From contig NZ_JAJSDQ010000002.1 of NCBI RefSeq assembly GCF_021272345.1, positions 248,001-312,000 of the forward strand: a stretch of 64,000 nt of DNA, read 5' to 3'. This stretch comes from Ornithinimicrobium sediminis (GTDB lineage: Bacteria; Actinomycetota; Actinomycetes; Actinomycetales; Dermatophilaceae). Made by a program: the position numbers and the translations under genes. Of the stretch, positions 1-64,000 are shown in pieces; position 1 is the first letter of the stretch; every line of letters begins with the position of its first letter. Under the pieces are notes generated by a model. That model saw only the letters and a program-made list of their open reading frames with translations. It was not told the DNA's origin and made no database searches.

Positions 1-579
1 CGGAGTGCTGGCGAAGTGCCAGAGGGCCGGCGCCTCGAAGGCATGCTCCCAGCGGGCGAGCAGCCCGGTCGGCACACGACCGGTCTCTGCCGCGCGGTCC
101 AGCTCGGACAGCCGACGCTCGCGGTGGGCGGCAGCGTCGAAGACGGGCACACCGAACTCCTCGAAGAGCCCGGCCGAGATGTTGTGGACCGCCGCGACGG
201 CCCGTCCGATGGCGCTGGCCAGGCCAGGACCGGCCGGCAGCGTGTGCAGGTTGAGGTTTGCTCCCTCGACGTACGGGAAGACCGCGGCCCTCCCGTGGTC
301 ACCGGCCGTGGCATACCCGGTCGCCACCGGCACTTTGAACGGGAGATGTCTCCCGAGCTGGCGGACGAGCACGTCGTTGCGCTCCAGGTCGGCGGCAGCG
401 GCGGCCGTCAACGGAGCGACGACGAGCCAGCGTCGGCCGGTCGAGTCCTCCACCAGTGCTGTCTGGTGTCCGGCGGGTTCGGCCTCCGGGCCTCGGTGCA
501 GCTCCTGCACCGAGACGGGCTTCATGCCGGGCACGGCAGCACAGGCGAGTCCTGCGAGGGCAAGGTCGCTGCGGGTCAC
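1..579 (-). CDS. phosphotransferase (APH/macrolide phosphotransferase-like) protein, N-terminal part
   Basis: The minus strand is open from a GTG at 577-579 to the window edge (193 codons, C-terminus missing). The translation has the layout of the kinase-like N-lobe of aminoglycoside/macrolide phosphotransferases: a strand with WLVVAPL, then LVRQLGRHLPFKVPVATG and the hinge-like VFPYVEG, followed by AIGRAVAAVHNIS. The catalytic loop would lie beyond the window. This type of gene often sits beside nudC-uvrD2 in actinobacteria. Its real substrate cannot be told and it need not be a resistance gene. It is divergent from nudC, with 80 bases between the two starts. Confidence 0.7.
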   Translation of the reverse strand, partial: MTRSDLALAGLACAAVPGMKPVSVQELHRGPEAEPAGHQTALVEDSTGRRWLVVAPLTAAAAADLERNDVLVRQLGRHLPFKVPVATGYATAGDHGRAAVFPYVEGANLNLHTLPAGPGLASAIGRAVAAVHNISAGLFEEFGVPVFDAAAHRERRLSELDRAAETGRVPTGLLARWEHAFEAPALWHFASTP

Positions 580-647
580 ACGGCCACCGTAGGACGTCGA
601 CCCGCGCATTCGCCGCAGGCGAGGCCGCTGGCGGTCCGGATCGGTCT

Positions 648-653
648 TAGAGT
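648..653 (+). promoter_or_regulatory. -10 element of a leaderless nudC promoter
   Basis: TAGAGT ends exactly 6 bases before the nudC GTG at 660, so transcription would start on the start codon. There is no Shine-Dalgarno sequence. Confidence 0.5.
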
Positions 654-659
654 GATGGT

Positions 660-1625
660 GTGAGCAACGCGGACGAGACCTTGTTCGACCTCTCGCTCGC
701 GCGGGGCACCCTCGACCGTGTCGGCAACGCCCGTCGGGACACCGAGCTGGTCAGGCAGGCCCTCGGGCGTTCGGGCACACGTGTCTACGACCTCGTCGAG
801 GGCAAGGTCCGCACCTGCAGGGTGGACGGCCTTCTCCGGCTGGTGCCCCGGGCGCCCGAGGTCGCCGACGCCGGCCGTCTGACGCTCTACCTGGGGCGTG
901 ACGACCAGGAACGGGACCATATCGCCGTCGTCCGGGCCGACGCCGACCCGGAGCGACCCGACGCCCGCGCCAAGGGGTGGCGCAACCTGCGGGAGGCAGG
1001 TGCCGAGCTGGGGGCGACCGACGCCGGCATCCTCACCAGTGCGGTCGCCCTCGCCAACTGGCACGCCCGCCACCCTCGCTGCCCACGGTGCGGGGCCGAG
1101 ACGACGCCCGCCCAGGGGGGCTGGGTCCGGTTCTGCGATAACGACGGCTCCGAGCACCACCCCCGCACGGACACCGCCGTGATCGTCGCGGTCACGGACA
1201 CCCAGGACAGGATCCTGCTGGCGCGTGGGCCGCACTGGCCCGAGGGTCGTATGTCGGTGCTCGCGGGCTTCGTCGAGGCGGGCGAGTCGCTCGAGGCTGC
1301 CGTGGCCCGCGAGGTGCGCGAGGAGGTCGGCCTCACGGTGCGCGACGTGACCTACCGCGGCAACCAGCCGTGGCCCTTCCCCGCCTCCCTCATGGTCGGC
1401 TTCACCGCGCGCACCCTGGAGGAGGAGCTCGTCCTGGACGAACGGGAGATCGCGGAGGCCGCGTGGTTCGCCCGCGGGGAGCTCGGCTGGTCGGTGCGCT
1501 CGGGCCGGGTGGCGCTGCCTCCACGGGTGTCCATCGCCCGACGCCTGATCGAGGACTGGAACGGCGGCCCGATCGAGCAGCTCGCGGAGCCCGCGGGGCC
1601 GTTCCGTGGTCGCGACGCATCGTGA
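660..1625 (+). CDS. nudC: NAD(+) diphosphatase / NADH pyrophosphatase NudC
   Basis: A 321-aa Nudix hydrolase that splits NAD(H) into NMN(H) and AMP; NudC enzymes can also remove NAD caps from RNA. The zinc-ribbon region starts CPRCG near residue 140 and continues with FCDNDGSEHHPRTD; the last position of the second CxxC is Asp, a form I recall as usual in actinobacteria. The Nudix box (GFVEAGESLEAAVAREVREE, about residues 201-220) is intact and is followed by the family hallmark QPWPFPASLM. The GTG start is supported by the TAGAGT -10 six bases upstream. The stop overlaps the uvrD2 start by 4 bases, so the two are probably translationally coupled. Confidence 0.93.
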   Translation: MSNADETLFDLSLARGTLDRVGNARRDTELVRQALGRSGTRVYDLVEGKVRTCRVDGLLRLVPRAPEVADAGRLTLYLGRDDQERDHIAVVRADADPERPDARAKGWRNLREAGAELGATDAGILTSAVALANWHARHPRCPRCGAETTPAQGGWVRFCDNDGSEHHPRTDTAVIVAVTDTQDRILLARGPHWPEGRMSVLAGFVEAGESLEAAVAREVREEVGLTVRDVTYRGNQPWPFPASLMVGFTARTLEEELVLDEREIAEAAWFARGELGWSVRSGRVALPPRVSIARRLIEDWNGGPIEQLAEPAGPFRGRDAS

Positions 1626-3712
1626 GTGCTGCGGCACCCGGCAGCCCTGAGGAGGTGCTGCAGGACCTCGACCCCGAGCAGCGAGAGGTCGCCGCCCACC
1701 CGCTGGGGCCGATGGTGGTGCTGGCCGGTGCGGGCACGGGCAAGACCCGGGCCATCACGCACCGCATCGCCTACGGCGTGCGGACGGGTGCGCTGCAGGC
1801 CCCCCGGGTGCTCGCTGTGACGTTCACGGCCCGCGCTGCGGGCGAGATGCGCACACGTCTGCGGTCCCTGGGTGTGCCTGGTGTCCAGGCACGGACCTTC
1901 CACGCCGCTGCCCTGCGTCAGCTGCACTTCTTCTGGCCCCAGGCCGTCGGGGGACCACCTCCGGAGGTGCTCGCACACAAGGCGCCGGCCATCGCCGAGG
2001 CCGCGGGCCGGCTTCGGCTGGGCCTGGACCGCACCGAGCTGCGGGACGTCGCGGCCGAGGTGGAGTGGGCCAAGGTGAGCCTGCTCACCGCGGAGGACTA
2101 CCCTCGCGTCGCGCGCGAGCAGGACCGCAGGCCCGCCGGGCTGGACGGCACGGCCTTCGCCCGGCTCATGCAGACCTACCAGGAGGTGACCGCCGAGAGG
2201 CATGTCATCGACTTCGAGGACGTGCTGCTGCTCATGGTGGGCGTCCTGGCCGAGCACCCCCAGGTCGCACAGGCGGTACGCCAGCAGTACCGGCACTTCG
2301 TGGTCGACGAGTACCAGGACGTGAACCCGCTGCAGCAGCAGCTGCTGGACCTCTGGGTGGGTGAGCGCGAGGACGTCTGTGTGGTGGGCGACCCCGCCCA
2401 GACGATCTACTCCTTCACCGGCGCGTCTGCCGACCATCTGCGCGGGTTCGCAGCCCGGCACCCCGGCGCGCGCACCGTGCACCTGGTCCGCAACTACCGC
2501 AGCACCCCCCAGGTGGTGCACCTGGCCAACCTCGTCCTCCCCGGTGGATCCGGTCGGCTGCGCTCCCAGCAGGACCCCGGCCCCGAGCCGAGGCTCACCG
2601 CATACCCCGACGACGAGGCGGAGGCACGGGGGGTCGCCTCGGCCGTGCGTGAGATCGTCGACGGGGGAGTGCCCCCCGCCTCGGTCGCGGTGCTCTTCCG
2701 GACCAACGCCCAGTCCGAGGCGGTCGAGAGTGCGCTGTCCCAGGCAGGGGTCCCTTACCTGGTGCGTGGAGGGGAGCGCTTCTTCTCGCGCACCGAGGTC
2801 CGCCAGGCCGTGCTGCTCCTGCGGGGCCAGGTGCGCGGTGACGACGGAGGTATGCCACTCGGCGACCGTGTCAGGGACGTGCTGGGCGGTGCGGGCTGGA
2901 CGCAGGAGCCGCTCTCGCGCGGAGGTGCCACCCGGGAGCGGTGGGAGTCGCTGCAGGCACTGTGCCACCTCGCTGACGACCTGGCGAAGGTGGAACCGAG
3001 CGCCGGGCTGCGCGAGCTCGTGACCGAGCTCGACCGGCGTGCCAGCGAGCAGCACGCGCCCGCGGTGCAGGGGGTCACCTTGGCCTCCCTGCACGCGGCC
3101 AAGGGGCTCGAGTGGGACACGGTCTTCGTGGTCGGGTGCAGCGAGGGGCTGCTCCCCATCTCGATGGCCGACTCCGCGGAGCGGGTCGAGGAGGAGCGGC
3201 GGCTGCTCTATGTCGGCCTGACACGGGCCCGACGGGAGCTCCGGCTGAGCTGGGCGGCCGGCCGCGGGGCCGGAGGGCGGGGCACGCGCAAGATCTCACG
3301 CTTCCTCGCGCCCGCGGCCTCCGTGCTCGGTGCGTCGGCGGCCTCCACGCCGCGCCCACGCTCCAGGGCCTCGAGGTCGGCGCCGGTGCCGAGGGTGTGC
3401 CGGGTCTGCGGCACCGAGCTCGCCGCTGCCGCGGAGCGCAAGGTCGGGCGGTGCTCGGACTGTCCGCCGTCCTACGACGAGGCCACCTTCGAGCGCCTCC
3501 GTGCCTGGCGGCTGCAGACAGCCACGGACGCCAAGGTGCCCGCCTTCGTGGTGTTCACCGACGCGACGCTCACCGCCATCGCGGAGCGCAGGCCGGGCTC
3601 CCACGGTGACCTTGCCGGCATCTCGGGTGTCGGGCCGCGCAAGCTCGACCTCTACGGGGACGAGGTGCTGTCGATCCTCGCCGAGGAGGTCCCGGGAGAG
3701 GTGTCGCAGTAA
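1622..3712 (+). CDS. uvrD2: ATP-dependent DNA helicase UvrD2
   Basis: A 696-aa superfamily 1A (UvrD/Rep) 3'-to-5' DNA helicase for DNA repair. Walker A GAGTGKT is near residue 36, the DEYQD Walker B box is in the middle, and VHLVRNYRS and the VEEERRLLYVGLTRAR motif VI follow. The C-terminus has the features of UvrD2: a tetracysteine module (CRVCGTEL ... CSDC) and a terminal HRDC domain (KVPAFVVFTDATLTAIAE ... GVGPRKLDLYGD). The GTG start at 1622 overlaps the nudC stop as GTGA; the open frame further upstream is a shadow of nudC. The gene order nudC-uvrD2-whiB7 is conserved with mycobacteria. Confidence 0.93.
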   Translation: MSAAAPGSPEEVLQDLDPEQREVAAHPLGPMVVLAGAGTGKTRAITHRIAYGVRTGALQAPRVLAVTFTARAAGEMRTRLRSLGVPGVQARTFHAAALRQLHFFWPQAVGGPPPEVLAHKAPAIAEAAGRLRLGLDRTELRDVAAEVEWAKVSLLTAEDYPRVAREQDRRPAGLDGTAFARLMQTYQEVTAERHVIDFEDVLLLMVGVLAEHPQVAQAVRQQYRHFVVDEYQDVNPLQQQLLDLWVGEREDVCVVGDPAQTIYSFTGASADHLRGFAARHPGARTVHLVRNYRSTPQVVHLANLVLPGGSGRLRSQQDPGPEPRLTAYPDDEAEARGVASAVREIVDGGVPPASVAVLFRTNAQSEAVESALSQAGVPYLVRGGERFFSRTEVRQAVLLLRGQVRGDDGGMPLGDRVRDVLGGAGWTQEPLSRGGATRERWESLQALCHLADDLAKVEPSAGLRELVTELDRRASEQHAPAVQGVTLASLHAAKGLEWDTVFVVGCSEGLLPISMADSAERVEEERRLLYVGLTRARRELRLSWAAGRGAGGRGTRKISRFLAPAASVLGASAASTPRPRSRASRSAPVPRVCRVCGTELAAAAERKVGRCSDCPPSYDEATFERLRAWRLQTATDAKVPAFVVFTDATLTAIAERRPGSHGDLAGISGVGPRKLDLYGDEVLSILAEEVPGEVSQ

Positions 3713-3718
3713 AAGGCG

Positions 3719-3748
3719 TTGCGCCACGGGCCGAGGGGGGCGTAGTTT
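3719..3748 (+). promoter_or_regulatory. candidate whiB7 promoter
   Basis: TTGCGC (3719-3724) and TAGTTT (3743-3748) are 18 bases apart. The run AAAA lies just upstream of the -35 (3712-3715). A short AT-rich block in front of the -35 is the known signature of promoters that WhiB7 co-activates with the housekeeping sigma factor, so this fits autoregulation. The -35 borders the uvrD2 stop. Confidence 0.55.
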
Positions 3749-3830
3749 GTTCGTCGTCCGTCCCACAGGTCGTGTCCGAGAAGGCGTCGGCGGTGGGGCA
3801 GCAGCTGCCATGCGAGAGGAGGCGGAGACG

Positions 3831-3983
3831 ATGAAGCTCATCATCACCACGGTCGGCGTCGTGCCGAGCGGTGCACCCGTCGTTTCCGCGCAGGGGTTCA
3901 CCCTGCCCAAGCGACCTCGCGCGCTGTTCGCCCACCTTGCCCCCGACGTGGCCTCCGGCCTGTGCGGCTCACGGACCTCATGA
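3831..3983 (+). CDS. 50-aa upstream ORF (leader peptide) of whiB7
   Basis: The ATG at 3831 is preceded by a strong ribosome binding site (AGAGGAGG, 3815-3822, 8-base spacing). It opens a 50-codon frame beginning MKLIITTVGVVPSG and ending LCGSRTS, with TGA at 3981-3983. It lies entirely in the leader between the promoter at 3719-3748 and the whiB7 start at 4179. In mycobacteria and streptomycetes whiB7/wblC is induced by translation inhibitors through upstream ORFs and attenuation, so this is most likely a regulatory leader peptide. No function of the peptide itself is suggested by its sequence. Confidence 0.6.
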   Translation: MKLIITTVGVVPSGAPVVSAQGFTLPKRPRALFAHLAPDVASGLCGSRTS

Positions 3984-4031
3984 CCCTCTGACGTCCTCAG
4001 CCCCGGCCGCGGCCCCGTCCCCACCAGGACC

Positions 4032-4099
4032 GGATCCGCGGCCGATGTGTCTGCCCACGGGCCCCGCACAGGGGCGGTGCGGCGGCATCCGGCGGATCC
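4032..4099 (+). promoter_or_regulatory. candidate attenuator structures in the whiB7 leader
   Basis: Between the leader ORF stop and whiB7 are nested inverted repeats. GGATCCGC (4032-4039) can pair with GCGGATCC (4092-4099). Inside, GCCCC (4061-4065) can pair with GGGGC (4071-4075), or CCGCAC (4064-4069) with GTGCGG (4077-4082). The last two are mutually exclusive because they share 4064-4065, as in an attenuator switch. No U-rich terminator tail is obvious. Confidence 0.4.
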
Positions 4100-4178
4100 T
4101 CCAGCACACGGAAGAACCCCGATGACCGACCTGCACCGCCCTCCAGCACCACCCCCCGCAGACCAGGAAGGACCCAGC

Positions 4179-4463
4179 GTGTCGACTCACGCAGCGACTC
4201 TCGACCGGGTGGGCCTCCGGCCCGCCGCGAGCCTGCCCTGCCATGAGCACCCCGCGGACCTGTGGTTCGCCGAGCTGCCCGAACAGGTGGAGGCGGCCAA
4301 GGCCCTGTGCACCGACTGCCCGATCCGTCAGCAGTGTCTGGCCGGTGCCCTCGAGCGTGCCGAGCCATGGGGCGTCTGGGGCGGTCAGCTCGTGCTCTCG
4401 GGAGTGGTCGTCGCCCGCAAGCGCCCCAGGGGGCGGCCACGCAAGAACGACGTGGCAGCCTGA
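4179..4463 (+). CDS. whiB7: WhiB7-like iron-sulfur transcriptional regulator
   Basis: A 94-aa WhiB-family protein. Four Cys that would bind a [4Fe-4S] cluster are C21, C44, C47 and C53; the GVWGG turn is at 65-69; the C-terminal AT-hook RGRPRK is at 84-89. The AT-hook is the hallmark of the WhiB7/WblC branch, which activates intrinsic antibiotic-resistance genes with the housekeeping sigma factor. The GTG at 4179 is chosen because AGGAAGGA (4165-4172) lies 6 bases upstream and the length then fits the family; an in-frame ATG at 4122 lacks such a site. The gene has a 400-base leader with a small ORF. Its last 79 bases overlap the convergent gene on the other strand. Confidence 0.88.
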   Translation: MSTHAATLDRVGLRPAASLPCHEHPADLWFAELPEQVEAAKALCTDCPIRQQCLAGALERAEPWGVWGGQLVLSGVVVARKRPRGRPRKNDVAA

Positions 4464-5344
4464 CCCGTCTCCTGCGCGCAGGGGCAGCGCGGGTGTCGGC
4501 TCCACCGGCGGGCGGTCACCGTGGGGGAGGGCAGTGCCACCTCCCAGGTGACCCCCGCCGGCACGGGTATGCCGTCGAGGTGCCCTTGGACGAGGATCCC
4601 GACCAGTCCGGCGACGGTGGTGGCCAGTGCCGGATCGACCGAGAGACCGACCTGGGCATGCCGGTCCGAAGCCAGGAGCTGGCTCAACAGCCAGGGCCAG
4701 GCAGGGTCCAGGTCCCGGCGGCTGAGGTCCAGGCAGTGCAGACAGGGAGCACCCGACCTGCCGACGAGGGGTCCGACCACGGCGCGACGCCCGGACACGA
4801 CCAGGGGCAGGTGCGGGACGCCGGACGCTGCCCAGGACCTCGCCTCGTGGGGTGCGACCGCCTCGGCCGCGAGCAGCACGGCGAGGTCGGGAGGGTCCTC
4901 GGGGTCCAGCGCAGAAGTGACCTGTGGGACCCCCGCCCTCCGGACCTGGCCGCACACCTGGTCGTGCAGGGGACCACGGCCGAGCACCGCGACGCTGCGG
5001 CCCTCACGGGCCGACGGGGACCGGTCGACGTCGGCCAGACCGTGGGCGCGCAGCAGGTCGGCCAGCGCGGTCACCCGCACCGGGTCCAGTCCCCAGGCGA
5101 CACCGGCGCCCGGGGGCCGGGAGGTGCGGCCCGGACGGAGCGAGAGGAGCCAGGCCGACTCCGCTTCCGTCAGGCCGGCGAGCACCACGCCGCTGCCCGG
5201 CGCGGTCCCGAACTGCACCTCGCCGGCACCTCTGCGCAGCGGAGTCACGAGCGGTCGCAGACCCTCAGCGGCGGCCACCGCCTGAGGGTCGACGGGACGG
5301 GGGCTCCCCGCGGGGCCGGTGCGGCGAGCAGCTGTCTGGGACAT
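4385..5344 (-). CDS. ThiF/cyclodehydratase-like protein (TOMM leader-binding type)
   Basis: A 319-aa protein resembling the ocin_ThiF_like/TOMM cyclodehydratase partner family: an N-terminal leader-binding-like domain (LRPLVTPLRRGAGEVQFG, a winged-helix-like region), a Rossmann-like middle (VAVLGRGPLHDQV), and a zinc-site pattern with CLHC near residue 205 and CPC near residue 290. Family members present precursor peptides for azoline formation, but no precursor peptide, YcaO or dehydrogenase gene lies nearby, so its job here is unknown. The ATG at 5342-5344 starts it. Its last 79 bases run antiparallel through the whiB7 3' end, which encodes the WhiB7 AT-hook. The zinc-site Cys lie upstream of the overlap, so only the tail is shared. 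Confidence 0.6.
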   Translation of the reverse strand: MSQTAARRTGPAGSPRPVDPQAVAAAEGLRPLVTPLRRGAGEVQFGTAPGSGVVLAGLTEAESAWLLSLRPGRTSRPPGAGVAWGLDPVRVTALADLLRAHGLADVDRSPSAREGRSVAVLGRGPLHDQVCGQVRRAGVPQVTSALDPEDPPDLAVLLAAEAVAPHEARSWAASGVPHLPLVVSGRRAVVGPLVGRSGAPCLHCLDLSRRDLDPAWPWLLSQLLASDRHAQVGLSVDPALATTVAGLVGILVQGHLDGIPVPAGVTWEVALPSPTVTARRWSRHPRCPCAQETGQAATSFLRGRPLGRLRATTTPESTS

Positions 5345-5398
5345 GTCGCCAGCGTGTCACCTCGGCCCGTCGCTCGACGGTGACCGTCCACAGGACGG

Positions 5399-5441
5399 CC
5401 GTAGGGCGGGGCCGGCACACGTGGCCGGTCCCGCCCTACGG
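5399..5441 (-). terminator. strong hairpin downstream of the DUF5679 gene
   Basis: A 17-bp stem (5399-5415 with 5425-5441, one G-U type pair) with a 9-base loop lies between the DUF5679 stop and the next minus-strand start. There is no T-tract, as is common for actinobacterial terminators. Confidence 0.6.
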
Positions 5442-5458
5442 CGGTGTCACGGGGTGGC

Positions 5459-5632
5459 TCAGGCGCTGGCAGCCTTGCCCAGGATGCGGTTCAGGTTGGT
5501 GCCGCAGACGGGGCAGACCCCCTTGGCCATCCTGCGGCCGTTGGTCTCGACGACGCGGCCCTCTGCCTCGCGCTTCTCCTTGCACTTCACGCAGTAGAAC
5601 TCGCCTGCGTAGGTCTCGGTGCCTTCAGCCAT
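5459..5632 (-). CDS. DUF5679 small zinc-ribbon protein
   Basis: A 57-aa protein with two CxxC pairs (YCVKCKEK and GVCPVCGTN), the spacing of a zinc ribbon. The start MAEGTETYAGEFYCVKC and the motif ETNGRRMAKGVCPVCG match the short DUF5679 family of actinobacteria; related sequences resemble the C-terminal zinc finger of topoisomerase I. The ATG at 5630-5632 has AGGAGG six bases upstream. A possible -10 (TAGGGT on the minus strand) is near 5710. It is a monocistronic unit closed by the hairpin at 5399-5441. Its function is unknown. Confidence 0.82.
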   Translation of the reverse strand: MAEGTETYAGEFYCVKCKEKREAEGRVVETNGRRMAKGVCPVCGTNLNRILGKAASA

Positions 5633-5809
5633 GGGGTGCCTCCTGGGTCCGGGCCGGGTGCACGCACCCGGCAGTGAGCGGGCGCGCGGGCCCTGCTTTG
5701 TTGGACCACCCTAGACGACCTGCGGGTTCTCGCCACGTTGCGTGGCGGGTCGGGCCGTTGGCGTGTCGGAGCGAGCTGCGGCCACGGGACCCGTGTCGGC
5801 GCTGCGGGC

Positions 5810-5815
5810 TAGCGT
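5810..5815 (+). promoter_or_regulatory. -10 element of a leaderless promoter
   Basis: TAGCGT ends 7 bases before the GTG at 5823 of the DUF45 metallopeptidase, with no ribosome binding site. Confidence 0.45.
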
Positions 5816-5822
5816 GCCTCCT

Positions 5823-6389
5823 GTGAGCGAGCAGAGCGGCATCGACGGGGGCCCTACCGTCCCGGAGCGGATCGAGATCCGTCGCAGCGCCCGCCGACGG
5901 CGCACGGTGAGCGCGCGGGTGGAGGCCGACCGGGTGGTCGTGCTGATGCCGAGCGGGCTGACCCCGGCAGAGGAGGAGCGTCACGTCGAGGAACTCGTCG
6001 CCCGCCTGCAGCGCTCCCGTCGACGGCTCCGGCTCGCTACCCAGGACCTGCTGGGGCGGGCCCGCGGTCTCTCCGAGACCTACCTCGAGGGGCGGGCCGA
6101 CCCGGTGTCCGTGCGGTGGGTCACGAACCAGGGCCGCAGGTGGGGGTCGTGCTCGGTCGGCTCGCGGACCATCCGCCTCTCCGACGCCCTGGAGCAGATG
6201 CCCTCCTGGGTGGTCGACGCGGTGCTCGTGCACGAGCTGGCCCACCTGCTCGTGCCCGACCACTCTGCGGCCTTCCACGCCTGGGTCAGCCGCTACCCGC
6301 GCTACGCCGAGGCCCAGGCCTTCCTTTCCGGGGCGGCATGGGCACGGGGTGGGGCCACCGCCGCGGAGGGCCCGGACGGCCGGGACTGA
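5823..6389 (+). CDS. YgjP/DUF45-type M48-like metallopeptidase
   Basis: A 188-aa predicted zinc metallopeptidase. HELAH (H137, E138, H141) is the zinc/catalytic motif; before it, RRWGSCSVGSRTIRLSD is the WGSCS signature of the DUF45/YgjP family. The basic N-terminus (IEIRRSARRRRTVSARVE) is typical. No signal peptide or membrane segment is seen, so it is probably cytosolic. The GTG start at 5823 rests on the leaderless -10 seven bases upstream. It faces the next minus-strand gene convergently, with 34 bases between the stops. The substrate is unknown. Confidence 0.82.
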   Translation: MSEQSGIDGGPTVPERIEIRRSARRRRTVSARVEADRVVVLMPSGLTPAEEERHVEELVARLQRSRRRLRLATQDLLGRARGLSETYLEGRADPVSVRWVTNQGRRWGSCSVGSRTIRLSDALEQMPSWVVDAVLVHELAHLLVPDHSAAFHAWVSRYPRYAEAQAFLSGAAWARGGATAAEGPDGRD

Positions 6390-6423
6390 GGCCGACCTTC
6401 CTGGGCACCTCCGGGCTCGGCGG

Positions 6424-7824
6424 TCAGGCGCGGCCCGACGGGCCGGCTTCCCCCTCGTCGCGCAGCAGAGCCTCCAGCTCGTCGTCCAGGGAGGTCTCCG
6501 ACGACGCAGCGGCACTGCGTCGGTCCACGAACCCCAGTGGGTCGTCGAGGTCGGCCGCGGTGGGAGCCACGTCAGGATGGGCCCATGCCTCGTCCCGGGC
6601 GTGGCTTCCGTGTGCCGACTCCAGGGCGGACCACAGGTTGGCGGCGTCCCGCAGCCGTCGTGGCCGCAGCTCCAGGCCGACCAGCGACGCGAAGACCTTC
6701 TCGGCCGGGCCACCGGTGGCCCGGCGCCGGCGGACCGCTTCGGACAGGGCCGCGGCATGAGGCAGGTGAGCCGAGCTGGCGCGCTCGCTGACGACATCGA
6801 CCCAGCCCTCGACGAGGGCGAGGTAGGTCTCCAGACGGCTGAGGGCCGACTGCTGGGCGGGGCTCGGCTCCGGCGAGAACATCGACCCCGAGAGCGCCTG
6901 CTGCATCGCCTCGGGGTCACTCGGGTCGGCCGAGCGCACCGCCTGCTCGATGGCCTCGGTGTCGATGCGGATGTCGCGCGCATAGTCCTGCACCGCGGTC
7001 AGCAGCTGGGGGCCAAGCCAGGGCACCCCGGCGAAGAGCCGCACGCGGGCCGCCTCGCGCACCGCCAGGTACAGGTGGACCTCACCGGCATCCACCTCCA
7101 GTCCCTCGGCGAACGCCGCGACGTTGCTCGGGAGCATGGCGACGGTCTCGTCGGGCATGAGCGGGAGACCCACCTCGGTGCCGCTCACGATCTCGCCCGC
7201 GAGCGTCCCGACCGCCTGACCGACCTGTGCCCCGAACATGGCGCCGCTCATCCGGCGCATCATGGGCTCCATCTGTCCCATGACCGCTGCTGGGTTCACG
7301 CCCGGAGGCAACCCGGGGATCTCGACAGGCATGTCGCCCTCGCCCAGGTCCTTGAGCTGTTGCTGCATCGCCGAGGTCAGCGCCGCGCGCACTCCCTCGG
7401 CCACCGGGGTCGTCAGGGTGCGCCACAGCGGCAGCGTCTGCTCGACCCACTCGGCCCTGCTCAGCGCCGTGCCCCGGCCCTGCGGGGGTGGGAAGTCCGT
7501 GACGGCGTCCAGCCACAGGGTCGCGACCTGCACCACCTGCTCGACGTCGCTGCGGGTGCGGTCGGACAACGACGTGTCACCCTGCTGCGCGACGACCCCG
7601 CGTGCGGTGTCCCTCGCCAGGTCCTCGTGGATCGCACTGTCGTCGGAGGTGCTCATCATGGCCTGGACCTGGGCCTGCATCTGTCGGACCATGGCGGGGT
7701 CCAGGTTGGTCAGGCCCATCGACTCCAGGGCCTCACGCATCTCCGGAGGGACCTGCCCACCGAAGATCGCGGACAGCGGGTCGTCGTCGGGCTGGTCGTC
7801 CGGGCTGTGCTCGGGGTGCGACAC
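6424..7824 (-). CDS. zincin-like metalloprotease family protein (TIGR03624/DUF2342 type)
   Basis: A 466-aa protein of the actinobacterial zinc-dependent metalloprotease / F420-associated hydrolase-like family. Recognisable segments are FGAQVGQAVGTLAGEIVSGTEVGLPL, HLYLAVREAARVRLFAGVPW (REAAR at residues 256-260) and LALVEGWVDVV (LVEGWVD at 337-343). From memory the family usually has His where this protein has the R of REAAR, so zinc binding or catalysis may be lost; this needs an alignment. The acidic N-terminus (PEHSPDDQPDDDPLSAIFGG) is typical. The GTG at 7824 is preceded by AAGGAA. It is divergent from the SDR gene. Synteny with the mycobacterial PDZ-Lon/UPF0182 cluster supports the family call. 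Confidence 0.78.
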   Translation of the reverse strand: MSHPEHSPDDQPDDDPLSAIFGGQVPPEMREALESMGLTNLDPAMVRQMQAQVQAMMSTSDDSAIHEDLARDTARGVVAQQGDTSLSDRTRSDVEQVVQVATLWLDAVTDFPPPQGRGTALSRAEWVEQTLPLWRTLTTPVAEGVRAALTSAMQQQLKDLGEGDMPVEIPGLPPGVNPAAVMGQMEPMMRRMSGAMFGAQVGQAVGTLAGEIVSGTEVGLPLMPDETVAMLPSNVAAFAEGLEVDAGEVHLYLAVREAARVRLFAGVPWLGPQLLTAVQDYARDIRIDTEAIEQAVRSADPSDPEAMQQALSGSMFSPEPSPAQQSALSRLETYLALVEGWVDVVSERASSAHLPHAAALSEAVRRRRATGGPAEKVFASLVGLELRPRRLRDAANLWSALESAHGSHARDEAWAHPDVAPTAADLDDPLGFVDRRSAAASSETSLDDELEALLRDEGEAGPSGRA

Positions 7825-7911
7825 GGCTGGGGTTCCTTCCACATCGGGTGGTGCATCGGCGTGTCCGTGCTGACAGGATGGTCTCCCACCAGACAACCAC
7901 AAGGAGGGCCT

Positions 7912-9012
7912 GTGAGTTCCCAGCCCAGTCCGGTCCGCTCCCGGCGACGCGTCGGACCGCAGCGGGTCGCGGTCACCCGGGCCACCTCGGCGGTGGGATC
8001 CGCACTGGCGAGTGCTCTGGCCAGCGGGGGTGAGCGCGTCGTCGGTCTGGACCAGCGCAGCGGCACCGCCGGGGATGTCGACTGGCGCCTCACGGACATC
8101 ACGTCACCGTCGGTGGTCGGCGCGCTCGGCGACATCGACGCCCTGGTCCACCTGGCCTACGACGCCGATCTCGAGGCTGCGCTGGCCGAGCAGCCGTCCA
8201 CACGACGGGCCCGGCTCATCCGGGAGGTCCAGACGCTGACGACGGCGGCGGCCGCCGCGGGTGTGGCCCACCTGGTCGTCGTCACCAGCGCCATGGTCTA
8301 CGGCGCCCGGGAGGACAACCCCGTCCCTCTGCCGGAGGACTCCCCTCTGCGGGCCGACGACACCGAGGGCATCGTGGCCGACCTCGTCGAGGTCGAGGAG
8401 CTGCTGCAGGTCGCCCGACAGGTGCACCCGGGCCTGCTGGTCACCTCGGTGCGACCTGCCGCGCTCGTCGGACCCGGCCTCGACACGATGGTCTCCAGGC
8501 ACTTCGAGGCGCCGCGCCTGCTGACGTTGCGCGGACGCGTGCCGGCCTGGCAGTTCTGCCACGTGGAGGACCTCGCGACCGCCGTCTCCGTCGTGGTGCG
8601 TGAGGAGCTCGCCGACGCGGTCGCCGTCGGTGCCTGGGGCAGTCTCACCCAGGATGAGGTGGAGGAGATCTCCGGCCTGCGCAGGGTGGAGCTCTCGCCG
8701 GCCTCGGCCGAGGGAGCCGCCGAGCGGCTGCACCGCCTCGGCGTCATCCCGGTGCCCTCCAGCGACCTGGCCTACGTCTCCTTCCCCTGGGTGGTCGCGC
8801 CGACCGCGTTGAGCCAGCACGGGTGGTACCCCGCCTACGACAACTCCACCTGTCTCAGCATCCTGCTGGAGACGGTCCGGGGCCGGCACGCGGTGATGGC
8901 CCGGCGCGTGGAGCGTCGTGATGCCGCCATCGGTGCCGCCGGGGCAGCCAGCGCGGCGGTGGCCGTGGCCGCCACGGCAGCGATCATGCGACGGCGTCGC
9001 AAGCGCGGCTGA
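7912..9012 (+). CDS. NAD-dependent epimerase/dehydratase-like (SDR) protein
   Basis: A 366-aa extended-SDR-like protein. A Rossmann first strand with degenerate glycine loop (VAVTRATSAVGSALASALAS) is followed by VVGLD, the D of a DIDALVHLAY segment, and the active-site-like VVTSAMVYG. The Lys of the usual YxxxK is not present (Y is followed by GARE), so it may be a binding rather than catalytic member. The extreme C-terminus has an Ala/Val-rich hydrophobic stretch and ends in RRRRKRG, possibly a membrane anchor with a positive cytosolic tail. The GTG at 7912 has AAGGAGG (7901-7907) four bases upstream. Substrate unknown. Confidence 0.75.
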   Translation: MSSQPSPVRSRRRVGPQRVAVTRATSAVGSALASALASGGERVVGLDQRSGTAGDVDWRLTDITSPSVVGALGDIDALVHLAYDADLEAALAEQPSTRRARLIREVQTLTTAAAAAGVAHLVVVTSAMVYGAREDNPVPLPEDSPLRADDTEGIVADLVEVEELLQVARQVHPGLLVTSVRPAALVGPGLDTMVSRHFEAPRLLTLRGRVPAWQFCHVEDLATAVSVVVREELADAVAVGAWGSLTQDEVEEISGLRRVELSPASAEGAAERLHRLGVIPVPSSDLAYVSFPWVVAPTALSQHGWYPAYDNSTCLSILLETVRGRHAVMARRVERRDAAIGAAGAASAAVAVAATAAIMRRRRKRG

Positions 9013-9065
9013 GCCGTCGGCCCTGGTCGCCGTCCCGCATTCCCAGCGACCGCCCAGGAGAGATC

Positions 9066-9512
9066 GTGGATGATGGCCCGATGACCGTGCGCAGTGAGAC
9101 GACCTGGGCGGCCGTGCAGTCCGAGCCGCTGTCCGTCGATGCTGCCCTCGAGGTGGTGCAGCACTCTCGCGCGGGAGCCGTCGTGGCCTTCATCGGCGTC
9201 GTCCGGGACCACGACGACGGGCGTGCCGGAGTGCAGCGCCTGGACTACACCGCGCACCCACAGGCCCAGGAGGTCCTGGCCGCGACCGTCGACCGTGTGG
9301 CCGGGCGAGACGGCGTATGCGGGGTCGCCGCCGTGCACCGTCAGGGCGCACTCGCCGTGGGTGACCTGGCGGTGGTCTGCGTGGTCTCCGCCGAGCACCG
9401 TGCGGAGGCCTTCGAGGCCGGCCGTGCGCTCATCGAGGAGCTGAAGGCGCAGGTGCCCATCTGGAAGCACCAGCTTTTCCAGGACGGCGAGCAGCAGTGG
9501 GTCGGACTGTGA
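9066..9512 (+). CDS. moaE: molybdopterin synthase catalytic subunit MoaE
   Basis: A 148-aa MoaE: the large subunit of molybdopterin synthase, which converts precursor Z (cPMP) to molybdopterin using the MoaD thiocarboxylate. Family features are AVVAFIGVVRDHDDG near the N-terminus, LDYTAHPQAQ, VAAVHRQGALAVGD, and the conserved active-site end LKAQVPIWKHQLFQDGEQQWV. The GTG at 9066 is chosen because AGGAG (9056-9060) lies 5 bases away; ATG at 9081 is an alternative. It overlaps the next gene by 4 bases. No other Mo-cofactor genes are in the window. Confidence 0.9.
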   Translation: MDDGPMTVRSETTWAAVQSEPLSVDAALEVVQHSRAGAVVAFIGVVRDHDDGRAGVQRLDYTAHPQAQEVLAATVDRVAGRDGVCGVAAVHRQGALAVGDLAVVCVVSAEHRAEAFEAGRALIEELKAQVPIWKHQLFQDGEQQWVGL

Positions 9513-10597
9513 CCGAGACCCCTCTCTCCCGTCCGGAGCACACCGGGGTCTCGGCCAGGGCCGCGATCGCGCTGCTGCTCGTCGTCGCCACGGTGTCCGT
9601 GGTGGCTCTGCTCAACCTCGTCGAGGTGCCCAAGGTGATCTACCGTCCCGGCCCGGTCTACGACACCCTGGGCGAGGTCGACGGCAGACCGGTGGTCTCC
9701 ATCGAGGACGTCGAGACCTTCCCCACGACAGGACGCCTCGACTTCACCACGGTCACGGTGTCCGGTGGCCCACGCTTCCCTGTGACGGCCTGGGACTGGC
9801 TGACGTCCTACCTCGACCCCTCCACCACCGTCGCGGACGAGGCCGACGTCTTCCCTCCCGACGCGACCGCAGACCAGATCCGGGAGCAGAACGTCGCCCT
9901 CATGCAGAACTCGCAGCAGGAGGCGGCGGTCGTGGCGCTGCGGGCCGTCGGTGAGAGCGTCCCCGAACAGGTCAAGGTGGCACAGGTGATCGTCGACGCT
10001 CCTGCTGACGGGGTGCTGCGGGTCAACGACGAGATCCGTCAGGTCGACGGCAGGGACGTCGCCAACCCCGACGACGTGCGCGACATCCTGCAGGACTTCG
10101 AGCCCGGCACCGACGTGCCGTTCAGGCTGGTGCGGGACGGCGAGGAGCAGACGATCGAGGTCCCCACCGGCGAGGACGAGGGCCGCACCGTCATCGGGGT
10201 CTACATCCGGTCCGACTTCGACCTGCCCTACGAGGTCACCATCGACGCGGGCAACGTCGGAGGACCGTCGGCCGGCCTGATGTTCAGCCTGGCCCTCTAC
10301 GACACGATCACCCCGGGCGAGCTCACCGGAGGCCTGGACTTCGCCGGGACAGGGACCATCAACTCCTTGGGGGAGGTCGGGCCCATCGGAGGGATCCAGC
10401 AGAAGCTGGTGGGAGCCGACCGGGCGGGAGCCGACTACTTCCTCGCGCCGGCCGCCAACTGTCCCGAGGTCCTGGGCCACGAGCCGGAGGGGCTGACCGT
10501 GGCCCGCATCGAGACCTTCGACCAGGCGCTCGAGCTCGTCGAGGCGCTCGGTGAGGGAGCCGAGGTGGAGGTGCCCACCTGCGCGGACGCCGCGTAG
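9509..10597 (+). CDS. PDZ-domain Lon-like serine protease (YlbL type)
   Basis: A 362-aa membrane-anchored protease. One N-terminal membrane segment (AIALLLVVATVSVVALLNLV, about residues 19-38) is followed by an extracytoplasmic region, a PDZ domain (VIVDAPADGVLRVNDEIRQVDG), and a C-terminal Lon (S16) protease domain with the catalytic Ser in GGPSAGLMF and the catalytic Lys in GPIGGIQQKLVGA. The GTG start at 9509 overlaps the moaE stop as GTGA. The family sits upstream of UPF0182 in many actinobacteria, as here. Its substrates are unknown. Confidence 0.88.
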   Translation: MTETPLSRPEHTGVSARAAIALLLVVATVSVVALLNLVEVPKVIYRPGPVYDTLGEVDGRPVVSIEDVETFPTTGRLDFTTVTVSGGPRFPVTAWDWLTSYLDPSTTVADEADVFPPDATADQIREQNVALMQNSQQEAAVVALRAVGESVPEQVKVAQVIVDAPADGVLRVNDEIRQVDGRDVANPDDVRDILQDFEPGTDVPFRLVRDGEEQTIEVPTGEDEGRTVIGVYIRSDFDLPYEVTIDAGNVGGPSAGLMFSLALYDTITPGELTGGLDFAGTGTINSLGEVGPIGGIQQKLVGADRAGADYFLAPAANCPEVLGHEPEGLTVARIETFDQALELVEALGEGAEVEVPTCADAA

Positions 10598-10604
10598 CCG
10601 GCGC

Positions 10605-11150
10605 TCAGTCCTCGAGGGTGACCCGGAGGGCGTGCACCAGCCCGGGCGCGATGTCCTGACCGACGGCGACCGCGTCGTCGTCGTCGTGGTCGCGCTGGCG
10701 CAGCAGGCAGACGGAGCCGCCGTCCCGGGTGACCGCGACCAGCAGCCGCACGTCCTTGCGGTCCGGGTGGGCGGCGAGCTGCTCGGTGGCCTCGTCGCGG
10801 CTCCTGGGCAGGTCGCGCTCGGCGTCGGGCGGCACCACGATCCGCTCGACCGCCAGGGCGACGCCGGCGACCTCCTCGGGCCACCCGACGCGTGCCAGCA
10901 GCGACTCGAGGTCGGTGGTGCGCGGCAGGCCGTCCTGCTCCACGGCGGTGTAGCCCGCGGGCTCGGCCTCCCGCAGCTGCTCGGCCATGCTCGGCTCCCG
11001 CTCGAGCAGGAGCGCGTTGCGCACCAGGGCGAACATACGCGGTGGCTGGTCCCACCCGGCGCGCGCCACGTGGCGTTCGGTGTCGGCGGCGGCCGCCGTG
11101 AGCGGGTGCAGGGCAGCGGACGTGCGGTCGGGCTGGTTCGGTGAGGACAC
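10605..11150 (-). CDS. PPA1309-family protein
   Basis: A 181-aa cytosolic protein conserved in actinobacteria next to the PDZ-Lon and UPF0182 genes. Recognisable blocks are WDQPPRMFALVRNALLL, the GWPEEVAGVALAVERIVVPP centre, and the C-terminal DIAPGLVHALRVTLED. No catalytic motif or membrane segment is visible, and no function is known for the family. It is convergent with the protease gene (7 bases between stops) and divergent from the UPF0182 gene. GTG at 11148-11150 is the start. Confidence 0.8.
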   Translation of the reverse strand: MSSPNQPDRTSAALHPLTAAAADTERHVARAGWDQPPRMFALVRNALLLEREPSMAEQLREAEPAGYTAVEQDGLPRTTDLESLLARVGWPEEVAGVALAVERIVVPPDAERDLPRSRDEATEQLAAHPDRKDVRLLVAVTRDGGSVCLLRQRDHDDDDAVAVGQDIAPGLVHALRVTLED

Positions 11151-11298
11151 CCCGGCATGGTCTCACCACGGACCGCCGGTCTCCCAGGCGATGCGCTCAC
11201 CTGTCTGTCAGGAACGTCGGTTAGGTTGAGCACCCACGCACGCACCCGGCGCACACCCTCGCGGTGAGGTCGGCCCATGGCACAGGAGCAGGTCTGCA

Positions 11299-14200
11299 GT
11301 GAGTCAGATGGACGGGCCAGAGCCCCGCGACGAGGATGGTCGGGACGACGACCTCGGACGTGACAGCACCGGGGGTGGGGGACCGGCGGGTCCGGAGCAG
11401 CCCCAGGACCCGACGAGCGCCTTCGGCGCCGCGGGAGTGCCCGGTGGGGGCCCAGTCCCCGGGCCGGGAGGGGGAGGCCCCTCAGGGCCGCGCCGGCCTG
11501 CCCCGCCGCGGCGCGGCGGGGGCGGACGTCTCGGTCCGACGATCGCCATCGTGGTCGCGGTGCTCGCCGGCATCACGTGGGTCGCCCAGCTGTGGACCGA
11601 GTTCCTGTGGTTCGAGTCCGTCGGCTACCGGGACGTCATCACCACACGCCTGCTCACCCAGGTCGGCCTGTTCCTGCTCGCTGGTCTGGTCACCGGGCTA
11701 CTCGTGTGGTCCTCGCTGTGGCTGGCCTACCGCAACCGGCCCATCTACGCTCCCAGCAGCCCGGAGCAGGCCAACCTGGACCGCTACCGCGCGGCGCTGG
11801 AGCCGGTCCGCAAGCTCGTCTTCGTCGCCGTCCCGGTGGTGCTGGGCCTGTTCGCAGGCGCGGCCGCGCTCGCGCAGTGGCAGACCGTGCTGCTGTGGCT
11901 CAACCGACAGCCGTTCGGCGTGCAGGACGACCAGTTCGGCATGGACGTCGGCTTCTTCGTGTTCACGTTGCCCTTCCTCGACTTCCTGGTCGGCTTCGCC
12001 ACGCTCGCGCTCGGTGTGTCCGCCCTCGGTGCCGTGCTGACGCACTACGTCTACGGCGGCGTCCAGCTGCAGGGTCCGGGGGACAAGACCACCCCGGCCG
12101 CCCGCATCCACCTGGCCCTGCTCTTCGCGGCCCTGGTGGCCGTGCGTGCCGCCGGGTACTGGCTGGAGCGGTACGGGCTCACCACCAGCAGCCACCCACG
12201 GATCACAGGCATGAACTACACCGACGTCAACGCGGTGCTGCCCACCCGCGGTGTCCTGGCCGTGGCGGCCCTGCTCTGTGCGGCCTTCTTCGTCAGCACC
12301 ATCTGGACCCGCACCTGGCGACTGCCCATCGTCGGCCTCGTCGGCCTCGTCGTCGTCGCGCTGCTCGTGGGCGGTGCCTACCCGGCCCTCATCCAGTCGC
12401 TGCGGGTCCGCCCCTCCGAGGCGATCCTGGAGGAGCCGTACATCCAGCGCAACATCGACGCCACCACCACCGCGTACGGCATCGACGAGGCGGAGTTCAT
12501 CCCGTACGGCAACGAGGAGGTCGAGGCGACTCGCGGCCAGCTGCGCGACGACGCGGCGACCATCCCCGGCATCCGCATCGTGGACCCCTCCATCGTCTCG
12601 CCGACCTTCCGGCAGCTGCAGGGTGTCCGCAGCTACTACCAGTTCCCCGAGGCTCTCGACGTGGACCGCTACGACGTGAACGGCGAGCTGGTGGACACGG
12701 TGATCGCACTGCGCGAGATCCGGCTCAGCGGCCTTCCGGAGGCCCAGCGCAACTGGGTCAACGACCACACCGTCTACACACACGGCTTCGGCGCCGTGGC
12801 GGCCTACGGCAACCGCCGCTCGACCGAGGGGGAGCCCATCTTCTTCGAGCGCAACATCCCGCCGGTGGGCGCGCTCGGCGACTACGAGCCGCGGATCTAC
12901 TTCGGGGAGTACTCCCCGACCTACTCCATCGTCGGCGCGCCCGAAGGGGCGACACCGCGCGAGCTCGACTTCCCCGACAGCGACAGCGACACGGGGGAGA
13001 CCCGGAACACGTACAGCGGCGAGGGCGGCGTGCCGATCGGCTCCCTGCCCCGCCAGGTGGCCTACGCCCTGAAGTACCGACAGCTGGAGATCCTGCTCTC
13101 GGACGGTGTGAACTCCGAGTCGCGGATCCTCGACCACCGGGAGCCCCGGGAGCGGGTCGAGCGGGTGGCGCCGTGGCTGCGGCTGGACGGCAACCCGTAT
13201 CCCGCCGTGGTGGGTGGGCGGATCACGTGGATCGTGGACGGCTACACGACGTCGGACCGTTACCCCTACTCCCAGCTGGCCGAGCTCGAGTCGGTGACCA
13301 CCGACTCCCTGGTGGCCCAGGCCGGCAACGTGCGGTCCATCGGCGCGGGCAGGGTCAACTACATCCGCAACTCGGTCAAGGCCACCGTGGACGCCTACGA
13401 CGGCAGCGTCGAGCTGTACGCCTGGGACGAGGAGGACCCGCTGCTGATGGCCTGGTCGCAGGCCTTCGACAACACGGTGCAGCCGCTCAGCGAGATCGAC
13501 GGTGAGCTCATGAGCCACCTGCGCTACCCCGAGGACCTGTTCAAGGTGCAGCGCGAGATCATGTCGAGCTACCACGTGCAGTCGGCCGAGGCGTTCTTCG
13601 GCGGGCAGGACTTCTGGCGGGTCTCCGAGGACCCCAGCGCCGGGGGCGAGATCGACGTCGACATGCCGCCCTACTACCTGAGCATCGAGATGCCCGGGCA
13701 GGACGCGCCGACCTTCTCCCTGACGACCAACTTCATCCCACGTGGTGAGGACCGGCAGAACCTGGTCGGCTACATGGCGGCCGACGCGGACGCAGGCTCC
13801 GAGGACGGGATGCGCCGGGAGGACTACGGCCAGCTGCGCATCCTCGAGCTGCCGCGTGACTCGACCGTGCGAGGGCCAGGCCAGTTCCAGAACGACATCG
13901 AGAGCTCGAACGCCAACTCCGAGGCGTTCACCCAGACGCTCTCGCAGTTCCTGAGCCTGAACCGCCAGGCGGGGTCGACGGTCGACCTCGGCAACCTGCT
14001 CACGCTGCCGGTGGGTGGTGGGCTGCTCTATGTCGAGCCGATCTACGTGAGCGCGCGCAGCGGGTCGTCCTACCCGCTGCAGCGGCTGGTCGTGGTGGCC
14101 TTCGGCAACGACCTGGCCTGGTCGGACACCCTGGACGGTGCGCTGGACGAGCTCTACGGCGGCGACTCGGGGGCCACGGCTCCGGACTCGGGCACGGGCA

Positions 14201-14520
14201 CGGACACTCCCATCGACCCCGAGGACGACCCGGTGCTCGACCCGGACGCCGAAGGTGAGGGAGACGGCGCCGACTCGACCGCTCCTCCGCCGGAGGAGGA
14301 GGAGCCGGCAGGCGACCTCGCCGAGGCGCTGGCCGACATCCAGGCGGCCTACGACGAGGGCCAGGCAGCCCTGCGCGACGGCGACCTCGCAGCCTATGCG
14401 GAGGCCCAGGACCGGCTGGCCGAGGCCATCGAGCGGGCCGTGGCGGCCGCACCCGAGGGCGGTTCGGTCGAGCTGGACCCCCCTGCAGAGGACAGTGCAG
14501 AGGAGACGCAGGCCCCCTGA
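11299..14520 (+). CDS. UPF0182 large membrane protein
   Basis: A 1073-aa protein of the UPF0182 family. The N-terminus is proline/glycine-rich and disordered (about residues 1-75). About seven membrane helices follow to roughly residue 365 (for example LGPTIAIVVAVLAGITWVA, VGLFLLAGLVTGLLVWSSLW). A large soluble part with typical family blocks (YIQRNIDATTTAYGI, QFPEALDVDRYDVNGE, FGEYSPTYSIVGAP, ARSGSSYPLQRLVVVAFGND) makes up the rest. The last 130 residues are very acidic. The GTG at 11299 has AGGAGC upstream; ATG at 11308 is possible. Function is unknown; the architecture suggests an envelope protein with a large extracellular domain. A hairpin follows the stop. Confidence 0.9.
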   Translation: MSQMDGPEPRDEDGRDDDLGRDSTGGGGPAGPEQPQDPTSAFGAAGVPGGGPVPGPGGGGPSGPRRPAPPRRGGGGRLGPTIAIVVAVLAGITWVAQLWTEFLWFESVGYRDVITTRLLTQVGLFLLAGLVTGLLVWSSLWLAYRNRPIYAPSSPEQANLDRYRAALEPVRKLVFVAVPVVLGLFAGAAALAQWQTVLLWLNRQPFGVQDDQFGMDVGFFVFTLPFLDFLVGFATLALGVSALGAVLTHYVYGGVQLQGPGDKTTPAARIHLALLFAALVAVRAAGYWLERYGLTTSSHPRITGMNYTDVNAVLPTRGVLAVAALLCAAFFVSTIWTRTWRLPIVGLVGLVVVALLVGGAYPALIQSLRVRPSEAILEEPYIQRNIDATTTAYGIDEAEFIPYGNEEVEATRGQLRDDAATIPGIRIVDPSIVSPTFRQLQGVRSYYQFPEALDVDRYDVNGELVDTVIALREIRLSGLPEAQRNWVNDHTVYTHGFGAVAAYGNRRSTEGEPIFFERNIPPVGALGDYEPRIYFGEYSPTYSIVGAPEGATPRELDFPDSDSDTGETRNTYSGEGGVPIGSLPRQVAYALKYRQLEILLSDGVNSESRILDHREPRERVERVAPWLRLDGNPYPAVVGGRITWIVDGYTTSDRYPYSQLAELESVTTDSLVAQAGNVRSIGAGRVNYIRNSVKATVDAYDGSVELYAWDEEDPLLMAWSQAFDNTVQPLSEIDGELMSHLRYPEDLFKVQREIMSSYHVQSAEAFFGGQDFWRVSEDPSAGGEIDVDMPPYYLSIEMPGQDAPTFSLTTNFIPRGEDRQNLVGYMAADADAGSEDGMRREDYGQLRILELPRDSTVRGPGQFQNDIESSNANSEAFTQTLSQFLSLNRQAGSTVDLGNLLTLPVGGGLLYVEPIYVSARSGSSYPLQRLVVVAFGNDLAWSDTLDGALDELYGGDSGATAPDSGTGTDTPIDPEDDPVLDPDAEGEGDGADSTAPPPEEEEPAGDLAEALADIQAAYDEGQAALRDGDLAAYAEAQDRLAEAIERAVAAAPEGGSVELDPPAEDSAEETQAP

Positions 14521-14540
14521 AGCCAGGCTGGGACGGCCAC

Positions 14541-14586
14541 GTCAGGCCCCGCGCCGCACCGATTTGGTGGGGCTGCGGGGCCTGAC
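14541..14586 (+). terminator. hairpin after the UPF0182 gene
   Basis: GTCAGGCCCCGC (14541-14552) and GCGGGGCCTGAC (14575-14586) form a perfect 12-bp stem 20 bases after the stop. There is no T-run. The right arm lies inside the spacer of the tRNA promoter. Confidence 0.7.
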
Positions 14587-14593
14587 GTATGGT
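14564..14593 (+). promoter_or_regulatory. promoter of the initiator tRNA gene
   Basis: TTGGTG (14564-14569) and TATGGT (14588-14593) are 18 bases apart. The -10 ends 11 bases before the mature tRNA 5' end. Confidence 0.6.
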
Positions 14594-14604
14594 GGTGACA
14601 CCGA

Positions 14605-14681
14605 CGCGGGGTGGAGCAGCTCGGTAGCTCGCCGGGCTCATAACCCGGAGGTCGCAGGTTCAAATCCTGCCCCCGCTACCA
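14605..14681 (+). tRNA. initiator tRNA-fMet (CAT)
   Basis: A 77-base cloverleaf with encoded CCA. The acceptor stem CGCGGGG/CCCCGCT has an unpaired C1-U72, the mark of bacterial initiators. The anticodon stem ends in three G-C pairs around CTCATAA (anticodon CAT). The T arm is GCAGG TTCAAAT CCTGC. All initiator identity features are present. Confidence 0.97.
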
Positions 14682-14686
14682 CGTTG

Positions 14687-14721
14687 GAGAAGGCCCCCAG
14701 GGAGACCCTGGGGGCCTTCTC
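14687..14721 (+). terminator. terminator of the tRNA-fMet gene
   Basis: A perfect 16-bp stem (14687-14702 with 14706-14721) closes a 3-base AGA loop, starting 5 bases after the CCA end. It is symmetrical, so it can also stop the convergent gene that ends at 14726. Confidence 0.85.
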
Positions 14722-14725
14722 CGTG

Positions 14726-15697
14726 TCACCGGGAGACGCACTCCTGCAGGAGCCGCCCGAGGTGCTGGGCGAGGGCCCGAGGCGCCGACCTGGGGGCGAC
14801 GGCCTCGACGGCGGCGTTGTAGTTGGTGTTGGTGTTGACGTCGTAGGTCAGCAGCCGCCCGTCGGCGGACTCGATGAACTCGATGCCGCACACCTCGAGC
14901 CCGACACGGCGGGTGAACTCCAGGTAGCGGTCGATGACGGGGTGCTCGAAGCCCTCGCGCAGGCTGAAGAGCTCCTGCCCGGGCTCAGGGGCGATCGTCG
15001 CGCCGGGCGGCATCACCGGCTGCCCGGTGGCGGGGTCGACGGCGCAGGCGTCCGCGGGACACAGCTGGAACCCGCCCCGAGCGGTGTCGGCGCTGATCGC
15101 GTAGACGAGCTCCCCGGCGACGATCTCCGCACGGGTGATCGTCGGTTCGGCGGCCACGACGAACTCCTGGACGAGGGTGACGCCGTCCGGCGACGCCTCG
15201 AAGTCCTCCGAGCCGACGTGGGCCGCGAGCTCGTCGAAGGAGTCGAAGCGGCGCACTCCCAGACCCTTACCGCCCTGGTTGTGCTTGGTGACGAACGGAG
15301 GAGCGACCCGGCGTGCCGCGCGCAGTATCTGCTCGCGTCCCACCGCGGCCACGGTGCGGGGAGTCTCGATCCCCACAGCACGCAGCTGCGCGAGCTGGTC
15401 GACCTTGCTCATCTCCAGCTCCAGCACGCGCCGGCCGTTGACGGTGCGCCGACCATGCGCCTCCAGCCAGGACAGGACGGCGCGCGTGTAGTCCTTGGAC
15501 AGCCCGTGGTCGCGGGTGTGCGCCGAGGCGCTGATGCGCGACCAGAACACTCCTTCCGGAGGTGCGGAGTCCAGGTCGACAGTGCCCTCGGTCAGCACCC
15601 ACTCCTCGTAGGGCAGGCCCTCGGCGGCGAACGCCCGGGCGAACGGTGGGAACCACTCGGGGTTCTCGTGCAGGGCGTAGATCCGGGGGGCGCTCAC
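14726..15697 (-). CDS. RimK-type ATP-grasp ligase
   Basis: A 323-aa ATP-grasp protein. The central part has the fold's nucleotide-binding blocks: PPFVTKHNQGGKGLGVRRFDS (Lys and glycine loop), VTLVQEFVVAAEPTITRAEIV (hinge and metal-binding region) and the final VCGIEFIESADGRLLTYDVNTNTNYN, where E and N ligate Mg. The N-terminal region (RIYALHENPEWFPPFARAF) is like RimK/alpha-L-glutamate ligase relatives. It probably joins a carboxylate to an amine using ATP; the substrate is not evident. The GTG at 15695-15697 starts it. It shares the terminator of the tRNA gene. Confidence 0.8.
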   Translation of the reverse strand: MSAPRIYALHENPEWFPPFARAFAAEGLPYEEWVLTEGTVDLDSAPPEGVFWSRISASAHTRDHGLSKDYTRAVLSWLEAHGRRTVNGRRVLELEMSKVDQLAQLRAVGIETPRTVAAVGREQILRAARRVAPPFVTKHNQGGKGLGVRRFDSFDELAAHVGSEDFEASPDGVTLVQEFVVAAEPTITRAEIVAGELVYAISADTARGGFQLCPADACAVDPATGQPVMPPGATIAPEPGQELFSLREGFEHPVIDRYLEFTRRVGLEVCGIEFIESADGRLLTYDVNTNTNYNAAVEAVAPRSAPRALAQHLGRLLQECVSR

Positions 15698-15801
15698 GGC
15701 ATACCTCTCGTGGGGGACGGTGGCGGCAACGGCGAACGTCCAAGCGCTGTTCCCGCAGGGAGCCCGCCCTGTCGCGTTCGACCCGGCGTGGCCTTCACCG
15801 C

Positions 15802-16369
15802 ATGAAGACGTCGCGAGCCTGTGCTCTCCTGGTCGTCACGATCGCGCTGGGGCCTGCCGTGGCGGCGTGCTCCGATCGCGACACGGACCGGCAGCCCGCG
15901 GTCGCGGACTCGAGTGCCACCGGACTTCCGCTGCCACGGCAGCAGCGTCGGCGTCGACCCCGCTGACGGCACGGTCCACGTCGTGGCGCACGACGGCCTG
16001 TACCACGACGGCGCCGACGACACTGAGCGCGTGGGACCGCAGATCGACCGCACGGGGTTCGCGGTGGTCGGACCACGACGACTGGTGGCCTCGGGGGCAC
16101 GGGCTCCTGTCACGGGTGGGGGACTCCGGCTTCCACGCACTCTCCGCCTCAACCAGGGCATGTCGTCGGCTTCGACGGGTAGCTGCGTGTCAGCGGTCCC
16201 GACGGACGACGCGAGCACGTGGGAGGTGCGGGATGAGGTCAGGACGGACATCCAGGCCTTCACTTGGGTCGCGTCCGGCACCGGTGACCCCGACGTGCTC
16301 GTGGTGACCGGGACAGGCAACCTGCACTCGGTGGATGGTGGCCGTAGCGTCGCCGGGCTCGGCGACTGA
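15802..16369 (+). pseudogene. decayed F510_1955-type secreted glycosylhydrolase-like lipoprotein
   Basis: The ATG at 15802 opens a lipoprotein signal (MKTSRACALLVVTIALGPAV, then the lipobox AAC) but the frame stops at 15966. Homology-like segments continue in other frames: GVDPADGTVHVVAHDGLYHD and GFAVVGPRRLVASG in the +1 frame, DSGFHALSA in the third frame, then STWEVRDEV and the final DGGRS region back in +1. Together they follow the order of the F510_1955/YCF48-like repeat lipoproteins, with spacing too short in the middle. At least three frameshifts and internal loss are needed, so it is a pseudogene. Intact relatives often neighbour SHOCT and multicopper oxidase genes, as here. Confidence 0.7.
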
Positions 16370-16396
16370 CGACAGAGCCCGTGCAAGGCGTAGCCT
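16366..16396 (+). promoter_or_regulatory. promoter of the SHOCT-multicopper oxidase operon
   Basis: CTGACG (16366-16371) and TAGCCT (16391-16396) are 19 bases apart and overlap the end of the pseudogene. GAGGAGG and the ATG at 16415 follow. Confidence 0.4.
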
Positions 16397-16414
16397 GAGG
16401 ACGAGGAGGCCCGT

Positions 16415-16657
16415 ATGTGGAACGGCATGGGTTGGAACGGAATGGGCTGGATGGGCCTGTGGGGTCTGCTGGTGATGGTCGGGATCGTGCTCCTGGTGGT
16501 CCTGGTGGTGTGGGTGCTGGTGGGCGGGGTCGGCTCCTCCGGCCGCCGGAACGCAGCCCGCAGTGCGGCACGGCAACGGCTGGACGAGCGGTATGCCGGG
16601 GGTGAGCTGACCACGGAGGAGTACCGCGAGCGGGTGCGCGCGCTGGAGGAGGACTGA
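16415..16657 (+). CDS. SHOCT-domain small membrane protein
   Basis: An 80-aa protein. A Trp/Met/Gly-rich start (MWNGMGWNGMGWMGLWG) leads into one membrane helix (about residues 18-40). The C-terminus is a SHOCT domain, AARQRLDERYAGGELTTEEY, followed by RERVRALEED. A GAGGAGG site precedes the ATG. The Met-rich N-terminus next to a copper oxidase could bind metal, which is inference. Its TGA shares one base with the ATG of the next gene, so the two are co-translated. Confidence 0.8.
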   Translation: MWNGMGWNGMGWMGLWGLLVMVGIVLLVVLVVWVLVGGVGSSGRRNAARSAARQRLDERYAGGELTTEEYRERVRALEED

Positions 16658-18156
16658 TGCAGCCGGTCAGCCGCCGTGGGGTCCTCGTCCTGGGGGGAGC
16701 GGGGGCAGCCTCGGTCGCGCTCGGCGCCGTCGGCCTCTCGCAGCGATGGCTCGTTCCGGACACCGAGGTCTCCGGGACGGACAGTGGGCTCTCGCCCGTG
16801 GAGGGCGGCGAGGTCGTCGAGCCGGAGGTCCTGCGCAGCCAGGACGGCGTGCTGGAGCTGCAGCTCGACGCCGCCATGACGACGCACCGGCTCGCCGGGC
16901 GGGAGGCCACGACCCTGACCTTCAACGGTGCGGTGCCGGGCCCGACGCTGCGGGTGCGGCCCGGTGACACGATCCGGCTCCGCCTGGCGAACGGCCTCGA
17001 CGAGCCGACCAACCTGCACGTGCACGGTCTGCACGTCTCGCCGGAAGGCAACAGCGACAACGTCTTCCTCATGGTCGCGCCGGGGGACTCCTTCGACTAC
17101 GAGTACGTCCTGCCCGGTGACCACCCACCCGGGACCTACTGGTACCACCCGCACCATCACGGCACCGTGGCGGACCAGCTCTTCGGGGGCCTCTACGGGG
17201 CGATCGTGGTGGAGGGCCCCTCCCCGGTGGAGGCGAGCAGGGAGCGGCTCCTCGTCGTCGGCGACATCGCCCTCGGCTCGGACGGCAGGGTCGTCCAGGC
17301 CTCGATGATGGACCGGATGGCGGGGCGCGAGGGCGACCTCCTCCTGGTCAACGGCCAGGTCGAGCCCCGGCTCGCCGCCCGGCCGGGTGAGCGCGAGCAC
17401 TGGCGCGTCGTGAACGCCTGCACGTCCCGCTTCCTGTCGCTGCGGATGGCCGGGGACCACGACGCGCAGGTCCTCGGACGTGACATCGGGGTGCTCGGAA
17501 CACCCCACGACCTCGGAGAGGGCCTGCTGCTGGCACCGGGGAACAGGGCCGAGCTGCTGGTGACCGTGGCTCCGGGCGAGGGGGCGCTGATGACCGACCC
17601 GGTCGACCGCGGTGGCATGGGCATGATGCAGGGCTCCCGCCCCGGCGGCGGAGGCACCATGGGCCTCGTGGTGCTGGAGGGCTCCGGGGAGTCCGTCGAG
17701 CAGCCGGACTCCCCGCCGTCCCGCCCCGGGCCGCGGGACCTGCGCGGATCGCCGGTGGACGGCAGCCGCACGCTGACGTTCGCGATGGGAGGGCCCGGGG
17801 GTGGCCGCGGCCCGGGCGGCGGGCCCGGCATGGCGTTCACCATCGACGGGCGCGAGTTCGACGCGGACCGCACCGACCAGCAGGTGGGTCTGGGGACCGT
17901 GGAGGAGTGGACGGTCCGCAACGACAGCCCGATGGACCACCCGTTCCATCTGCACGTCTGGCCGATGCAGGTGGTCCGCGACGCGGACGGCGAGGTCCGC
18001 GACCCGCTCTGGCTGGATGTCGTCAACGTGCCGGCGCGCTCGGAGGTCACCGTCCGCATCGCCTTCGAGGACATCCCAGGACGCACCGTCTACCACTGCC
18101 ACATCCTCGACCACGAGGACCTGGGGATGATGGGGGTCATCGAGGCGCAGCCCTAG
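16657..18156 (+). CDS. Tat-exported multicopper oxidase
   Basis: A 499-aa secreted multicopper oxidase. A twin-arginine signal (SRRGVLVLGGAGAASVALGA) starts at residue 5. All copper ligand motifs are present: HVHG near residue 121, WYHPHHHG near 163, HPFHLH near 428, and HCHILDHEDLGMM near 480, the last carrying the type 1 Cys?-free HCH with axial Met. Its 320-345 region is rich in Met and Gly (GGMGMMQGSRPGG), as in CueO-like cuprous oxidases. A role in copper detoxification or metal oxidation is therefore likely. It starts at an ATG overlapping the SHOCT stop. The substrate is not determined by sequence. Confidence 0.9.
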   Translation: MQPVSRRGVLVLGGAGAASVALGAVGLSQRWLVPDTEVSGTDSGLSPVEGGEVVEPEVLRSQDGVLELQLDAAMTTHRLAGREATTLTFNGAVPGPTLRVRPGDTIRLRLANGLDEPTNLHVHGLHVSPEGNSDNVFLMVAPGDSFDYEYVLPGDHPPGTYWYHPHHHGTVADQLFGGLYGAIVVEGPSPVEASRERLLVVGDIALGSDGRVVQASMMDRMAGREGDLLLVNGQVEPRLAARPGEREHWRVVNACTSRFLSLRMAGDHDAQVLGRDIGVLGTPHDLGEGLLLAPGNRAELLVTVAPGEGALMTDPVDRGGMGMMQGSRPGGGGTMGLVVLEGSGESVEQPDSPPSRPGPRDLRGSPVDGSRTLTFAMGGPGGGRGPGGGPGMAFTIDGREFDADRTDQQVGLGTVEEWTVRNDSPMDHPFHLHVWPMQVVRDADGEVRDPLWLDVVNVPARSEVTVRIAFEDIPGRTVYHCHILDHEDLGMMGVIEAQP

Positions 18157-18209
18157 TGCGCCCGGCGCGCCGGGGCCCCTTCGGCATGAGCGCTGCGGCT
18201 CCTGGCCAC

Positions 18210-18215
18210 TATCGT
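18210..18215 (+). promoter_or_regulatory. -10 element of a leaderless ndh promoter
   Basis: TATCGT ends 6 bases before the ATG at 18222 and no ribosome binding site is present. Confidence 0.5.
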
Positions 18216-18221
18216 CGGGTC

Positions 18222-19643
18222 ATGGACACCACTCCCGGACGCCCTCGCGTGGTCATCGTCGGCTCCGGTTTCGGTGGCCTGTTCGCTGCCCAGGCACTCG
18301 AGCGGGCCGAGGTCGACATCACGATGCTCGCGAGGACCACGCATCATCTCTTCCAGCCTCTGCTCTACCAGGTCGCGACCGGCATCCTCTCCCCGGGCGC
18401 CATCGCCCCGGCCACGCGTGAGGTGCTCGCCAAGCAGGACAACGTGGAGGTCGTGCTCGGTGACGTCACCGCGATCGACGTGGAGTCCCGGCGGATCACG
18501 GCCACCACGCTCGGGATCGAGCTGGACTACGACTACGACTACCTCGTCCTCGCGGCCGGAGCCGAGCAGTCCTACTTCGGCAACGACGACTTCGCCCGCA
18601 ACGCACCGGGCATGAAGAGCATCGACGACGCGCTCGAGCTGCGCGGCCGCATCTACGGTGCCTTCGAGCTGGCGGAGGTGGCTGCGGCCAGGGGCAACCA
18701 GGAGGCCCTCGACCGGTTGATGACCTTCGTCGTGGTCGGGGCCGGACCGACGGGGGTGGAGATGGTCGGGCAGCTGGTCGAGCTGGCCCACCGCACGCTG
18801 CGACGCGACTTCCGACACATCGACCCGCGCGACGCCCGCATCGTCCTGCTGGACGCCGCGGACGCGGTGCTCGGGACCTTCCACCCCGAGCTGCAGGCCA
18901 GCACCCGGGCCGAGCTCGGCGAGCTGGGGGTGGACGTGCGCCTCGGTGCCAAGGTCGTCGACCTCGACAGCAGCGGCCTGGACTACGTGGACGCCGCCGG
19001 TGCCGAGCACCGCATCGAAGCGGCCACCAAGGTCTGGGCCGCCGGGGTGAGCGCCAGCCCGCTCGGCCGGATGGTGGCCGAGCAGTGCGGGGTCGAGGTC
19101 GACCGTGCAGGGCGGGTGCCGGTGCAGTCCGACCTCAGCCTGCCGGGTCACCCCGAGATCTTCGTGGTCGGCGACATGATGGCCCTGGACGACCTGCCGG
19201 GCGTGGCGCAGGTCGCGATCCAGGGCGCGCGTCACGCCGCCGACCACATCCGGCGGGCCCTGCGCGGTGACCACGAGCGTCGCGACTTCGTCTACAACGA
19301 CAAGGGCAACATGGCGACGATCTCGCGCTTCCGGGCCGTGGCCGAGGTCGGCGCACTCCGGGTCACCGGCTTCACGGCATGGGTGATGTGGCTGGTGGTC
19401 CACCTCTTCTACATCATCGGGTTCAAGTCACAGGTGACCACACTCATCCACTGGGCCGTGACCTGGCTGGGCAGCGAGCGGGGGGAGCGCACCATCACCG
19501 AGCAGCAGGTGTTCGGCAGGCTGGCGATGCTGGCGTCCGGCCGTGAGATCCGGGACAAGGCCGCGCGCAAGATCGGTCCGGGGGTGCCCGACGGCGACAT
19601 CCCGGACGCGGCGACGGAGCAGCCCGGACCCCAGGGGGGCTGA
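18222..19643 (+). CDS. ndh: type II NADH:quinone oxidoreductase (NDH-2)
   Basis: A 473-aa FAD protein that passes electrons from NADH to the quinone pool without pumping protons. It has the FAD-binding VVIVGSGFGGLFAAQALE at the N-terminus, the NADH-binding VVVGAGPTGVEMVGQL near residue 171, and the FAD-contact segment IFVVGDMMALDDLPGVAQVAIQGARHAA. The family signature near the quinone site, LFQPLLYQVATGILSPG, is intact. The C-terminal amphipathic/hydrophobic helix WVMWLVVHLFYIIGF anchors it to the inner membrane face. A leaderless start is supported by TATCGT. It stands alone between the oxidase and the M16 peptidases. Confidence 0.92.
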   Translation: MDTTPGRPRVVIVGSGFGGLFAAQALERAEVDITMLARTTHHLFQPLLYQVATGILSPGAIAPATREVLAKQDNVEVVLGDVTAIDVESRRITATTLGIELDYDYDYLVLAAGAEQSYFGNDDFARNAPGMKSIDDALELRGRIYGAFELAEVAAARGNQEALDRLMTFVVVGAGPTGVEMVGQLVELAHRTLRRDFRHIDPRDARIVLLDAADAVLGTFHPELQASTRAELGELGVDVRLGAKVVDLDSSGLDYVDAAGAEHRIEAATKVWAAGVSASPLGRMVAEQCGVEVDRAGRVPVQSDLSLPGHPEIFVVGDMMALDDLPGVAQVAIQGARHAADHIRRALRGDHERRDFVYNDKGNMATISRFRAVAEVGALRVTGFTAWVMWLVVHLFYIIGFKSQVTTLIHWAVTWLGSERGERTITEQQVFGRLAMLASGREIRDKAARKIGPGVPDGDIPDAATEQPGPQGG

Positions 19644-19690
19644 GCCCCGGCCCCGAGGGGGCACCGCGAGGGCCGCGCGCGCCGTCGACC

Positions 19691-19696
19691 TACAGT
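19691..19696 (+). promoter_or_regulatory. -10 element of a leaderless promoter for the M16 pair
   Basis: TACAGT ends 6 bases before the GTG at 19703; there is no ribosome binding site. Confidence 0.5.
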
Positions 19697-19702
19697 GGAC
19701 AG

Positions 19703-20995
19703 GTGTCACTGACCTACCCCGTTGCCACCCGCACCCTGGACAACGGACTGCGCGTGGTGGTGAGCGAGGACCATCTGGTGCCGCGGGTCAGCCTCAACAT
19801 GTGGGTGGAGGTGGGCTCGCGCCACGAGTCGCCGGGTCGCACCGGCCTGGCGCACCTGTTCGAGCACCTCATGTTCGAGGGCTCGGCGCAGGTGGCCGAG
19901 GGGGAGCACTTCCGCGCACTCCAGGGGCACGGCGGCCACGCCAACGCCACCACCTCGTTCGACCGCACGACCTACCTGTCGTCGATGCCGACGGGCGCCC
20001 TGGAGCTCGCGTTGTGGCTGGAGTCGGACCGGCACACCGACCTGCTGCCGGCGGTCACCCAGAGCAACCTCGACAACCAGCGAGACGTCGTGCTCGAGGA
20101 GAAGCGCGAGCGCTACGACAACCACCCCTACGGCGACGCGTTCCAACGGATGTGCCGGCTCGTCTTCCCTGACGGACACCCATACAGGCACACACCCATC
20201 GGCGACATGACCGATCTCCGGGCCGCCACGCTGCAGGACGTCCACCGCTTCTACCTGGACCACTACGGGCCCTCCACGACCGTGCTGACGATGGTGGGGG
20301 ACGTGCACCCCGACGAGGCCTTCGAGCTGGCCGAGCGCTACTTCGGGGATGCAGCGGACCGGACCGTCCCACGGATGCCTGCAACCGACCCGCTCCCGCC
20401 TGCCGGAGGCGTGAACGAGACCGTGGTGGACGACGTCCCCTCCGAGCGCGTCTACGCCTGCTTCCGGCTGCCTGCGGTCACCGACCGTGACTTCCTCGTC
20501 GCGACGGTCGCCCTGGACGTCCTGGCCGGGCTGGCGGTGTCCTCGCTGCACCAGCGCCTGGTGCGTCGCGAGGAGTCGGTCTCCGGCTGCGGGGCGGGAG
20601 CCATGGGGCTGGTGGACGGCACCTCCCTCGGCTACCTGGTCGCTGACGTCGAGGACGGGCACAGCGGCGCCGAGGTCGACGCCGCGGTCTGCGAGGAGCT
20701 GCAGGTCCTCGCCCGGCGCGGGCCCGGCGACCAGCAGGTGCGGGCAGCCCTGGCCCAGACCGAACGGTCCTACCTGGAGGCCCTGGCGGGGACGGACGAG
20801 CGGGCCGAGCTGCTCTCCCGCGCGGCCTCGACCCACGGTGATGCCTGCTACGTGAACGCGCACCACGACCTGGTCCGTGGGGTCACGGCCGAGGACGTGG
20901 CCAGGGTGGCAGGCCGCTGGCTCACACCGGAGAGCAGGACCGTGCTGTCCTACCGGGCCGGGCCGGGTGCGTCGGACGCGGGGCGGGGACGGTGA
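19703..20995 (+). CDS. M16B zinc peptidase, catalytic subunit
   Basis: A 430-aa insulinase-type (M16) peptidase. The inverted zinc motif HXXEH is present as HLFEH in GLAHLFEHLMFEGS (about residues 52-56), and the third ligand Glu lies in the downstream NQRDVVLEEKRERYDN. The second half-domain lacks such a motif, as is normal. No signal peptide is seen, so it is cytosolic. It starts at a GTG six bases after a TACAGT element. The next gene overlaps by 4 bases and encodes a second M16 chain, so a heterodimer is likely. Confidence 0.9.
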   Translation: MSLTYPVATRTLDNGLRVVVSEDHLVPRVSLNMWVEVGSRHESPGRTGLAHLFEHLMFEGSAQVAEGEHFRALQGHGGHANATTSFDRTTYLSSMPTGALELALWLESDRHTDLLPAVTQSNLDNQRDVVLEEKRERYDNHPYGDAFQRMCRLVFPDGHPYRHTPIGDMTDLRAATLQDVHRFYLDHYGPSTTVLTMVGDVHPDEAFELAERYFGDAADRTVPRMPATDPLPPAGGVNETVVDDVPSERVYACFRLPAVTDRDFLVATVALDVLAGLAVSSLHQRLVRREESVSGCGAGAMGLVDGTSLGYLVADVEDGHSGAEVDAAVCEELQVLARRGPGDQQVRAALAQTERSYLEALAGTDERAELLSRAASTHGDACYVNAHHDLVRGVTAEDVARVAGRWLTPESRTVLSYRAGPGASDAGRGR

Positions 20996-22353
20996 GCCGG
21001 CGGCCCTGCCCCGCGGTGACACCCCCACCGGCCTGGGCCTTCCCGGAGGTGGCCGACCATGTCCTGCCCTCCGGGCTCCGCGTGCGGTGTGTCGACCTCC
21101 CGGGTCAGCACGTCGTCTCGGTCAGGGTCGCCGTGCCGCTCACCCTGACCGCAGAGCCGCGGGACAGGGAAGGTGTGGCGCTGGTCATGGCACGCACGCT
21201 CGACGAGGGCACCCGCGCGCACGACGCGGAGCAGATGGCCCAGCGCATCGAGGGGGCGGGCATCGCCCTGGGGGCCGGCGTCGGCGAACGGGGGCTCGTC
21301 GTCGAGCTCGAGGTGCCGGGGAGCTCGTTCCCCGAAGCGCTGGGACTGCTCGCCGAGTGCCTGGTCGACCCGGTCTTCCCAGAGCCCGAGGTCGCCCGGC
21401 ACGTGCGCAGCCGGCTGACCGACATCGCCCACGAACGGGCCGACGCCGGCTCCCGCGCGGCGCTGGAGTTCATCGGCTCCTACTACGACGCCACCGACCG
21501 TGCCGCCCGGCCCGCCGGCGGGTCCGCTGACACGGTGGGAGCGGTGAGTGCTACGGACGTGCGGGCCTTCCATGCCGCGCACGTGCATCCCGACCGCGCC
21601 TTCGTCGTGGTGGCCGGTGACGTCAACGGCATGCCGGGTGCGCCGGCCGACCTCGTGGACCGGGCACTGGGGCGGTGGTCCGCCACTCAGGGACAGCGCC
21701 GCCCGGGTGCGTCGTCAGGGGCGCGGGCGCCGGACGCCGGTCGTGTCGTCCTGGTCGACCGGCCGGGGGCGGCGCAGACCGAGCTCTACCTGGGCCGTCC
21801 CGGGCCGGACCGGCGGACGCCCCACGGCTGGGGCGCCTTCCAGGTGCTGGCCTTCCTCCTGGGCGGCTCACCACAGGCGCGGATCGACGCGGTGCTCCGA
21901 GAGGGTCTCGGCTACACCTACGGCATCCGGGCCGGCTTCCGACCGCGGCGCAGCGGCGGGCTGTGCGTCGTCAGCGGCGCAGTGCGCGCCGACGCGACCG
22001 TGGAGGCGGTGGCGGCGCTGCAGGAGGTGCTCTCCTTCACCGGTGACGACCTCACCGACGACGAGGTCAGGCATGCCGCCGACTTCGTGGCGAAGACGGC
22101 TCCGGGTCGCTACGCCACCTCGGACGCGGTCGCCGACCAGGTGGTGCGGCTGGGCCTGGACGGCCTCGACGTCGACACGGTCACCAGCACCGTGGAGCAG
22201 GTCCGCACCCTCGACCGTAGCCGGGTCGCGGCAGCGTGGGACGAGGTCCGCGCCGGTCCTGCGTGGACCCTGGTCGTCGTGGGTGACGCGACGCTCCACG
22301 CCGAGGGCCTGGCCACGACCGGCTTCGGGGAGGTCACCGTCGTCCGCGGCTGA
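20992..22353 (+). CDS. M16B peptidase-like protein, non-catalytic subunit
   Basis: A 453-aa M16-fold protein. In place of HXXEH it has GVALVMARTLDEGT, with no zinc ligands, so it cannot be a metallopeptidase by itself. It keeps the substrate-binding Arg/Tyr region typical of partner chains (LREGLGYTYGIRAGF). The family precedent is a heterodimer in which one chain carries the zinc and the other the Arg-Tyr pair. The GTG at 20992 overlaps the stop of the catalytic chain as GTGA. It converges on hisN, with 29 bases between the stops. Confidence 0.85.
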   Translation: MSRRPCPAVTPPPAWAFPEVADHVLPSGLRVRCVDLPGQHVVSVRVAVPLTLTAEPRDREGVALVMARTLDEGTRAHDAEQMAQRIEGAGIALGAGVGERGLVVELEVPGSSFPEALGLLAECLVDPVFPEPEVARHVRSRLTDIAHERADAGSRAALEFIGSYYDATDRAARPAGGSADTVGAVSATDVRAFHAAHVHPDRAFVVVAGDVNGMPGAPADLVDRALGRWSATQGQRRPGASSGARAPDAGRVVLVDRPGAAQTELYLGRPGPDRRTPHGWGAFQVLAFLLGGSPQARIDAVLREGLGYTYGIRAGFRPRRSGGLCVVSGAVRADATVEAVAALQEVLSFTGDDLTDDEVRHAADFVAKTAPGRYATSDAVADQVVRLGLDGLDVDTVTSTVEQVRTLDRSRVAAAWDEVRAGPAWTLVVVGDATLHAEGLATTGFGEVTVVRG

Positions 22354-22382
22354 CGTCACCGGCCGGAGCGTGCTGCCGGCGC

Positions 22383-23177
22383 TCAGCCCTCACCGACCAT
22401 CCGGAGGGTCTGCAGGGTGTCCTCGTGCAGGATGCCGTTGGTGGAGACAGCGCTCAGCCCGAACGGTCCGTCGATGCCGTCGAGGTCGGTGAACCGACCC
22501 CCGGCCTCGGAGACGATGGGGGCCAGCGCCGCCATGTCGTGCACAGCCAGGCTGGGGTCGACGCCGATGTCCACCGCGCCCTCGGCCACCAGCACGTGCG
22601 TCCAGAAGTCGCCGTAGCCGCGGGTCCGCCAGCAGCGTTCCGCGAGCGCGAGGAAGCCGGCGTGCTGGGGGTGGTCCCACCACTTGTCGAGGGCGGCGTG
22701 CGACAGGGAGGCGTGCTCGAGGACCGTCGTGTCGGAGACCTGGATCTCCCGTGCGCTGCTGAGCGTGCGGCCGGTCCAGGCCCCTGAGCCGACGGCGGCC
22801 CACCACCGCCGCGACAGCGCCGGTGCGGACACCAGGCCGAGCACCGGCTCGTCGTCCACCACCAGCGCGATGAGGGTGGCCCAGACCGGGACGCCCCGGA
22901 TGTAGTTGGTGGTGCCGTCGATGGGGTCCAGGATCCACCGGCGATGGCCGTGCCCGGTCGTCGGCAGCTCCTCGCCCTGCACCACGTCGCGGGTGCGGGT
23001 GCGCCCCAGCTGGTGTCGCAGGAGCTCCTCGGTGTGCCGGTCGGCCTGGGTCACCAGGGAGCCGTCCTCCTTGAGCGAGACGTGGAGGTCCACCGAGTGG
23101 AACATCTCGAGGGTGTAGCGCTCCACCGCGTCGGCGAGGACATGGGCGAGCCGGAGGTCGTCAGCGAAGGTGGCCAC
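22383..23177 (-). CDS. hisN: histidinol-phosphatase, inositol monophosphatase type (HisN)
   Basis: A 264-aa enzyme that removes phosphate from histidinol phosphate in histidine synthesis. Metal-binding motifs of the inositol monophosphatase superfamily are in order: GEELP (the GEE of motif 1), DPIDGTTNY (motif 2) and, near the end, GVDPSLAVHDMAALAPIVSEAGG (the final Asp). The segment WTHVLVAEGAVDIGVDP is typical of the actinobacterial HisN branch. A GTG at 23175-23177 is preferred because TACGGT lies 7 bases upstream (leaderless); an ATG at 23183 and a GTG at 23186 are alternatives. It follows rsgA by about 30 bases and may also be read from the upstream operon. Confidence 0.85.
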   Translation of the reverse strand: MATFADDLRLAHVLADAVERYTLEMFHSVDLHVSLKEDGSLVTQADRHTEELLRHQLGRTRTRDVVQGEELPTTGHGHRRWILDPIDGTTNYIRGVPVWATLIALVVDDEPVLGLVSAPALSRRWWAAVGSGAWTGRTLSSAREIQVSDTTVLEHASLSHAALDKWWDHPQHAGFLALAERCWRTRGYGDFWTHVLVAEGAVDIGVDPSLAVHDMAALAPIVSEAGGRFTDLDGIDGPFGLSAVSTNGILHEDTLQTLRMVGEG

Positions 23178-23216
23178 GGGCATCACCGTATCCGGCGGCC
23201 CGTCGGGGTGGTGCGT

Positions 23217-24224
23217 CTACTCGCCCGTGCGGCTGCGCAGCAGCCGGCGCAGCGACTCCAGGCGGGCCGGACCGTTGGGCCCGGCATGCCCCTGCTCGAC
23301 CCAGGTGTCGAGCGCACAGTCGGGCTCGTCGTGGCTGCAGCCGCGGGGGCACCCGGCGATGCCGTCGGCCAGGTCCGGGAAGTGTGAGACGAAGGTGGAA
23401 GGGTCCACGTGACCCAGACCGAACGAGCGGACCCCGGGTGTGTCCACCACCCATCCGTCACCGGCCAGTGGCAGGGCGACGGCACTGGTGCTGGTGTGCC
23501 GGCCGCGCCCGGTGACGAGGTTGACCACACCCACGGCGCGGTCGGCGTCCGGCACCAGGGCGTTGACGAGGGTCGACTTGCCGACGCCGGAGTGGCCCAC
23601 GAGCACGCTGACCCGGCCGTCGAGATGCTCGTGCAGCGACTCCAGGCCGGCCTGGTCGCCGTCCAGCCCGTCCGGTCCGAGAGCCAGGACGACGTAGGGC
23701 ACCTCCAGTGCGGCGTACTGCTGAACCAGCGGTCGGGGGTCCTGCAGGTCGGCCTTGGTCAGGACCAGCAGCGGGTCCAGCCCGGCGTCGTAGGCGGCCA
23801 CCAGGCAACGGTCGATCATGCGGGGCCGCGGTTCGGGGTCGGCCAGGGCGGTGACGACCACCAGCTGGTCGGCGTTGGCCACGATGACCCGCTCGACGCG
23901 GTCGGTGTCGTCCGCGCTGCGCCTGAGCACGGTGTCGCGCTCCTCGACACGCACGATGCGGGCCAGGGTGTCAGGGTCGCCGGACAGGTCACCCACCATG
24001 GCGACCCGGTCTCCGACCACCACCTGCCTGCGACCGACCTCGCGCGCCCGCATCGCGACGACCCGGCGACCGTCGAGCTGTGTCGTGTAGCGGCCGCGGT
24101 CGACGGCCACCACCATGGCGACCTCCGCATCGCTGTGGGCGGGGCGGTCCTTGGTGCGAGGCCGGCTCCGCCGTGCCGGCCGCACCCGCACCGAGTCCTC
24201 GTCGTAGTGGTCGTAGCGCCCCAC
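23217..24224 (-). CDS. rsgA: ribosome small subunit-dependent GTPase RsgA
   Basis: A 335-aa circularly permuted GTPase that helps the late maturation of the 30S subunit. Motif order is permuted as expected: G4 LTKADL first, then G1 GHSGVGKSTLVNAL, then G3 DTPGVRSFG. The N-terminal OB-fold carries the RGRYTTQLDGRRVVAM segment, and the C-terminal zinc site is CPRGCSHDEPDCAL. The GTG at 24224 starts 2 bases after the aroA stop, so the two are in one transcript. The aroA-rsgA order is conserved with mycobacteria. Confidence 0.92.
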   Translation of the reverse strand: MGRYDHYDEDSVRVRPARRSRPRTKDRPAHSDAEVAMVVAVDRGRYTTQLDGRRVVAMRAREVGRRQVVVGDRVAMVGDLSGDPDTLARIVRVEERDTVLRRSADDTDRVERVIVANADQLVVVTALADPEPRPRMIDRCLVAAYDAGLDPLLVLTKADLQDPRPLVQQYAALEVPYVVLALGPDGLDGDQAGLESLHEHLDGRVSVLVGHSGVGKSTLVNALVPDADRAVGVVNLVTGRGRHTSTSAVALPLAGDGWVVDTPGVRSFGLGHVDPSTFVSHFPDLADGIAGCPRGCSHDEPDCALDTWVEQGHAGPNGPARLESLRRLLRSRTGE

Positions 24225-24226
24225 GG

Positions 24227-25525
24227 TCAGCCCACCAGCCCGGCCCACGTCTCGGCGAAGCCGGGGAAGGTCTTGCCGGTGGTGGCCACGTCGACCACCC
24301 GGGTGCCCGGGACGAGGGCGCCGAGCAGGCAGGCCGCCATCGCCATGCGGTGGTCGTGGTAGGTCTGCAGGGTCGCGGCCCGCAGGCGCCCGGGCCGGAC
24401 CACCAGCCCGTCGTGGGTCTGCGTCACGTCGGCACCGATGCGGCCGAGCTCGGTCTCCAGGGCCGCCAGCCGGTCGGTCTCGTGACCCCGCAGATGGGCG
24501 ACACCACGCAGCCGGGAGGGTGACGAGGCGAGGGCGCACAGCGCGGCGACCACGGGTGTGAGCTCGCCGACGTCGCCCAGGTCGTGGTCCAGACCCCGCA
24601 GCTCGCCCCGTGGTGGGCCCGTCACCGTGAGACCCGCCGGCCCGAGCGTCACCGCGGCCCCCATCCGGCTCAGCAGCTCACGCATGGCGTCGCCCGCCTG
24701 GGTGGTCGACGCGGGCCAGTCCGGCACCGTGACACGTCCCCCGGTCGCCGCGGCCACGGCCAGGAACGGGGCGGCCGAGGACAGGTCGGGCTCGATGGTC
24801 ACCTCGACGCCCTGCACCGGCCCGGGCTCCACGTGCCAGGTGTCCTGGGCGTCCTCGTGCACGACGACGCCCACGGTGGCGAGTGCCTGCAGCGTCATGT
24901 CGATGTGCGGCCGGGACGGCAGGGCCTCCCCGCGGTGCACGAGCGTGAGGCCTCGGTCGTAGCGAGCCCCGGCCAGCAGGAGGGCGGAGACGAACTGGGA
25001 GCTGGCGGACGCGTCGATGACGACCCTGCCGCCGGTGACGGAGCCGGAGCCGGCGACGGTGAACGGCAGACGAGGGTCGTCGTCGCCCCCGGCGTCGACG
25101 ACGACGCCCAGGTCGCGCAGGGCACCGACGAGCTGGGCGACCGGACGGGTGCGGGCGGCGGCGTCACCGTCGAAGCGCACCGGGCCTTCGGCCAGGGCGG
25201 CCACCGGGGGCACGAACCGCATCACGGTGCCCGCCAGGCCGCAGTCGACGTCACCGCCGCCGCGCAGCCGCGCCGGCGGGGTGAGGACCCAGGTGCTGTC
25301 GTCCCCACGGTCCAGCGTGACGCCCAGCTGCCGCAGGGCGCCGACCATCAGCAGCGTGTCCCGCGAGACGAGTGGACGGTGCAGCGTCGTGGGGCCTGCG
25401 GCGACCGCGGCGAGCACGAGGTAGCGGTTGGTGAGCGACTTGCTGCCGGGGACGCGGACCGTCCCGTGCACCGGGTCACGGGTGGCCGGGGCGGCCCATG
25501 CCGCGGCGCTCTGCGGGGACGTCAT
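24227..25525 (-). CDS. aroA: 3-phosphoshikimate 1-carboxyvinyltransferase (EPSP synthase)
   Basis: A 432-aa enzyme of the shikimate pathway that joins PEP to shikimate 3-phosphate. The N-terminal substrate motif GSKSLTNRYLVLAA is intact. The PEP-loop is CGLAGTVMRFVPPVAAL, which differs from the NAGTAMRP consensus as I recall it does in many actinobacteria. The C-terminal RGHETDRLAALETEL and YHDHRMAMAACLLG motifs are present. The ATG at 25523-25525 overlaps the upstream hydrolase stop by 4 bases, and rsgA follows 2 bases downstream. Both imply one operon. Confidence 0.93.
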   Translation of the reverse strand: MTSPQSAAAWAAPATRDPVHGTVRVPGSKSLTNRYLVLAAVAAGPTTLHRPLVSRDTLLMVGALRQLGVTLDRGDDSTWVLTPPARLRGGGDVDCGLAGTVMRFVPPVAALAEGPVRFDGDAAARTRPVAQLVGALRDLGVVVDAGGDDDPRLPFTVAGSGSVTGGRVVIDASASSQFVSALLLAGARYDRGLTLVHRGEALPSRPHIDMTLQALATVGVVVHEDAQDTWHVEPGPVQGVEVTIEPDLSSAAPFLAVAAATGGRVTVPDWPASTTQAGDAMRELLSRMGAAVTLGPAGLTVTGPPRGELRGLDHDLGDVGELTPVVAALCALASSPSRLRGVAHLRGHETDRLAALETELGRIGADVTQTHDGLVVRPGRLRAATLQTYHDHRMAMAACLLGALVPGTRVVDVATTGKTFPGFAETWAGLVG

Positions 25526-26247
25526 ACGTGTGTGCTCCTGGTCGGTGGCGGGTGCTCGTCGGTGTCCGGCTCCTGAGCCCGTCCCGAGGGGCCCGCGGCA
25601 GGCGACAACCGTAGTCCGTCCAGGAAGTCGCTGACGGCGTCGCGCAGGGTGGGCAGGTCGCGTGTGGGCCCGTGGTCGCCGGGCACCTCGACCACGCGGG
25701 CCGCACGACCGGCGAGGACCGAGCGGATCTCGCGCGGTCCGCCGAAGGGGTCACGGGCTCCCTGCACGACGAGGGTCGGTATGCCGTCGCGGACCGGGGC
25801 GAGCAGCTCGTCGGCGCGCGACCTCTCCGGCCGGCCGGGTGGATACAGCGGGAAGGCCAGCGCCACCACACCGGCCGCACCGACGGCGCCGGCCAGCCGG
25901 CAGGCGACCCGGGCACCGGCACTGCGTCCACCCAGGACGACCGGCTCGGGCACACGCCACCGGCCGTGACGCAGCGTCGAGAGCACAGCCGTCGTCGCGG
26001 CGTCCAGGGTGGGCGCCGAGGTGGCGACCCGGCGTCCGGCGACCCGCCAGGGCTGTTGCACCAGAGCCACCGTCCACCCGCTGGAGACCAGCCCGACGAG
26101 CGCCTGCAGGTCGGCCGTCTCGACTCCCGCTCCCGCGCCGTGACCCAGCACGAGGGTGCCGCCGCCCGGCCCCTCGGCACGGTGCAGCCGGACCTCTGCC
26201 GGCCCCTGCGGCGTGTCGACGCGTCGCCCCCGTGCCCGGCCGGTCAC
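25522..26247 (-). CDS. alpha/beta hydrolase (dienelactone hydrolase-like)
   Basis: A 241-aa alpha/beta hydrolase-fold protein. The oxyanion segment is GTLVLGHGAGAGVETADL; the nucleophile elbow is VVLGGRSAGARVA (GRSAG, Ser nucleophile); the acid follows LVVQGARDPFGGP and the His is in VEVPGDHGPTRDLP. All four are in correct order. Close relatives belong to the KANL3/Tex30-type hydrolases. No substrate is known. It is joined to SRAP (GTGA overlap at 26244-26247) and aroA (ATGA overlap at 25522-25525), so its expression is tied to the operon. Confidence 0.82.
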   Translation of the reverse strand: MTGRARGRRVDTPQGPAEVRLHRAEGPGGGTLVLGHGAGAGVETADLQALVGLVSSGWTVALVQQPWRVAGRRVATSAPTLDAATTAVLSTLRHGRWRVPEPVVLGGRSAGARVACRLAGAVGAAGVVALAFPLYPPGRPERSRADELLAPVRDGIPTLVVQGARDPFGGPREIRSVLAGRAARVVEVPGDHGPTRDLPTLRDAVSDFLDGLRLSPAAGPSGRAQEPDTDEHPPPTRSTHV

Positions 26248-27077
26248 GCTCCGAGCACCTCGCCGGTCGCGGGGTCGACGACGCCGACCAGGTCCTCGTC
26301 GGGCACCGGGGTGAGCAGGTGGGGCCCGTTGTGGGCCGTGGTGTTCACCGCCCGGCTCACGGGCCACGCCCGGAACCTGGCGCTGTCGGGGGCGCTGAGC
26401 AGGTCGGCGACGGCGTCGGGGTCGGTCAGGCCCGGGTCGAGCCAGGCGTCCCAGCGGTCCCGGTCCAGGACGGCGGGCTGCCGGTCGTGGATGCGGTCCA
26501 GGCCGGGCTCGGCCGCGGTGGTCACCACCGTGAAGGTCACCAGCCAGCCGAGCGGGTCCTCCGGTGCGGTCGCGGGGTCCCGCCAGAACTCGTACAGCCC
26601 GGCCATCGCCAGCACGTCGTCGTCGTGGCGGCGGACGAAGAAGGGCTGCTTGCGCGGGCGGCCGCGTGCGTCGACGGCCACCGGGGACGCCTGCCACTCG
26701 TACCACCCGGATGCGGGGACCAGGCACCGGCGGGAGGTCGCGGCGCGACGGTAGGCGGGCTTGTCCAGCAGCGTCTCGGCACGGGCGTTGGTCATCCGCA
26801 CTCCGGTGCGGGCGTCCTTGGCCCAGGAGGGGACGAGGCCCCAGGTGAGCAGCCGGAGCTGGCGACGGACGGCGTCGTCGGCAGGGTCACGCCCTGCTCG
26901 TTCCAGCACCACCTGCGCCTGCTTGGACGGTGCCATGTTGTAGTCGGGCGTGGCAGGGGGAGGGTCCTGGGGGTTGACCAGGACACTGCGTGTGGGCTCT
27001 CCCGTGCCGTCGAGCTCGACCTCGAAGAGCTCCACCAGCTCGTCGGGCTGCGCGCTCGCGGCATACCTCCCGCACAT
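26244..27077 (-). CDS. SOS response-associated peptidase (SRAP/HMCES/YedK)
   Basis: A 277-aa SRAP protein that caps abasic sites in single-stranded DNA through its N-terminal cysteine. It starts MCGRYA, so removal of Met exposes the catalytic Cys2; this decides the start at 27077 over longer in-frame alternatives. Other active-site blocks are NMAPSKQ (the Asn), LTWGLVPSWAKD, NARAETLLDKPAYR, RRCLVPASGWYEWQ (the Glu) and the HDRQPAVLD His. It heads the operon with the hydrolase, aroA and rsgA. The pairing with aroA-rsgA-sigR is shared with mycobacteria. Confidence 0.92.
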   Translation of the reverse strand: MCGRYAASAQPDELVELFEVELDGTGEPTRSVLVNPQDPPPATPDYNMAPSKQAQVVLERAGRDPADDAVRRQLRLLTWGLVPSWAKDARTGVRMTNARAETLLDKPAYRRAATSRRCLVPASGWYEWQASPVAVDARGRPRKQPFFVRRHDDDVLAMAGLYEFWRDPATAPEDPLGWLVTFTVVTTAAEPGLDRIHDRQPAVLDRDRWDAWLDPGLTDPDAVADLLSAPDSARFRAWPVSRAVNTTAHNGPHLLTPVPDEDLVGVVDPATGEVLGA

Positions 27078-27096
27078 CAGAGCAGACCTCGGCCGG

Positions 27097-28344
27097 TCAC
27101 TGGCGGTAGCCCGCCAGGAAGTTGCCCATCCGCTCCAGCGCGGTGCGCAGGTCGCGCTCACCGGGCAGGGTCACGATGCGCAAGTGGTCGGCGGCGGGCC
27201 AGTTGAAGCCGCTGCCGTGCACGACCAGGATGTGCTCGCGCTCGAGCAGGTCGAGGCACAGCTGCACGTCGTCGCGGATCTCGTGGACCTCCGGGTCCAG
27301 GCGAGGGAAGACGTACAACGCCCCTCTGGGTTTCACGCAGCTGACGCCGTGCATGGCGTTGAGCATCGACCACGCGACGTCCCGCTGCTCGCTGAGCCTG
27401 CCCCCGGGCCCGATGAGCTCGGTGATGCTCTGATGTCCCGACACGGCCGCCTGGATGGCGTGCTGCGCTGGCACGTTGGGACACAGCCGGGTGGAGGCGA
27501 GCAGCTCGATCCCCTCGAGGAACCCCCGCGCGTGTGCCGTGGGCCCGGTGATGACCAGCCACCCGGAGCGGTACCCGGCGACCCGGTAGGTCTTGGAGAG
27601 CCCGTTGAACGTGAGCACCAGCAGGTCGGGTGCGACCTCGGCCGTGCTCACGTGACGGGCGCCGTCGTAGAGCACCCGGTCGTAGATCTCGTCCGAGAGC
27701 AGCAGCAGCGAGTGCTCGCGGGCGATCTCCGCGATCTGCTCCAACACCTCCCGCGCGTAGACGGCGCCCGTCGGGTTGTTGGGGTTGATCACGACCAGGG
27801 CCTTCGTGCGTGGCGTGATCTTAGCCCTGATGTCGTCGACGGAGGGGTTCCAGTCGTCCTGCTCGTCGCAGAGGTAGTGGACCGGGGTGCCTCCGGCCAG
27901 GCTCGTGGCGGCGGTCCACAGCGGGTAGTCGGGGGCAGGGACGAGCACCTCGTCACCGGTGTCGAGCAAGGCCGACAGGGTCATCATGATGAGCTCGGAC
28001 ACGCCGTTGCCGAGGAAGACGTCGTCGACGTCGAACCGCGGGAAGTCCGGGATCTCCTGGTAGCGGGAGACGATGGCCCGTCGGGCAGGGTAGATGCCGC
28101 GTGAGTCCGAGTAGCCCTGCGCGTCCGGGAGCGCGGCAAGCATGTCGTGCAGGATCGTCTGGGGCGCGTCGAAGCCGAACGGTGCAGGGTTGCCGATGTT
28201 GAGCTTGAGGATGCGGTGCCCGTCCGCCTCGAGCTGAGCCGCGCGTGCCGCCACGGGCCCGCGGATCTCGTAGAGCACGTTGGCGAGCTTGCCGGACTGT
28301 CCCAGGGGACGGAGCTGCCGGGCGACGGCGGGCGAGGCGTTCAC
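27097..28344 (-). CDS. alaA: alanine-type PLP aminotransferase (AlaA-like)
   Basis: A 415-aa fold-type I aminotransferase. The PLP lysine is K251 in TFNGLSKTYRVAGYRSGW; NPNNPTGAVY (substrate/PLP-binding Asn) and the Asp in LLSDEIYDR are in place, and GNPAPFGFDAPQ near the N-terminus matches the AlaA/YfbQ branch that makes alanine from pyruvate and glutamate. The C-terminal LRIVTLPG holds the carboxylate-binding Arg. The GTG at 28344 starts it. It is divergent from the next gene and ends 20 bases before SRAP. Confidence 0.88.
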   Translation of the reverse strand: MNASPAVARQLRPLGQSGKLANVLYEIRGPVAARAAQLEADGHRILKLNIGNPAPFGFDAPQTILHDMLAALPDAQGYSDSRGIYPARRAIVSRYQEIPDFPRFDVDDVFLGNGVSELIMMTLSALLDTGDEVLVPAPDYPLWTAATSLAGGTPVHYLCDEQDDWNPSVDDIRAKITPRTKALVVINPNNPTGAVYAREVLEQIAEIAREHSLLLLSDEIYDRVLYDGARHVSTAEVAPDLLVLTFNGLSKTYRVAGYRSGWLVITGPTAHARGFLEGIELLASTRLCPNVPAQHAIQAAVSGHQSITELIGPGGRLSEQRDVAWSMLNAMHGVSCVKPRGALYVFPRLDPEVHEIRDDVQLCLDLLEREHILVVHGSGFNWPAADHLRIVTLPGERDLRTALERMGNFLAGYRQ

Positions 28345-28399
28345 CCCTCTATGGTGTCACCCTGGAGAGGGTGAGGCGGTCGAGACGAGGAGGGCACCG

Positions 28400-29221
28400 A
28401 TGCGGGCAGTCGATCTCGGGCTGGGTGTGCTCGCCGTCGCGACGGCCGGCCTGGCCTACCTCGCCCTGCAGCACGTCGAGGTGCTCCCCGGACCGGGGGG
28501 CTCCGAGGGTGAGGCGGTCGGTGCGACCGCGACCGGCGCGGCCCCCGACGACGCGGCCGTCACGTCGCCGGCTCCGGGGGACGAGACCGAGCTCACCGCG
28601 ACGAGTGCTCCCGTCGACCTCGGGACGCTGCGCACCGCACTCGCCGTCGAGGACGTGCAGGTCCTGGTGCTGGGCGACTCGACGAGCAACTCGCGGGCCG
28701 AGTGGGTCGAGCTGTGGGCCGAGGGGCTGGGTGAGGACCGTGCCGTCACGGTCGCGCACTGGGACGAGGCCGACGACGAGGGGTACAACGACGACGTCAC
28801 CCTGACCGAGGGGGAGGAGCCGGCCACCGTGTGGTCGGGCAGCGTGACGGGCTCGTCGGCCGCAGATGCTGCGGACCGTCTGGAGGCGCTGGTCCCGCAG
28901 GCCCCGGACCTCGTGCTGCTGAGCTTCGGCCGCGACGACCAGGCGGACGAGGTGGCCTCGGGCCTGGAGGAGCTCGTCGACGAGCTGCGCGCCATCGCCC
29001 CGGACGCACCGGTGGGCGTCGTGGTGCAGCCCGGCGGGGACGAGGAGACGACGGAGGCGGTCCGCGAGTGGGCCGGGTCGGCGGACGTCGCCGTGCTGGA
29101 CGTGGACGCGGCCTGGGCGGAGCAGACCCCCGACGTCGGGGTGAACGACGCGGAGGGCAACCCCACCGCCGAGGCGGCGGACCTGTGGGCACAGCGGGTC
29201 AGCGAGGCCCTCGCGCCGTGA
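28400..29221 (+). CDS. membrane-anchored SGNH/GDSL-like protein
   Basis: A 273-aa protein. The N-terminal hydrophobic helix ([21 protein letters not shown]) is a signal anchor; a low-complexity Thr/Ala/Asp linker follows. The soluble domain starts [14 protein letters not shown], the GDS block with the Ser nucleophile, and [11 protein letters not shown] is block III-like. In the last block, where SGNH hydrolases have DxxH, the protein reads [20 protein letters not shown] and no His is present. It may therefore be a pseudoenzyme. The ATG at 28400 has GAGGAGGG (28387-28394). Substrate unknown. Confidence 0.65.
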
Positions 29222-29261
29222 GCCGGTGAGGCTCGTCCGTCCGGATCGCGCAGGACGTGGG

Positions 29262-29287
29262 GGAATGGCGACCGGGTTGGCCCTGTT
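29262..29287 (+). promoter_or_regulatory. sigma-R-type autoregulatory promoter
   Basis: GGAAT (29262-29266) and GTT (29285-29287) are exactly 18 bases apart, matching the SigR/SigH consensus GGAAT-N18/19-GTT. It lies 137 bases upstream of the main sigR start and 44 bases upstream of an alternative in-frame start at 29331. Confidence 0.75.
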
Positions 29288-29423
29288 GAGCCTCACAGGA
29301 CCCGTGCCCACCCGGAGGAGCAGAGCAGCCATGACAGTGTCGGCCTTCGCGCCCGTCGACGGCGTGCGCACCAGCGCCCTGCGCTGCACGGGCGCCGCGC
29401 GCCGGACGGTAGCCTGGAGGGCG

Positions 29424-30071
29424 ATGACCACACTGCCGACCGACGACGACACCCAGCGCGAGGCGGACGCCACGGTGGACGTGTCCACCGAGAGCCCGCA
29501 GGAGCGCGCCGCACGGTTCGAGCGGGAGGCCATGCCCCTGCTCGACCAGATGTACAGCGCCGCTCTGCGCACGACCCGGAACCCGACCGACGCCGAGGAC
29601 CTGGTGCAGGAGACGTACGCCAAGGCGTTCGCCGCGTTCCACCAGTACCGGCCGGGCACCAACCTCAAGGCCTGGATGTACCGCATCCTGACCAACACCT
29701 ACATCAACACCTACCGCAAGAAGCAGCGGCAGCCCAAGGAGTCCGACGCGGCCGAGGTCGAGGACTACCAGCTCGCGCGTGCCGCGCAGCACACGTCCTC
29801 GGGTCTGCGATCGGCCGAGGCGGAGGCCTTGGACCACCTGCCCGACTCCGACGTGAAGGAGGCGCTGGCCTCGATCGGTGAGGACTTCCGTATGGCGGTC
29901 TACCTGGCCGACGTCGAAGGCTTCGCCTACAAGGAGATCGCCGAGATCATGGACACGCCGATCGGCACGGTCATGTCACGGCTGCACCGCGGCCGTCGCC
30001 AGCTGCGCGACCTCCTGACCGACTACGCCGTCGACCGTGGCTTCGTCAACGAAGGGAAGGTGGACCGGTGA
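29424..30071 (+). CDS. sigR: thiol-oxidative stress ECF sigma factor SigR/SigH
   Basis: A 215-aa group 4 (ECF) sigma factor. Sigma2 carries [20 protein letters not shown] and [20 protein letters not shown]; sigma4 carries [27 protein letters not shown]. The match to actinobacterial SigR/SigH, which responds to disulfide stress, is strong, and the next gene encodes its zinc anti-sigma factor with a 4-base overlap. A TAGCCT element lies 8 bases before the ATG at 29424. The frame is also open upstream to an ATG at 29331 with GGAGGAG in front, which would give a 246-aa isoform from the sigma-R promoter at 29262-29287. Confidence 0.94.
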
Positions 30072-30364
30072 GTGACGTCCACCCCGAGCGCCGGTCGACC
30101 GAGCCGGACTGTGCGGAGGTCGTCCTCCGGCTGTTCGAGTACGTCGACAACGAGGCGGGGCCCGAGGACCGCGAGCGCATCGAGCAGCACCTGGACGCCT
30201 GCGGCTCCTGCCTGCGCGAGTACGAGCGCGACCTGCTCCTGAAGTCCCTGGTCCGTCGGGCCTGCGGCCCGGAGCGAGCACCGCACCAGCTCCGGATGCA
30301 GATCCTCACCCGGATCACCTCGGTGACGGTCGTGCGGAGCGACGTCACCCAGGACGGCTCCTGA
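30068..30364 (+). CDS. rsrA: redox-sensing anti-sigma factor RsrA
   Basis: A 98-aa zinc-binding anti-sigma factor. The ZAS signature HLDACGSC gives H41, C45 and C48, and C15 is the fourth ligand; in the family, oxidation of these Cys to a disulfide releases SigR. The GTG at 30068 overlaps the sigR stop as GTGA. The two-gene unit ends at a bidirectional hairpin at 30401-30439. Its length and motif spacing match RsrA/RshA. Confidence 0.93.
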
Positions 30365-30400
30365 CAGGGACACCCTCCCGTGCGCCGCGCTGCCCGAGAT

Positions 30401-30439
30401 GCGAAGGCCCCGCGACCGTTCCGGTCACGGGGCCTTCGC
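30401..30439. terminator. bidirectional terminator between rsrA and bL37
   Basis: GCGAAGGCCCCG (30401-30412) pairs with CGGGGCCTTCGC (30428-30439), with an inner GACCG/CGGTC stem around TTC. It sits between two convergent stops (30364 and 30448). Confidence 0.8.
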
Positions 30440-30447
30440 GGCCACGC

Positions 30448-30522
30448 TCAGGCGTTCGGCTTCTTGCCGTGGTTGGCGCCCTTCTTCTTGCGGTCGCGGC
30501 GCTTGCGGGCTCGCTTGCTCAT
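30448..30522 (-). CDS. ribosomal protein bL37 (AURKAIP1/COX24-domain), 24 aa
   Basis: A 24-residue highly basic protein, MSKRARKRRDRKKKGANHGK followed by KPNA, read from the ATG at 30520-30522. It is nearly identical in pattern to the tiny actinobacterial large-subunit protein bL37, which has homology to the COX24/AURKAIP1 C-terminal domain and is encoded beside the sigR/rsrA genes. Its size puts it below most gene-calling cut-offs. Confidence 0.85.
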   Translation of the reverse strand: MSKRARKRRDRKKKGANHGKKPNA

Positions 30523-30768
30523 GTCACTCCCAACGCATGTGCGGGCGCCCGCACCGTGCGTGCGGGGCCGTGGACCTCATTTTCGCACACGGTCCGAGGC
30601 GTGCCGGGGGGCCTGCAAGGGTAAAGGTTTGTTAAAGGCTTGGGGCGCAAGGGCCTGTGCGTAGGTGTCAGGGCTGCGGATGTGTCACTCTTACTGCAGA
30701 TCCCGGTCCCAGTCGGCGAGCAACACCCCTGACCAGCCGCGAGCCCGGGACGGACGAAAGGACGACAT

Positions 30769-30864
30769 ATGCTTTCCCTTCTCGACTTCCTGACCCTGTC
30801 CTCGCCCTTCGGCACCGGGACCGCCGGTCTCGATGTGGTGTCCTGGGAGGACAAGAAGAAATAG
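30769..30864 (+). CDS. 31-aa small ORF upstream of the HD-domain genes
   Basis: The ATG at 30769 has an AAAGGACG ribosome binding site five bases upstream and opens a 31-codon frame: a hydrophobic start (MLSLLDFLTLSS), a Gly/Thr middle, and the charged end SWEDKKK before TAG at 30862. It lies 246 bases after the bL37 start and 75 bases before the HD-protein start. I do not recognise it. It could be a small membrane-associated peptide or a leader that couples translation to the next gene. The 30523-30768 interval otherwise shows no gene. Confidence 0.4.
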   Translation: MLSLLDFLTLSSPFGTGTAGLDVVSWEDKKK

Positions 30865-30938
30865 GGCGCCGACGGGGCCCGCGGCGAGCGGGCCCGGACG
30901 CTGCCCCTCGCCTCGTCCCCGCATACGTCGCGCTCGTC

Positions 30939-32273
30939 GTGGCGGGTGCGGGGGCTTTGTGCTGGGCCGGCCTGACTGCTGTCGACCCCCCCGCCTGGCA
31001 CTTCGTCGCCGTCCTGACGGCCCTCGGTGCCACCGGCGCCTCCCTGCGAGAGCGCGAGCTGGGCCCATACCTGGGGGTCTCGTTCGCGACCGTCGTCCTG
31101 GCCGCAGCCCTGGCGCTGGTGGGGCCGGGCGGCGCGGTCGTGGTCGGGTTCCTGAGCTACCTCGCGGACGTCCGCCGGCAGCGGCTCCGGACACGGCTCT
31201 TCAACGCCGGCATGACCGGATGCCTGGGGGGCGTCGGCGGGTTCGTCTATGTGGCCGCCGGGGGGCTGACGCCCATCCCGGTGGCGATCTCACCACGCGA
31301 GATCCTCGTCGGGGTCGCTGGTCCCCTGGTGCTGGGCTACCTGGTGATGACGCTCATCAACACCCTGCTGATCGGGGTCATGGCGCGTCTGGTCCGCGGG
31401 GGCCCGGCACTCCGCGCGGCCTGGGAGGTCCTGCGCAGCCTGGGCCCGGGATACCTGATGCATGTGGTGCTCGGTCTGCTGCTCGTCATCCTGTGGGTGC
31501 CCGTCGAGGTGGGCGTGTTCAGCGCGGTGCTCATCCTCGGGCCCCTGCTCCTGGCCCAGTGGACGCTCAGCCGCGACGCCGCCGAGCGCCGCGCCCACGC
31601 ACGCACCGTCTCGACCCTCATGGGAGCGCTGGAGCTGGCCAACCCCTACTCCGTCGGCCACAGCGCGCGTGTCGCCGAGCTGTGTGACCGCATGGCTCCG
31701 CGGCTGGGCATCGCGGGGGAGGACGCGGAGGCGCTCCTGTATGCCGCTCACCTGCACGACCTCGGGCTGGTCGCCACCGCTCCCCGGCTGCCCCGGGGGT
31801 CCGGTCCGGTCGACATCAGCTACCTCGCCGCCGTCGTGGAGCACCCGGCCGCCGGGGTGCGCATGCTCGAGGACATCGACTTCCTCGCGCCGGCGCTGCC
31901 GGGCATCCTGCACCATCACGAGCGGGTGGACGGACGAGGCTACCCGGCCGGTCTCGTCGGTGAGGAGATCCCGCTGACGGCCCGGGTCATCGCCGTGGCC
32001 GACGCGTTCGACTCCCTGACGACCACCCGGTCCTACCGGCCCGCGCTGACGCAGCGAGAGGCCCTGGGTCGCATGGACAGCCGTGCAGGATCGCACCTCG
32101 ACGCGCGCGTCGTGCAGGCGCTGCACGAGGTGCTGGACGCCTCCCCGTGGACTCCCACCATCATCGACGACGCGGTCCTGCAGCGGACGGGTGACGTCTA
32201 CGACCACGACGACCCCGAGGTCAGTGACCACTACGCCGCGTGGCAGCCCGACGTCGAGAGCCTGCGGCTGTGA
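30939..32273 (+). CDS. membrane HD-GYP-type phosphohydrolase
   Basis: A 444-aa protein. About six membrane helices make the N-terminal half (for example GVAGPLVLGYLVMTLINTLL and MHVVLGLLLVILWVPVEVGV). The C-terminal half is an HD domain: GHSARVAELC, HLHDLG near residue 271, then HHHERVDGRGYPAGL near 324-338, a complete HD-GYP signature of cyclic di-GMP phosphodiesterases. VIAVADAFDSLTTTRSYRP follows as usual. The first plausible start in frame is the GTG at 30939; no good ribosome binding site is seen, so the start is uncertain and the protein may begin inside the first helix. It overlaps the next HD gene by 4 bases. Confidence 0.78.
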   Translation: MAGAGALCWAGLTAVDPPAWHFVAVLTALGATGASLRERELGPYLGVSFATVVLAAALALVGPGGAVVVGFLSYLADVRRQRLRTRLFNAGMTGCLGGVGGFVYVAAGGLTPIPVAISPREILVGVAGPLVLGYLVMTLINTLLIGVMARLVRGGPALRAAWEVLRSLGPGYLMHVVLGLLLVILWVPVEVGVFSAVLILGPLLLAQWTLSRDAAERRAHARTVSTLMGALELANPYSVGHSARVAELCDRMAPRLGIAGEDAEALLYAAHLHDLGLVATAPRLPRGSGPVDISYLAAVVEHPAAGVRMLEDIDFLAPALPGILHHHERVDGRGYPAGLVGEEIPLTARVIAVADAFDSLTTTRSYRPALTQREALGRMDSRAGSHLDARVVQALHEVLDASPWTPTIIDDAVLQRTGDVYDHDDPEVSDHYAAWQPDVESLRL

Positions 32274-33598
32274 GCATCGCGCACCGCGCCAGACGCCTGC
32301 GGCAGGCCGTCGTGCTGGCCTCGGCGTGTCTGGTGGCCCTCCTGCTGGTGCTCTCCCCGCCGGTGCCCCCGCCGCCGTCGGACGGGCACGTCTGGCTGCT
32401 CATCCTGCTCACCTTCGGGGTCATCGTCGTGGCCGACAGCCGACCGGTCATCATCGCCGACGGTCGGGAGAGCGCCCCGGTGGGCCTGACCGCGAGCATG
32501 GCGCTGCCCATGATCGCCGAGCTCCCCGGTGGTCAGGTGGTGACGCTGCCGGGCGGTCTGGTCGTGCTCGTCGTCGGTGCCGGCATGCTGGTCGGCTCGT
32601 GGGTCCGCCTGCGACGAGAGGGGCGCACCTGGACCATGCCGGAGATCGCCACGCGGTTGCTGGTCACCTGCCTGGTCATCGCGTTGACGCGGGTCCCGCT
32701 CCCGGGCGGCGAGGCGCTGCTGGAACAGCAGGGGGACTGGTCCGGCTACGGCTGGACCCTGGCGCTGAGCCTGCTCATCGTGGCGGCGGTCGCCGTGCTG
32801 CTGCAGCTCATGGTCTGGAGCGTCGAGCGGAGCGTCCGCGAGCACATCGTGCTGCGGCACGCCGTCGCCGAGGAGGTCATCGCGCTCGGTCCGCTGGGCC
32901 TGGGCATGGTGAGCAGCGCTGTCATGGTCGCGCTGGCCGCGCGCGCCGTGGGCGCGGTCGCCGTGCCCGTCTTCCTGCTCCCCCTGGTGCTCCTCGTGAT
33001 CGCGATCCGGCGGCAGGCGGTCGTCCGGTCCGCCCAGCGCCAGACCGTCTACGCGCTGTCCCGGCTGACCGACCAGGGTGGCTTCACCCGGCCGGGGCAC
33101 GCTACCCGGGTGGCCCGGCTGTCCGTGCAGGTGGGTCGGGAGTTCGGCATGCCTGAGCCGGAGCTGCGTGACGTGGAGTACGCAGCGCTGCTGCACGACC
33201 TCGGTCAGGTCTCCCTCGACCGCCCCATCCCCGGCGGGGCCACCGTGCACATCTCCGCGGTGGACCAGCGGCGGATGGCGGCGACGGGGGCGGCACTGCT
33301 GGCCCGCACGGCCGAGCTCTCCCGCCTCTCCGCGGTCGTGGCCCACCAGGCGACGCCCTACTGGCGCACCGACCAGCTGGGCGTGCTGCCGCTGGGCAGC
33401 CGGATCGTCCGCGTGGTCAACGCCTACGACGACCTGACCGGGTGCACCGGGAGCGAGGGCGACCGCGTGGCGGCCCTGGAGCGGCTACGCCTCGGCGCGG
33501 GGTACGACTACGACCCCCAGGTGCTCAGGGCGCTGGGCCGGGTGCTGCGGCGCGGCGGCCAGATCACCCACGAGGAGCTCCGCTCGCTCGACCTCTGA
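32270..33598 (+). CDS. membrane protein with degenerate HD domain
   Basis: A 442-aa protein with the same layout as the preceding gene: several N-terminal membrane helices (AVVLASACLVALLLVLS, HVWLLILLTFGVIVVAD and more), then an HD domain with RPGHATRVARLSV and LLHDLGQVSL near residue 308. The GYP part is lost: where the first protein has HHHERVDGRGYP this one has AHQATPYWRTDQLG, so metal coordination is incomplete. VRVVNAYDDLTG retains the final helix. It probably arose by tandem duplication and may regulate or pair with the active copy. GTG at 32270 overlaps the upstream stop as GTGA. Confidence 0.75.
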   Translation: MSIAHRARRLRQAVVLASACLVALLLVLSPPVPPPPSDGHVWLLILLTFGVIVVADSRPVIIADGRESAPVGLTASMALPMIAELPGGQVVTLPGGLVVLVVGAGMLVGSWVRLRREGRTWTMPEIATRLLVTCLVIALTRVPLPGGEALLEQQGDWSGYGWTLALSLLIVAAVAVLLQLMVWSVERSVREHIVLRHAVAEEVIALGPLGLGMVSSAVMVALAARAVGAVAVPVFLLPLVLLVIAIRRQAVVRSAQRQTVYALSRLTDQGGFTRPGHATRVARLSVQVGREFGMPEPELRDVEYAALLHDLGQVSLDRPIPGGATVHISAVDQRRMAATGAALLARTAELSRLSAVVAHQATPYWRTDQLGVLPLGSRIVRVVNAYDDLTGCTGSEGDRVAALERLRLGAGYDYDPQVLRALGRVLRRGGQITHEELRSLDL

Positions 33599-33616
33599 CC
33601 GCCGCCGCGGCGCTGC

Positions 33617-34030
33617 TCAGGCCTTCTTGGTCTCGGCGAAGATCTGTGCGATCCGGTCGATCTTGGCCAGCAGCTCGTCGGCCTTGGCCACGTCCCAGGA
33701 GCCCTTCGTGCCGGACGCCCCGGCGAGCTTGGTCGCCTCGTTGAACAGGGTGTGCAGCTCGGGGTAGGCCTCGAAGTGCGGAGGCTTGAAGTAGTCGGTC
33801 CACAGGACCCACAGGTGGTGCTTCACGAGCTCGGAGCGCTGCTCCTTGATGATCGTCCCGCGCATGCGCATGTCGGTGTCGTCGCTGTCGTTGACCTTCT
33901 CGATGATCTTCTTGACCGACTCGGCCTCGATCCGAGCCTGAGCCGGGTCGTAGACACCGCAGGGCAGGTCGCAGTGCGCGGAGACCTCGAGGGTCTCGAT
34001 GCCGACGAGGGAGAACAGACGGGAAAGCAT
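33617..34030 (-). CDS. sodN: nickel superoxide dismutase SodN
   Basis: A 137-aa Ni-SOD precursor. The nickel hook HCDLPCGVY is at residues 19-27 after an 18-residue leader (MLSRLFSLVGIETLEVSA) that must be removed so that His19 becomes the free N-terminus. The helical remainder (RIEAESVKKIIEKVNDSDD, LWVLWTDYFKPPHFEAYPEL) is typical. The ATG at 34030 has AAGGA five bases upstream and fixes the leader length. The processing peptidase SodX, often encoded beside sodN, is not in this window. It is divergent from tsaB with 47 bases between starts. Confidence 0.95.
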   Translation of the reverse strand: MLSRLFSLVGIETLEVSAHCDLPCGVYDPAQARIEAESVKKIIEKVNDSDDTDMRMRGTIIKEQRSELVKHHLWVLWTDYFKPPHFEAYPELHTLFNEATKLAGASGTKGSWDVAKADELLAKIDRIAQIFAETKKA

Positions 34031-34065
34031 GGTGGTCCTTCCGTGTGCGGTTGGGCCTCCCACGT

Positions 34066-34071
34066 TAGCCT
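34066..34071 (+). promoter_or_regulatory. -10 element of a leaderless tsaB promoter
   Basis: TAGCCT ends 6 bases before the tsaB GTG at 34078, in the 47-base gap between divergent starts. Confidence 0.55.
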
Positions 34072-34077
34072 GAGGCG

Positions 34078-34755
34078 GTGCTGCTCGCGATCGACACCTC
34101 CACGTCCCTGGTCGGGGCGGCCGTGCACGACGGCGACGTCCTGCGCAGCGAGGTGGCCAGGGAGGACGTCCGTCGGCACGGTGAGCTCCTCGCCCCGGCC
34201 GTGCAGGCGGCGCTGGGGGAGGCGGGGTGCTCCCGCCGAGACGTCACGGTCGTGGCGGTCGGCGTCGGACCGGGACCCTTCACCGGGCTGCGGGTGGGTG
34301 TGGTCACCGCCCTCGTGCTGGGGCACGTGCTGGGGGTGCCGGTGCACGGGCTGTGCTCCCTGGACGCGATGGCGGCCGACGCCGCCACGTCCGCGTCTGC
34401 GCCGGCCGACCTGCTCGTCGCCACCGACGCGCGCCGCAAGGAGGTCTACTGGGCGCGGTATGCCGTGTCCGGGGGGCTGGCGCGACGCGTCCAGGGCCCG
34501 GGGGTGGCGCGGGCGACGGACCTGCCCGAGGACCTGCGTGGCCTCCCCGCGGTGGGGCGCGGGCCGGACCTCTACCCGGAGGCGCTGCACGGCATACCGG
34601 GCCCTCGCGACGTGCGACCCGGCGCGCTCGCCTCCCTGGCGGTGCGCGCGCTGGCCGGGCACGGCCCCGACACCGTCCTGCTGCCCCCGGAGCCTCTCTA
34701 CCTCCGCCGCCCGGACGCCGTCGCGGCGGCTCCTGCAGGAGCGCGAGCACGATGA
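34078..34755 (+). CDS. tsaB: tRNA t6A synthesis protein TsaB
   Basis: A 225-aa member of the Kae1/TsaD-like fold that supports the threonylcarbamoyl transfer to A37 of ANN-reading tRNAs. LLAIDTSTSLVGAAVHD is the N-terminal ATP-like fold strand; VGVGPGPFTGLRVGVVTA is the TsaB signature; VATDARRKEVYWARY follows. The GTG start is leaderless (TAGCCT). It overlaps rimI by 4 bases (ATGA), and tsaD follows; the three form the usual operon. Confidence 0.92.
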   Translation: MLLAIDTSTSLVGAAVHDGDVLRSEVAREDVRRHGELLAPAVQAALGEAGCSRRDVTVVAVGVGPGPFTGLRVGVVTALVLGHVLGVPVHGLCSLDAMAADAATSASAPADLLVATDARRKEVYWARYAVSGGLARRVQGPGVARATDLPEDLRGLPAVGRGPDLYPEALHGIPGPRDVRPGALASLAVRALAGHGPDTVLLPPEPLYLRRPDAVAAAPAGARAR

Positions 34756-35228
34756 GTGCGGTCACCAGGCCCCTGCGCTGGCAGGACCTGTCCGCGGTCG
34801 CCTCGCTGGAGCAGCTGCTGCACCCGGACGACCCCTGGAGCGTGGCCACGTGGTGGGCCGAGCTCGCCGAGCGCCCTCGTCGCGACTACGTCGTGCGGGT
34901 CGAGAGCGAGCAGCTGGTCGGCTACGCCGGGCTCGACCTCGCGGGCGACAGCGCCGACGTGATGACCGTCGCCGTCGACCCGCAGCGGCAGGGCCAGGGA
35001 CACGGTGACGCGCTGATGGAGCACCTGCACTCCCGGGCTGCCCGTGCGGGCTGCGACTCCGTGCTGCTGGAGGTGCGGGAGGACAACCGTGCCGCCCGTG
35101 GGCTGTACGACCGGCACGGCTACGTCCTGGTGCACCGGCGGCGTGGCTACTACCAGCCGTCCGGTGTCGACGCGCTCGTGCTCCGGCGCAGTCTCGGAGC
35201 AGAGGCCCAGGAGGGACACGATGTCTGA
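34752..35228 (+). CDS. rimI: ribosomal protein N-alanine acetyltransferase RimI
   Basis: A 158-aa GNAT acetyltransferase that acetylates the N-terminus of ribosomal protein bS18 in the type enzyme. The acetyl-CoA loop is [38 protein letters not shown] is the RimI signature. The ATG at 34752 overlaps the tsaB stop, and the last 8 bases overlap tsaD. The tsaB-rimI-tsaD arrangement supports the call. Confidence 0.9.
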
Positions 35229-36267
35229 CGCACCGCTGGTGCTCGGCCTGGAGACCAGCTGCGACGAGACCGGCGTGGGCATCGTGCGCGGCCACACGCT
35301 GCTGGCCGACGCCGTGGCGAGCAGCGTCGACGAGCACGCACGCTTCGGCGGGGTCGTGCCGGAGGTGGCCAGCCGCGCCCACCTCGAGGCCATGGTCCCC
35401 ACGGTCGAGCGCGCCTGCACGCAGGCGGGGGTGCGGCTCCAGGACCTCGACGCCGTCGCCGTCACTGCCGGCCCGGGCCTGGCCGGCTCGCTGCTCGTGG
35501 GCGTCGCTGCCGCGAAGGCGCTCGCCCTGGCGCTCGATGTCCCGCTCTACGGGGTCAACCACCTGGGGGCGCACGTGGCGGTCGACGTCGTGGAGCACGG
35601 TCCCCTGCCGGAGCCCACGATGGCGCTGCTGGTGAGCGGTGGTCACTCCAACCTGCTGCTGGTGCCCGACGTCACCCACGACATCCGGTCGCTCGGCGCC
35701 ACGGTCGACGACGCCGCCGGAGAGGCGTTCGACAAGGTCGCCCGCGTGCTGGGGCTGCCCTTCCCGGGGGGACCGCACATCGACCGCGTCGCCCGGGAGG
35801 GTGACCGTGTCGCCATCGACTTCCCTCGCGGCCTCACCTCTGGTCGTGACCTCCAGCGACACCGGTTCGACTACTCCTTCTCCGGTCTGAAGACCTCTGT
35901 CGCCCGGTGGGTGCACGCCCGTGAGGAGTCGGGCGACCCGGTGCCGGTGGCCGACGTGGCCGCGAGCTTCCAGGAGGCGGTGGTGGACGTGCTCACCCGC
36001 AAGGCCGTCGCTGCATGCCGCGAGCACGACGTCCACGACCTGCTCATCGGCGGCGGCGTGGCCGCCAACACCAGGCTGCGTGCGCTGGCCCAGGAACGGT
36101 GCGACGCGGCCGGCATCCGCATGCGGGTCCCACGCCCCGGGCTCTGCACCGACAACGGAGCCATGGTCGCTGCGCTGGGCGCACTGATGGTCACGGCGGG
36201 ACGGCCACCCTCCCGGCTCGACCTGCCCGCCGACTCCTCCCAGCCCGTGGAGGTCGTCCAGGTATGA
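35221..36267 (+). CDS. tsaD: tRNA N6-adenosine threonylcarbamoyltransferase TsaD
   Basis: A 348-aa catalytic subunit of t6A synthesis. The N-terminus is [15 protein letters not shown]; the metal-binding HLGAH is at 114-118; [13 protein letters not shown] and the C-terminal [14 protein letters not shown] complete the ASKHA/Kae1 core. The start at 35221 overlaps the rimI stop by 8 bases, and the stop overlaps the following lipoprotein gene by 4. It carries out the transfer of the threonylcarbamoyl group from TC-AMP to tRNA. Confidence 0.95.
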
Positions 36268-38000
36268 GGTCTCTGCGCCGCACGGGGTCCGCGGCCGCCG
36301 CGCTGGTCCTGCTGCTGACCGCGTGCAGCACCTCCGAGGGTGACGGCGGCGGGGAGACCAGGGCGCCGGCGGCCACGGCCACCGCCACGGCACCGTCAGC
36401 GCGGACTGCGACGCCCTCGGAGGGGGACACCGCCACACCCACCGCCACCGCCACCGACGCCGTCCTGCCGGGCCTGCCGTCCGAGGAGGACGTGGCGCAG
36501 GCCGGGTCCGAGGTCGGCGAGCTCAGCCTCCGCCGCCTCGCCGGCCAGCTGGTGGTCGCCTCCTACGGTGGCACCGACCCTCGTGCCGCCGCAGACCTCG
36601 TGGCGCAGCACCACCTGGCCGGTGTGATCACGCTGGGCGACAACGTGCCTGCGGACCCCGGACAGCGGGTCGAGACGCTCACCGCGCTCACCGAGACGGT
36701 CGACGCCGCGGTGCGCGCGGACGGACGGGACTGGCCCGCCTTCCTCGCGATCGACCAGGAGGGCGGGCCCGTGACCCGGGTCGGCGCCCCGCTGGACCGC
36801 TGGCCGGCTGCGATGGCCCTCGGGGCGGCCGGGGACACCGACCTGGCCCGCCGGGTGGCGCGGGCCTCGGGCAGCCAGATCAGGGCCCTGGGCTACACGG
36901 TCGTCCTCGCGCCGGTCGCCGACGTCACCACGGGGCCCGACGACCCCACCATCGGCCTGCGCTCACCGGGCTCCGACCCGGCGCTGGTGGGCCGGATCGC
37001 CCTCGCCCAGACCCACGGCTACCTCCAGGCAGGGGTGGTGCCCGTCGCCAAGCACTTCCCGGGGCACGGGTCGGTGCCGGCGGACACCCATGTGGAGGAG
37101 GCCCGCCAGGAGGCCGACCTCGACACCCTGGCGCAGCGTGACCTCTTGCCCTTCGAGGTGCTGGTGGACGCGGGGGTGCCGGCGGTGATGACCGCTCACA
37201 TCGTCCTGGAGGCCCTCGACCCCGACGCGCCCGTCACCCTGTCGCGTCCCGTGCTCACCGGGCTGCTGCGGGATGAGCTGGGGTTCGGCGGCCTGGTGGT
37301 CACCGACGCGCTGAACATGCAGGCGGTGGCCGGGGTCGCCGGGTCGGGTGAGGCGGTCGTGCGCTCGGTCGAGGCCGGTGCCGACGTCGTGCTCATGCCG
37401 GCGGACCCCGGCGCTGCGGTCGACGCGCTGGTCGCTGCCGTGGAGGAGGGACGGCTGGACCGTGCTCGCCTCGAGCGGTCGGCCGCGGTCGTCGTGGCCA
37501 CCGTGCGCGCGGCGGGAGCGGTCGCCGGACCGGACCCGGGACGGGTCGGGGCGGACGGCGCACTGGCCGACGAGCTCGCCGCCGCGGCGGTCACCTGGCT
37601 CGGGGACGGCTGCGCCGAGCCCGTGCTGGACGACGCCGTCCAGGTGGCGGGCGGACGTGAGCAGGACCGGCAGCGCTTCAGCACCGCAGCCACGGAGGCC
37701 GGGCTGACGACGGGAACGGGGCCCGTGGTCGCGCTGGTGCCGCCACGTGGCCTGCGCGCTGCCGGTGACGACCCCGGTGACCCGGCTGGCGTGGCGGGAC
37801 AGGCCGACGTGGTGGTGAGCCTCGGTGCACCGTTCCCCCTGGCGCAGGCGGCACCCGACCAGGTGGTGATCGGTGCCTACGACGACTCGGCGGCGGCCAT
37901 GGCAGCCGTGGTGGCGGTTCTCACCGGAGCCGCCGACGCCCCCGGCACGCTGCCGGTGGAGGTCGGCCGGCACGCCATCGGCACCGGGTGCACGGGCTGA
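36264..38000 (+). CDS. glycoside hydrolase family 3 lipoprotein (NagZ-like)
   Basis: A 578-aa lipoprotein. A signal with lipobox LLTAC (about residues 17-21) is followed by a Thr/Ala/Pro-rich linker and a GH3 domain: [31 protein letters not shown], the catalytic-loop motif [14 protein letters not shown] near residue 262, and the Asp nucleophile in [13 protein letters not shown] near 348. This is the beta-N-acetylhexosaminidase branch of GH3, which trims GlcNAc from cell-wall fragments. The ATG at 36264 overlaps the tsaD stop, so it is read with the t6A operon. A second, poorly conserved C-terminal domain follows. Confidence 0.87.
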
Positions 38001-38006
38001 CCGCCC

Positions 38007-39257
38007 TCAGGTCGACCCGCCGGCGCAGGGCGTCACCCACAGGGCCGTGCCTGCCGGGCCCGCGGTCCGTCCCCGGCTGCTCACGCGCACCAGCACCAGC
38101 GTCGCCTCCTGGCTCCCCCGCGGGCGCACCCTGCGGCGGAGCTCCTCGGCATCGACCCAGCCACCGCGCTTCTTCACCGTCAGGGGGCCGATGTCGTTGC
38201 TGCGCGCCCACTGCCGCAGGACCTTGACCTGCAGGGGGAGCACCTCGCGCACCTGCAGGCAGCGTGCCCAGGGCGTGAGCACCCGACGGTCGGACACGAC
38301 ATAACCCGCACCGGGCGCGCACTCGCCGCCCCCGACGACCCCGCACACCGCCGGGACCAGGCCTGCGGCCAGGACGGCCCGGTCGGGGTCGTAGACGTAG
38401 TCACCGGCGGTGACCGTCCCTCCGGTCTCCGGTCGGTCCGCGACCGGAGCCGACAGCGCGTGCCACCGGGCGCCGTCGTGCACGACGGCACTGCGGCCGG
38501 GCCGGTCGACGAGGTCGCCCCACCAGATGGTGCACTCGAGCGCCTCCCCGCCGTAGGACAGCCACTCCGCCTGAGCCCCGTCGGGCACCTCGGCATGCGG
38601 GAAGCCGGGGCCGAGCTTGGCTCCGACGGCCGGGAGCCGGGCAGCGACGGACCGCACGTAGTCCCAGGACGGTGACACCTCGCCGAGACGGAAGACCCGC
38701 CTGGTGCGGCCACGGGCGTCCGCGACGCCCGGGACCCGCCGGGCCGGATCCAGCCAGGCCCCCGCGCCCTCGGCCGGGGGGGTGGGCAGCACCACGTCCT
38801 CGGCCCGGGAGTGCAGCACCCTGACCCGGTCGTGGTCCGCCAGGTTGGCCGCTGCCACTGCTGCTGTGACAGGGTCGGACTCCACCGCCGTCACCTCCAG
38901 ACCTCGCTGTGCCAGCGCTGCGGTGTCCACCCCGATGCCGCACCCGAGGTCCCAGACGTGCTGCGTGCCCGCGTCGGCGAACCGTCCGGCATGGCGCCGC
39001 GCCACTGCGGCCCGGGACGCCTGCTCGAGGCCGTCGGCGGTGAACAGCATCCGCTGCGAGGCCGGACCGAGCTTGGTGACCGCGCGCCCCCGCAGCCGGG
39101 ACTGGGTCATCACGGCCGCGACCAGGTCGGCGCCCAGCCCGGTGTGCCGCAGCCGCTCGGCGACCGCGAGCGCCTGGTCCTCCGTGTAGGGAGGCAGGGA
39201 CCCGAGCACGGCCCGCCCCTCAGGGCCGGCCAGCCAGGCGACGGTGCGGGCGTCCAC
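38007..39257 (-). CDS. class I SAM-dependent methyltransferase with THUMP-like C-terminus
   Basis: A 416-aa protein. The methyltransferase motif I is VWDLGCGIGVDTAALA, followed by VTAVESDP (acidic end of strand 2). The N-terminal part (LRGRAVTKLGPASQRMLFTADGLEQASR) and the C-terminal RQWARSNDIGPLTVKKRGGWVDAEEL are the parts I recognise from the actinobacterial THUMP-domain-like methyltransferases. An RNA or nucleoside substrate is plausible but not shown. The GTG at 39257 is the start; CAGGAT ends 6 bases upstream. It converges on the GH3 gene, with 6 bases between stops. Confidence 0.75.
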   Translation of the reverse strand: MDARTVAWLAGPEGRAVLGSLPPYTEDQALAVAERLRHTGLGADLVAAVMTQSRLRGRAVTKLGPASQRMLFTADGLEQASRAAVARRHAGRFADAGTQHVWDLGCGIGVDTAALAQRGLEVTAVESDPVTAAVAAANLADHDRVRVLHSRAEDVVLPTPPAEGAGAWLDPARRVPGVADARGRTRRVFRLGEVSPSWDYVRSVAARLPAVGAKLGPGFPHAEVPDGAQAEWLSYGGEALECTIWWGDLVDRPGRSAVVHDGARWHALSAPVADRPETGGTVTAGDYVYDPDRAVLAAGLVPAVCGVVGGGECAPGAGYVVSDRRVLTPWARCLQVREVLPLQVKVLRQWARSNDIGPLTVKKRGGWVDAEELRRRVRPRGSQEATLVLVRVSSRGRTAGPAGTALWVTPCAGGST

Positions 39258-39295
39258 CCCCCTATCCTGCCGTGACCTGCTGGTTGAATGGGCGC

Positions 39296-40528
39296 ATGGG
39301 GCACGCATGGAAGTCCTGGGTCCTCCGGACGGGAGCGCTGGCGGCCGGCGCCCCGCTGGGCGTCGCCGCAGTGGTGACCGGCGTCGACGCCGTGCGCAAG
39401 CGGCGCACCACGGAGGTCCACGAGGCACCCGACCACCCGCCGCGACGCGCGGTGGTGAGCGGCAACGCCCTCACCACCTTCACCTACGGGGACCATCTCT
39501 ACGAGGCCATGCTCGAGGCCATCGAGCAGGCCGAGAGCCATGTCTACCTGGCCAGCTACATCTGGAAGGGTGACGCGGTCGGTCAGCGCTTCAAGGACGC
39601 CGTCGTCGCGGCGGCCGACCGGGGCGTGCAGGTCTGCGTGGTCTTCGACGGCTTCGCCAACCTCGTCGTGCCACGGGAGTTCAAGGAGTTCCCTCCCGGC
39701 GTCCACCTGATGAAGTTCCCCACGCTGCGCCCGGGCCTGGCCCTGGTCGACGTCCGTCGCACGGGCCGGGACCACCGCAAGGTCCTCGTCGTCGACGACC
39801 GGATCGGCTTCGTGGGCGGCTACAACATCGGCGACCTCTACGCCACGCAGTGGCGGGACACCCACCTGCAGGTGGAGGGGGAGGCGGTGTGGGAGCTGGC
39901 CAACACCTTCGTCGACTTCTGGAACCGGCATCGCCGACCCGGCCTGCCGGCGCTGCACGACAGCGGCTCACCGCGCTGGGACGCCACGATCCGGGCCGCC
40001 CGCAACGAGCCGAGCCGGGTGGTCTTCCCGGTGCGCGGTGTGTACCTCGAGGCGATCGACCGGGCCAGCCATCACATCTGGATCACCCAGGCCTACTTCA
40101 TCCCCGACCGGGAGATCATGCACGGCCTGCTCAGTGCGGCGGCCCGCGGCGTCGACGTGCGGGTGCTCACCCCGGAGCGGTCCAACCACGTCGTCGCCGA
40201 CGCGGTGGCCCGCAGCTACTTCGCCGACCTGCTCCGCGGCGGCGTGCGGATCTTCCTCTACTGCGACGCCATGGTGCACGCCAAGACCGCGACGGTGGAC
40301 GGTGCGTGGACCACGGTGGGCACCGCCAACATCGACCGGCTCTCCCTGCGTGGCAACTACGAGGTCAACCTGGAGATCCTCGACGCCGGGCAGGCCGAGG
40401 TGATGGAGTCCATCTTCCGCGCCGACCTCGCCAACAGTGTCGAGATGACGCTCGAGGAGTGGGAGGACCGCGACCTGGTGCACCGGGCCGTCGAGCGGGT
40501 GCTGCGCCCGCTGCAGCCCCTGCTGTGA
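39296..40528 (+). CDS. phospholipase D / cardiolipin synthase-like protein
   Basis: A 410-aa PLD-superfamily protein. An N-terminal hydrophobic segment (LRTGALAAGAPLGVAAVVTG) probably anchors it to the membrane. Two HKD-type motifs are present: DHRKVLVVDDRIGFVGGYN near residue 158 and VHAKTATVDGAWTTVGTANI near 326. This is the pair used by cardiolipin synthases to transfer phosphatidyl groups. The ATG at 39296 follows TTGAAT by 6 bases, a weak leaderless element. It ends just before the groES control region. Confidence 0.85.
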   Translation: MGHAWKSWVLRTGALAAGAPLGVAAVVTGVDAVRKRRTTEVHEAPDHPPRRAVVSGNALTTFTYGDHLYEAMLEAIEQAESHVYLASYIWKGDAVGQRFKDAVVAAADRGVQVCVVFDGFANLVVPREFKEFPPGVHLMKFPTLRPGLALVDVRRTGRDHRKVLVVDDRIGFVGGYNIGDLYATQWRDTHLQVEGEAVWELANTFVDFWNRHRRPGLPALHDSGSPRWDATIRAARNEPSRVVFPVRGVYLEAIDRASHHIWITQAYFIPDREIMHGLLSAAARGVDVRVLTPERSNHVVADAVARSYFADLLRGGVRIFLYCDAMVHAKTATVDGAWTTVGTANIDRLSLRGNYEVNLEILDAGQAEVMESIFRADLANSVEMTLEEWEDRDLVHRAVERVLRPLQPLL

Positions 40529-40538
40529 GGACGGGCCT

Positions 40539-40565
40539 CTGGCACTCGGCTTGACCGAGTGCTAA
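40539..40565 (+). promoter_or_regulatory. CIRCE operator 1 (HrcA site) of groES
   Basis: The right arm GAGTGCTAA (40557-40565) is perfect and the left arm CTGGCACTC (40539-40547) matches 7 of 9, with a 9-base spacer, as in the CIRCE consensus. The promoter -35 TTGACC lies inside it. Confidence 0.85.
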
Positions 40566-40579
40566 AGACTGCCTAGATT
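40551..40579 (+). promoter_or_regulatory. groES-groEL promoter
   Basis: TTGACC (40551-40556) and TAGATT (40574-40579) are exactly 17 bases apart. The -35 overlaps CIRCE 1 and the -10 lies just before CIRCE 2, so HrcA would block polymerase binding. Confidence 0.8.
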
Positions 40580-40583
40580 CGAC

Positions 40584-40610
40584 TTAGCACTCGCGGCATG
40601 CAAGTGCCAG
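40584..40610 (+). promoter_or_regulatory. CIRCE operator 2 (HrcA site) of groES
   Basis: The left arm TTAGCACTC (40584-40592) is perfect; after 9 bases the right arm AAGTGCCAG (40602-40610) keeps the AGTGC core. It covers the expected transcription start. Confidence 0.75.
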
Positions 40611-40715
40611 AGCTTGGTCGGGTCGACCCCCGCGACGGCGGTCCGACCAGGACGAGTGACTCACCACCAGCAGTTGACATCACCCAGTCGACACTGACGA
40701 AGGGAAGGCCCCACC

Positions 40716-42711
<1,996 letters not shown>

Positions 42712-42734
42712 CCGACCCTGCCGCGCACACGGCA

Positions 42735-42770
42735 ACGGCCCCGGACGATCCATGGATCGTCCGGGGCCGT
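42735..42770. terminator. bidirectional terminator between groEL and whiB3
   Basis: A perfect 36-base palindrome (18-bp arms centred between 42752 and 42753), situated between two convergent stops. Confidence 0.85.
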
Positions 42771-42779
42771 CGTCGTCGC

Positions 42780-43055
42780 TCAGGCCGGCCCGTAGGCCGC
42801 CTCGCGCTCGCTCTCGGTCATGGCGCCCCAGACCCCATAGGGCTCCCGCACCTGGAGTGCGTGCTCACGGCACTGCTCCAGCACCGGGCACTGACGGCAT
42901 ACCTGCTTGGCCCGCTCGTCGCGGCGCCGGCGAGCCGGCCCCCGCTCACCCTCGGGGTGGAAGAAGACCTCCGGGCTGACGGTCCGGCACAGTCCGCGGT
43001 ACTGCCACTCCCACAGCTCGGCTACCGGCCCGGGTTGACGTGCTACTTCGGCCAC
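42780..43055 (-). CDS. whiB3: WhiB3-like iron-sulfur regulator
   Basis: A 91-aa WhiB protein. The Fe-S Cys are C23, C53, C56 and C62; WEWQYRGLCRTVSPEVFFHP and VREPYGVWGAMTESERE match the WhiB3 branch, known in mycobacteria as a redox and virulence-lipid regulator encoded next to groEL1. The start is taken as GTG at 43055 because the AGGAGGAG (43060-43067) six bases upstream is a ribosome binding site; an ATG at 43070 would translate that site. It is divergent from sigD. Confidence 0.88.
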   Translation of the reverse strand: MAEVARQPGPVAELWEWQYRGLCRTVSPEVFFHPEGERGPARRRRDERAKQVCRQCPVLEQCREHALQVREPYGVWGAMTESEREAAYGPA

Positions 43056-43139
43056 CGTGCTCCTCCTCATGTCGTAGTCCGGCGCGTGTGCACCTCGTAC
43101 AGGGGTAGTTACCCATCCGTAGACTCCGCAAACACGAGG

Positions 43140-43170
43140 CTGTCCACGGGCGCCGTCGAGGCGGTACTCT
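43140..43170 (+). promoter_or_regulatory. candidate sigD promoter
   Basis: CTGTCC (43140-43145) and TACTCT (43165-43170) are 19 bases apart, in the 146-base divergent gap between whiB3 and sigD. Confidence 0.35.
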
Positions 43171-43201
43171 CTGTGCGAGCGAGAAGACGAGGAGGGGGAC
43201 C

Positions 43202-43861
43202 ATGTGGGCCGTGCCGGTCCCGAACGCAGGCGCTGGGCGCGGCCCCCGTCCCGTGGCTGAGCGCGCCCCCCGCCCGGCCGTAGTGCGCAGCCTCGACCGG
43301 GTGCCCGGGCCTCCCTGCCTGTCCGAGCTGGTGGGGCAGGCACGCTCCGGGGACGAGAGCGCGCGCGAGCGGCTTCTGGCGCAGACCCACACCATCGCCC
43401 TGCGCTACGCCCGCGGCCGGCTGGGAGCCTTTCCCGACGGAGCGGGGGCCTCCGCGGAGGTCGCCCAGGAGGTGTGTGTGGCCGTCCTGGCAGCCCTGCC
43501 GGACTTCGAGGACAGAGGGGCACCGTTCGAGTCCTTCGTGTATGCCGTCGCCAGCAGGAAGGTCAGCGACGCGCAGCGACGTGCCCTGCGCGCCCCGCGG
43601 CCCACCGACGACGTCCCCGACTCCGTCGACCCGGCTCCGGGCCCCGAGGACATCGCGCTCTCGAGCGACGAGTCCCGCCGCGTGTCCCGCATGCTCGGGA
43701 CGCTGCCTGACCACCTGCGCGAGATCCTCGTCCTGCGGGTGGCCGTCGGGATGACCGCCGAGGAGACGGGCCGGGCCCTGGGCATGACGTCCGGCGCGGT
43801 CCGGGTGGCACAGCACCGGGCGCTGAACCAGCTCCGCGACCAGTGGAAGGTGGCGATATGA
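43202..43861 (+). CDS. sigD: ECF sigma factor, SigD-like
   Basis: A 219-aa ECF sigma factor. Sigma2 includes [25 protein letters not shown] and [20 protein letters not shown]; sigma4 includes [20 protein letters not shown], then [20 protein letters not shown]. The next gene is a membrane anti-sigma factor of the RsdA type, overlapping by 4 bases, and the whiB3-sigD-guaB order matches mycobacteria. The ATG at 43202 has GAGGAGGGGG in front. In mycobacteria SigD acts in stationary phase; the regulon here is not visible. Confidence 0.88.
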
Positions 43862-45111
43862 AGGACTCCTTGCGGGACATCGCCGCCGACGACGCGCTGC
43901 TCGATGCGCTGGGCTCCCGGCGTCCGACCGGCTCCGCGGACCCCGTGGTGCGCGGGTTGGTCGCCTGGGTGGACGACATCGACGCGGATCTCTCCGCCAC
44001 GAGCCGCCCGCGAGCCCGCGGGCGCCATCGCCGGCGGTCTCCGGGCGTCCCACTGATCTCAGCGGTCGTGCTCACCCTCGGCGGTTCGTCCGTGGCGGCT
44101 GCCCTCACCGGTGCGGACGTGCCGGTGCTCACGGCGATGGGGCGCGAGGTGTTGGCGCTCGCCCCGGGCGGCGACGCGTGGCTGGCCGAGGTCGACGCGG
44201 CGTCGGCCGCAGCCGACGACCGTGCCTCGGCAGAGCATGATGCGACCGGTGTGACGGCCGACGACCACGACCACGACCACGAGGTGGAGCAGGCCTCCAG
44301 CACGCGTGTCCTGCTGTCAGCGGTCCTGGACGGCTGGTCCGGCTCGGACTGGCTGCAGAGCTCCGCGGGCGTGCTTCAGGAGACCGCGGACGTGCTCCAG
44401 GGGACCGGGAGCGGCTCGACGGTGGTGGGCGAGGACGACGGCACACATCCTCCTCAGGGCCCGGTGTCGTCCTCGGCCGAGGAGCCCGAGGGGGACGGGA
44501 CGAGCAGCCCGCAGCAGAGCGGCTCGGCGACGCAGAGCGACCCGCCGCGTCGCACCGACCCGCCGCGGCCGGCCGACCCTCCGGGGCAGGTCGAGGAGGG
44601 CCGCACCACCCCGACTGCGCCGCCGAGCCGCACCGACCCGCCGCGGCCGGCCGACCCTCCGGGGCAGGTCGACCCTCCGGGGCAGGTCGAGGAGGGCCGC
44701 ACCACCCCGACTGCGCCGCCGCGCCGCACCGACCCGCCGCGGCCGGCCGACCCTCCGGGGCAGGTCGAGGAGGGCCGCACCACCCCGACTGCGCCGCCGA
44801 GCCGCACCGACCCGCCGAGGGCGACCGACACCGGACGTCCCAGCGAGCTGCCTACCCCGTCGTCGTTGCCGACCGCCACGGACGACCCGCGCCGCGGGCC
44901 CTCGTCACCGACGCCCCCCACACCGACGGACCCCACACCGACGGACCCCGCACCGACGGACCCCGCTGCGACGTCTCCCGGCGGTGCAGGAGCCCCCGGC
45001 GGTGCAGGAGCCCCCGGCGGCGGCGGAGCGACCGGCACGGACCCGTCGCAGGACATCGCTCCGGTGGAGCCCACCACCGGTGACCTGGGGGACGGCGGGC
45101 CGACCGGCTGA
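43858..45111 (+). CDS. rsdA: membrane anti-sigma-D factor RsdA-like, repeat-rich tail
   Basis: A 417-aa protein. The N-terminus ([17 protein letters not shown], then [15 protein letters not shown]) is the sigma-D-binding helix region of RsdA. A basic patch ([12 protein letters not shown]) precedes one membrane helix ([21 protein letters not shown]). The outside part has a His/Asp stretch ([11 protein letters not shown]) and then a long Pro/Thr/Asp-rich tail with three to four tandem units, including [19 protein letters not shown]. In RsdA the outer part controls proteolytic release of SigD. It overlaps sigD as ATGA. Confidence 0.85.
44551..44820 (+). repeat. 78-base tandem repeat in rsdA
   Basis: Units start at 44551, 44629, 44725 and 44803 (the last partial). 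The spacing is 78, 96 and 78 bases; the second unit has an extra 18-base internal duplication (GACCCTCCGGGGCAGGTC). They are in frame and near-identical, so copy number could vary between strains. Confidence 0.9.
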
Positions 45112-46656
<1,545 letters not shown>

Positions 46657-46684
46657 GGGCGCTCGCGCCCGGGCAGTTCGCTTG

Positions 46685-46690
46685 TACCCT
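46685..46690 (+). promoter_or_regulatory. -10 element of a leaderless guaB3 promoter
   Basis: TACCCT ends 6 bases before the GTG at 46697 and there is no ribosome binding site. Confidence 0.55.
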
Positions 46691-46696
46691 TGCCCG

Positions 46697-47809
46697 GTGA
46701 GCGAGATCGAGATCGGCCGAGGCAAGCGGGCCCGCCGCGCCTACTCCTTCGACGACATCGCCGTCGTGCCCTCGCGGCGCACCCGCGGGCCGGAGGAGGT
46801 GTCGATCGGCTGGCAGATCGACGCCTACCACTTCGACCTGCCCGTCATCGCCGCGCCGATGGACTCCGTCGTCTCCCCCGAGACGGCCATCACCATGGGG
46901 CGTCTGGGAGGGCTGGGGGTGCTGGACCTCGAAGGGCTGTGGACCCGCTACGAGGACCCCAGCGAGCACCTCGCACAGATCGCCGAGCTCGCCCCGCAGG
47001 AGTGCACGCCCCGGATGCGCGAGCTGTATGCCGCGCCCATCCGGCCCGAGCTCATCACCGCCCGCCTGCGCCAGATCCGTGAGGCCGGCGTGACGGTGGC
47101 CGGAGCGCTGTCCCCGCAGCGCACCCAGCAGCACTGGAGGGCCGTCGTCGACGCGGGCGTCGACCTCTTCGTCATCCGGGGCACCACCGTCTCCGCCGAG
47201 CACGTCTCCAGCCACGCGGAACCGCTCAACCTCAAGCGCTTCATCTACGAGCTGGACGTGCCCGTCATCGTCGGGGGCGCCGGCACCTACACCGCGGCCC
47301 TGCACCTGATGCGCACGGGCGCAGCGGGGGTGCTGGTCGGCTTCGGGGGCGGGTCGGCGCACCGCACCCGCACGACCTTGGGCATCCACGCCCCGATGGC
47401 GACCGCCATCGCCGACATCTCCGCAGCGCGGCGGGACTACCTCGACGAGTCCGGCGGCCGCTACGTCCATGTCATCGCCGACGGCGGGATGGGCCAGTCC
47501 GGTGACATCGTCAAGGCAGTGGCCTGCGGTGCCGACGCGGTCATGATCGGGGCGGCGCTGGCCCGTGCGCAGGAGGCCCCGGGCCGCGGCTACCACTGGG
47601 GCTCGGAGGCGCACCACCCGCTGCTGCCCCGTGGTGAGCGCGTCCACGTCGGCACCAAGGGCACACTCGAGGAGATCCTTCTCGGCCCCGGCCGGGACGC
47701 CGACGGTGCGACCAACCTGATGGGTGCCCTGCGCCGCGCCATGGCGACGACCGGCTACACCGACGTCAAGGAGTTCCAGCGCGTCGAGGTCGTCGTCTCG
47801 CCGTACTGA
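46697..47809 (+). CDS. guaB3: GuaB3-family IMP dehydrogenase-related protein
   Basis: A 370-aa barrel protein of the GuaB3 family. It has the N-terminal SFDDIAVVPSRRTRG, LPVIAAPMDSVVSPETA and the phosphate-binding IADGGMGQSGDIVKAVACGA, but no CBS domains. The expected catalytic-loop position reads VGFGGGSAHRTRTTLGIH, with no Cys where GuaB has SICTT. It is therefore probably not an ordinary IMP dehydrogenase; a GMP reductase-like role has been proposed for some GuaB3 proteins. The leaderless GTG (TACCCT) is well supported. It is the gene after guaB, as in mycobacteria. Confidence 0.88.
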   Translation: MSEIEIGRGKRARRAYSFDDIAVVPSRRTRGPEEVSIGWQIDAYHFDLPVIAAPMDSVVSPETAITMGRLGGLGVLDLEGLWTRYEDPSEHLAQIAELAPQECTPRMRELYAAPIRPELITARLRQIREAGVTVAGALSPQRTQQHWRAVVDAGVDLFVIRGTTVSAEHVSSHAEPLNLKRFIYELDVPVIVGGAGTYTAALHLMRTGAAGVLVGFGGGSAHRTRTTLGIHAPMATAIADISAARRDYLDESGGRYVHVIADGGMGQSGDIVKAVACGADAVMIGAALARAQEAPGRGYHWGSEAHHPLLPRGERVHVGTKGTLEEILLGPGRDADGATNLMGALRRAMATTGYTDVKEFQRVEVVVSPY

Positions 47810-47897
47810 GGACGCCGCCGCGCGTCGTGGCCCGGCGTTTCCGGGGTTGGGGGGCTCGCGACTTACCCTGGAGGCACACACTCTCGGGAGGTCCCAC

Positions 47898-49220
47898 ATG
47901 CAGGTGCGCCAGGAAGCCGTCTACCGTCGTCGCCGACGGGCCGTGCTCGGCGGCCTGGGGCTGGTCCTCGCGGGGAGCCTGACGGCCTGTCTCGCTACCG
48001 CAGGGGAGGACGAGCCGACCCCTCCGGCGGCGTCGTCGACGGCCGAGGACGCCGACGTGACGGCCGACGCGACGGCGGCGGCGGAGGACAGCGGCTCCGG
48101 GGCGGACGAGGACAGCGGCTCCGGGGCGGACGAGGACAGCGGCTCCGGGGCGGACGAGCAGGCGGAGGCCGGTGGCACGACCCCTGAGCCCCCGGCGGTG
48201 CCGTCCGCGCAGTCGCAGATGGAACGGGTCGACTACATCACCGGCGGCATCACGCCGAAGTCCGTCGTGGCCAACGGGCACGGCCTGGTGATCGCCAACA
48301 ACATGATGTACAGCCACACCGCGACGGTCTACGACACCGGGAGCCGCGAGCTGGTGGCGACGCTGGACGACGCGGTGGACCTGGCCGACTACGGCATCGA
48401 GGGACACCCCGGCACCTCACGTGGGGCCCCGGTCGAGGCGGCCTGGACCGAGGACGGCCGTTACGCCTACGTGTCGCAGTACACGATGTACGGCCAGGGG
48501 TTCGGCGTCGAGGGCTTCGACAACTGCACACCGGACAGCGGCGTGGGCGCCTCGATGCTCTACCGCTTCGACGCCGAGGATATGGCCTGGGACCAGGTCA
48601 TCGAGGTGGGCGCCGTGCCGAAGTATGTCGACATCACACCCGACCAGACCCGCGTGCTGGTCAGCAACTGGTGCGACTCCACCGTCTCGGTGGTCGACAT
48701 CGAGACCGCCCAGGAGACCGAGACGATCCCGATCGCCGCGGCCCCCCGGGGCATCGACGTGATGCCCGACAACACGACCGCCTACGTCGCGGCGATGTAT
48801 GCCGACAAGCTGTTCAAGGTCGACCTGGAGGCGGGCACCAGCGAGGTGGCGATGGACACACCACGCAAGCCTCGCCACCTCAACCTCTCCGACGACGGTG
48901 CCTACCTCTACATGGCCGTCAGCGGCTCCGACACGATCTACAAGATCGACACCGCGACCGACGAGATCGTCGACCAGGTCGAGTCCGGCCGTGAGCCGCG
49001 CAGCATGATCCTGTCCTCCGACGGCACGGCCCTCTACGTCGTCAACTACTACGAGCCCTCGGTCTCCAAGATCTCCACCGAGGACATGCAGGTCCTGCAG
49101 AAGGAGCCCACGGACGCCAACCCGATCGGCATCACCTACGACCCGGTGACGCACACCGTGTGGGTCGCCTGCTACGGCGGCAGCATCTACGTCTTCGACG
49201 ACCAGGCCGCCGCGACGTGA
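47898..49220 (+). CDS. YncE-type beta-propeller lipoprotein
   Basis: A 440-aa secreted lipoprotein. The lipobox LTAC follows a RRRRRAVLGGLGLVLAGS signal. An acidic linker carries three copies of DSGSGADE. The rest is a seven-bladed-type propeller with repeated YVSQYT / VLVSNWCDSTVSVVDIETAQ / AYVAAMYADKLFKVDLEAGT / LYVVNYYEPSVSKISTEDMQ blades typical of YncE/40-residue YVTN repeats. Two Cys pairs are possible. Ligand unknown. The ATG at 47898 has GGGAGG 7 bases away, and TACCCT near 47864 is a possible -10. It overlaps the SURF1 gene as GTGA. Confidence 0.82.
   Translation: MQVRQEAVYRRRRRAVLGGLGLVLAGSLTACLATAGEDEPTPPAASSTAEDADVTADATAAAEDSGSGADEDSGSGADEDSGSGADEQAEAGGTTPEPPAVPSAQSQMERVDYITGGITPKSVVANGHGLVIANNMMYSHTATVYDTGSRELVATLDDAVDLADYGIEGHPGTSRGAPVEAAWTEDGRYAYVSQYTMYGQGFGVEGFDNCTPDSGVGASMLYRFDAEDMAWDQVIEVGAVPKYVDITPDQTRVLVSNWCDSTVSVVDIETAQETETIPIAAAPRGIDVMPDNTTAYVAAMYADKLFKVDLEAGTSEVAMDTPRKPRHLNLSDDGAYLYMAVSGSDTIYKIDTATDEIVDQVESGREPRSMILSSDGTALYVVNYYEPSVSKISTEDMQVLQKEPTDANPIGITYDPVTHTVWVACYGGSIYVFDDQAAAT
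48087..48158 (+). repeat. three tandem 24-base repeats
   Basis: Units 48087-48110, 48111-48134 and 48135-48158 are identical and encode DSGSGADE three times in the linker of the propeller lipoprotein. Confidence 0.9.
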
Positions 49221-49945
49221 TCAGGACGGCCCTGCAGCCACGCTGGCTCGCGCTGCTGGCTGTCCTGGTCGTCGTGGTCTACACCTTCGTCCGGCTGGGA
49301 CTGTGGCAGCTCGCCGTCGCCCAGGACCGCGTCTTCGAGGACACCCTGGCCGCCCAGGCCGCGCAGCCCGAGGTGCCCATCGCGCAGGTGCTGGAACCCT
49401 TCAGCCCGTTCCCGAACGACGCGTCGGGACGTCCCGTCCAGGTCGACGGGTCCTACGACGCGCAGCTGCAGTTCCTCGTCCCGGACCGGCTGCTCGAGGG
49501 GCGCGAGGGCTACTGGGTGATGACGCCGCTCCGCACGGAGCAGGGCGACCTGCTGACCGTGCTCCGCGGCTGGGTCGCGGACCCTGCCGAGGCGGATGCG
49601 CCCCCGGGCACGCCGGTGTCGGTGACCGGCACGCTCGCGCCGGGCGAGTCGCCGGCGACCGAGGTGCTGCCCCCTGGGCAGCTGGCCTCGGTCGACCTCG
49701 CGGTCCTGGCCAACACCTGGGAGGGCGACCTCTACAACGCCTTCGTCTTCGCCACCGGCGAGGAGCCCCCGCTGACGTCCGAGGCCGTCGAGCCCGTGCC
49801 GCCCCCCCTGCTCAGCAGCCGGGGGGTGGACTGGGGCAACCTGGGCTACGCCCTCCAGTGGTGGGTCTTCGCCGGGTTCGCGGTCTACATGTACCTGAGG
49901 TTCCTCAAGGAGGCCTCAGGCTCACGTCATACAGTGCCGTCGTGA
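49217..49945 (+). CDS. SURF1-family cytochrome oxidase assembly protein
   Basis: A 242-aa SURF1 protein: two membrane helices ([20 protein letters not shown] near the N-terminus; [18 protein letters not shown] at the end) flank an outside domain with [11 protein letters not shown] (SURF1-like start), [13 protein letters not shown] and [15 protein letters not shown]. Family members help insert heme a into cytochrome c oxidase. The GTG at 49217 overlaps the upstream stop and its end overlaps the DUF3817 start by 4 bases. No oxidase genes are in the window. Confidence 0.87.
49930..49935 (+). promoter_or_regulatory. -10 element of a leaderless DUF3817 promoter
   Basis: TACAGT ends 6 bases before the GTG at 49942, inside the end of the SURF1 gene. 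Confidence 0.45.
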
Positions 49946-50270
49946 CCGATCAGGGCAAGCTGACGTTCTTCCGGGTGATGGCCTTCGTCGTGGGTGTCGC
50001 CCTCCTGGTGCTGACACTGCACATGGTGCTGCGCTACGGCTTCGACAACCATCTGCTCGACTGGTGGGCGCAGCCGCACGGCTTCCTCTACATGGTCTAC
50101 CTCGTGGCCGTGGCCCTCCTCGGGTTCGAGCTGCGGTGGGGGCTGCTGAAGATGGTGGGCGTGATGCTCGCCGGCACCGTGCCGTTCCTGTCCTTCTGGG
50201 TCGAGCACAGGGTGAGCGCGGGCGCCCAGCAGGAGATCTCCGATCGGCACGCCGCCGGTACCCTGTCCGG

Positions 50271-50274
<4 letters not shown>
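49942..50274 (+). CDS. DUF3817 small membrane protein
   Basis: A 110-aa protein with three hydrophobic helices ([54 protein letters not shown]) and the family motif [11 protein letters not shown]. Function unknown. It is flanked by GTGA overlaps on both sides, with SURF1 upstream and guaA downstream, and also has its own leaderless -10. DUF3817 genes beside guaA are common in actinobacteria. Confidence 0.87.
50259..50264 (+). promoter_or_regulatory. -10 element of a leaderless guaA promoter
   Basis: TACCCT ends 6 bases before the GTG at 50271, inside the end of the DUF3817 gene. Confidence 0.5.
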
Positions 50275-52397
<2,123 letters not shown>

Positions 52398-54500
52398 ATG
52401 TTCATGGCTGAGACTTTCGGTCACCACCCGTGGACGGTGCAGGACCTAGTGGGCGGGGTTGCTAGCGGGACAGTGCGTCTGCCAGACATTCAACGGCCCT
52501 TTGTCTGGGCCAATGCGAAGGTGCGGGACCTAGTCGACTCGATGTACAAGGGCTTCCCAGTGGGGGAGTTGATGTTCTGGGAGAACACCGATGAGTCTCA
52601 CTCCCGGACTATCGGCTCAGAGCCCAAGACTCAACACGGGTCTATGCAGGTCATCGACGGACAGCAGCGTCTTACATCCCTATACGCCGTCGTCAAGGGT
52701 GCTCCCGTCCTCCGAGATGACTACCTCCCCGACCGGATCACCATCGCGTTCAATCCTCTGACGCAACGCTTCGAGGTGCCAACGGCGGCTACTCGGTCAG
52801 CAGAGTGGGTACAGGACATCAGGGACGTGTTCGACTCCCCGATCAAGGCAAGAAAGGCCTTCCTGAAGCGGTTGGCCAAGGCGCGGGAGGTCGACGGTCT
52901 GGAGCCCGAGGACGAAGAGCAGATCGAGACAGCCATCACGCGGTTGGGCGAGGTCCTTAATTACGAGTTCCAGGTCGTTCAACTCAAGCCAGCGGTGACC
53001 CGGGAGACCGTCGCTGACGTGTTCGTCAGGATCAACTCCGAGGGAGTCAAACTCTCCTCGACTGACTTCATCCTGACCTGGCTGTCGGTCTTCTGGGAGG
53101 AGGGCCGCACGCAGATGGAAGACTTCGCTCGGGCCTCTCGTTTCACCCCAGAGGAGATGAATCGGATGGGCCAGGACCCGACGGTACGCTGGACCCCCAA
53201 GAACGCTTATCTGACACTCGATCCGGGCAACGTCTTGCGCGTCGTCGTGGCTGTGGGGAACAAGCGTGCCCAACTGCAAGATGCGTACAACGCACTACGT
53301 GGCCGAGACCCACGAACCCGACAGATCGTCAAGAGCCTCCGCGAGGCCGAACTAAGCCGCCTCAAGGACGGTCAGGCACGAGCGCTAGATCCCAAGCACT
53401 GGGACGAGTTCCTCAAGGTCATCGAGCGGGCCGGCATCCGGACCAGCACGATGGTCACGTCCAAGAATGCTCTCCTCTTCTGCTACGCGTACTGGCTCAT
53501 CGGGCGGACCGAGTTCCACGTGCCCGTCGATGATCTACGCGAGGTGATGGCCAGGTGGTACTTCATGGCTCAGATCACTGGCCGGTACAGCGGCAGCGCC
53601 GAGACGCGAGGTCAAGAGGACCTCAACCGGTTCTCCGGGCTGTCACCCCGCCCGGAAGAGTTCGTCAAGGCCATCAACGGGCAGATCGAGACCGCGCTCA
53701 CTGATGACTGGTGGAGGGTCACTCTCCCGGAGGACCTGCACACCTCGTCCATGACGGGTCCCGCGTACACGGGCTACATCGCGGCCCTGAACATCCTTGA
53801 TGCCGATGTCTTGCTCTCGACCCTGAAGGTCAAGGACTGGATCGACCCCAACCGGCGACCTGTAAAGGGTATCGAGAAGCACCACCTCTTCCCGAAGGAC
53901 CACCTACGCACTGCTTTGGGAGTGACCACGACCAGGCAGATTAACCAAGTCGCGAATCAGGCGCTCGTGGAGTGGTCTGACAACATTGATATCTCCAACA
54001 CTGCACCAGCGACGTATTGGCCTGCTCAGGTTGAGGACAAGCAGATCGGCAGCGATCGGCTTGCTGAGCAAGCCTGGTGGCATGCCCTCCCCGAGGGATG
54101 GGTCGGTATGGGCTACTCCGTCTTTCTGGAACGACGGCGTCGACTCATCGCAGATGTCACGCGCGAGGGCTTCCGCAAACTCGCCGATCCGAACTACCGG
54201 CCCTCCCCACCAGCGGACGCGCCACGGACCGAACCGGCGATGCCGACATTCGACGCCCTCGTCAGGTCGGGGGTGCTCCCGATCGGTACACTCCTGACCC
54301 CCGCCGATGCCGAGACTGATTCCATCGCGGAAGTAACGGAGGATGGCACGATCCGGCTCGACGACACCGAGCATCGGACTCCGGATCTGGCAGCCAAAGC
54401 AGACGGCGCTGAGGATGTTGACGGCTGGACGTACTGGGAGGCGCAGTTCGATGAGCCCATCGCTCTGGCCGAACTGCGGGCGGCTGGATACCCAGATTGA
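52398..54500 (+). CDS. DUF262-HNH endonuclease-type protein with C-terminal RAMA-like domain
   Basis: A 700-aa protein related to the GmrSD family of type IV (modified-DNA) restriction proteins. The N-terminal DUF262 domain has the DGQQR motif at 87-91 (MQVIDGQQRLTSLYAV), where DUF262 proteins bind and hydrolyse NTP. An HNH-like motif KGIEKHHLFPKDHLR has H495-H496, followed by an Asn-rich stretch with DNIDISN. The last 86 residues (FDALVRSGVLPIGTLLTPAD, TEDGTIRLD, GWTYWEAQF) fit a RAMA domain, which occurs on restriction enzymes and adenine methylases. ATG at 52398; ATG at 52404 is an alternative. It is likely a defence effector beside a type I RM operon. The exact target is not known. Confidence 0.78.
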   Translation: MFMAETFGHHPWTVQDLVGGVASGTVRLPDIQRPFVWANAKVRDLVDSMYKGFPVGELMFWENTDESHSRTIGSEPKTQHGSMQVIDGQQRLTSLYAVVKGAPVLRDDYLPDRITIAFNPLTQRFEVPTAATRSAEWVQDIRDVFDSPIKARKAFLKRLAKAREVDGLEPEDEEQIETAITRLGEVLNYEFQVVQLKPAVTRETVADVFVRINSEGVKLSSTDFILTWLSVFWEEGRTQMEDFARASRFTPEEMNRMGQDPTVRWTPKNAYLTLDPGNVLRVVVAVGNKRAQLQDAYNALRGRDPRTRQIVKSLREAELSRLKDGQARALDPKHWDEFLKVIERAGIRTSTMVTSKNALLFCYAYWLIGRTEFHVPVDDLREVMARWYFMAQITGRYSGSAETRGQEDLNRFSGLSPRPEEFVKAINGQIETALTDDWWRVTLPEDLHTSSMTGPAYTGYIAALNILDADVLLSTLKVKDWIDPNRRPVKGIEKHHLFPKDHLRTALGVTTTRQINQVANQALVEWSDNIDISNTAPATYWPAQVEDKQIGSDRLAEQAWWHALPEGWVGMGYSVFLERRRRLIADVTREGFRKLADPNYRPSPPADAPRTEPAMPTFDALVRSGVLPIGTLLTPADAETDSIAEVTEDGTIRLDDTEHRTPDLAAKADGAEDVDGWTYWEAQFDEPIALAELRAAGYPD

Positions 54501-54718
54501 TCGACGGGGTGGCTCGACTGACTGTGCACCTCGGCGCGAGGGCTACTAGCGTCCGCCCCATGACACCTCCGGAAGCATGCAATAAGTGCCGAGTGGTGTA
54601 TGTGCGACAGGGGCCGCGTTGATGGGGGGTTCTGATCCGAGCGAGTTTGACCCGTCACCTGCAGCGCCGTCGTCCTAGGCTGGGCGACGCACCCTAGACA
54701 CTGGAATCGAGAGCACAT

Positions 54719-56323
54719 ATGGCACCACGTGGGACCAAGACGGCTTCACTTGGCTTGGAGGATGCACTCTGGGCATCTGCCAACCAACTGCGGTCGAGCA
54801 TGGATGCTGCTGAGTACAAGCACGTCGTTCTGGGGCTGCTCTTTTTGAAGTACATCTCGGACAAGTTCGAGTTCCACCGCGTCCGTCTAAACAATCTAGT
54901 CCAGGACGAGTCGAGCGACTACTTCATGCCCACGGCGGCGGCACGGCAGAGCGTGCTGGACGATCGCGATGAGTACACCGCTGTCGGGGTCTTTTGGGTA
55001 CCGGAAGGTCACCGCTGGAGCGACCTGCGTAAGGCTGCGAAGCAGGCCGACCTTGGTGCCCGGATCGACACCGCGATGGAAGCGGTGGAGAAGGACAACC
55101 CTTCACTGAAAGGTGTGCTTCCCAAGAACTTCAACCGGCGCGAACTCACCGCCCTGACCCTCGCTGGTCTCATCGACACCTTCTCGCGGGATGACCTCGC
55201 TGCCGCCGAACACGATGGCCTAGACGTGCTCGGACGCGTCTACGAGTACTTCCTCGCGCAGTTCGCTTCCGATGAGGGGAAGAACGGCGGAGAGTTCTAC
55301 ACCCCCCGCTCGGTCGTCTCGCTGATCGTGGAGATGCTCCAGCCCTTCAACGGACGGGTGTATGACCCCTGCTGCGGGTCGGGCGGAATGTTTGTCCAGG
55401 CTGAGCACTTCGTCACGGCTCATGGTGGCGCGCGCAACGACATTTCGGTCTTCGGCCAGGAGCAGAACCCCACGACCTGGCGTCTGGCGAAGATGAACCT
55501 GGCCATCCGGGGTATCGAAGCAAACCTTGGCCCGGAGTGGGGCGACTCTTTTCACGACAACAAGCACCCCGACCTGAGGGCCGACTTCATCCTGGCCAAC
55601 CCGCCGTTCAACGTCTCGAACTGGGGTGGCGAACGGCTCACGACTGACCCCCGCTGGGAGTACGGCACGCCGCCTCCTGGCAACGCGAACTACGCCTGGC
55701 TCCAGCACATGTTCCACCACCTGGCACCCACGGGAACGATGGGAGTGGTCTTGGCGAACGGGTCGTTGACGGTCAACTCGTCTGGCCAGGCTGACATCCG
55801 ACGCAGAATGGTCCAGGACGATGCGGTGGAGTGCATCGTCGCTCTCCCATCCCAGTTATTCTACTCCGTGCAGATCCCCGTCTCTTTGTGGTTCCTTACC
55901 AAGGACAAAAGCGCCCGAAGGGTGAAGCCGGAGCGCCCTCAGCGGGATCGCCAAGGTGAGGTTCTCTTCATCGACGCCCGCGAGATGGGATACATGGAGT
56001 CACGTACCCACCGCAATCTCTCACCCGAGGACGCAGCGAAGATCGCGGCGGCCTACAACGCCTGGCGCGGCGACCCAGACCTCCCACCGTTTGAGGACGT
56101 ACCGGGCTTCTGCGTCTCGGTGACAAACGAACAGGTGGCCGAAGCAAACTATGCTTTGAGTCCCGGACGTTTCGTTGGCACCGAAGAGGCCGAGGTCGAT
56201 GCCATGCCGGTCGACGAACGGATCGCCCTGCTCAGCCGCACGGTGCGGGAGGCCTTCGAGCGGCGGGCCGAACTCCAGGGACGCATCGTCGCGGCGCTAG
56301 ATTCGCTGGAGTCGGACGAGTGA
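54719..56323 (+). CDS. hsdM: type I restriction-modification methyltransferase subunit HsdM
   Basis: A 534-aa N6-adenine DNA methyltransferase. The N-terminal HsdM_N helical domain (LEDALWASANQLRSSMDAAE, LGLLFLKYISDKFE) is followed by the SAM motif DPCCGSGGMF at 216-225 and the catalytic motif ILANPPFNVS (NPPF at 294-297). GGEFYTPRSVVSLIVEML is the typical entry to the catalytic domain. HsdM works in an M2S1 complex with HsdS. The ATG at 54719 follows a 218-base gap without other genes. The stop overlaps the hsdS start as GTGA. Confidence 0.95.
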   Translation: MAPRGTKTASLGLEDALWASANQLRSSMDAAEYKHVVLGLLFLKYISDKFEFHRVRLNNLVQDESSDYFMPTAAARQSVLDDRDEYTAVGVFWVPEGHRWSDLRKAAKQADLGARIDTAMEAVEKDNPSLKGVLPKNFNRRELTALTLAGLIDTFSRDDLAAAEHDGLDVLGRVYEYFLAQFASDEGKNGGEFYTPRSVVSLIVEMLQPFNGRVYDPCCGSGGMFVQAEHFVTAHGGARNDISVFGQEQNPTTWRLAKMNLAIRGIEANLGPEWGDSFHDNKHPDLRADFILANPPFNVSNWGGERLTTDPRWEYGTPPPGNANYAWLQHMFHHLAPTGTMGVVLANGSLTVNSSGQADIRRRMVQDDAVECIVALPSQLFYSVQIPVSLWFLTKDKSARRVKPERPQRDRQGEVLFIDAREMGYMESRTHRNLSPEDAAKIAAAYNAWRGDPDLPPFEDVPGFCVSVTNEQVAEANYALSPGRFVGTEEAEVDAMPVDERIALLSRTVREAFERRAELQGRIVAALDSLESDE

Positions 56324-57482
56324 ACACGCAGTGGGAAGAGTCGGACCTCCAATCCGTCTGCGCGGGGGATGGCTTGATCCAGACTGGTCCGTTCGGTTCG
56401 CAGTTGCACATGAGCGACTACACGGCGGTCGGTGTGCCCGTCATTATGCCTACGAACATCGGCGATGGTCGCGTCGTTGAGTTGGGGATCATGCGGACAT
56501 CGCCACAACTCTTGCCCGCCACAGGGTGGAACCGGGTGACATCGTGTACTCCCGGCGAGGCGACATCACGAAGCGGGGTCTCATCACCCCGACCGAGGCA
56601 GGCTGGCTGTGCGGGACCGGGTGTCTGCTAGTGAGGCCGTCCGCACGAGTTGATCCGCTCTGGTTGTCCTTTTGGTTGAGTCAACCAAAGATCCACCGGT
56701 GGTTGCTCAACCAGTCAGTGGGCGCCACCATGGCAAACCTGAACACCGACATCCTCAGTCGCCTCCCCGTCCTACTACCGCCGCGACCTGAGCAGGAGCG
56801 CATAGCACGTGTGCTCGGGGCCTTCGATGATCTCATCGACACGAACCTAAGACTCGCAATCAGCGAGGAGCGCCTGGCGCAGGTGCTGGCTTCCCAGGTC
56901 CCGGAGCAGGTGCCCCTGGACCAACTGGCGACCTTTCCGAAATTGAAACAGCGTCGCCCGCTGGGGACAGTTGACCACTTCTCGATTCCGGCGTTCGACG
57001 CGGGCCGCCTCTCGCTGCGCGAATCTGGTGACAGGATCCTCAGCGGCAAGCACACCTTGACTGAACCCTCTGTTCTAGTGTCGCGCTTGAACCCGTCCAC
57101 AGCGCGGACCTGGATGGCATATCCCGGAGAGAGAGAGGCGGTCTGCTCGCCCGAGTTTGTCGTGGCTATGGGTGCCGCCGATGTGGACGCCGAGGAGGTA
57201 TGGGCCGTGGCCAGCACGGATGACTTCTGGAGCCAGATGCAAGGGTCTGCCAGCGGCACCACCAACAGTCGTCAGCGCGTAGACAAGGCCGCAGTCCCAA
57301 GGATCATGGTTCCAGACGTTCGCATGCTAGCGCCGAGTGCCCGCGTGGCGATCACCGCTCTAGTGCAAGGAGCGGGCCAAGGTCGGACAGAGGCTGCGGA
57401 ACTTGTCAGTCAGCGCGATGAACTCCTTCCGCTCTTGATGTCGGGCGATTTAAGGGTGTCTAGCCTGGAGGGGGTTGCCTAG
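56320..57482 (+). pseudogene. hsdS: type I specificity subunit HsdS, interrupted by a one-base frameshift
   Basis: The DNA-recognition subunit. The first frame runs from GTG 56320 through TGPFGSQLHMSDYTAVGVPV and IMPTNIGDGRVVELGIM, then leaves the family pattern after SPQLL. The family pattern resumes in the +2 frame as VEPGDIVYSRRGDITKRG and continues through the first target domain, the spacer ARVLGAFDDLIDTNLRLAI and the second target domain to 57482. Adding one base at about 56511-56520 (TTGCCCGCC) restores ARHRVEPGD and one 387-aa frame. Whether this is a true mutation, phase variation or a sequencing error cannot be told. As written, specificity is lost, and with it methylation and cleavage by the complex. 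Confidence 0.85.
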
Positions 57483-57484
57483 TC

Positions 57485-60400
57485 ATGGTCGTGGCGGAGG
57501 CTGACTTGGAGGACTGGGTTATGGAGATGCTGGCCCATCAGGGTTGGCAGACCATACATGGGGCTGACATCGCGCCGGGCATGCCGAGTGCGGAGCGCTC
57601 GGATTATCGCGAGGTCGTTCTGGTGGAGCGACTTCGTGACTCAATCCACGGGCTCAACCCCGGCCTTCCAAGCAGCGCCGTCGAGGACGCCATCAAGGCT
57701 GCGCTCCGCCCGGAGTCGGGAGTCATCCAGACTGAGAATTGGCGGACGTACCAATTGCTGGTGTTCGGGGTGCCGGTCGAGTACCGAGACACCGAGGGAG
57801 CGCTGCGGAGCGTTCGGGCGCGACTGGTGGATTGGTGCGACCTGGCCGCCAACAACCTGGTGGCCGTAAATCAGTTCACGGTGCAAGGGCCCAAGAAGAC
57901 GCGGCGTCCCGATGTGGTCCTTTTCGTCAACGGGCTCCCCTTGTGCGTGGTCGAGTTGAAGAAGCCGGGCGAGGAACACGCCACGATCGGGGGGGCTTTC
58001 AACCAGATTCAGACCTACAAGTCGCAGGTCCCTGACCTGTTCACGTGGAACCAAGGCGTGGTCATCTCGGACGGCTTGCTCGCTCAGATGGGGACTGTGA
58101 CGGCTCCGGCGAACCACTTCCAGGCGTGGAAGACCATCGATGGTAGCAACCTGGTGTCCAGTTACCGCCCTCAGGTCGAGGTCATGGTTGCCGGGTACCT
58201 TCGCCCCGACGTGTTCCTGGACTGGGTGCGCAACTTTGTGGCCTTTTCGGGCGATGGGGAAAGAGCCACCAAGATCGGAGCGAAGTACCACCAGTACTGG
58301 GCGGTGACCAAGGCTGTAGCGCAGACTGTTGAGGCGGTCGAGAATGACGGTCGGGCGGGGGTCGTCTGGCACACCCAGGGGTCGGGCAAGTCCTTCGAGA
58401 TGGCCTGGTACGCGGGTGCGCTGAGCCGACACCCAGCGTTGGAGAACCCGACTCTGGTCGTGCTCACAGACCGCAACGACCTGGACAACCAACTGTTCGA
58501 GGAGACGTTCGCCGCGACCAAGCCGGGCGCTCCACTGCTGGACCCGCCGGTGCAGGCCGAGACCCGTCAGGAGTTGAAGGACCTGCTCACAGGGCGGCAG
58601 TCGGGCGGGATCATCTTCAGCACGATCCAGAAGTTCGGCCTGACCAAGGACGAGCGGGAAGCGGGCATCTCCTTCCCCACGCTCTCGGAGCGCACGAACA
58701 TCGTGGTGATGGTGGATGAGGCCCACCGTTCGAACTATGACTTCATCGACGGCTTCGCTCGTCACTTGCGGGATGGCTTGCCCAACGCCACGTTCATCGG
58801 CTTCACCGGCACCCCGATCGAGGCCAAAGACAAATCCACGATAGCCGTCTTTGGACCCGTCATCGATGCCTACGACCTCACCCAGGCGGTCGAGGACGGT
58901 GCCACGGTCAAGGTGCTCTATGAGGCCCGACTCGCCAAGGTGCGGCTCCCCAAAAGGGCGTTCGATGACATTAACGAGGCGTTCGCAGAAGCCGTCTCCG
59001 GAACCGAGGAAGAGGCTCAGGAGCGTCTCAAGAGCAAGTGGTCGAGGATCGAGGCCATCGTCGGTGCGGACGAGCGACTAGAGGAGTTGGCCAAGGACAT
59101 CCTTTCCCACTGGGACCGCACTCACGAGATCATGCCCCAGTCCAAGTGCATGATCGTCACCATGTCGCGCCGGATCGCAGTTGCCCTCCACGACAAGTTC
59201 AAGGCGTTGCGTCCGCAGTGGTACGACGCTGACGACGAACGGGGACGGATGAAGGTCGTCATGACCGGCAGCGCAACCGACCCCGAAGGATGGCAGGAGC
59301 ACATTCGCAACAAGGCTCAAATGCGAGCGCTCAAGGCAAGGGCCTCAGATCCGGACGACCCACTGGAAGTCGTGATCGTCAGGGACATGTGGCTGACAGG
59401 GTTCGACTCGCCGTCGATGACGACCATGTATGTGGACAAGCCGATGCGCGGCGTGTCGCTGATGCAGGCGATCACCCGGGTCAACCGGACCTTTAAGGAC
59501 AAGCCCGCAGGGCTCATCGTGGACTACATCGGCGTCGCGGAAGACCTGAAGGAAGCCCTGTCTAACTACACCAAGCGCGACCAGGAAAACGGCCAGATCG
59601 GTGCCGCCATCGAAGACACCGCCGTCCCGGAGATGCTTCAGGAGCACCACATTGTGTGCTCCATCCTGGCTGGCTTTCAGTGGCGTCCCCTGGTAGACGA
59701 CACCTCTCCCAAGGCATTCCTCAACGCTGTCTTGGCGTGCGTGGAATGGCTGATGGCCGGGGAGCACGCCCGGAACGCGACGGACGGCCTGGGGGCCGCC
59801 GGAGCCCAGAAGCCACTCACCGTGAAGCAGCGGTTCGTGGAGCACACCAAGCGGCTACGGTCGTTCTTCTCCCTCGTCCCAGCCACCCCAGAGGCGACCC
59901 GCATCCGCGAGGATGTGGCGTACTTCGACACCGTACGGGCTGCCATCGCCAAGATCGAGAACCAGGGCCGGGGAGCCACAGACGCCAACGCCGAACTTGA
60001 CACCGCGATCCGGCAGATCGTCTCGGAGAATATGACCGGGACTGGGGTGGTAGACATCTACGCCGAGGCTGGGATCGCCAACCCCGACATCTCTCTCATC
60101 GACGAGGGATTCGTCCAGAAGATCACCGAGTCCGACCGCCCCAACATCCAGTTGGAAGCGCTGAAGCGACTGCTCAGCAGCGAGATCAAGGCCATCGCCA
60201 AGCGCAACGTGGTGAAGGGTCGCGAGTTCTCCGAGATGCTAAACGACTCGTTGCTTCGTTACCAGAATCGAAGCCTCGACACGGCCACCGTGGTGGCCGA
60301 ACTCGTCGGCCTCGCGCGCGCCATGAACGCTGAGCACGACCGAGGGGCCAGCACCGGCCTGTCGGGGAACGAACTCGCCTTCTACGACGCCTTGCGCACC

Positions 60401-60649
60401 AACGAGTCCGCCGTCAAGGCCATGCAAGACGAGGTGATGAAACAGATCGCTCACGAACTGACCGAGATCGTCCGACGCGACGCCAAGACCGACTGGGCAG
60501 TCAAAGAGCAAGTACGGGCAAAGTTGCGGACCACCATCAAGCGGCTGCTGCTCAAGCACGGCTACCCGCCCGACAGGACCCACGAAGCCACCGAACTCAT
60601 CCTGAAGCAGGCAGAGGTCATGGGTTCGGAGATGGACGAGGAGCGATGA
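57485..60649 (+). CDS. hsdR: type I restriction endonuclease subunit HsdR
   Basis: A 1054-aa DNA translocase and nuclease. The N-terminal PD-(D/E)XK nuclease has RPDVVLFVNG (D143) and CVVELKKPG (E157, K159), with the Q of FNQIQTYKS. The SF2 motor has Walker A WHTQGSGKSFEMAW (near 297-303), the DEAH box at 411-414 (VMVDEAHRSNYD), GFTGTPIEAKD (motif III) and VNRTF later. The C-terminal region contains the HsdM/S contact helices. All catalytic residues are present. The ATG at 57485 starts 2 bases after the hsdS stop. Its activity would require HsdS, which is frameshifted. Confidence 0.95.
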   Translation: MVVAEADLEDWVMEMLAHQGWQTIHGADIAPGMPSAERSDYREVVLVERLRDSIHGLNPGLPSSAVEDAIKAALRPESGVIQTENWRTYQLLVFGVPVEYRDTEGALRSVRARLVDWCDLAANNLVAVNQFTVQGPKKTRRPDVVLFVNGLPLCVVELKKPGEEHATIGGAFNQIQTYKSQVPDLFTWNQGVVISDGLLAQMGTVTAPANHFQAWKTIDGSNLVSSYRPQVEVMVAGYLRPDVFLDWVRNFVAFSGDGERATKIGAKYHQYWAVTKAVAQTVEAVENDGRAGVVWHTQGSGKSFEMAWYAGALSRHPALENPTLVVLTDRNDLDNQLFEETFAATKPGAPLLDPPVQAETRQELKDLLTGRQSGGIIFSTIQKFGLTKDEREAGISFPTLSERTNIVVMVDEAHRSNYDFIDGFARHLRDGLPNATFIGFTGTPIEAKDKSTIAVFGPVIDAYDLTQAVEDGATVKVLYEARLAKVRLPKRAFDDINEAFAEAVSGTEEEAQERLKSKWSRIEAIVGADERLEELAKDILSHWDRTHEIMPQSKCMIVTMSRRIAVALHDKFKALRPQWYDADDERGRMKVVMTGSATDPEGWQEHIRNKAQMRALKARASDPDDPLEVVIVRDMWLTGFDSPSMTTMYVDKPMRGVSLMQAITRVNRTFKDKPAGLIVDYIGVAEDLKEALSNYTKRDQENGQIGAAIEDTAVPEMLQEHHIVCSILAGFQWRPLVDDTSPKAFLNAVLACVEWLMAGEHARNATDGLGAAGAQKPLTVKQRFVEHTKRLRSFFSLVPATPEATRIREDVAYFDTVRAAIAKIENQGRGATDANAELDTAIRQIVSENMTGTGVVDIYAEAGIANPDISLIDEGFVQKITESDRPNIQLEALKRLLSSEIKAIAKRNVVKGREFSEMLNDSLLRYQNRSLDTATVVAELVGLARAMNAEHDRGASTGLSGNELAFYDALRTNESAVKAMQDEVMKQIAHELTEIVRRDAKTDWAVKEQVRAKLRTTIKRLLLKHGYPPDRTHEATELILKQAEVMGSEMDEER

Positions 60650-60665
60650 ACCAAGCATTTGCCGG

Positions 60666-60881
60666 ATGCAAGCCCACCTCGCCGACGCGGTCCCCAAACT
60701 CCGGGGCCTGGCCGAGTTCGCCGAAGAGCACGGCCAGCAGTACGGACGCATCGAGTCCGTCGCCAAGGTCGCAGGAGACCTGCGAGTCCTCGACATGACA
60801 AAACCCCACGTCCGGTCCGCCGTCCGGCAGACCGAGGACGCTAAAGCCCTGTACACCGGCGACGTCGCCACGGACTACTGA
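60666..60881 (+). CDS. 71-aa unknown protein between hsdR and a nuclease
   Basis: A small Ala/Glu/Arg-rich predicted helical protein, MQAHLADAVPKLRGLAEFAE ... DVATDY. It begins 17 bases after hsdR and ends 2 bases before the next gene's ATG, so it is almost certainly co-transcribed. Codon use is like its neighbours. I find no match in memory. It might be a partner, immunity or regulatory protein for the adjoining nuclease; this is only inference from position. Confidence 0.55.
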   Translation: MQAHLADAVPKLRGLAEFAEEHGQQYGRIESVAKVAGDLRVLDMTKPHVRSAVRQTEDAKALYTGDVATDY

Positions 60882-60883
60882 CC

Positions 60884-61993
60884 ATGACCCTGCGGATCGA
60901 CTACGCGTTGCCGTTGGGCTCGGAATCCCGGTGGTCCGACATGCTCGCCACCCTGGTCGCCACCGACCCCGAACCGATGTGCCGCCTCCTGGATCTGGAG
61001 GTCCCGGCTGCTGCGGTGCAGGTGCACCGTGAGGTAGCGGTGGACCGGGCCAACCGACCCGACATCGTCCTGACCCACGACGGTCAACGGGTCGCGGTCA
61101 TCGAAATCAAGGTCCTGGCCGGTCTGGGGTACCGCCAGTTGCTGCGGTACCAGGCCGCCGAGCCCGGGGCGAGGGCTTACGTCTTGGTGTATCCGCGAAG
61201 GCTCGCGCTTGACGTGACCGGTGCGCCGGATTGGCGAGGACTGGACTGGGAGGACCTGCTCGACTGCTACACCTCCAGCAGCCACCCCTGGGTCGCTCAG
61301 ACAGCGGCTGCGTGGTGCCACCATCTGGCTACCTCGCTGCCCCGCGTGGACGCTTCCACGGTCTGGGGTGACCTGGACGAGGGGCAGGACTTCGTTCTGG
61401 CTCTCAGGGCCCGCATGGCGTGGCTTTACAGCAACTACCAGCCTCCTGAGGGAATCGACCTCGACCTCGTCGGCTCCGCAGCCGGCGTGAGTTGGGTCCT
61501 GCGGCAGATCGCCGACGCCCCCCGCTCCGGTTACCAGATGGTCGCCGAAGTTGAGGAGAACCTGCCGGTGCGGGACTACCCGAAGTACCACTACGCCAGC
61601 AACCGGCACCAACCACTCGGCCCCAGCGCCAAGGTGATGCTCATGCAACCCGAAGTGCGCACCTCCGCCGGGTTCGACTGGGAGTACCTGCACGCGCTCT
61701 GGCCGACCATGGCAGCCGCCCGCACGGACTGGGTCACCCACGCAGCCCGGCCCCGCGCCGCTCATGACCGGGAGGGCCACCAGCGGATCGTGGCCGCCGG
61801 AGCGCCCCGCTACCTCGGTGTCGGGTTCGGTGAAGCCCAGGCACGCCAACGCGGGGGTGGCTGCCTCTTCGGAGCCAGAGTCCAATACCCGCCCGACATC
61901 ACCTTGCAGCAGGTGATCATCGAACTCCGGTCGCTCGGAAGACTGGTCACGGACCTGTCCCGAGTCTCGTCTCCAGGGTCTGACCCGAGATGA
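60884..61993 (+). CDS. PD-(D/E)XK nuclease-like protein of the restriction island
   Basis: A 369-aa protein. The N-terminal part shows a PD-(D/E)XK core: RPDIVLTHDGQR with D60, VAVIEIKV with E74 and K76, and the following QLLRYQ. This fits the PDDEXK_4-type predicted nucleases that accompany restriction systems. The C-terminal 200 residues contain no known domain (WEYLHALWPTMAAART is a helical block). The start is an ATG two bases after the stop of the 71-aa gene. It has no signal peptide. Its nuclease activity is predicted from the motif only. Confidence 0.65.
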   Translation: MTLRIDYALPLGSESRWSDMLATLVATDPEPMCRLLDLEVPAAAVQVHREVAVDRANRPDIVLTHDGQRVAVIEIKVLAGLGYRQLLRYQAAEPGARAYVLVYPRRLALDVTGAPDWRGLDWEDLLDCYTSSSHPWVAQTAAAWCHHLATSLPRVDASTVWGDLDEGQDFVLALRARMAWLYSNYQPPEGIDLDLVGSAAGVSWVLRQIADAPRSGYQMVAEVEENLPVRDYPKYHYASNRHQPLGPSAKVMLMQPEVRTSAGFDWEYLHALWPTMAAARTDWVTHAARPRAAHDREGHQRIVAAGAPRYLGVGFGEAQARQRGGGCLFGARVQYPPDITLQQVIIELRSLGRLVTDLSRVSSPGSDPR

Positions 61994-62186
61994 CAGCGCT
62001 GAAGCGCTGCCGTGGTGCTGAGACGGGATCCTTGCGGGCGCTCCGCGCGGTAACTCTCCCTCGCGCCGAACCGCTCGCTGCGCTCGCTCCCGGACGCTCG
62101 GTCGCTCTTTTTCGCGGCTCGGTGGTCGCTGCGCTCCCACCTCACGGGGATGCGTCACCGCGTCCCCGAAGGTTGGTGATTCCACA

Positions 62187-63284
62187 GTGACCCCACCGCC
62201 GGACAGGACGGAGACGCCACCCCCGGAGCAACCCTGGGACGTCCAACGGTTCCTTGAACAAGTTCACAGCGACGCCGCGCTCACGGCAGCCAAGCAGATC
62301 GTGCTCATGGTCATGGCCGATGCTGCACGTGACGCCGGGCGCATCCAAGAGGGGGCCTTCGGTATCTCCCAGCGGTGTGCGTACTCGGAGTCGGTTGTGC
62401 AGAAGGTGCTTGCGGGCCGTCCCATCACGGACGAAGCGGTTGGGACATACGTCACGAAGATCCGCGAGGGTGACCTCCTCACGATGACGTCGGCTGTCTA
62501 CGACTTGCACTGCAGACCGTCCAATGGTCCGTTGAGTACGCATGCTGACGTCTCTTCTAGTAGTAGTAGTGGTAGTTATCCGTACTCGACGGACCTTCGC
62601 GGTTGGTTGAGGCGGACGATGCCTGCGCACGATGGCTGGCGAGCGCGTCGCGCACGTGCTGCTTATCCGCTGGTCCTGCACCTGTCGTTGACCACCGGCC
62701 CCTGGTCCACTGCGCGCCTGGAGTCCGTAGGCACCAGCAGTACTGCGTCTAAGAGGAGTCGCGCGTTCCTGGCCGAGTACGGACTCCTGGAGTCCAGTCG
62801 GGGGTGGGTCGATGGGGTGCGATGGGAAAGGCTGCCGCAGGCTCTGAACCAAGTTGCGGTCGACCATGAGACCAACGGACTGGGACAACGACTGGCAGAC
62901 GAGTACCGCCGGAAGGGTCACCGCGCACGGGCAGGGATGTTGAGGCGGGGGAAGATTGTGGAGCGCGAGAACCTGTGGGTGAAACTGTCCACCTACTCCG
63001 GGACCAAGGCGCTGGCCGACTTCGTGCTTGAACTCGAGGGAGACGGTGATGAGGTCCGCTCGCACACGGCTCCCGAGCGGCAGCGGATTGATGAGGTGCT
63101 CACCCAGATTCATCAGCACATGGAGACTGGGTCCACCTTGGGTGAAGCCATAGGCAAGGTGCAGCGGCACGGACTTCCTTTGGACTTCAGAGTCCTGTTG
63201 CAGCAGGCGCTAGGAGTCGAGGCGGAGATCCGTGGTCTGGATAGCGAGATCATGCTCGACGAGCAAGGAGAGGCAAACCAGTAG
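62187..63284 (+). CDS. unknown protein with winged-helix-like N-terminus
   Basis: A 365-aa protein starting at a GTG. After a Pro-rich lead, residues about 28-85 (AALTAAKQIVLMVMADAARD, GISQRCAYSESVVQKVL) resemble the winged helix-turn-helix seen in plasmid replication initiators and phage proteins. A Ser-rich linker (SSSSSS) is encoded by AGT repeats. Two later helical blocks (RRARAAYPLVLHLSLTT and LGQRLADEYRRKGHRARAGM) and an acidic tail follow. I do not recognise the whole protein. It may belong to a mobile element, which would agree with the island. No partner genes are visible. Confidence 0.5.
   Translation: MTPPPDRTETPPPEQPWDVQRFLEQVHSDAALTAAKQIVLMVMADAARDAGRIQEGAFGISQRCAYSESVVQKVLAGRPITDEAVGTYVTKIREGDLLTMTSAVYDLHCRPSNGPLSTHADVSSSSSSGSYPYSTDLRGWLRRTMPAHDGWRARRARAAYPLVLHLSLTTGPWSTARLESVGTSSTASKRSRAFLAEYGLLESSRGWVDGVRWERLPQALNQVAVDHETNGLGQRLADEYRRKGHRARAGMLRRGKIVERENLWVKLSTYSGTKALADFVLELEGDGDEVRSHTAPERQRIDEVLTQIHQHMETGSTLGEAIGKVQRHGLPLDFRVLLQQALGVEAEIRGLDSEIMLDEQGEANQ
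62555..62576 (+). repeat. short AGT/GGT trinucleotide run
   Basis: Four AGT units followed by GGT AGT encode the Ser-rich linker of the unknown protein; such a run is prone to slippage. Confidence 0.55.
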
Positions 63285-63777
63285 GAAGGTGTGCCGCGAG
63301 GAGACGCATAGCCTGACCCGGTCGCATGGTCATCTGTCGGCCCGCACTGCTCAGCCCCTTGCGCGACACCTGTCGGTTCGAGAGGACGTCACGGTGATCA
63401 CACCCCTCCGCACCCGAGCGGCAGCGTCGGGGCGACGCCGTGTGCACCCATGCCCCTTGGTCCCGAGCGCCCGCCCCGGTGGACGCCGTCAGGGAGAACC
63501 GGACGGCCAGGTCGTCATCGGTCCTCCGCGCGGTGCAGCCTCGTCGCCGTCCTGTCCGGCGGCGGCGAACGTGTCGATCCCCGAAGCATGAAGGTCGGCG
63601 TTCTCAACAGGGAGCAGGGCTGTCGATCGACGCTACGGCTTCGCCTCGTTCCTGGGTGGGAGTCCGGACCACCCCGCTACTCCTCGATCTCGCAGCACCG
63701 CGTCAAGTACAACCTCACCGTCGTGTCCGGGAGCGGGGGCCGCTCATCCCGGCAAGCGACCGGCAGGACTCAAGTGG
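63285..63777. other. 493-base interval with no supported gene
   Basis: Several frames are open, as expected from the GC content, but none has a good ribosome binding site, a recognisable domain or the codon pattern of the neighbours. I see no tRNA, terminator or repeat in it. Confidence 0.5.
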
Positions 63778-63999
63778 TCAACCGAGGTGACGCCGCGTCT
63801 GAGGTAGGGGCAGTTTCCTAATGGTCCAGCCGAGAGCGCTGAGGTCATAGAGACCATCGCAACGGGGCTCTAGCCGGTCCTGCGCGACTAGGCACTGGCT
63901 CGCCCACTCGTGAGGCTCTGCTGTCCACCCGAGGAGATCGGTCAGTGTGTCTCGATCAATCACGGGCGTATCCCAGCCCTTCCACTTCTCGGAGTAGTC
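63778..63999 (-). CDS. unknown gene, C-terminal part
   Basis: The minus strand is open from the window edge to the stop at 63778-63780: 73 residues beginning DYSEKWKGWDTPVIDRDTL and ending RKLPLPQTRRHLG. The coding-like composition and continuity beyond the GTG at 63963 suggest the real start is outside the window. No family is recognised. Confidence 0.5.
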   Translation of the reverse strand, partial: DYSEKWKGWDTPVIDRDTLTDLLGWTAEPHEWASQCLVAQDRLEPRCDGLYDLSALGWTIRKLPLPQTRRHLG

Positions 64000-64000
64000 C

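What the first reader, a model, noticed from the sequence alone, without database searches (positions are those of the whole stretch)
52398..54500. DUF262-HNH-RAMA fusion: candidate new modification-dependent defence protein
DUF262 and HNH halves are the GmrSD type IV layout. Here a RAMA-like module is added at the C-terminus, a domain thought to recognise DNA or modified bases. The protein sits just before a type I RM operon and could act on DNA bearing the wrong, or the operon's own, adenine methylation. I do not know this exact architecture as a characterised system.
Basis: partly seen in the sequence, partly recalled or inferred. Interest (0 to 1): 0.7.

Follow-up and report, generated by a model that had tools for sequence, protein, structure and literature searches.

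The report
GmrSD-family restriction enzyme with RAMA tail
A mobile island in an actinobacterium carries what looks like a DNA-cutting defence enzyme of a known family (GmrSD) with an unusual extra DNA-binding tail; half of the relatives examined with the same tail lie near a DNA methyltransferase gene, but nothing found here shows that the tail reads methylated adenine.

Summary
The ORF at 52398-54500 (700 codons; start probably 52404) is DUF262 (PF03235, E 2.4e-29), a long linker, an HNH motif and a C-terminal RAMA domain (PF18755; E 7.6e-8, or 2.9e-9 on the domain alone; homologous to the CcrM tail). Of 46 loci compared, 18 carry RAMA, 3 a Schlafen/AlbA_2 domain in its place, 25 nothing: the tail is a variable module on a constant GmrSD core.

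The link with restriction is real: 20 of 46 genes lie within 10 kb of a DNA amino-methyltransferase hit (1.0 expected), with type I, type III-like or Eco57I-like partners, and one gene is embedded between hsdS and hsdR. But RAMA-bearing genes (9 of 18) are not more linked than the rest (11 of 28, p 0.55).

The adenine-methylation reading is not supported: CcrM and MPND RAMA contact only the DNA backbone, 6mA did not change MPND binding, and 18 of 18 RAMA-bearing records carry candidate amino-methyltransferases. I judge it a type IV-like, NTP-regulated nuclease with an accessory DNA-binding tail that complements neighbouring RM systems, as TgvAB and BrxU do. New variant of a known kind.

The parts
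52398..54500 (+). GmrSD-RAMA gene, 700 aa (likely start 52404, 698 aa)
52440..53084 (+). DUF262 / GmrSD_N domain (residues 15-229); DGQQR motif at 52656-52670, FVRINS at 53022-53039
   Evidence: PF03235 E 2.4e-29; motif positions; DGQQR in 43 of 43 homologues
53877..53996 (+). HNH nuclease motif (KHHLFPKDHL ... NQVANQ ... SDNIDIS)
   Evidence: positions; H495, H496, N516, N529 each in 42 of 43 and N520 in 43 of 43 homologues; profile support indirect
54207..54482 (+). RAMA domain (residues 604-695), with DGWTYW at 54420-54437
   Evidence: PF18755; CcrM 6pbd C-terminal domain
54719..56323 (+). hsdM, type I methyltransferase, 534 aa
   Evidence: PF02384 E 6e-104, PF12161; PADLOC MTase_I
56320..57482 (+). 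hsdS, split over two frames (56320-56631 and 56526-57482): apparent frameshift near 56500-56530
   Evidence: the best PADLOC Specificity_I profile is matched only from its position 139
57485..60649 (+). hsdR, type I restriction subunit, 1054 aa
   Evidence: HSDR_N, SWI2_SNF2, T1RH-like_C; TIGR00348 over its cut-off
60884..61993 (+). PD-(D/E)XK-like protein, 369 aa, unassigned cargo
   Evidence: PF14281 E 3.5e-4 and PF04313 E 3.3e-5, both just under cut-off
51836..51848 (.). Left 13-bp direct repeat (attachment-like site) at the guaA 3' end, stop codon included; the right copy lies outside the window at window-scale 72460-72472
51849..64000 (.). Part of the genomic island inside the window (island about 20.6 kb, continues to about 72.5 kb)
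   Evidence: GC 0.632 vs 0.724 before it; next conserved gene found within 1 kb of guaA in 13 of 13 same-genus genomes fetched

Best explanation
It is a single-chain GmrSD-family (type IV-like) restriction nuclease with an added C-terminal RAMA domain, carried with a type I RM operon on an island at guaA. Inferred mechanism: the DUF262 half binds and hydrolyses NTP at DGQQR and senses a foreign (hyper-modified) DNA feature, as in GmrSD, BrxU and SspE; this switches on the HNH half, which nicks or cuts. RAMA adds sequence-independent grip on the DNA backbone, so it tethers or positions the enzyme rather than deciding which base is recognised. It complements the RM system beside it: RM cuts unmodified phage DNA, this enzyme cuts DNA whose modification defeats RM. 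Shown here: the domain make-up, conserved motifs, variable tail, recurrent neighbourhood with RM of several types, island setting. Inferred: activity, target, and the division of labour.
For: DUF262 and RAMA profile matches; BrxU as best solved relative of the family profile (E 9e-25) and SspE weakly (0.0098); nucleotide and HNH motifs nearly invariant in 43 homologues; tail is RAMA, AlbA_2 or absent on one core; 20 of 46 loci within 10 kb of a methyltransferase hit, 1.0 expected; in L068 the gene lies between hsdS and hsdR, one base after hsdS and overlapping the next gene by four; TgvAB, a GmrSD-family pair embedded in a type I operon, acts against Tevenvirinae (PMC11411939 abstract and one section); CcrM and MPND RAMA bind the DNA backbone.
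Against: PF07510 does not match the window protein itself. By my reading the CcrM residues S315, H317 and N330 are not kept in the window protein, although the equivalents of G331, W332, L349 and R350 are, so even DNA binding by this RAMA is unproven. RAMA is the most divergent segment in 21 of 22 pairs compared, which would also suit a specificity module. Linkage with RM may be mere defence-island clustering: 9 of 18 RAMA loci lack a methyltransferase hit within 10 kb. In the whole-protein Pfam scan only 12 of 31 aligned members, of which 16 are RAMA-bearing, show RAMA at E<=0.1. No structure model could be made.
Confidence: 0.6

Rival explanations
1. Adenine-methylation-dependent type IV enzyme: RAMA reads 6mA in a particular sequence context absent from the host's own sites and licenses HNH cleavage.
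For: RAMA is homologous to the tail of the adenine methylase CcrM and has been proposed as a 6mA reader (passage in PMC11037411; an earlier MPND pull-down cited in PMC9963953); 9 of 18 RAMA loci lie within 10 kb of an amino-methyltransferase hit; RAMA diverges faster than the core.
Against: 6mA had no effect on MPND binding, and both RAMA-DNA structures lack base contacts by RAMA. 18 of 18 RAMA-bearing records contain candidate N6/N4 methyltransferases, so a general 6mA cutter would attack its host. RAMA-less relatives have similar neighbours.
Confidence: 0.15
2. SspE-like licensing: the enzyme is activated by the mark that the partner methylase places on host DNA, hydrolyses NTP, lets go of self DNA and nicks unmarked phage DNA, making it a second effector of the RM system.
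For: SspE, a DUF262-DUF1524 protein, needs host modification and uses its N-terminal cavity and C-terminal DNA-binding region (PMC9646914 abstract); operon-like junctions with type I genes (L068) and a type III-like pair (L032, 9-bp gap).
Against: SspE is only a weak relative (E 0.0098); partners are of unrelated types; 26 of 46 loci have no methyltransferase hit within 10 kb; the window's own hsdS appears frameshifted.
Confidence: 0.13
3. The gene is an independent defence gene that merely co-travels in defence islands, and RAMA is a drifting accessory without a distinct role.
For: Neighbours differ from locus to locus: no neighbour family is shared by more than 7 of 22 loci clustered; RAMA is poorly conserved, with 2 invariant columns in 16 rows; the tail can be absent.
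Against: RAMA is detectable at E<=0.1 in 17 of 17 scanned tails of RAMA-bearing members and W680 is invariant in 16 of 16; touching or overlapping frames in L068 and a 9-bp gap in L032 argue for co-expression.
Confidence: 0.12

Closest known systems
GmrSD family (Eco94GmrSD, BrxU) of type IV restriction enzymes
   Same: DUF262 with DGQQR, linker, C-terminal HNH in one chain; BrxU 7p9k is the best solved match of the family profile
   Different: Extra RAMA tail; window HNH not matched by PF07510; target modification untested
TgvAB (GmrSD-family pair embedded in a type I RM operon, V. cholerae VPI-2)
   Same: GmrSD-type enzyme beside or inside a type I RM operon on a genomic island (abstract and section 10 read)
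   Different: Two proteins rather than one chain; no RAMA is mentioned in the parts I read
GmrSD homologues with an additional DUF4357 domain (PMC4619093, 2015)
   Same: GmrSD core plus an extra domain; 4 of 16 RAMA tails here also match DUF4357 weakly, on overlapping residues in the three such tails examined, L066, L063 and L075
   Different: Labelled DUF4357, of unknown function; no RAMA is named in that paper's main text (section 12 and passages read)
CcrM C-terminal (RAMA) domain
   Same: Homologous by profile over the domain (E 1.9e-8); Gly-Trp and Leu-Arg landmarks kept (my reading)
   Different: In CcrM it is attached to a methyltransferase and holds the non-target strand
SspE
   Same: DUF262 plus HNH-type nuclease regulated by NTP hydrolysis
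   Different: Weak similarity; belongs to phosphorothioation systems
RAMA-Mrr-NTPase and GIY-YIG-RAMA fusions (mentioned in PMC11037411)
   Same: RAMA added to a restriction-type nuclease (passage)
   Different: Other nuclease domains; no DUF262 is mentioned there

Membership tests
[quoted passage not shown]
   E 2.4e-29, over cut-off; 31 of 31 aligned members at E<=0.1
[quoted passage not shown]
   DGQQR at residues 87-91, 43 of 43 homologues
[quoted passage not shown]
   No match for the window protein at E<=1; 8 of 31 members match at E<=0.1; HNH motif residues conserved in at least 42 of 43; weak BrxU HNH alignment, 11.7 bits
[quoted passage not shown]
   needs protein and phage assays
RAMA domain (PF18755) | Profile match | tested here: met
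   37.3 bits vs cut-off 35.2 on the domain alone; 32.7 bits, under the cut-off, in the whole protein; 16 of 16 tails at E<=0.1, weakest of those printed L071 at 0.01
RAMA domain (PF18755) | Same fold as CcrM/MPND RAMA | not tested
6mA-dependent type IV restriction enzyme | Cleavage requires N6-methyladenine | not testable with these tools
   Indirect evidence is against a general 6mA cutter
Subunit of the type I RM system | Constant association with hsdM/S/R | tested here: not met
   3 of 18 RAMA loci have a type I operon adjacent or around them (window, L068, L069)

The most novel reading that the evidence does not exclude
GmrSD cores with exchangeable C-terminal modules (RAMA, AlbA_2, none) are second effectors plugged into RM systems of any type: RAMA engages DNA carrying or lacking the partner methylase's mark and, SspE-like, licenses the NTP-driven HNH nuclease, so RM-resistant phages are still nicked. 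This would be a modification-sensing effector arm shared by type I and type III RM.
Probability: 0.12. Interest if true: 0.7.

Novelty: new variant of a known kind. Interest (0 to 1): 0.36.

Why it matters
It gives a natural experiment on what RAMA does: the same nuclease core occurs with RAMA, with AlbA_2, or with neither, next to RM systems of different types. Swapping tails would show directly whether RAMA sets target specificity, reads adenine methylation, or only adds DNA affinity, a question left open by the conflicting MPND results. It also extends the TgvAB theme (type IV enzymes built into RM operons) to actinobacteria and to type III-like systems.

Tried and rejected
Rejected: (1) a chance RAMA match: three lines agree. 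(2) RAMA explains the RM link: RAMA-bearing and other loci do not differ. (3) Dedicated partner of this type I operon: tblastn with the window's hsdM or hsdR found anything (E<=1e-6) in only 9 of 45 other loci, mostly at 24-38% identity. (4) Proven repeated gain of RAMA: the best tree needs 3 changes, but one clade is not rejected (p-AU 0.125 for 43 rows; 0.148 for 37 rows with six long or odd rows left out), so the number of gains is open. (5) Phage-borne RAMA form: of the 24 viral-contig relatives with long matches that I checked, out of 80 returned of 108 found, none has a RAMA-like tail by eye; L119 and L140 have AlbA_2-like tails by eye and L130 another extension; 8 of 50,697 phage records matched at E<=1e-5, none beyond residue 595; the first viral-contig scan found none. 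Of the 30 listed of 95 plasmid records only Euzebya reaches far into the RAMA part. Led nowhere: NCBIfam gave only the CcrM match for this protein; Pfam on the 60884 and 62187 ORFs gave weak or no matches; clustering of neighbours in 22 loci found no constant partner. Structure prediction gave no model.

Dropped rows: the tree and motif counts leave out L074 and L075 (frameshifted) and L080 (frame starts inside the protein): 43 of 46. L074's tail was not scanned with Pfam; it was called RAMA from its likeness to L070/L072. Several contigs end within 10 kb of the gene, so the link count is a lower bound. The linkage statistic uses positions typed over, with hits of two families in one gene entered once; hits within 3 kb were merged; the contigs of L032 and L034 were taken from hits that fit their locus ranges and that of L035 from L041; L033's contig number was not identified, but none of its three hits fits within 10 kb of its contig position. 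The 22 pairs are those with DUF262 identity over 58% among 12 of the 16 RAMA rows, so they are not independent.

Full report
OBSERVATION. The open frame at 52398-54500 (+) is 700 codons long. The close relatives begin at the equivalent of residue 3, so the start is more likely 52404. Pfam finds GmrSD_N (DUF262) at 15-229 with E 2.4e-29 and RAMA at 604-695 with E 7.6e-8, slightly under the curated cut-off; the last 110 residues alone exceed the cut-off. phmmer against solved structures gives BrxU (7p9k) for residues 13-260 and the CcrM tail (6pbd) for residues 608-692; a profile of 16 tails hits CcrM with E 1.9e-8. The HNH part has no Pfam match at E<=1 in this protein, but its motif KHHLFPKDHL...N...N...N is nearly invariant (H495, H496, N516, N529 each in 42 of 43, N520 in 43 of 43) and DGQQR is invariant (43 of 43). 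PF07510 matches 8 of 31 family members at E<=0.1. So the described three-part protein is real.

RELATIVES. Searches of 396 phylum, 394 class and 396 order genomes gave 38 (E<=1e-10), 6 and 22 (both E<=1e-40) genomes with a match, the window's own included each time. Named relatives are in a Propionibacterium MAG, Brevibacterium senegalense, Nesterenkonia and Georgenia (68-74% identity) and a Euzebya plasmid (36%). In the window's genus 3 of 31 genomes match at E<=1e-10, the window included; the other two are a 37% match that ends at residue 599 and a short match to residues 12-96. I took flanks for 40 loci, which with the window, L032-L035 and L063 makes 46.

THE TAIL IS A VARIABLE MODULE. Of the 46, 18 end in RAMA, 3 in a Schlafen AlbA_2 domain (PF04326 in 3 of 31 scanned; L083 E 2.2e-15) and 25 end at about residue 600. 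RAMA was found by Pfam in 16 of 16 aligned tails at E<=0.1 (weakest of those printed, L071, 0.01) and in L075; in whole-protein scans it reaches E<=0.1 in 12 of 31 members, 16 of which are RAMA-bearing. On a 43-row tree of the shared core, RAMA, AlbA_2 and four tail-less proteins fall inside one 23-row group (100/100 support; midpoint root), and the RAMA pair L066/L069 is sister to the AlbA_2 pair L076/L083 (99/96), whose cores are 50-54% identical to theirs. The best tree needs 3 changes of RAMA, but holding RAMA together is not rejected (p-AU 0.125; 0.148 with six long or odd rows left out). So exchange of tails is likely and the number of gains open. RAMA is the most divergent segment in 21 of 22 compared pairs of RAMA proteins, which fits a fast-changing recognition module or weak constraint.

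NEIGHBOURHOOD. Window: a type I operon 218 bp downstream. L068: hsdM-hsdS-[GmrSD-RAMA]-[115-aa DUF4357 protein]-hsdR; the gene starts one base after hsdS and overlaps the next gene by four. L069: gene upstream of hsdM-hsdS-hsdR. L032: nine bases after a type III-like mod-res pair, with a ThsB-like TIR gene after it. L064: before a type III-like pair. L034: convergent with a helicase and an Eco57I-like methylase. L063: near a PLD-helicase, a 1363-aa Eco57I-type methylase and an annotated phosphorothioated-DNA-binding nuclease. L066 and L075: a methylase hit 4-6 kb away. The other nine RAMA loci have no hit within 10 kb. Over all 46, using PF02384, PF01555 and PF07669 hits in whole genomes or records, 20 lie within 10 kb of a hit; 1.03 are expected from the number of hits and genome sizes. 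RAMA loci (9 of 18) and the others (11 of 28) do not differ (Fisher p 0.55). The link therefore belongs to the GmrSD core, or to defence islands generally, not to RAMA.

ISLAND. GC falls from 0.724 before the guaA stop to 0.632 after it. In 13 of 13 same-genus genomes fetched (of 30 others searched), the gene that follows guaA aligns to window-scale 73.25 kb and lies within 1 kb of guaA. A 13-bp repeat, CGAGTGGGAGTGA, sits on the guaA stop (51836-51848) and at 72460-72472; it was the only exact repeat of 12 or more bases between the two stretches compared (51601-52200 and 72001-73400). A phage-integrase-family gene at L114:7289-8440 (window-scale 71289-72440) lies 19 bases before the right copy, and a second lies at L114:2551-3630. 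So the gene and the type I operon most likely travel on an integrated island of about 20.6 kb. That guaA is an integration site in other bacteria is recalled; the papers listed were not read.

MECHANISM. By family knowledge, DUF262 binds NTP at DGQQR and the HNH half cuts; GmrSD and BrxU act on modified cytosines, and SspE nicks after phosphorothioate sensing (PMC10952713, first part of five read; PMC9646914, abstract). For RAMA the direct evidence is sober: in CcrM it makes phosphate contacts on the non-target strand (PMC6787082, passages), and in MPND it binds duplex DNA without sequence preference and 6mA made no difference (PMC9963953, passages), although an earlier pull-down cited there had suggested 6mA binding. 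In the window protein the equivalents of CcrM G331, W332, L349 and R350 are present, while S315, H317 and N330 are not (my reading). Each of the 18 RAMA-bearing records (17 genomes and one plasmid) has at least one candidate amino-methyltransferase hit, so general 6mA-dependent cutting would endanger the host. I therefore favour a type IV-like nuclease with RAMA as an accessory DNA grip (0.6), over a context-specific 6mA reader (0.15), an SspE-like effector licensed by the partner's mark (0.13), or a tail of no distinct role (0.12). None of these was tested by experiment.

KNOWN OR NEW. TgvAB shows that GmrSD-type enzymes can be built into a type I operon and protect against phages with modified cytosines (PMC11411939, abstract and section 10). 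GmrSD homologues with DUF4357, DUF4268 or DNA_binding_1 were listed in 2015 (PMC4619093, section 12), and DUF4357 matches residues inside the RAMA match in three tails examined (L066, L063, L075). RAMA fused to other nucleases is mentioned in PMC11037411 (passage), DUF3780-RAMA in PMC12839542 (passages), and RAMA-HNH fusions as ongoing work in an author note of PMC12707154 (passage). Searches of the held library for DUF262 with 'RAMA domain', 'RAMA domain' with methyltransferase and restriction, RAMA with HARE-HTH, DUF4357 with DUF262 and RAMA with ParB, HNH and adenine listed no paper in which I saw a DUF262-HNH-RAMA protein described; I read passages, not whole papers, and no supplements. 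Two older papers that I recall as treating RAMA architectures are not held, so the architecture may already be drawn there. I file it as a new variant of a known kind.

Noticed in passing
window 51836-64000 and on to window-scale 72472 (L210, L114): An island of about 20.6 kb at the 3' end of guaA, with 13-bp flanking repeats, two phage-integrase-family genes and a weak REP_ORF2-G2P match (PF23343, E 1.1e-4, under cut-off); the site lacks it in 13 of 13 same-genus genomes fetched.
   Followed up: yes
window 56320-57482: hsdS is split over two overlapping frames (apparent frameshift near 56500-56530), so the type I system may be inactive or the assembly wrong.
   Followed up: partly
L068:11059-11406: A 115-aa protein with a weak stand-alone DUF4357 match (PF14267, E 1.6e-4, under cut-off) lies directly after the GmrSD-RAMA gene inside a type I operon, before hsdR.
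   Followed up: no
L076, L079, L083 (and L119, L140 by eye): The same GmrSD core with a Schlafen AlbA_2 C-terminal domain instead of RAMA.
   Followed up: partly
L083:9059-11332: One AlbA_2-bearing member has lost the HH pair and other HNH motif residues, so its nuclease half looks inactive while the tail is kept.
   Followed up: no
window 60884-61993; L072:15642-17036: A PD-(D/E)XK-like protein follows hsdR; another PDDEXK_4 protein (PF14281, E 1.9e-9) abuts the RAMA gene in L072.
   Followed up: no
L074 and L075: Two RAMA-bearing homologues are broken by frameshifts (near residues 97-100 and 417-419), so the gene is sometimes lost or these assemblies err.
   Followed up: no
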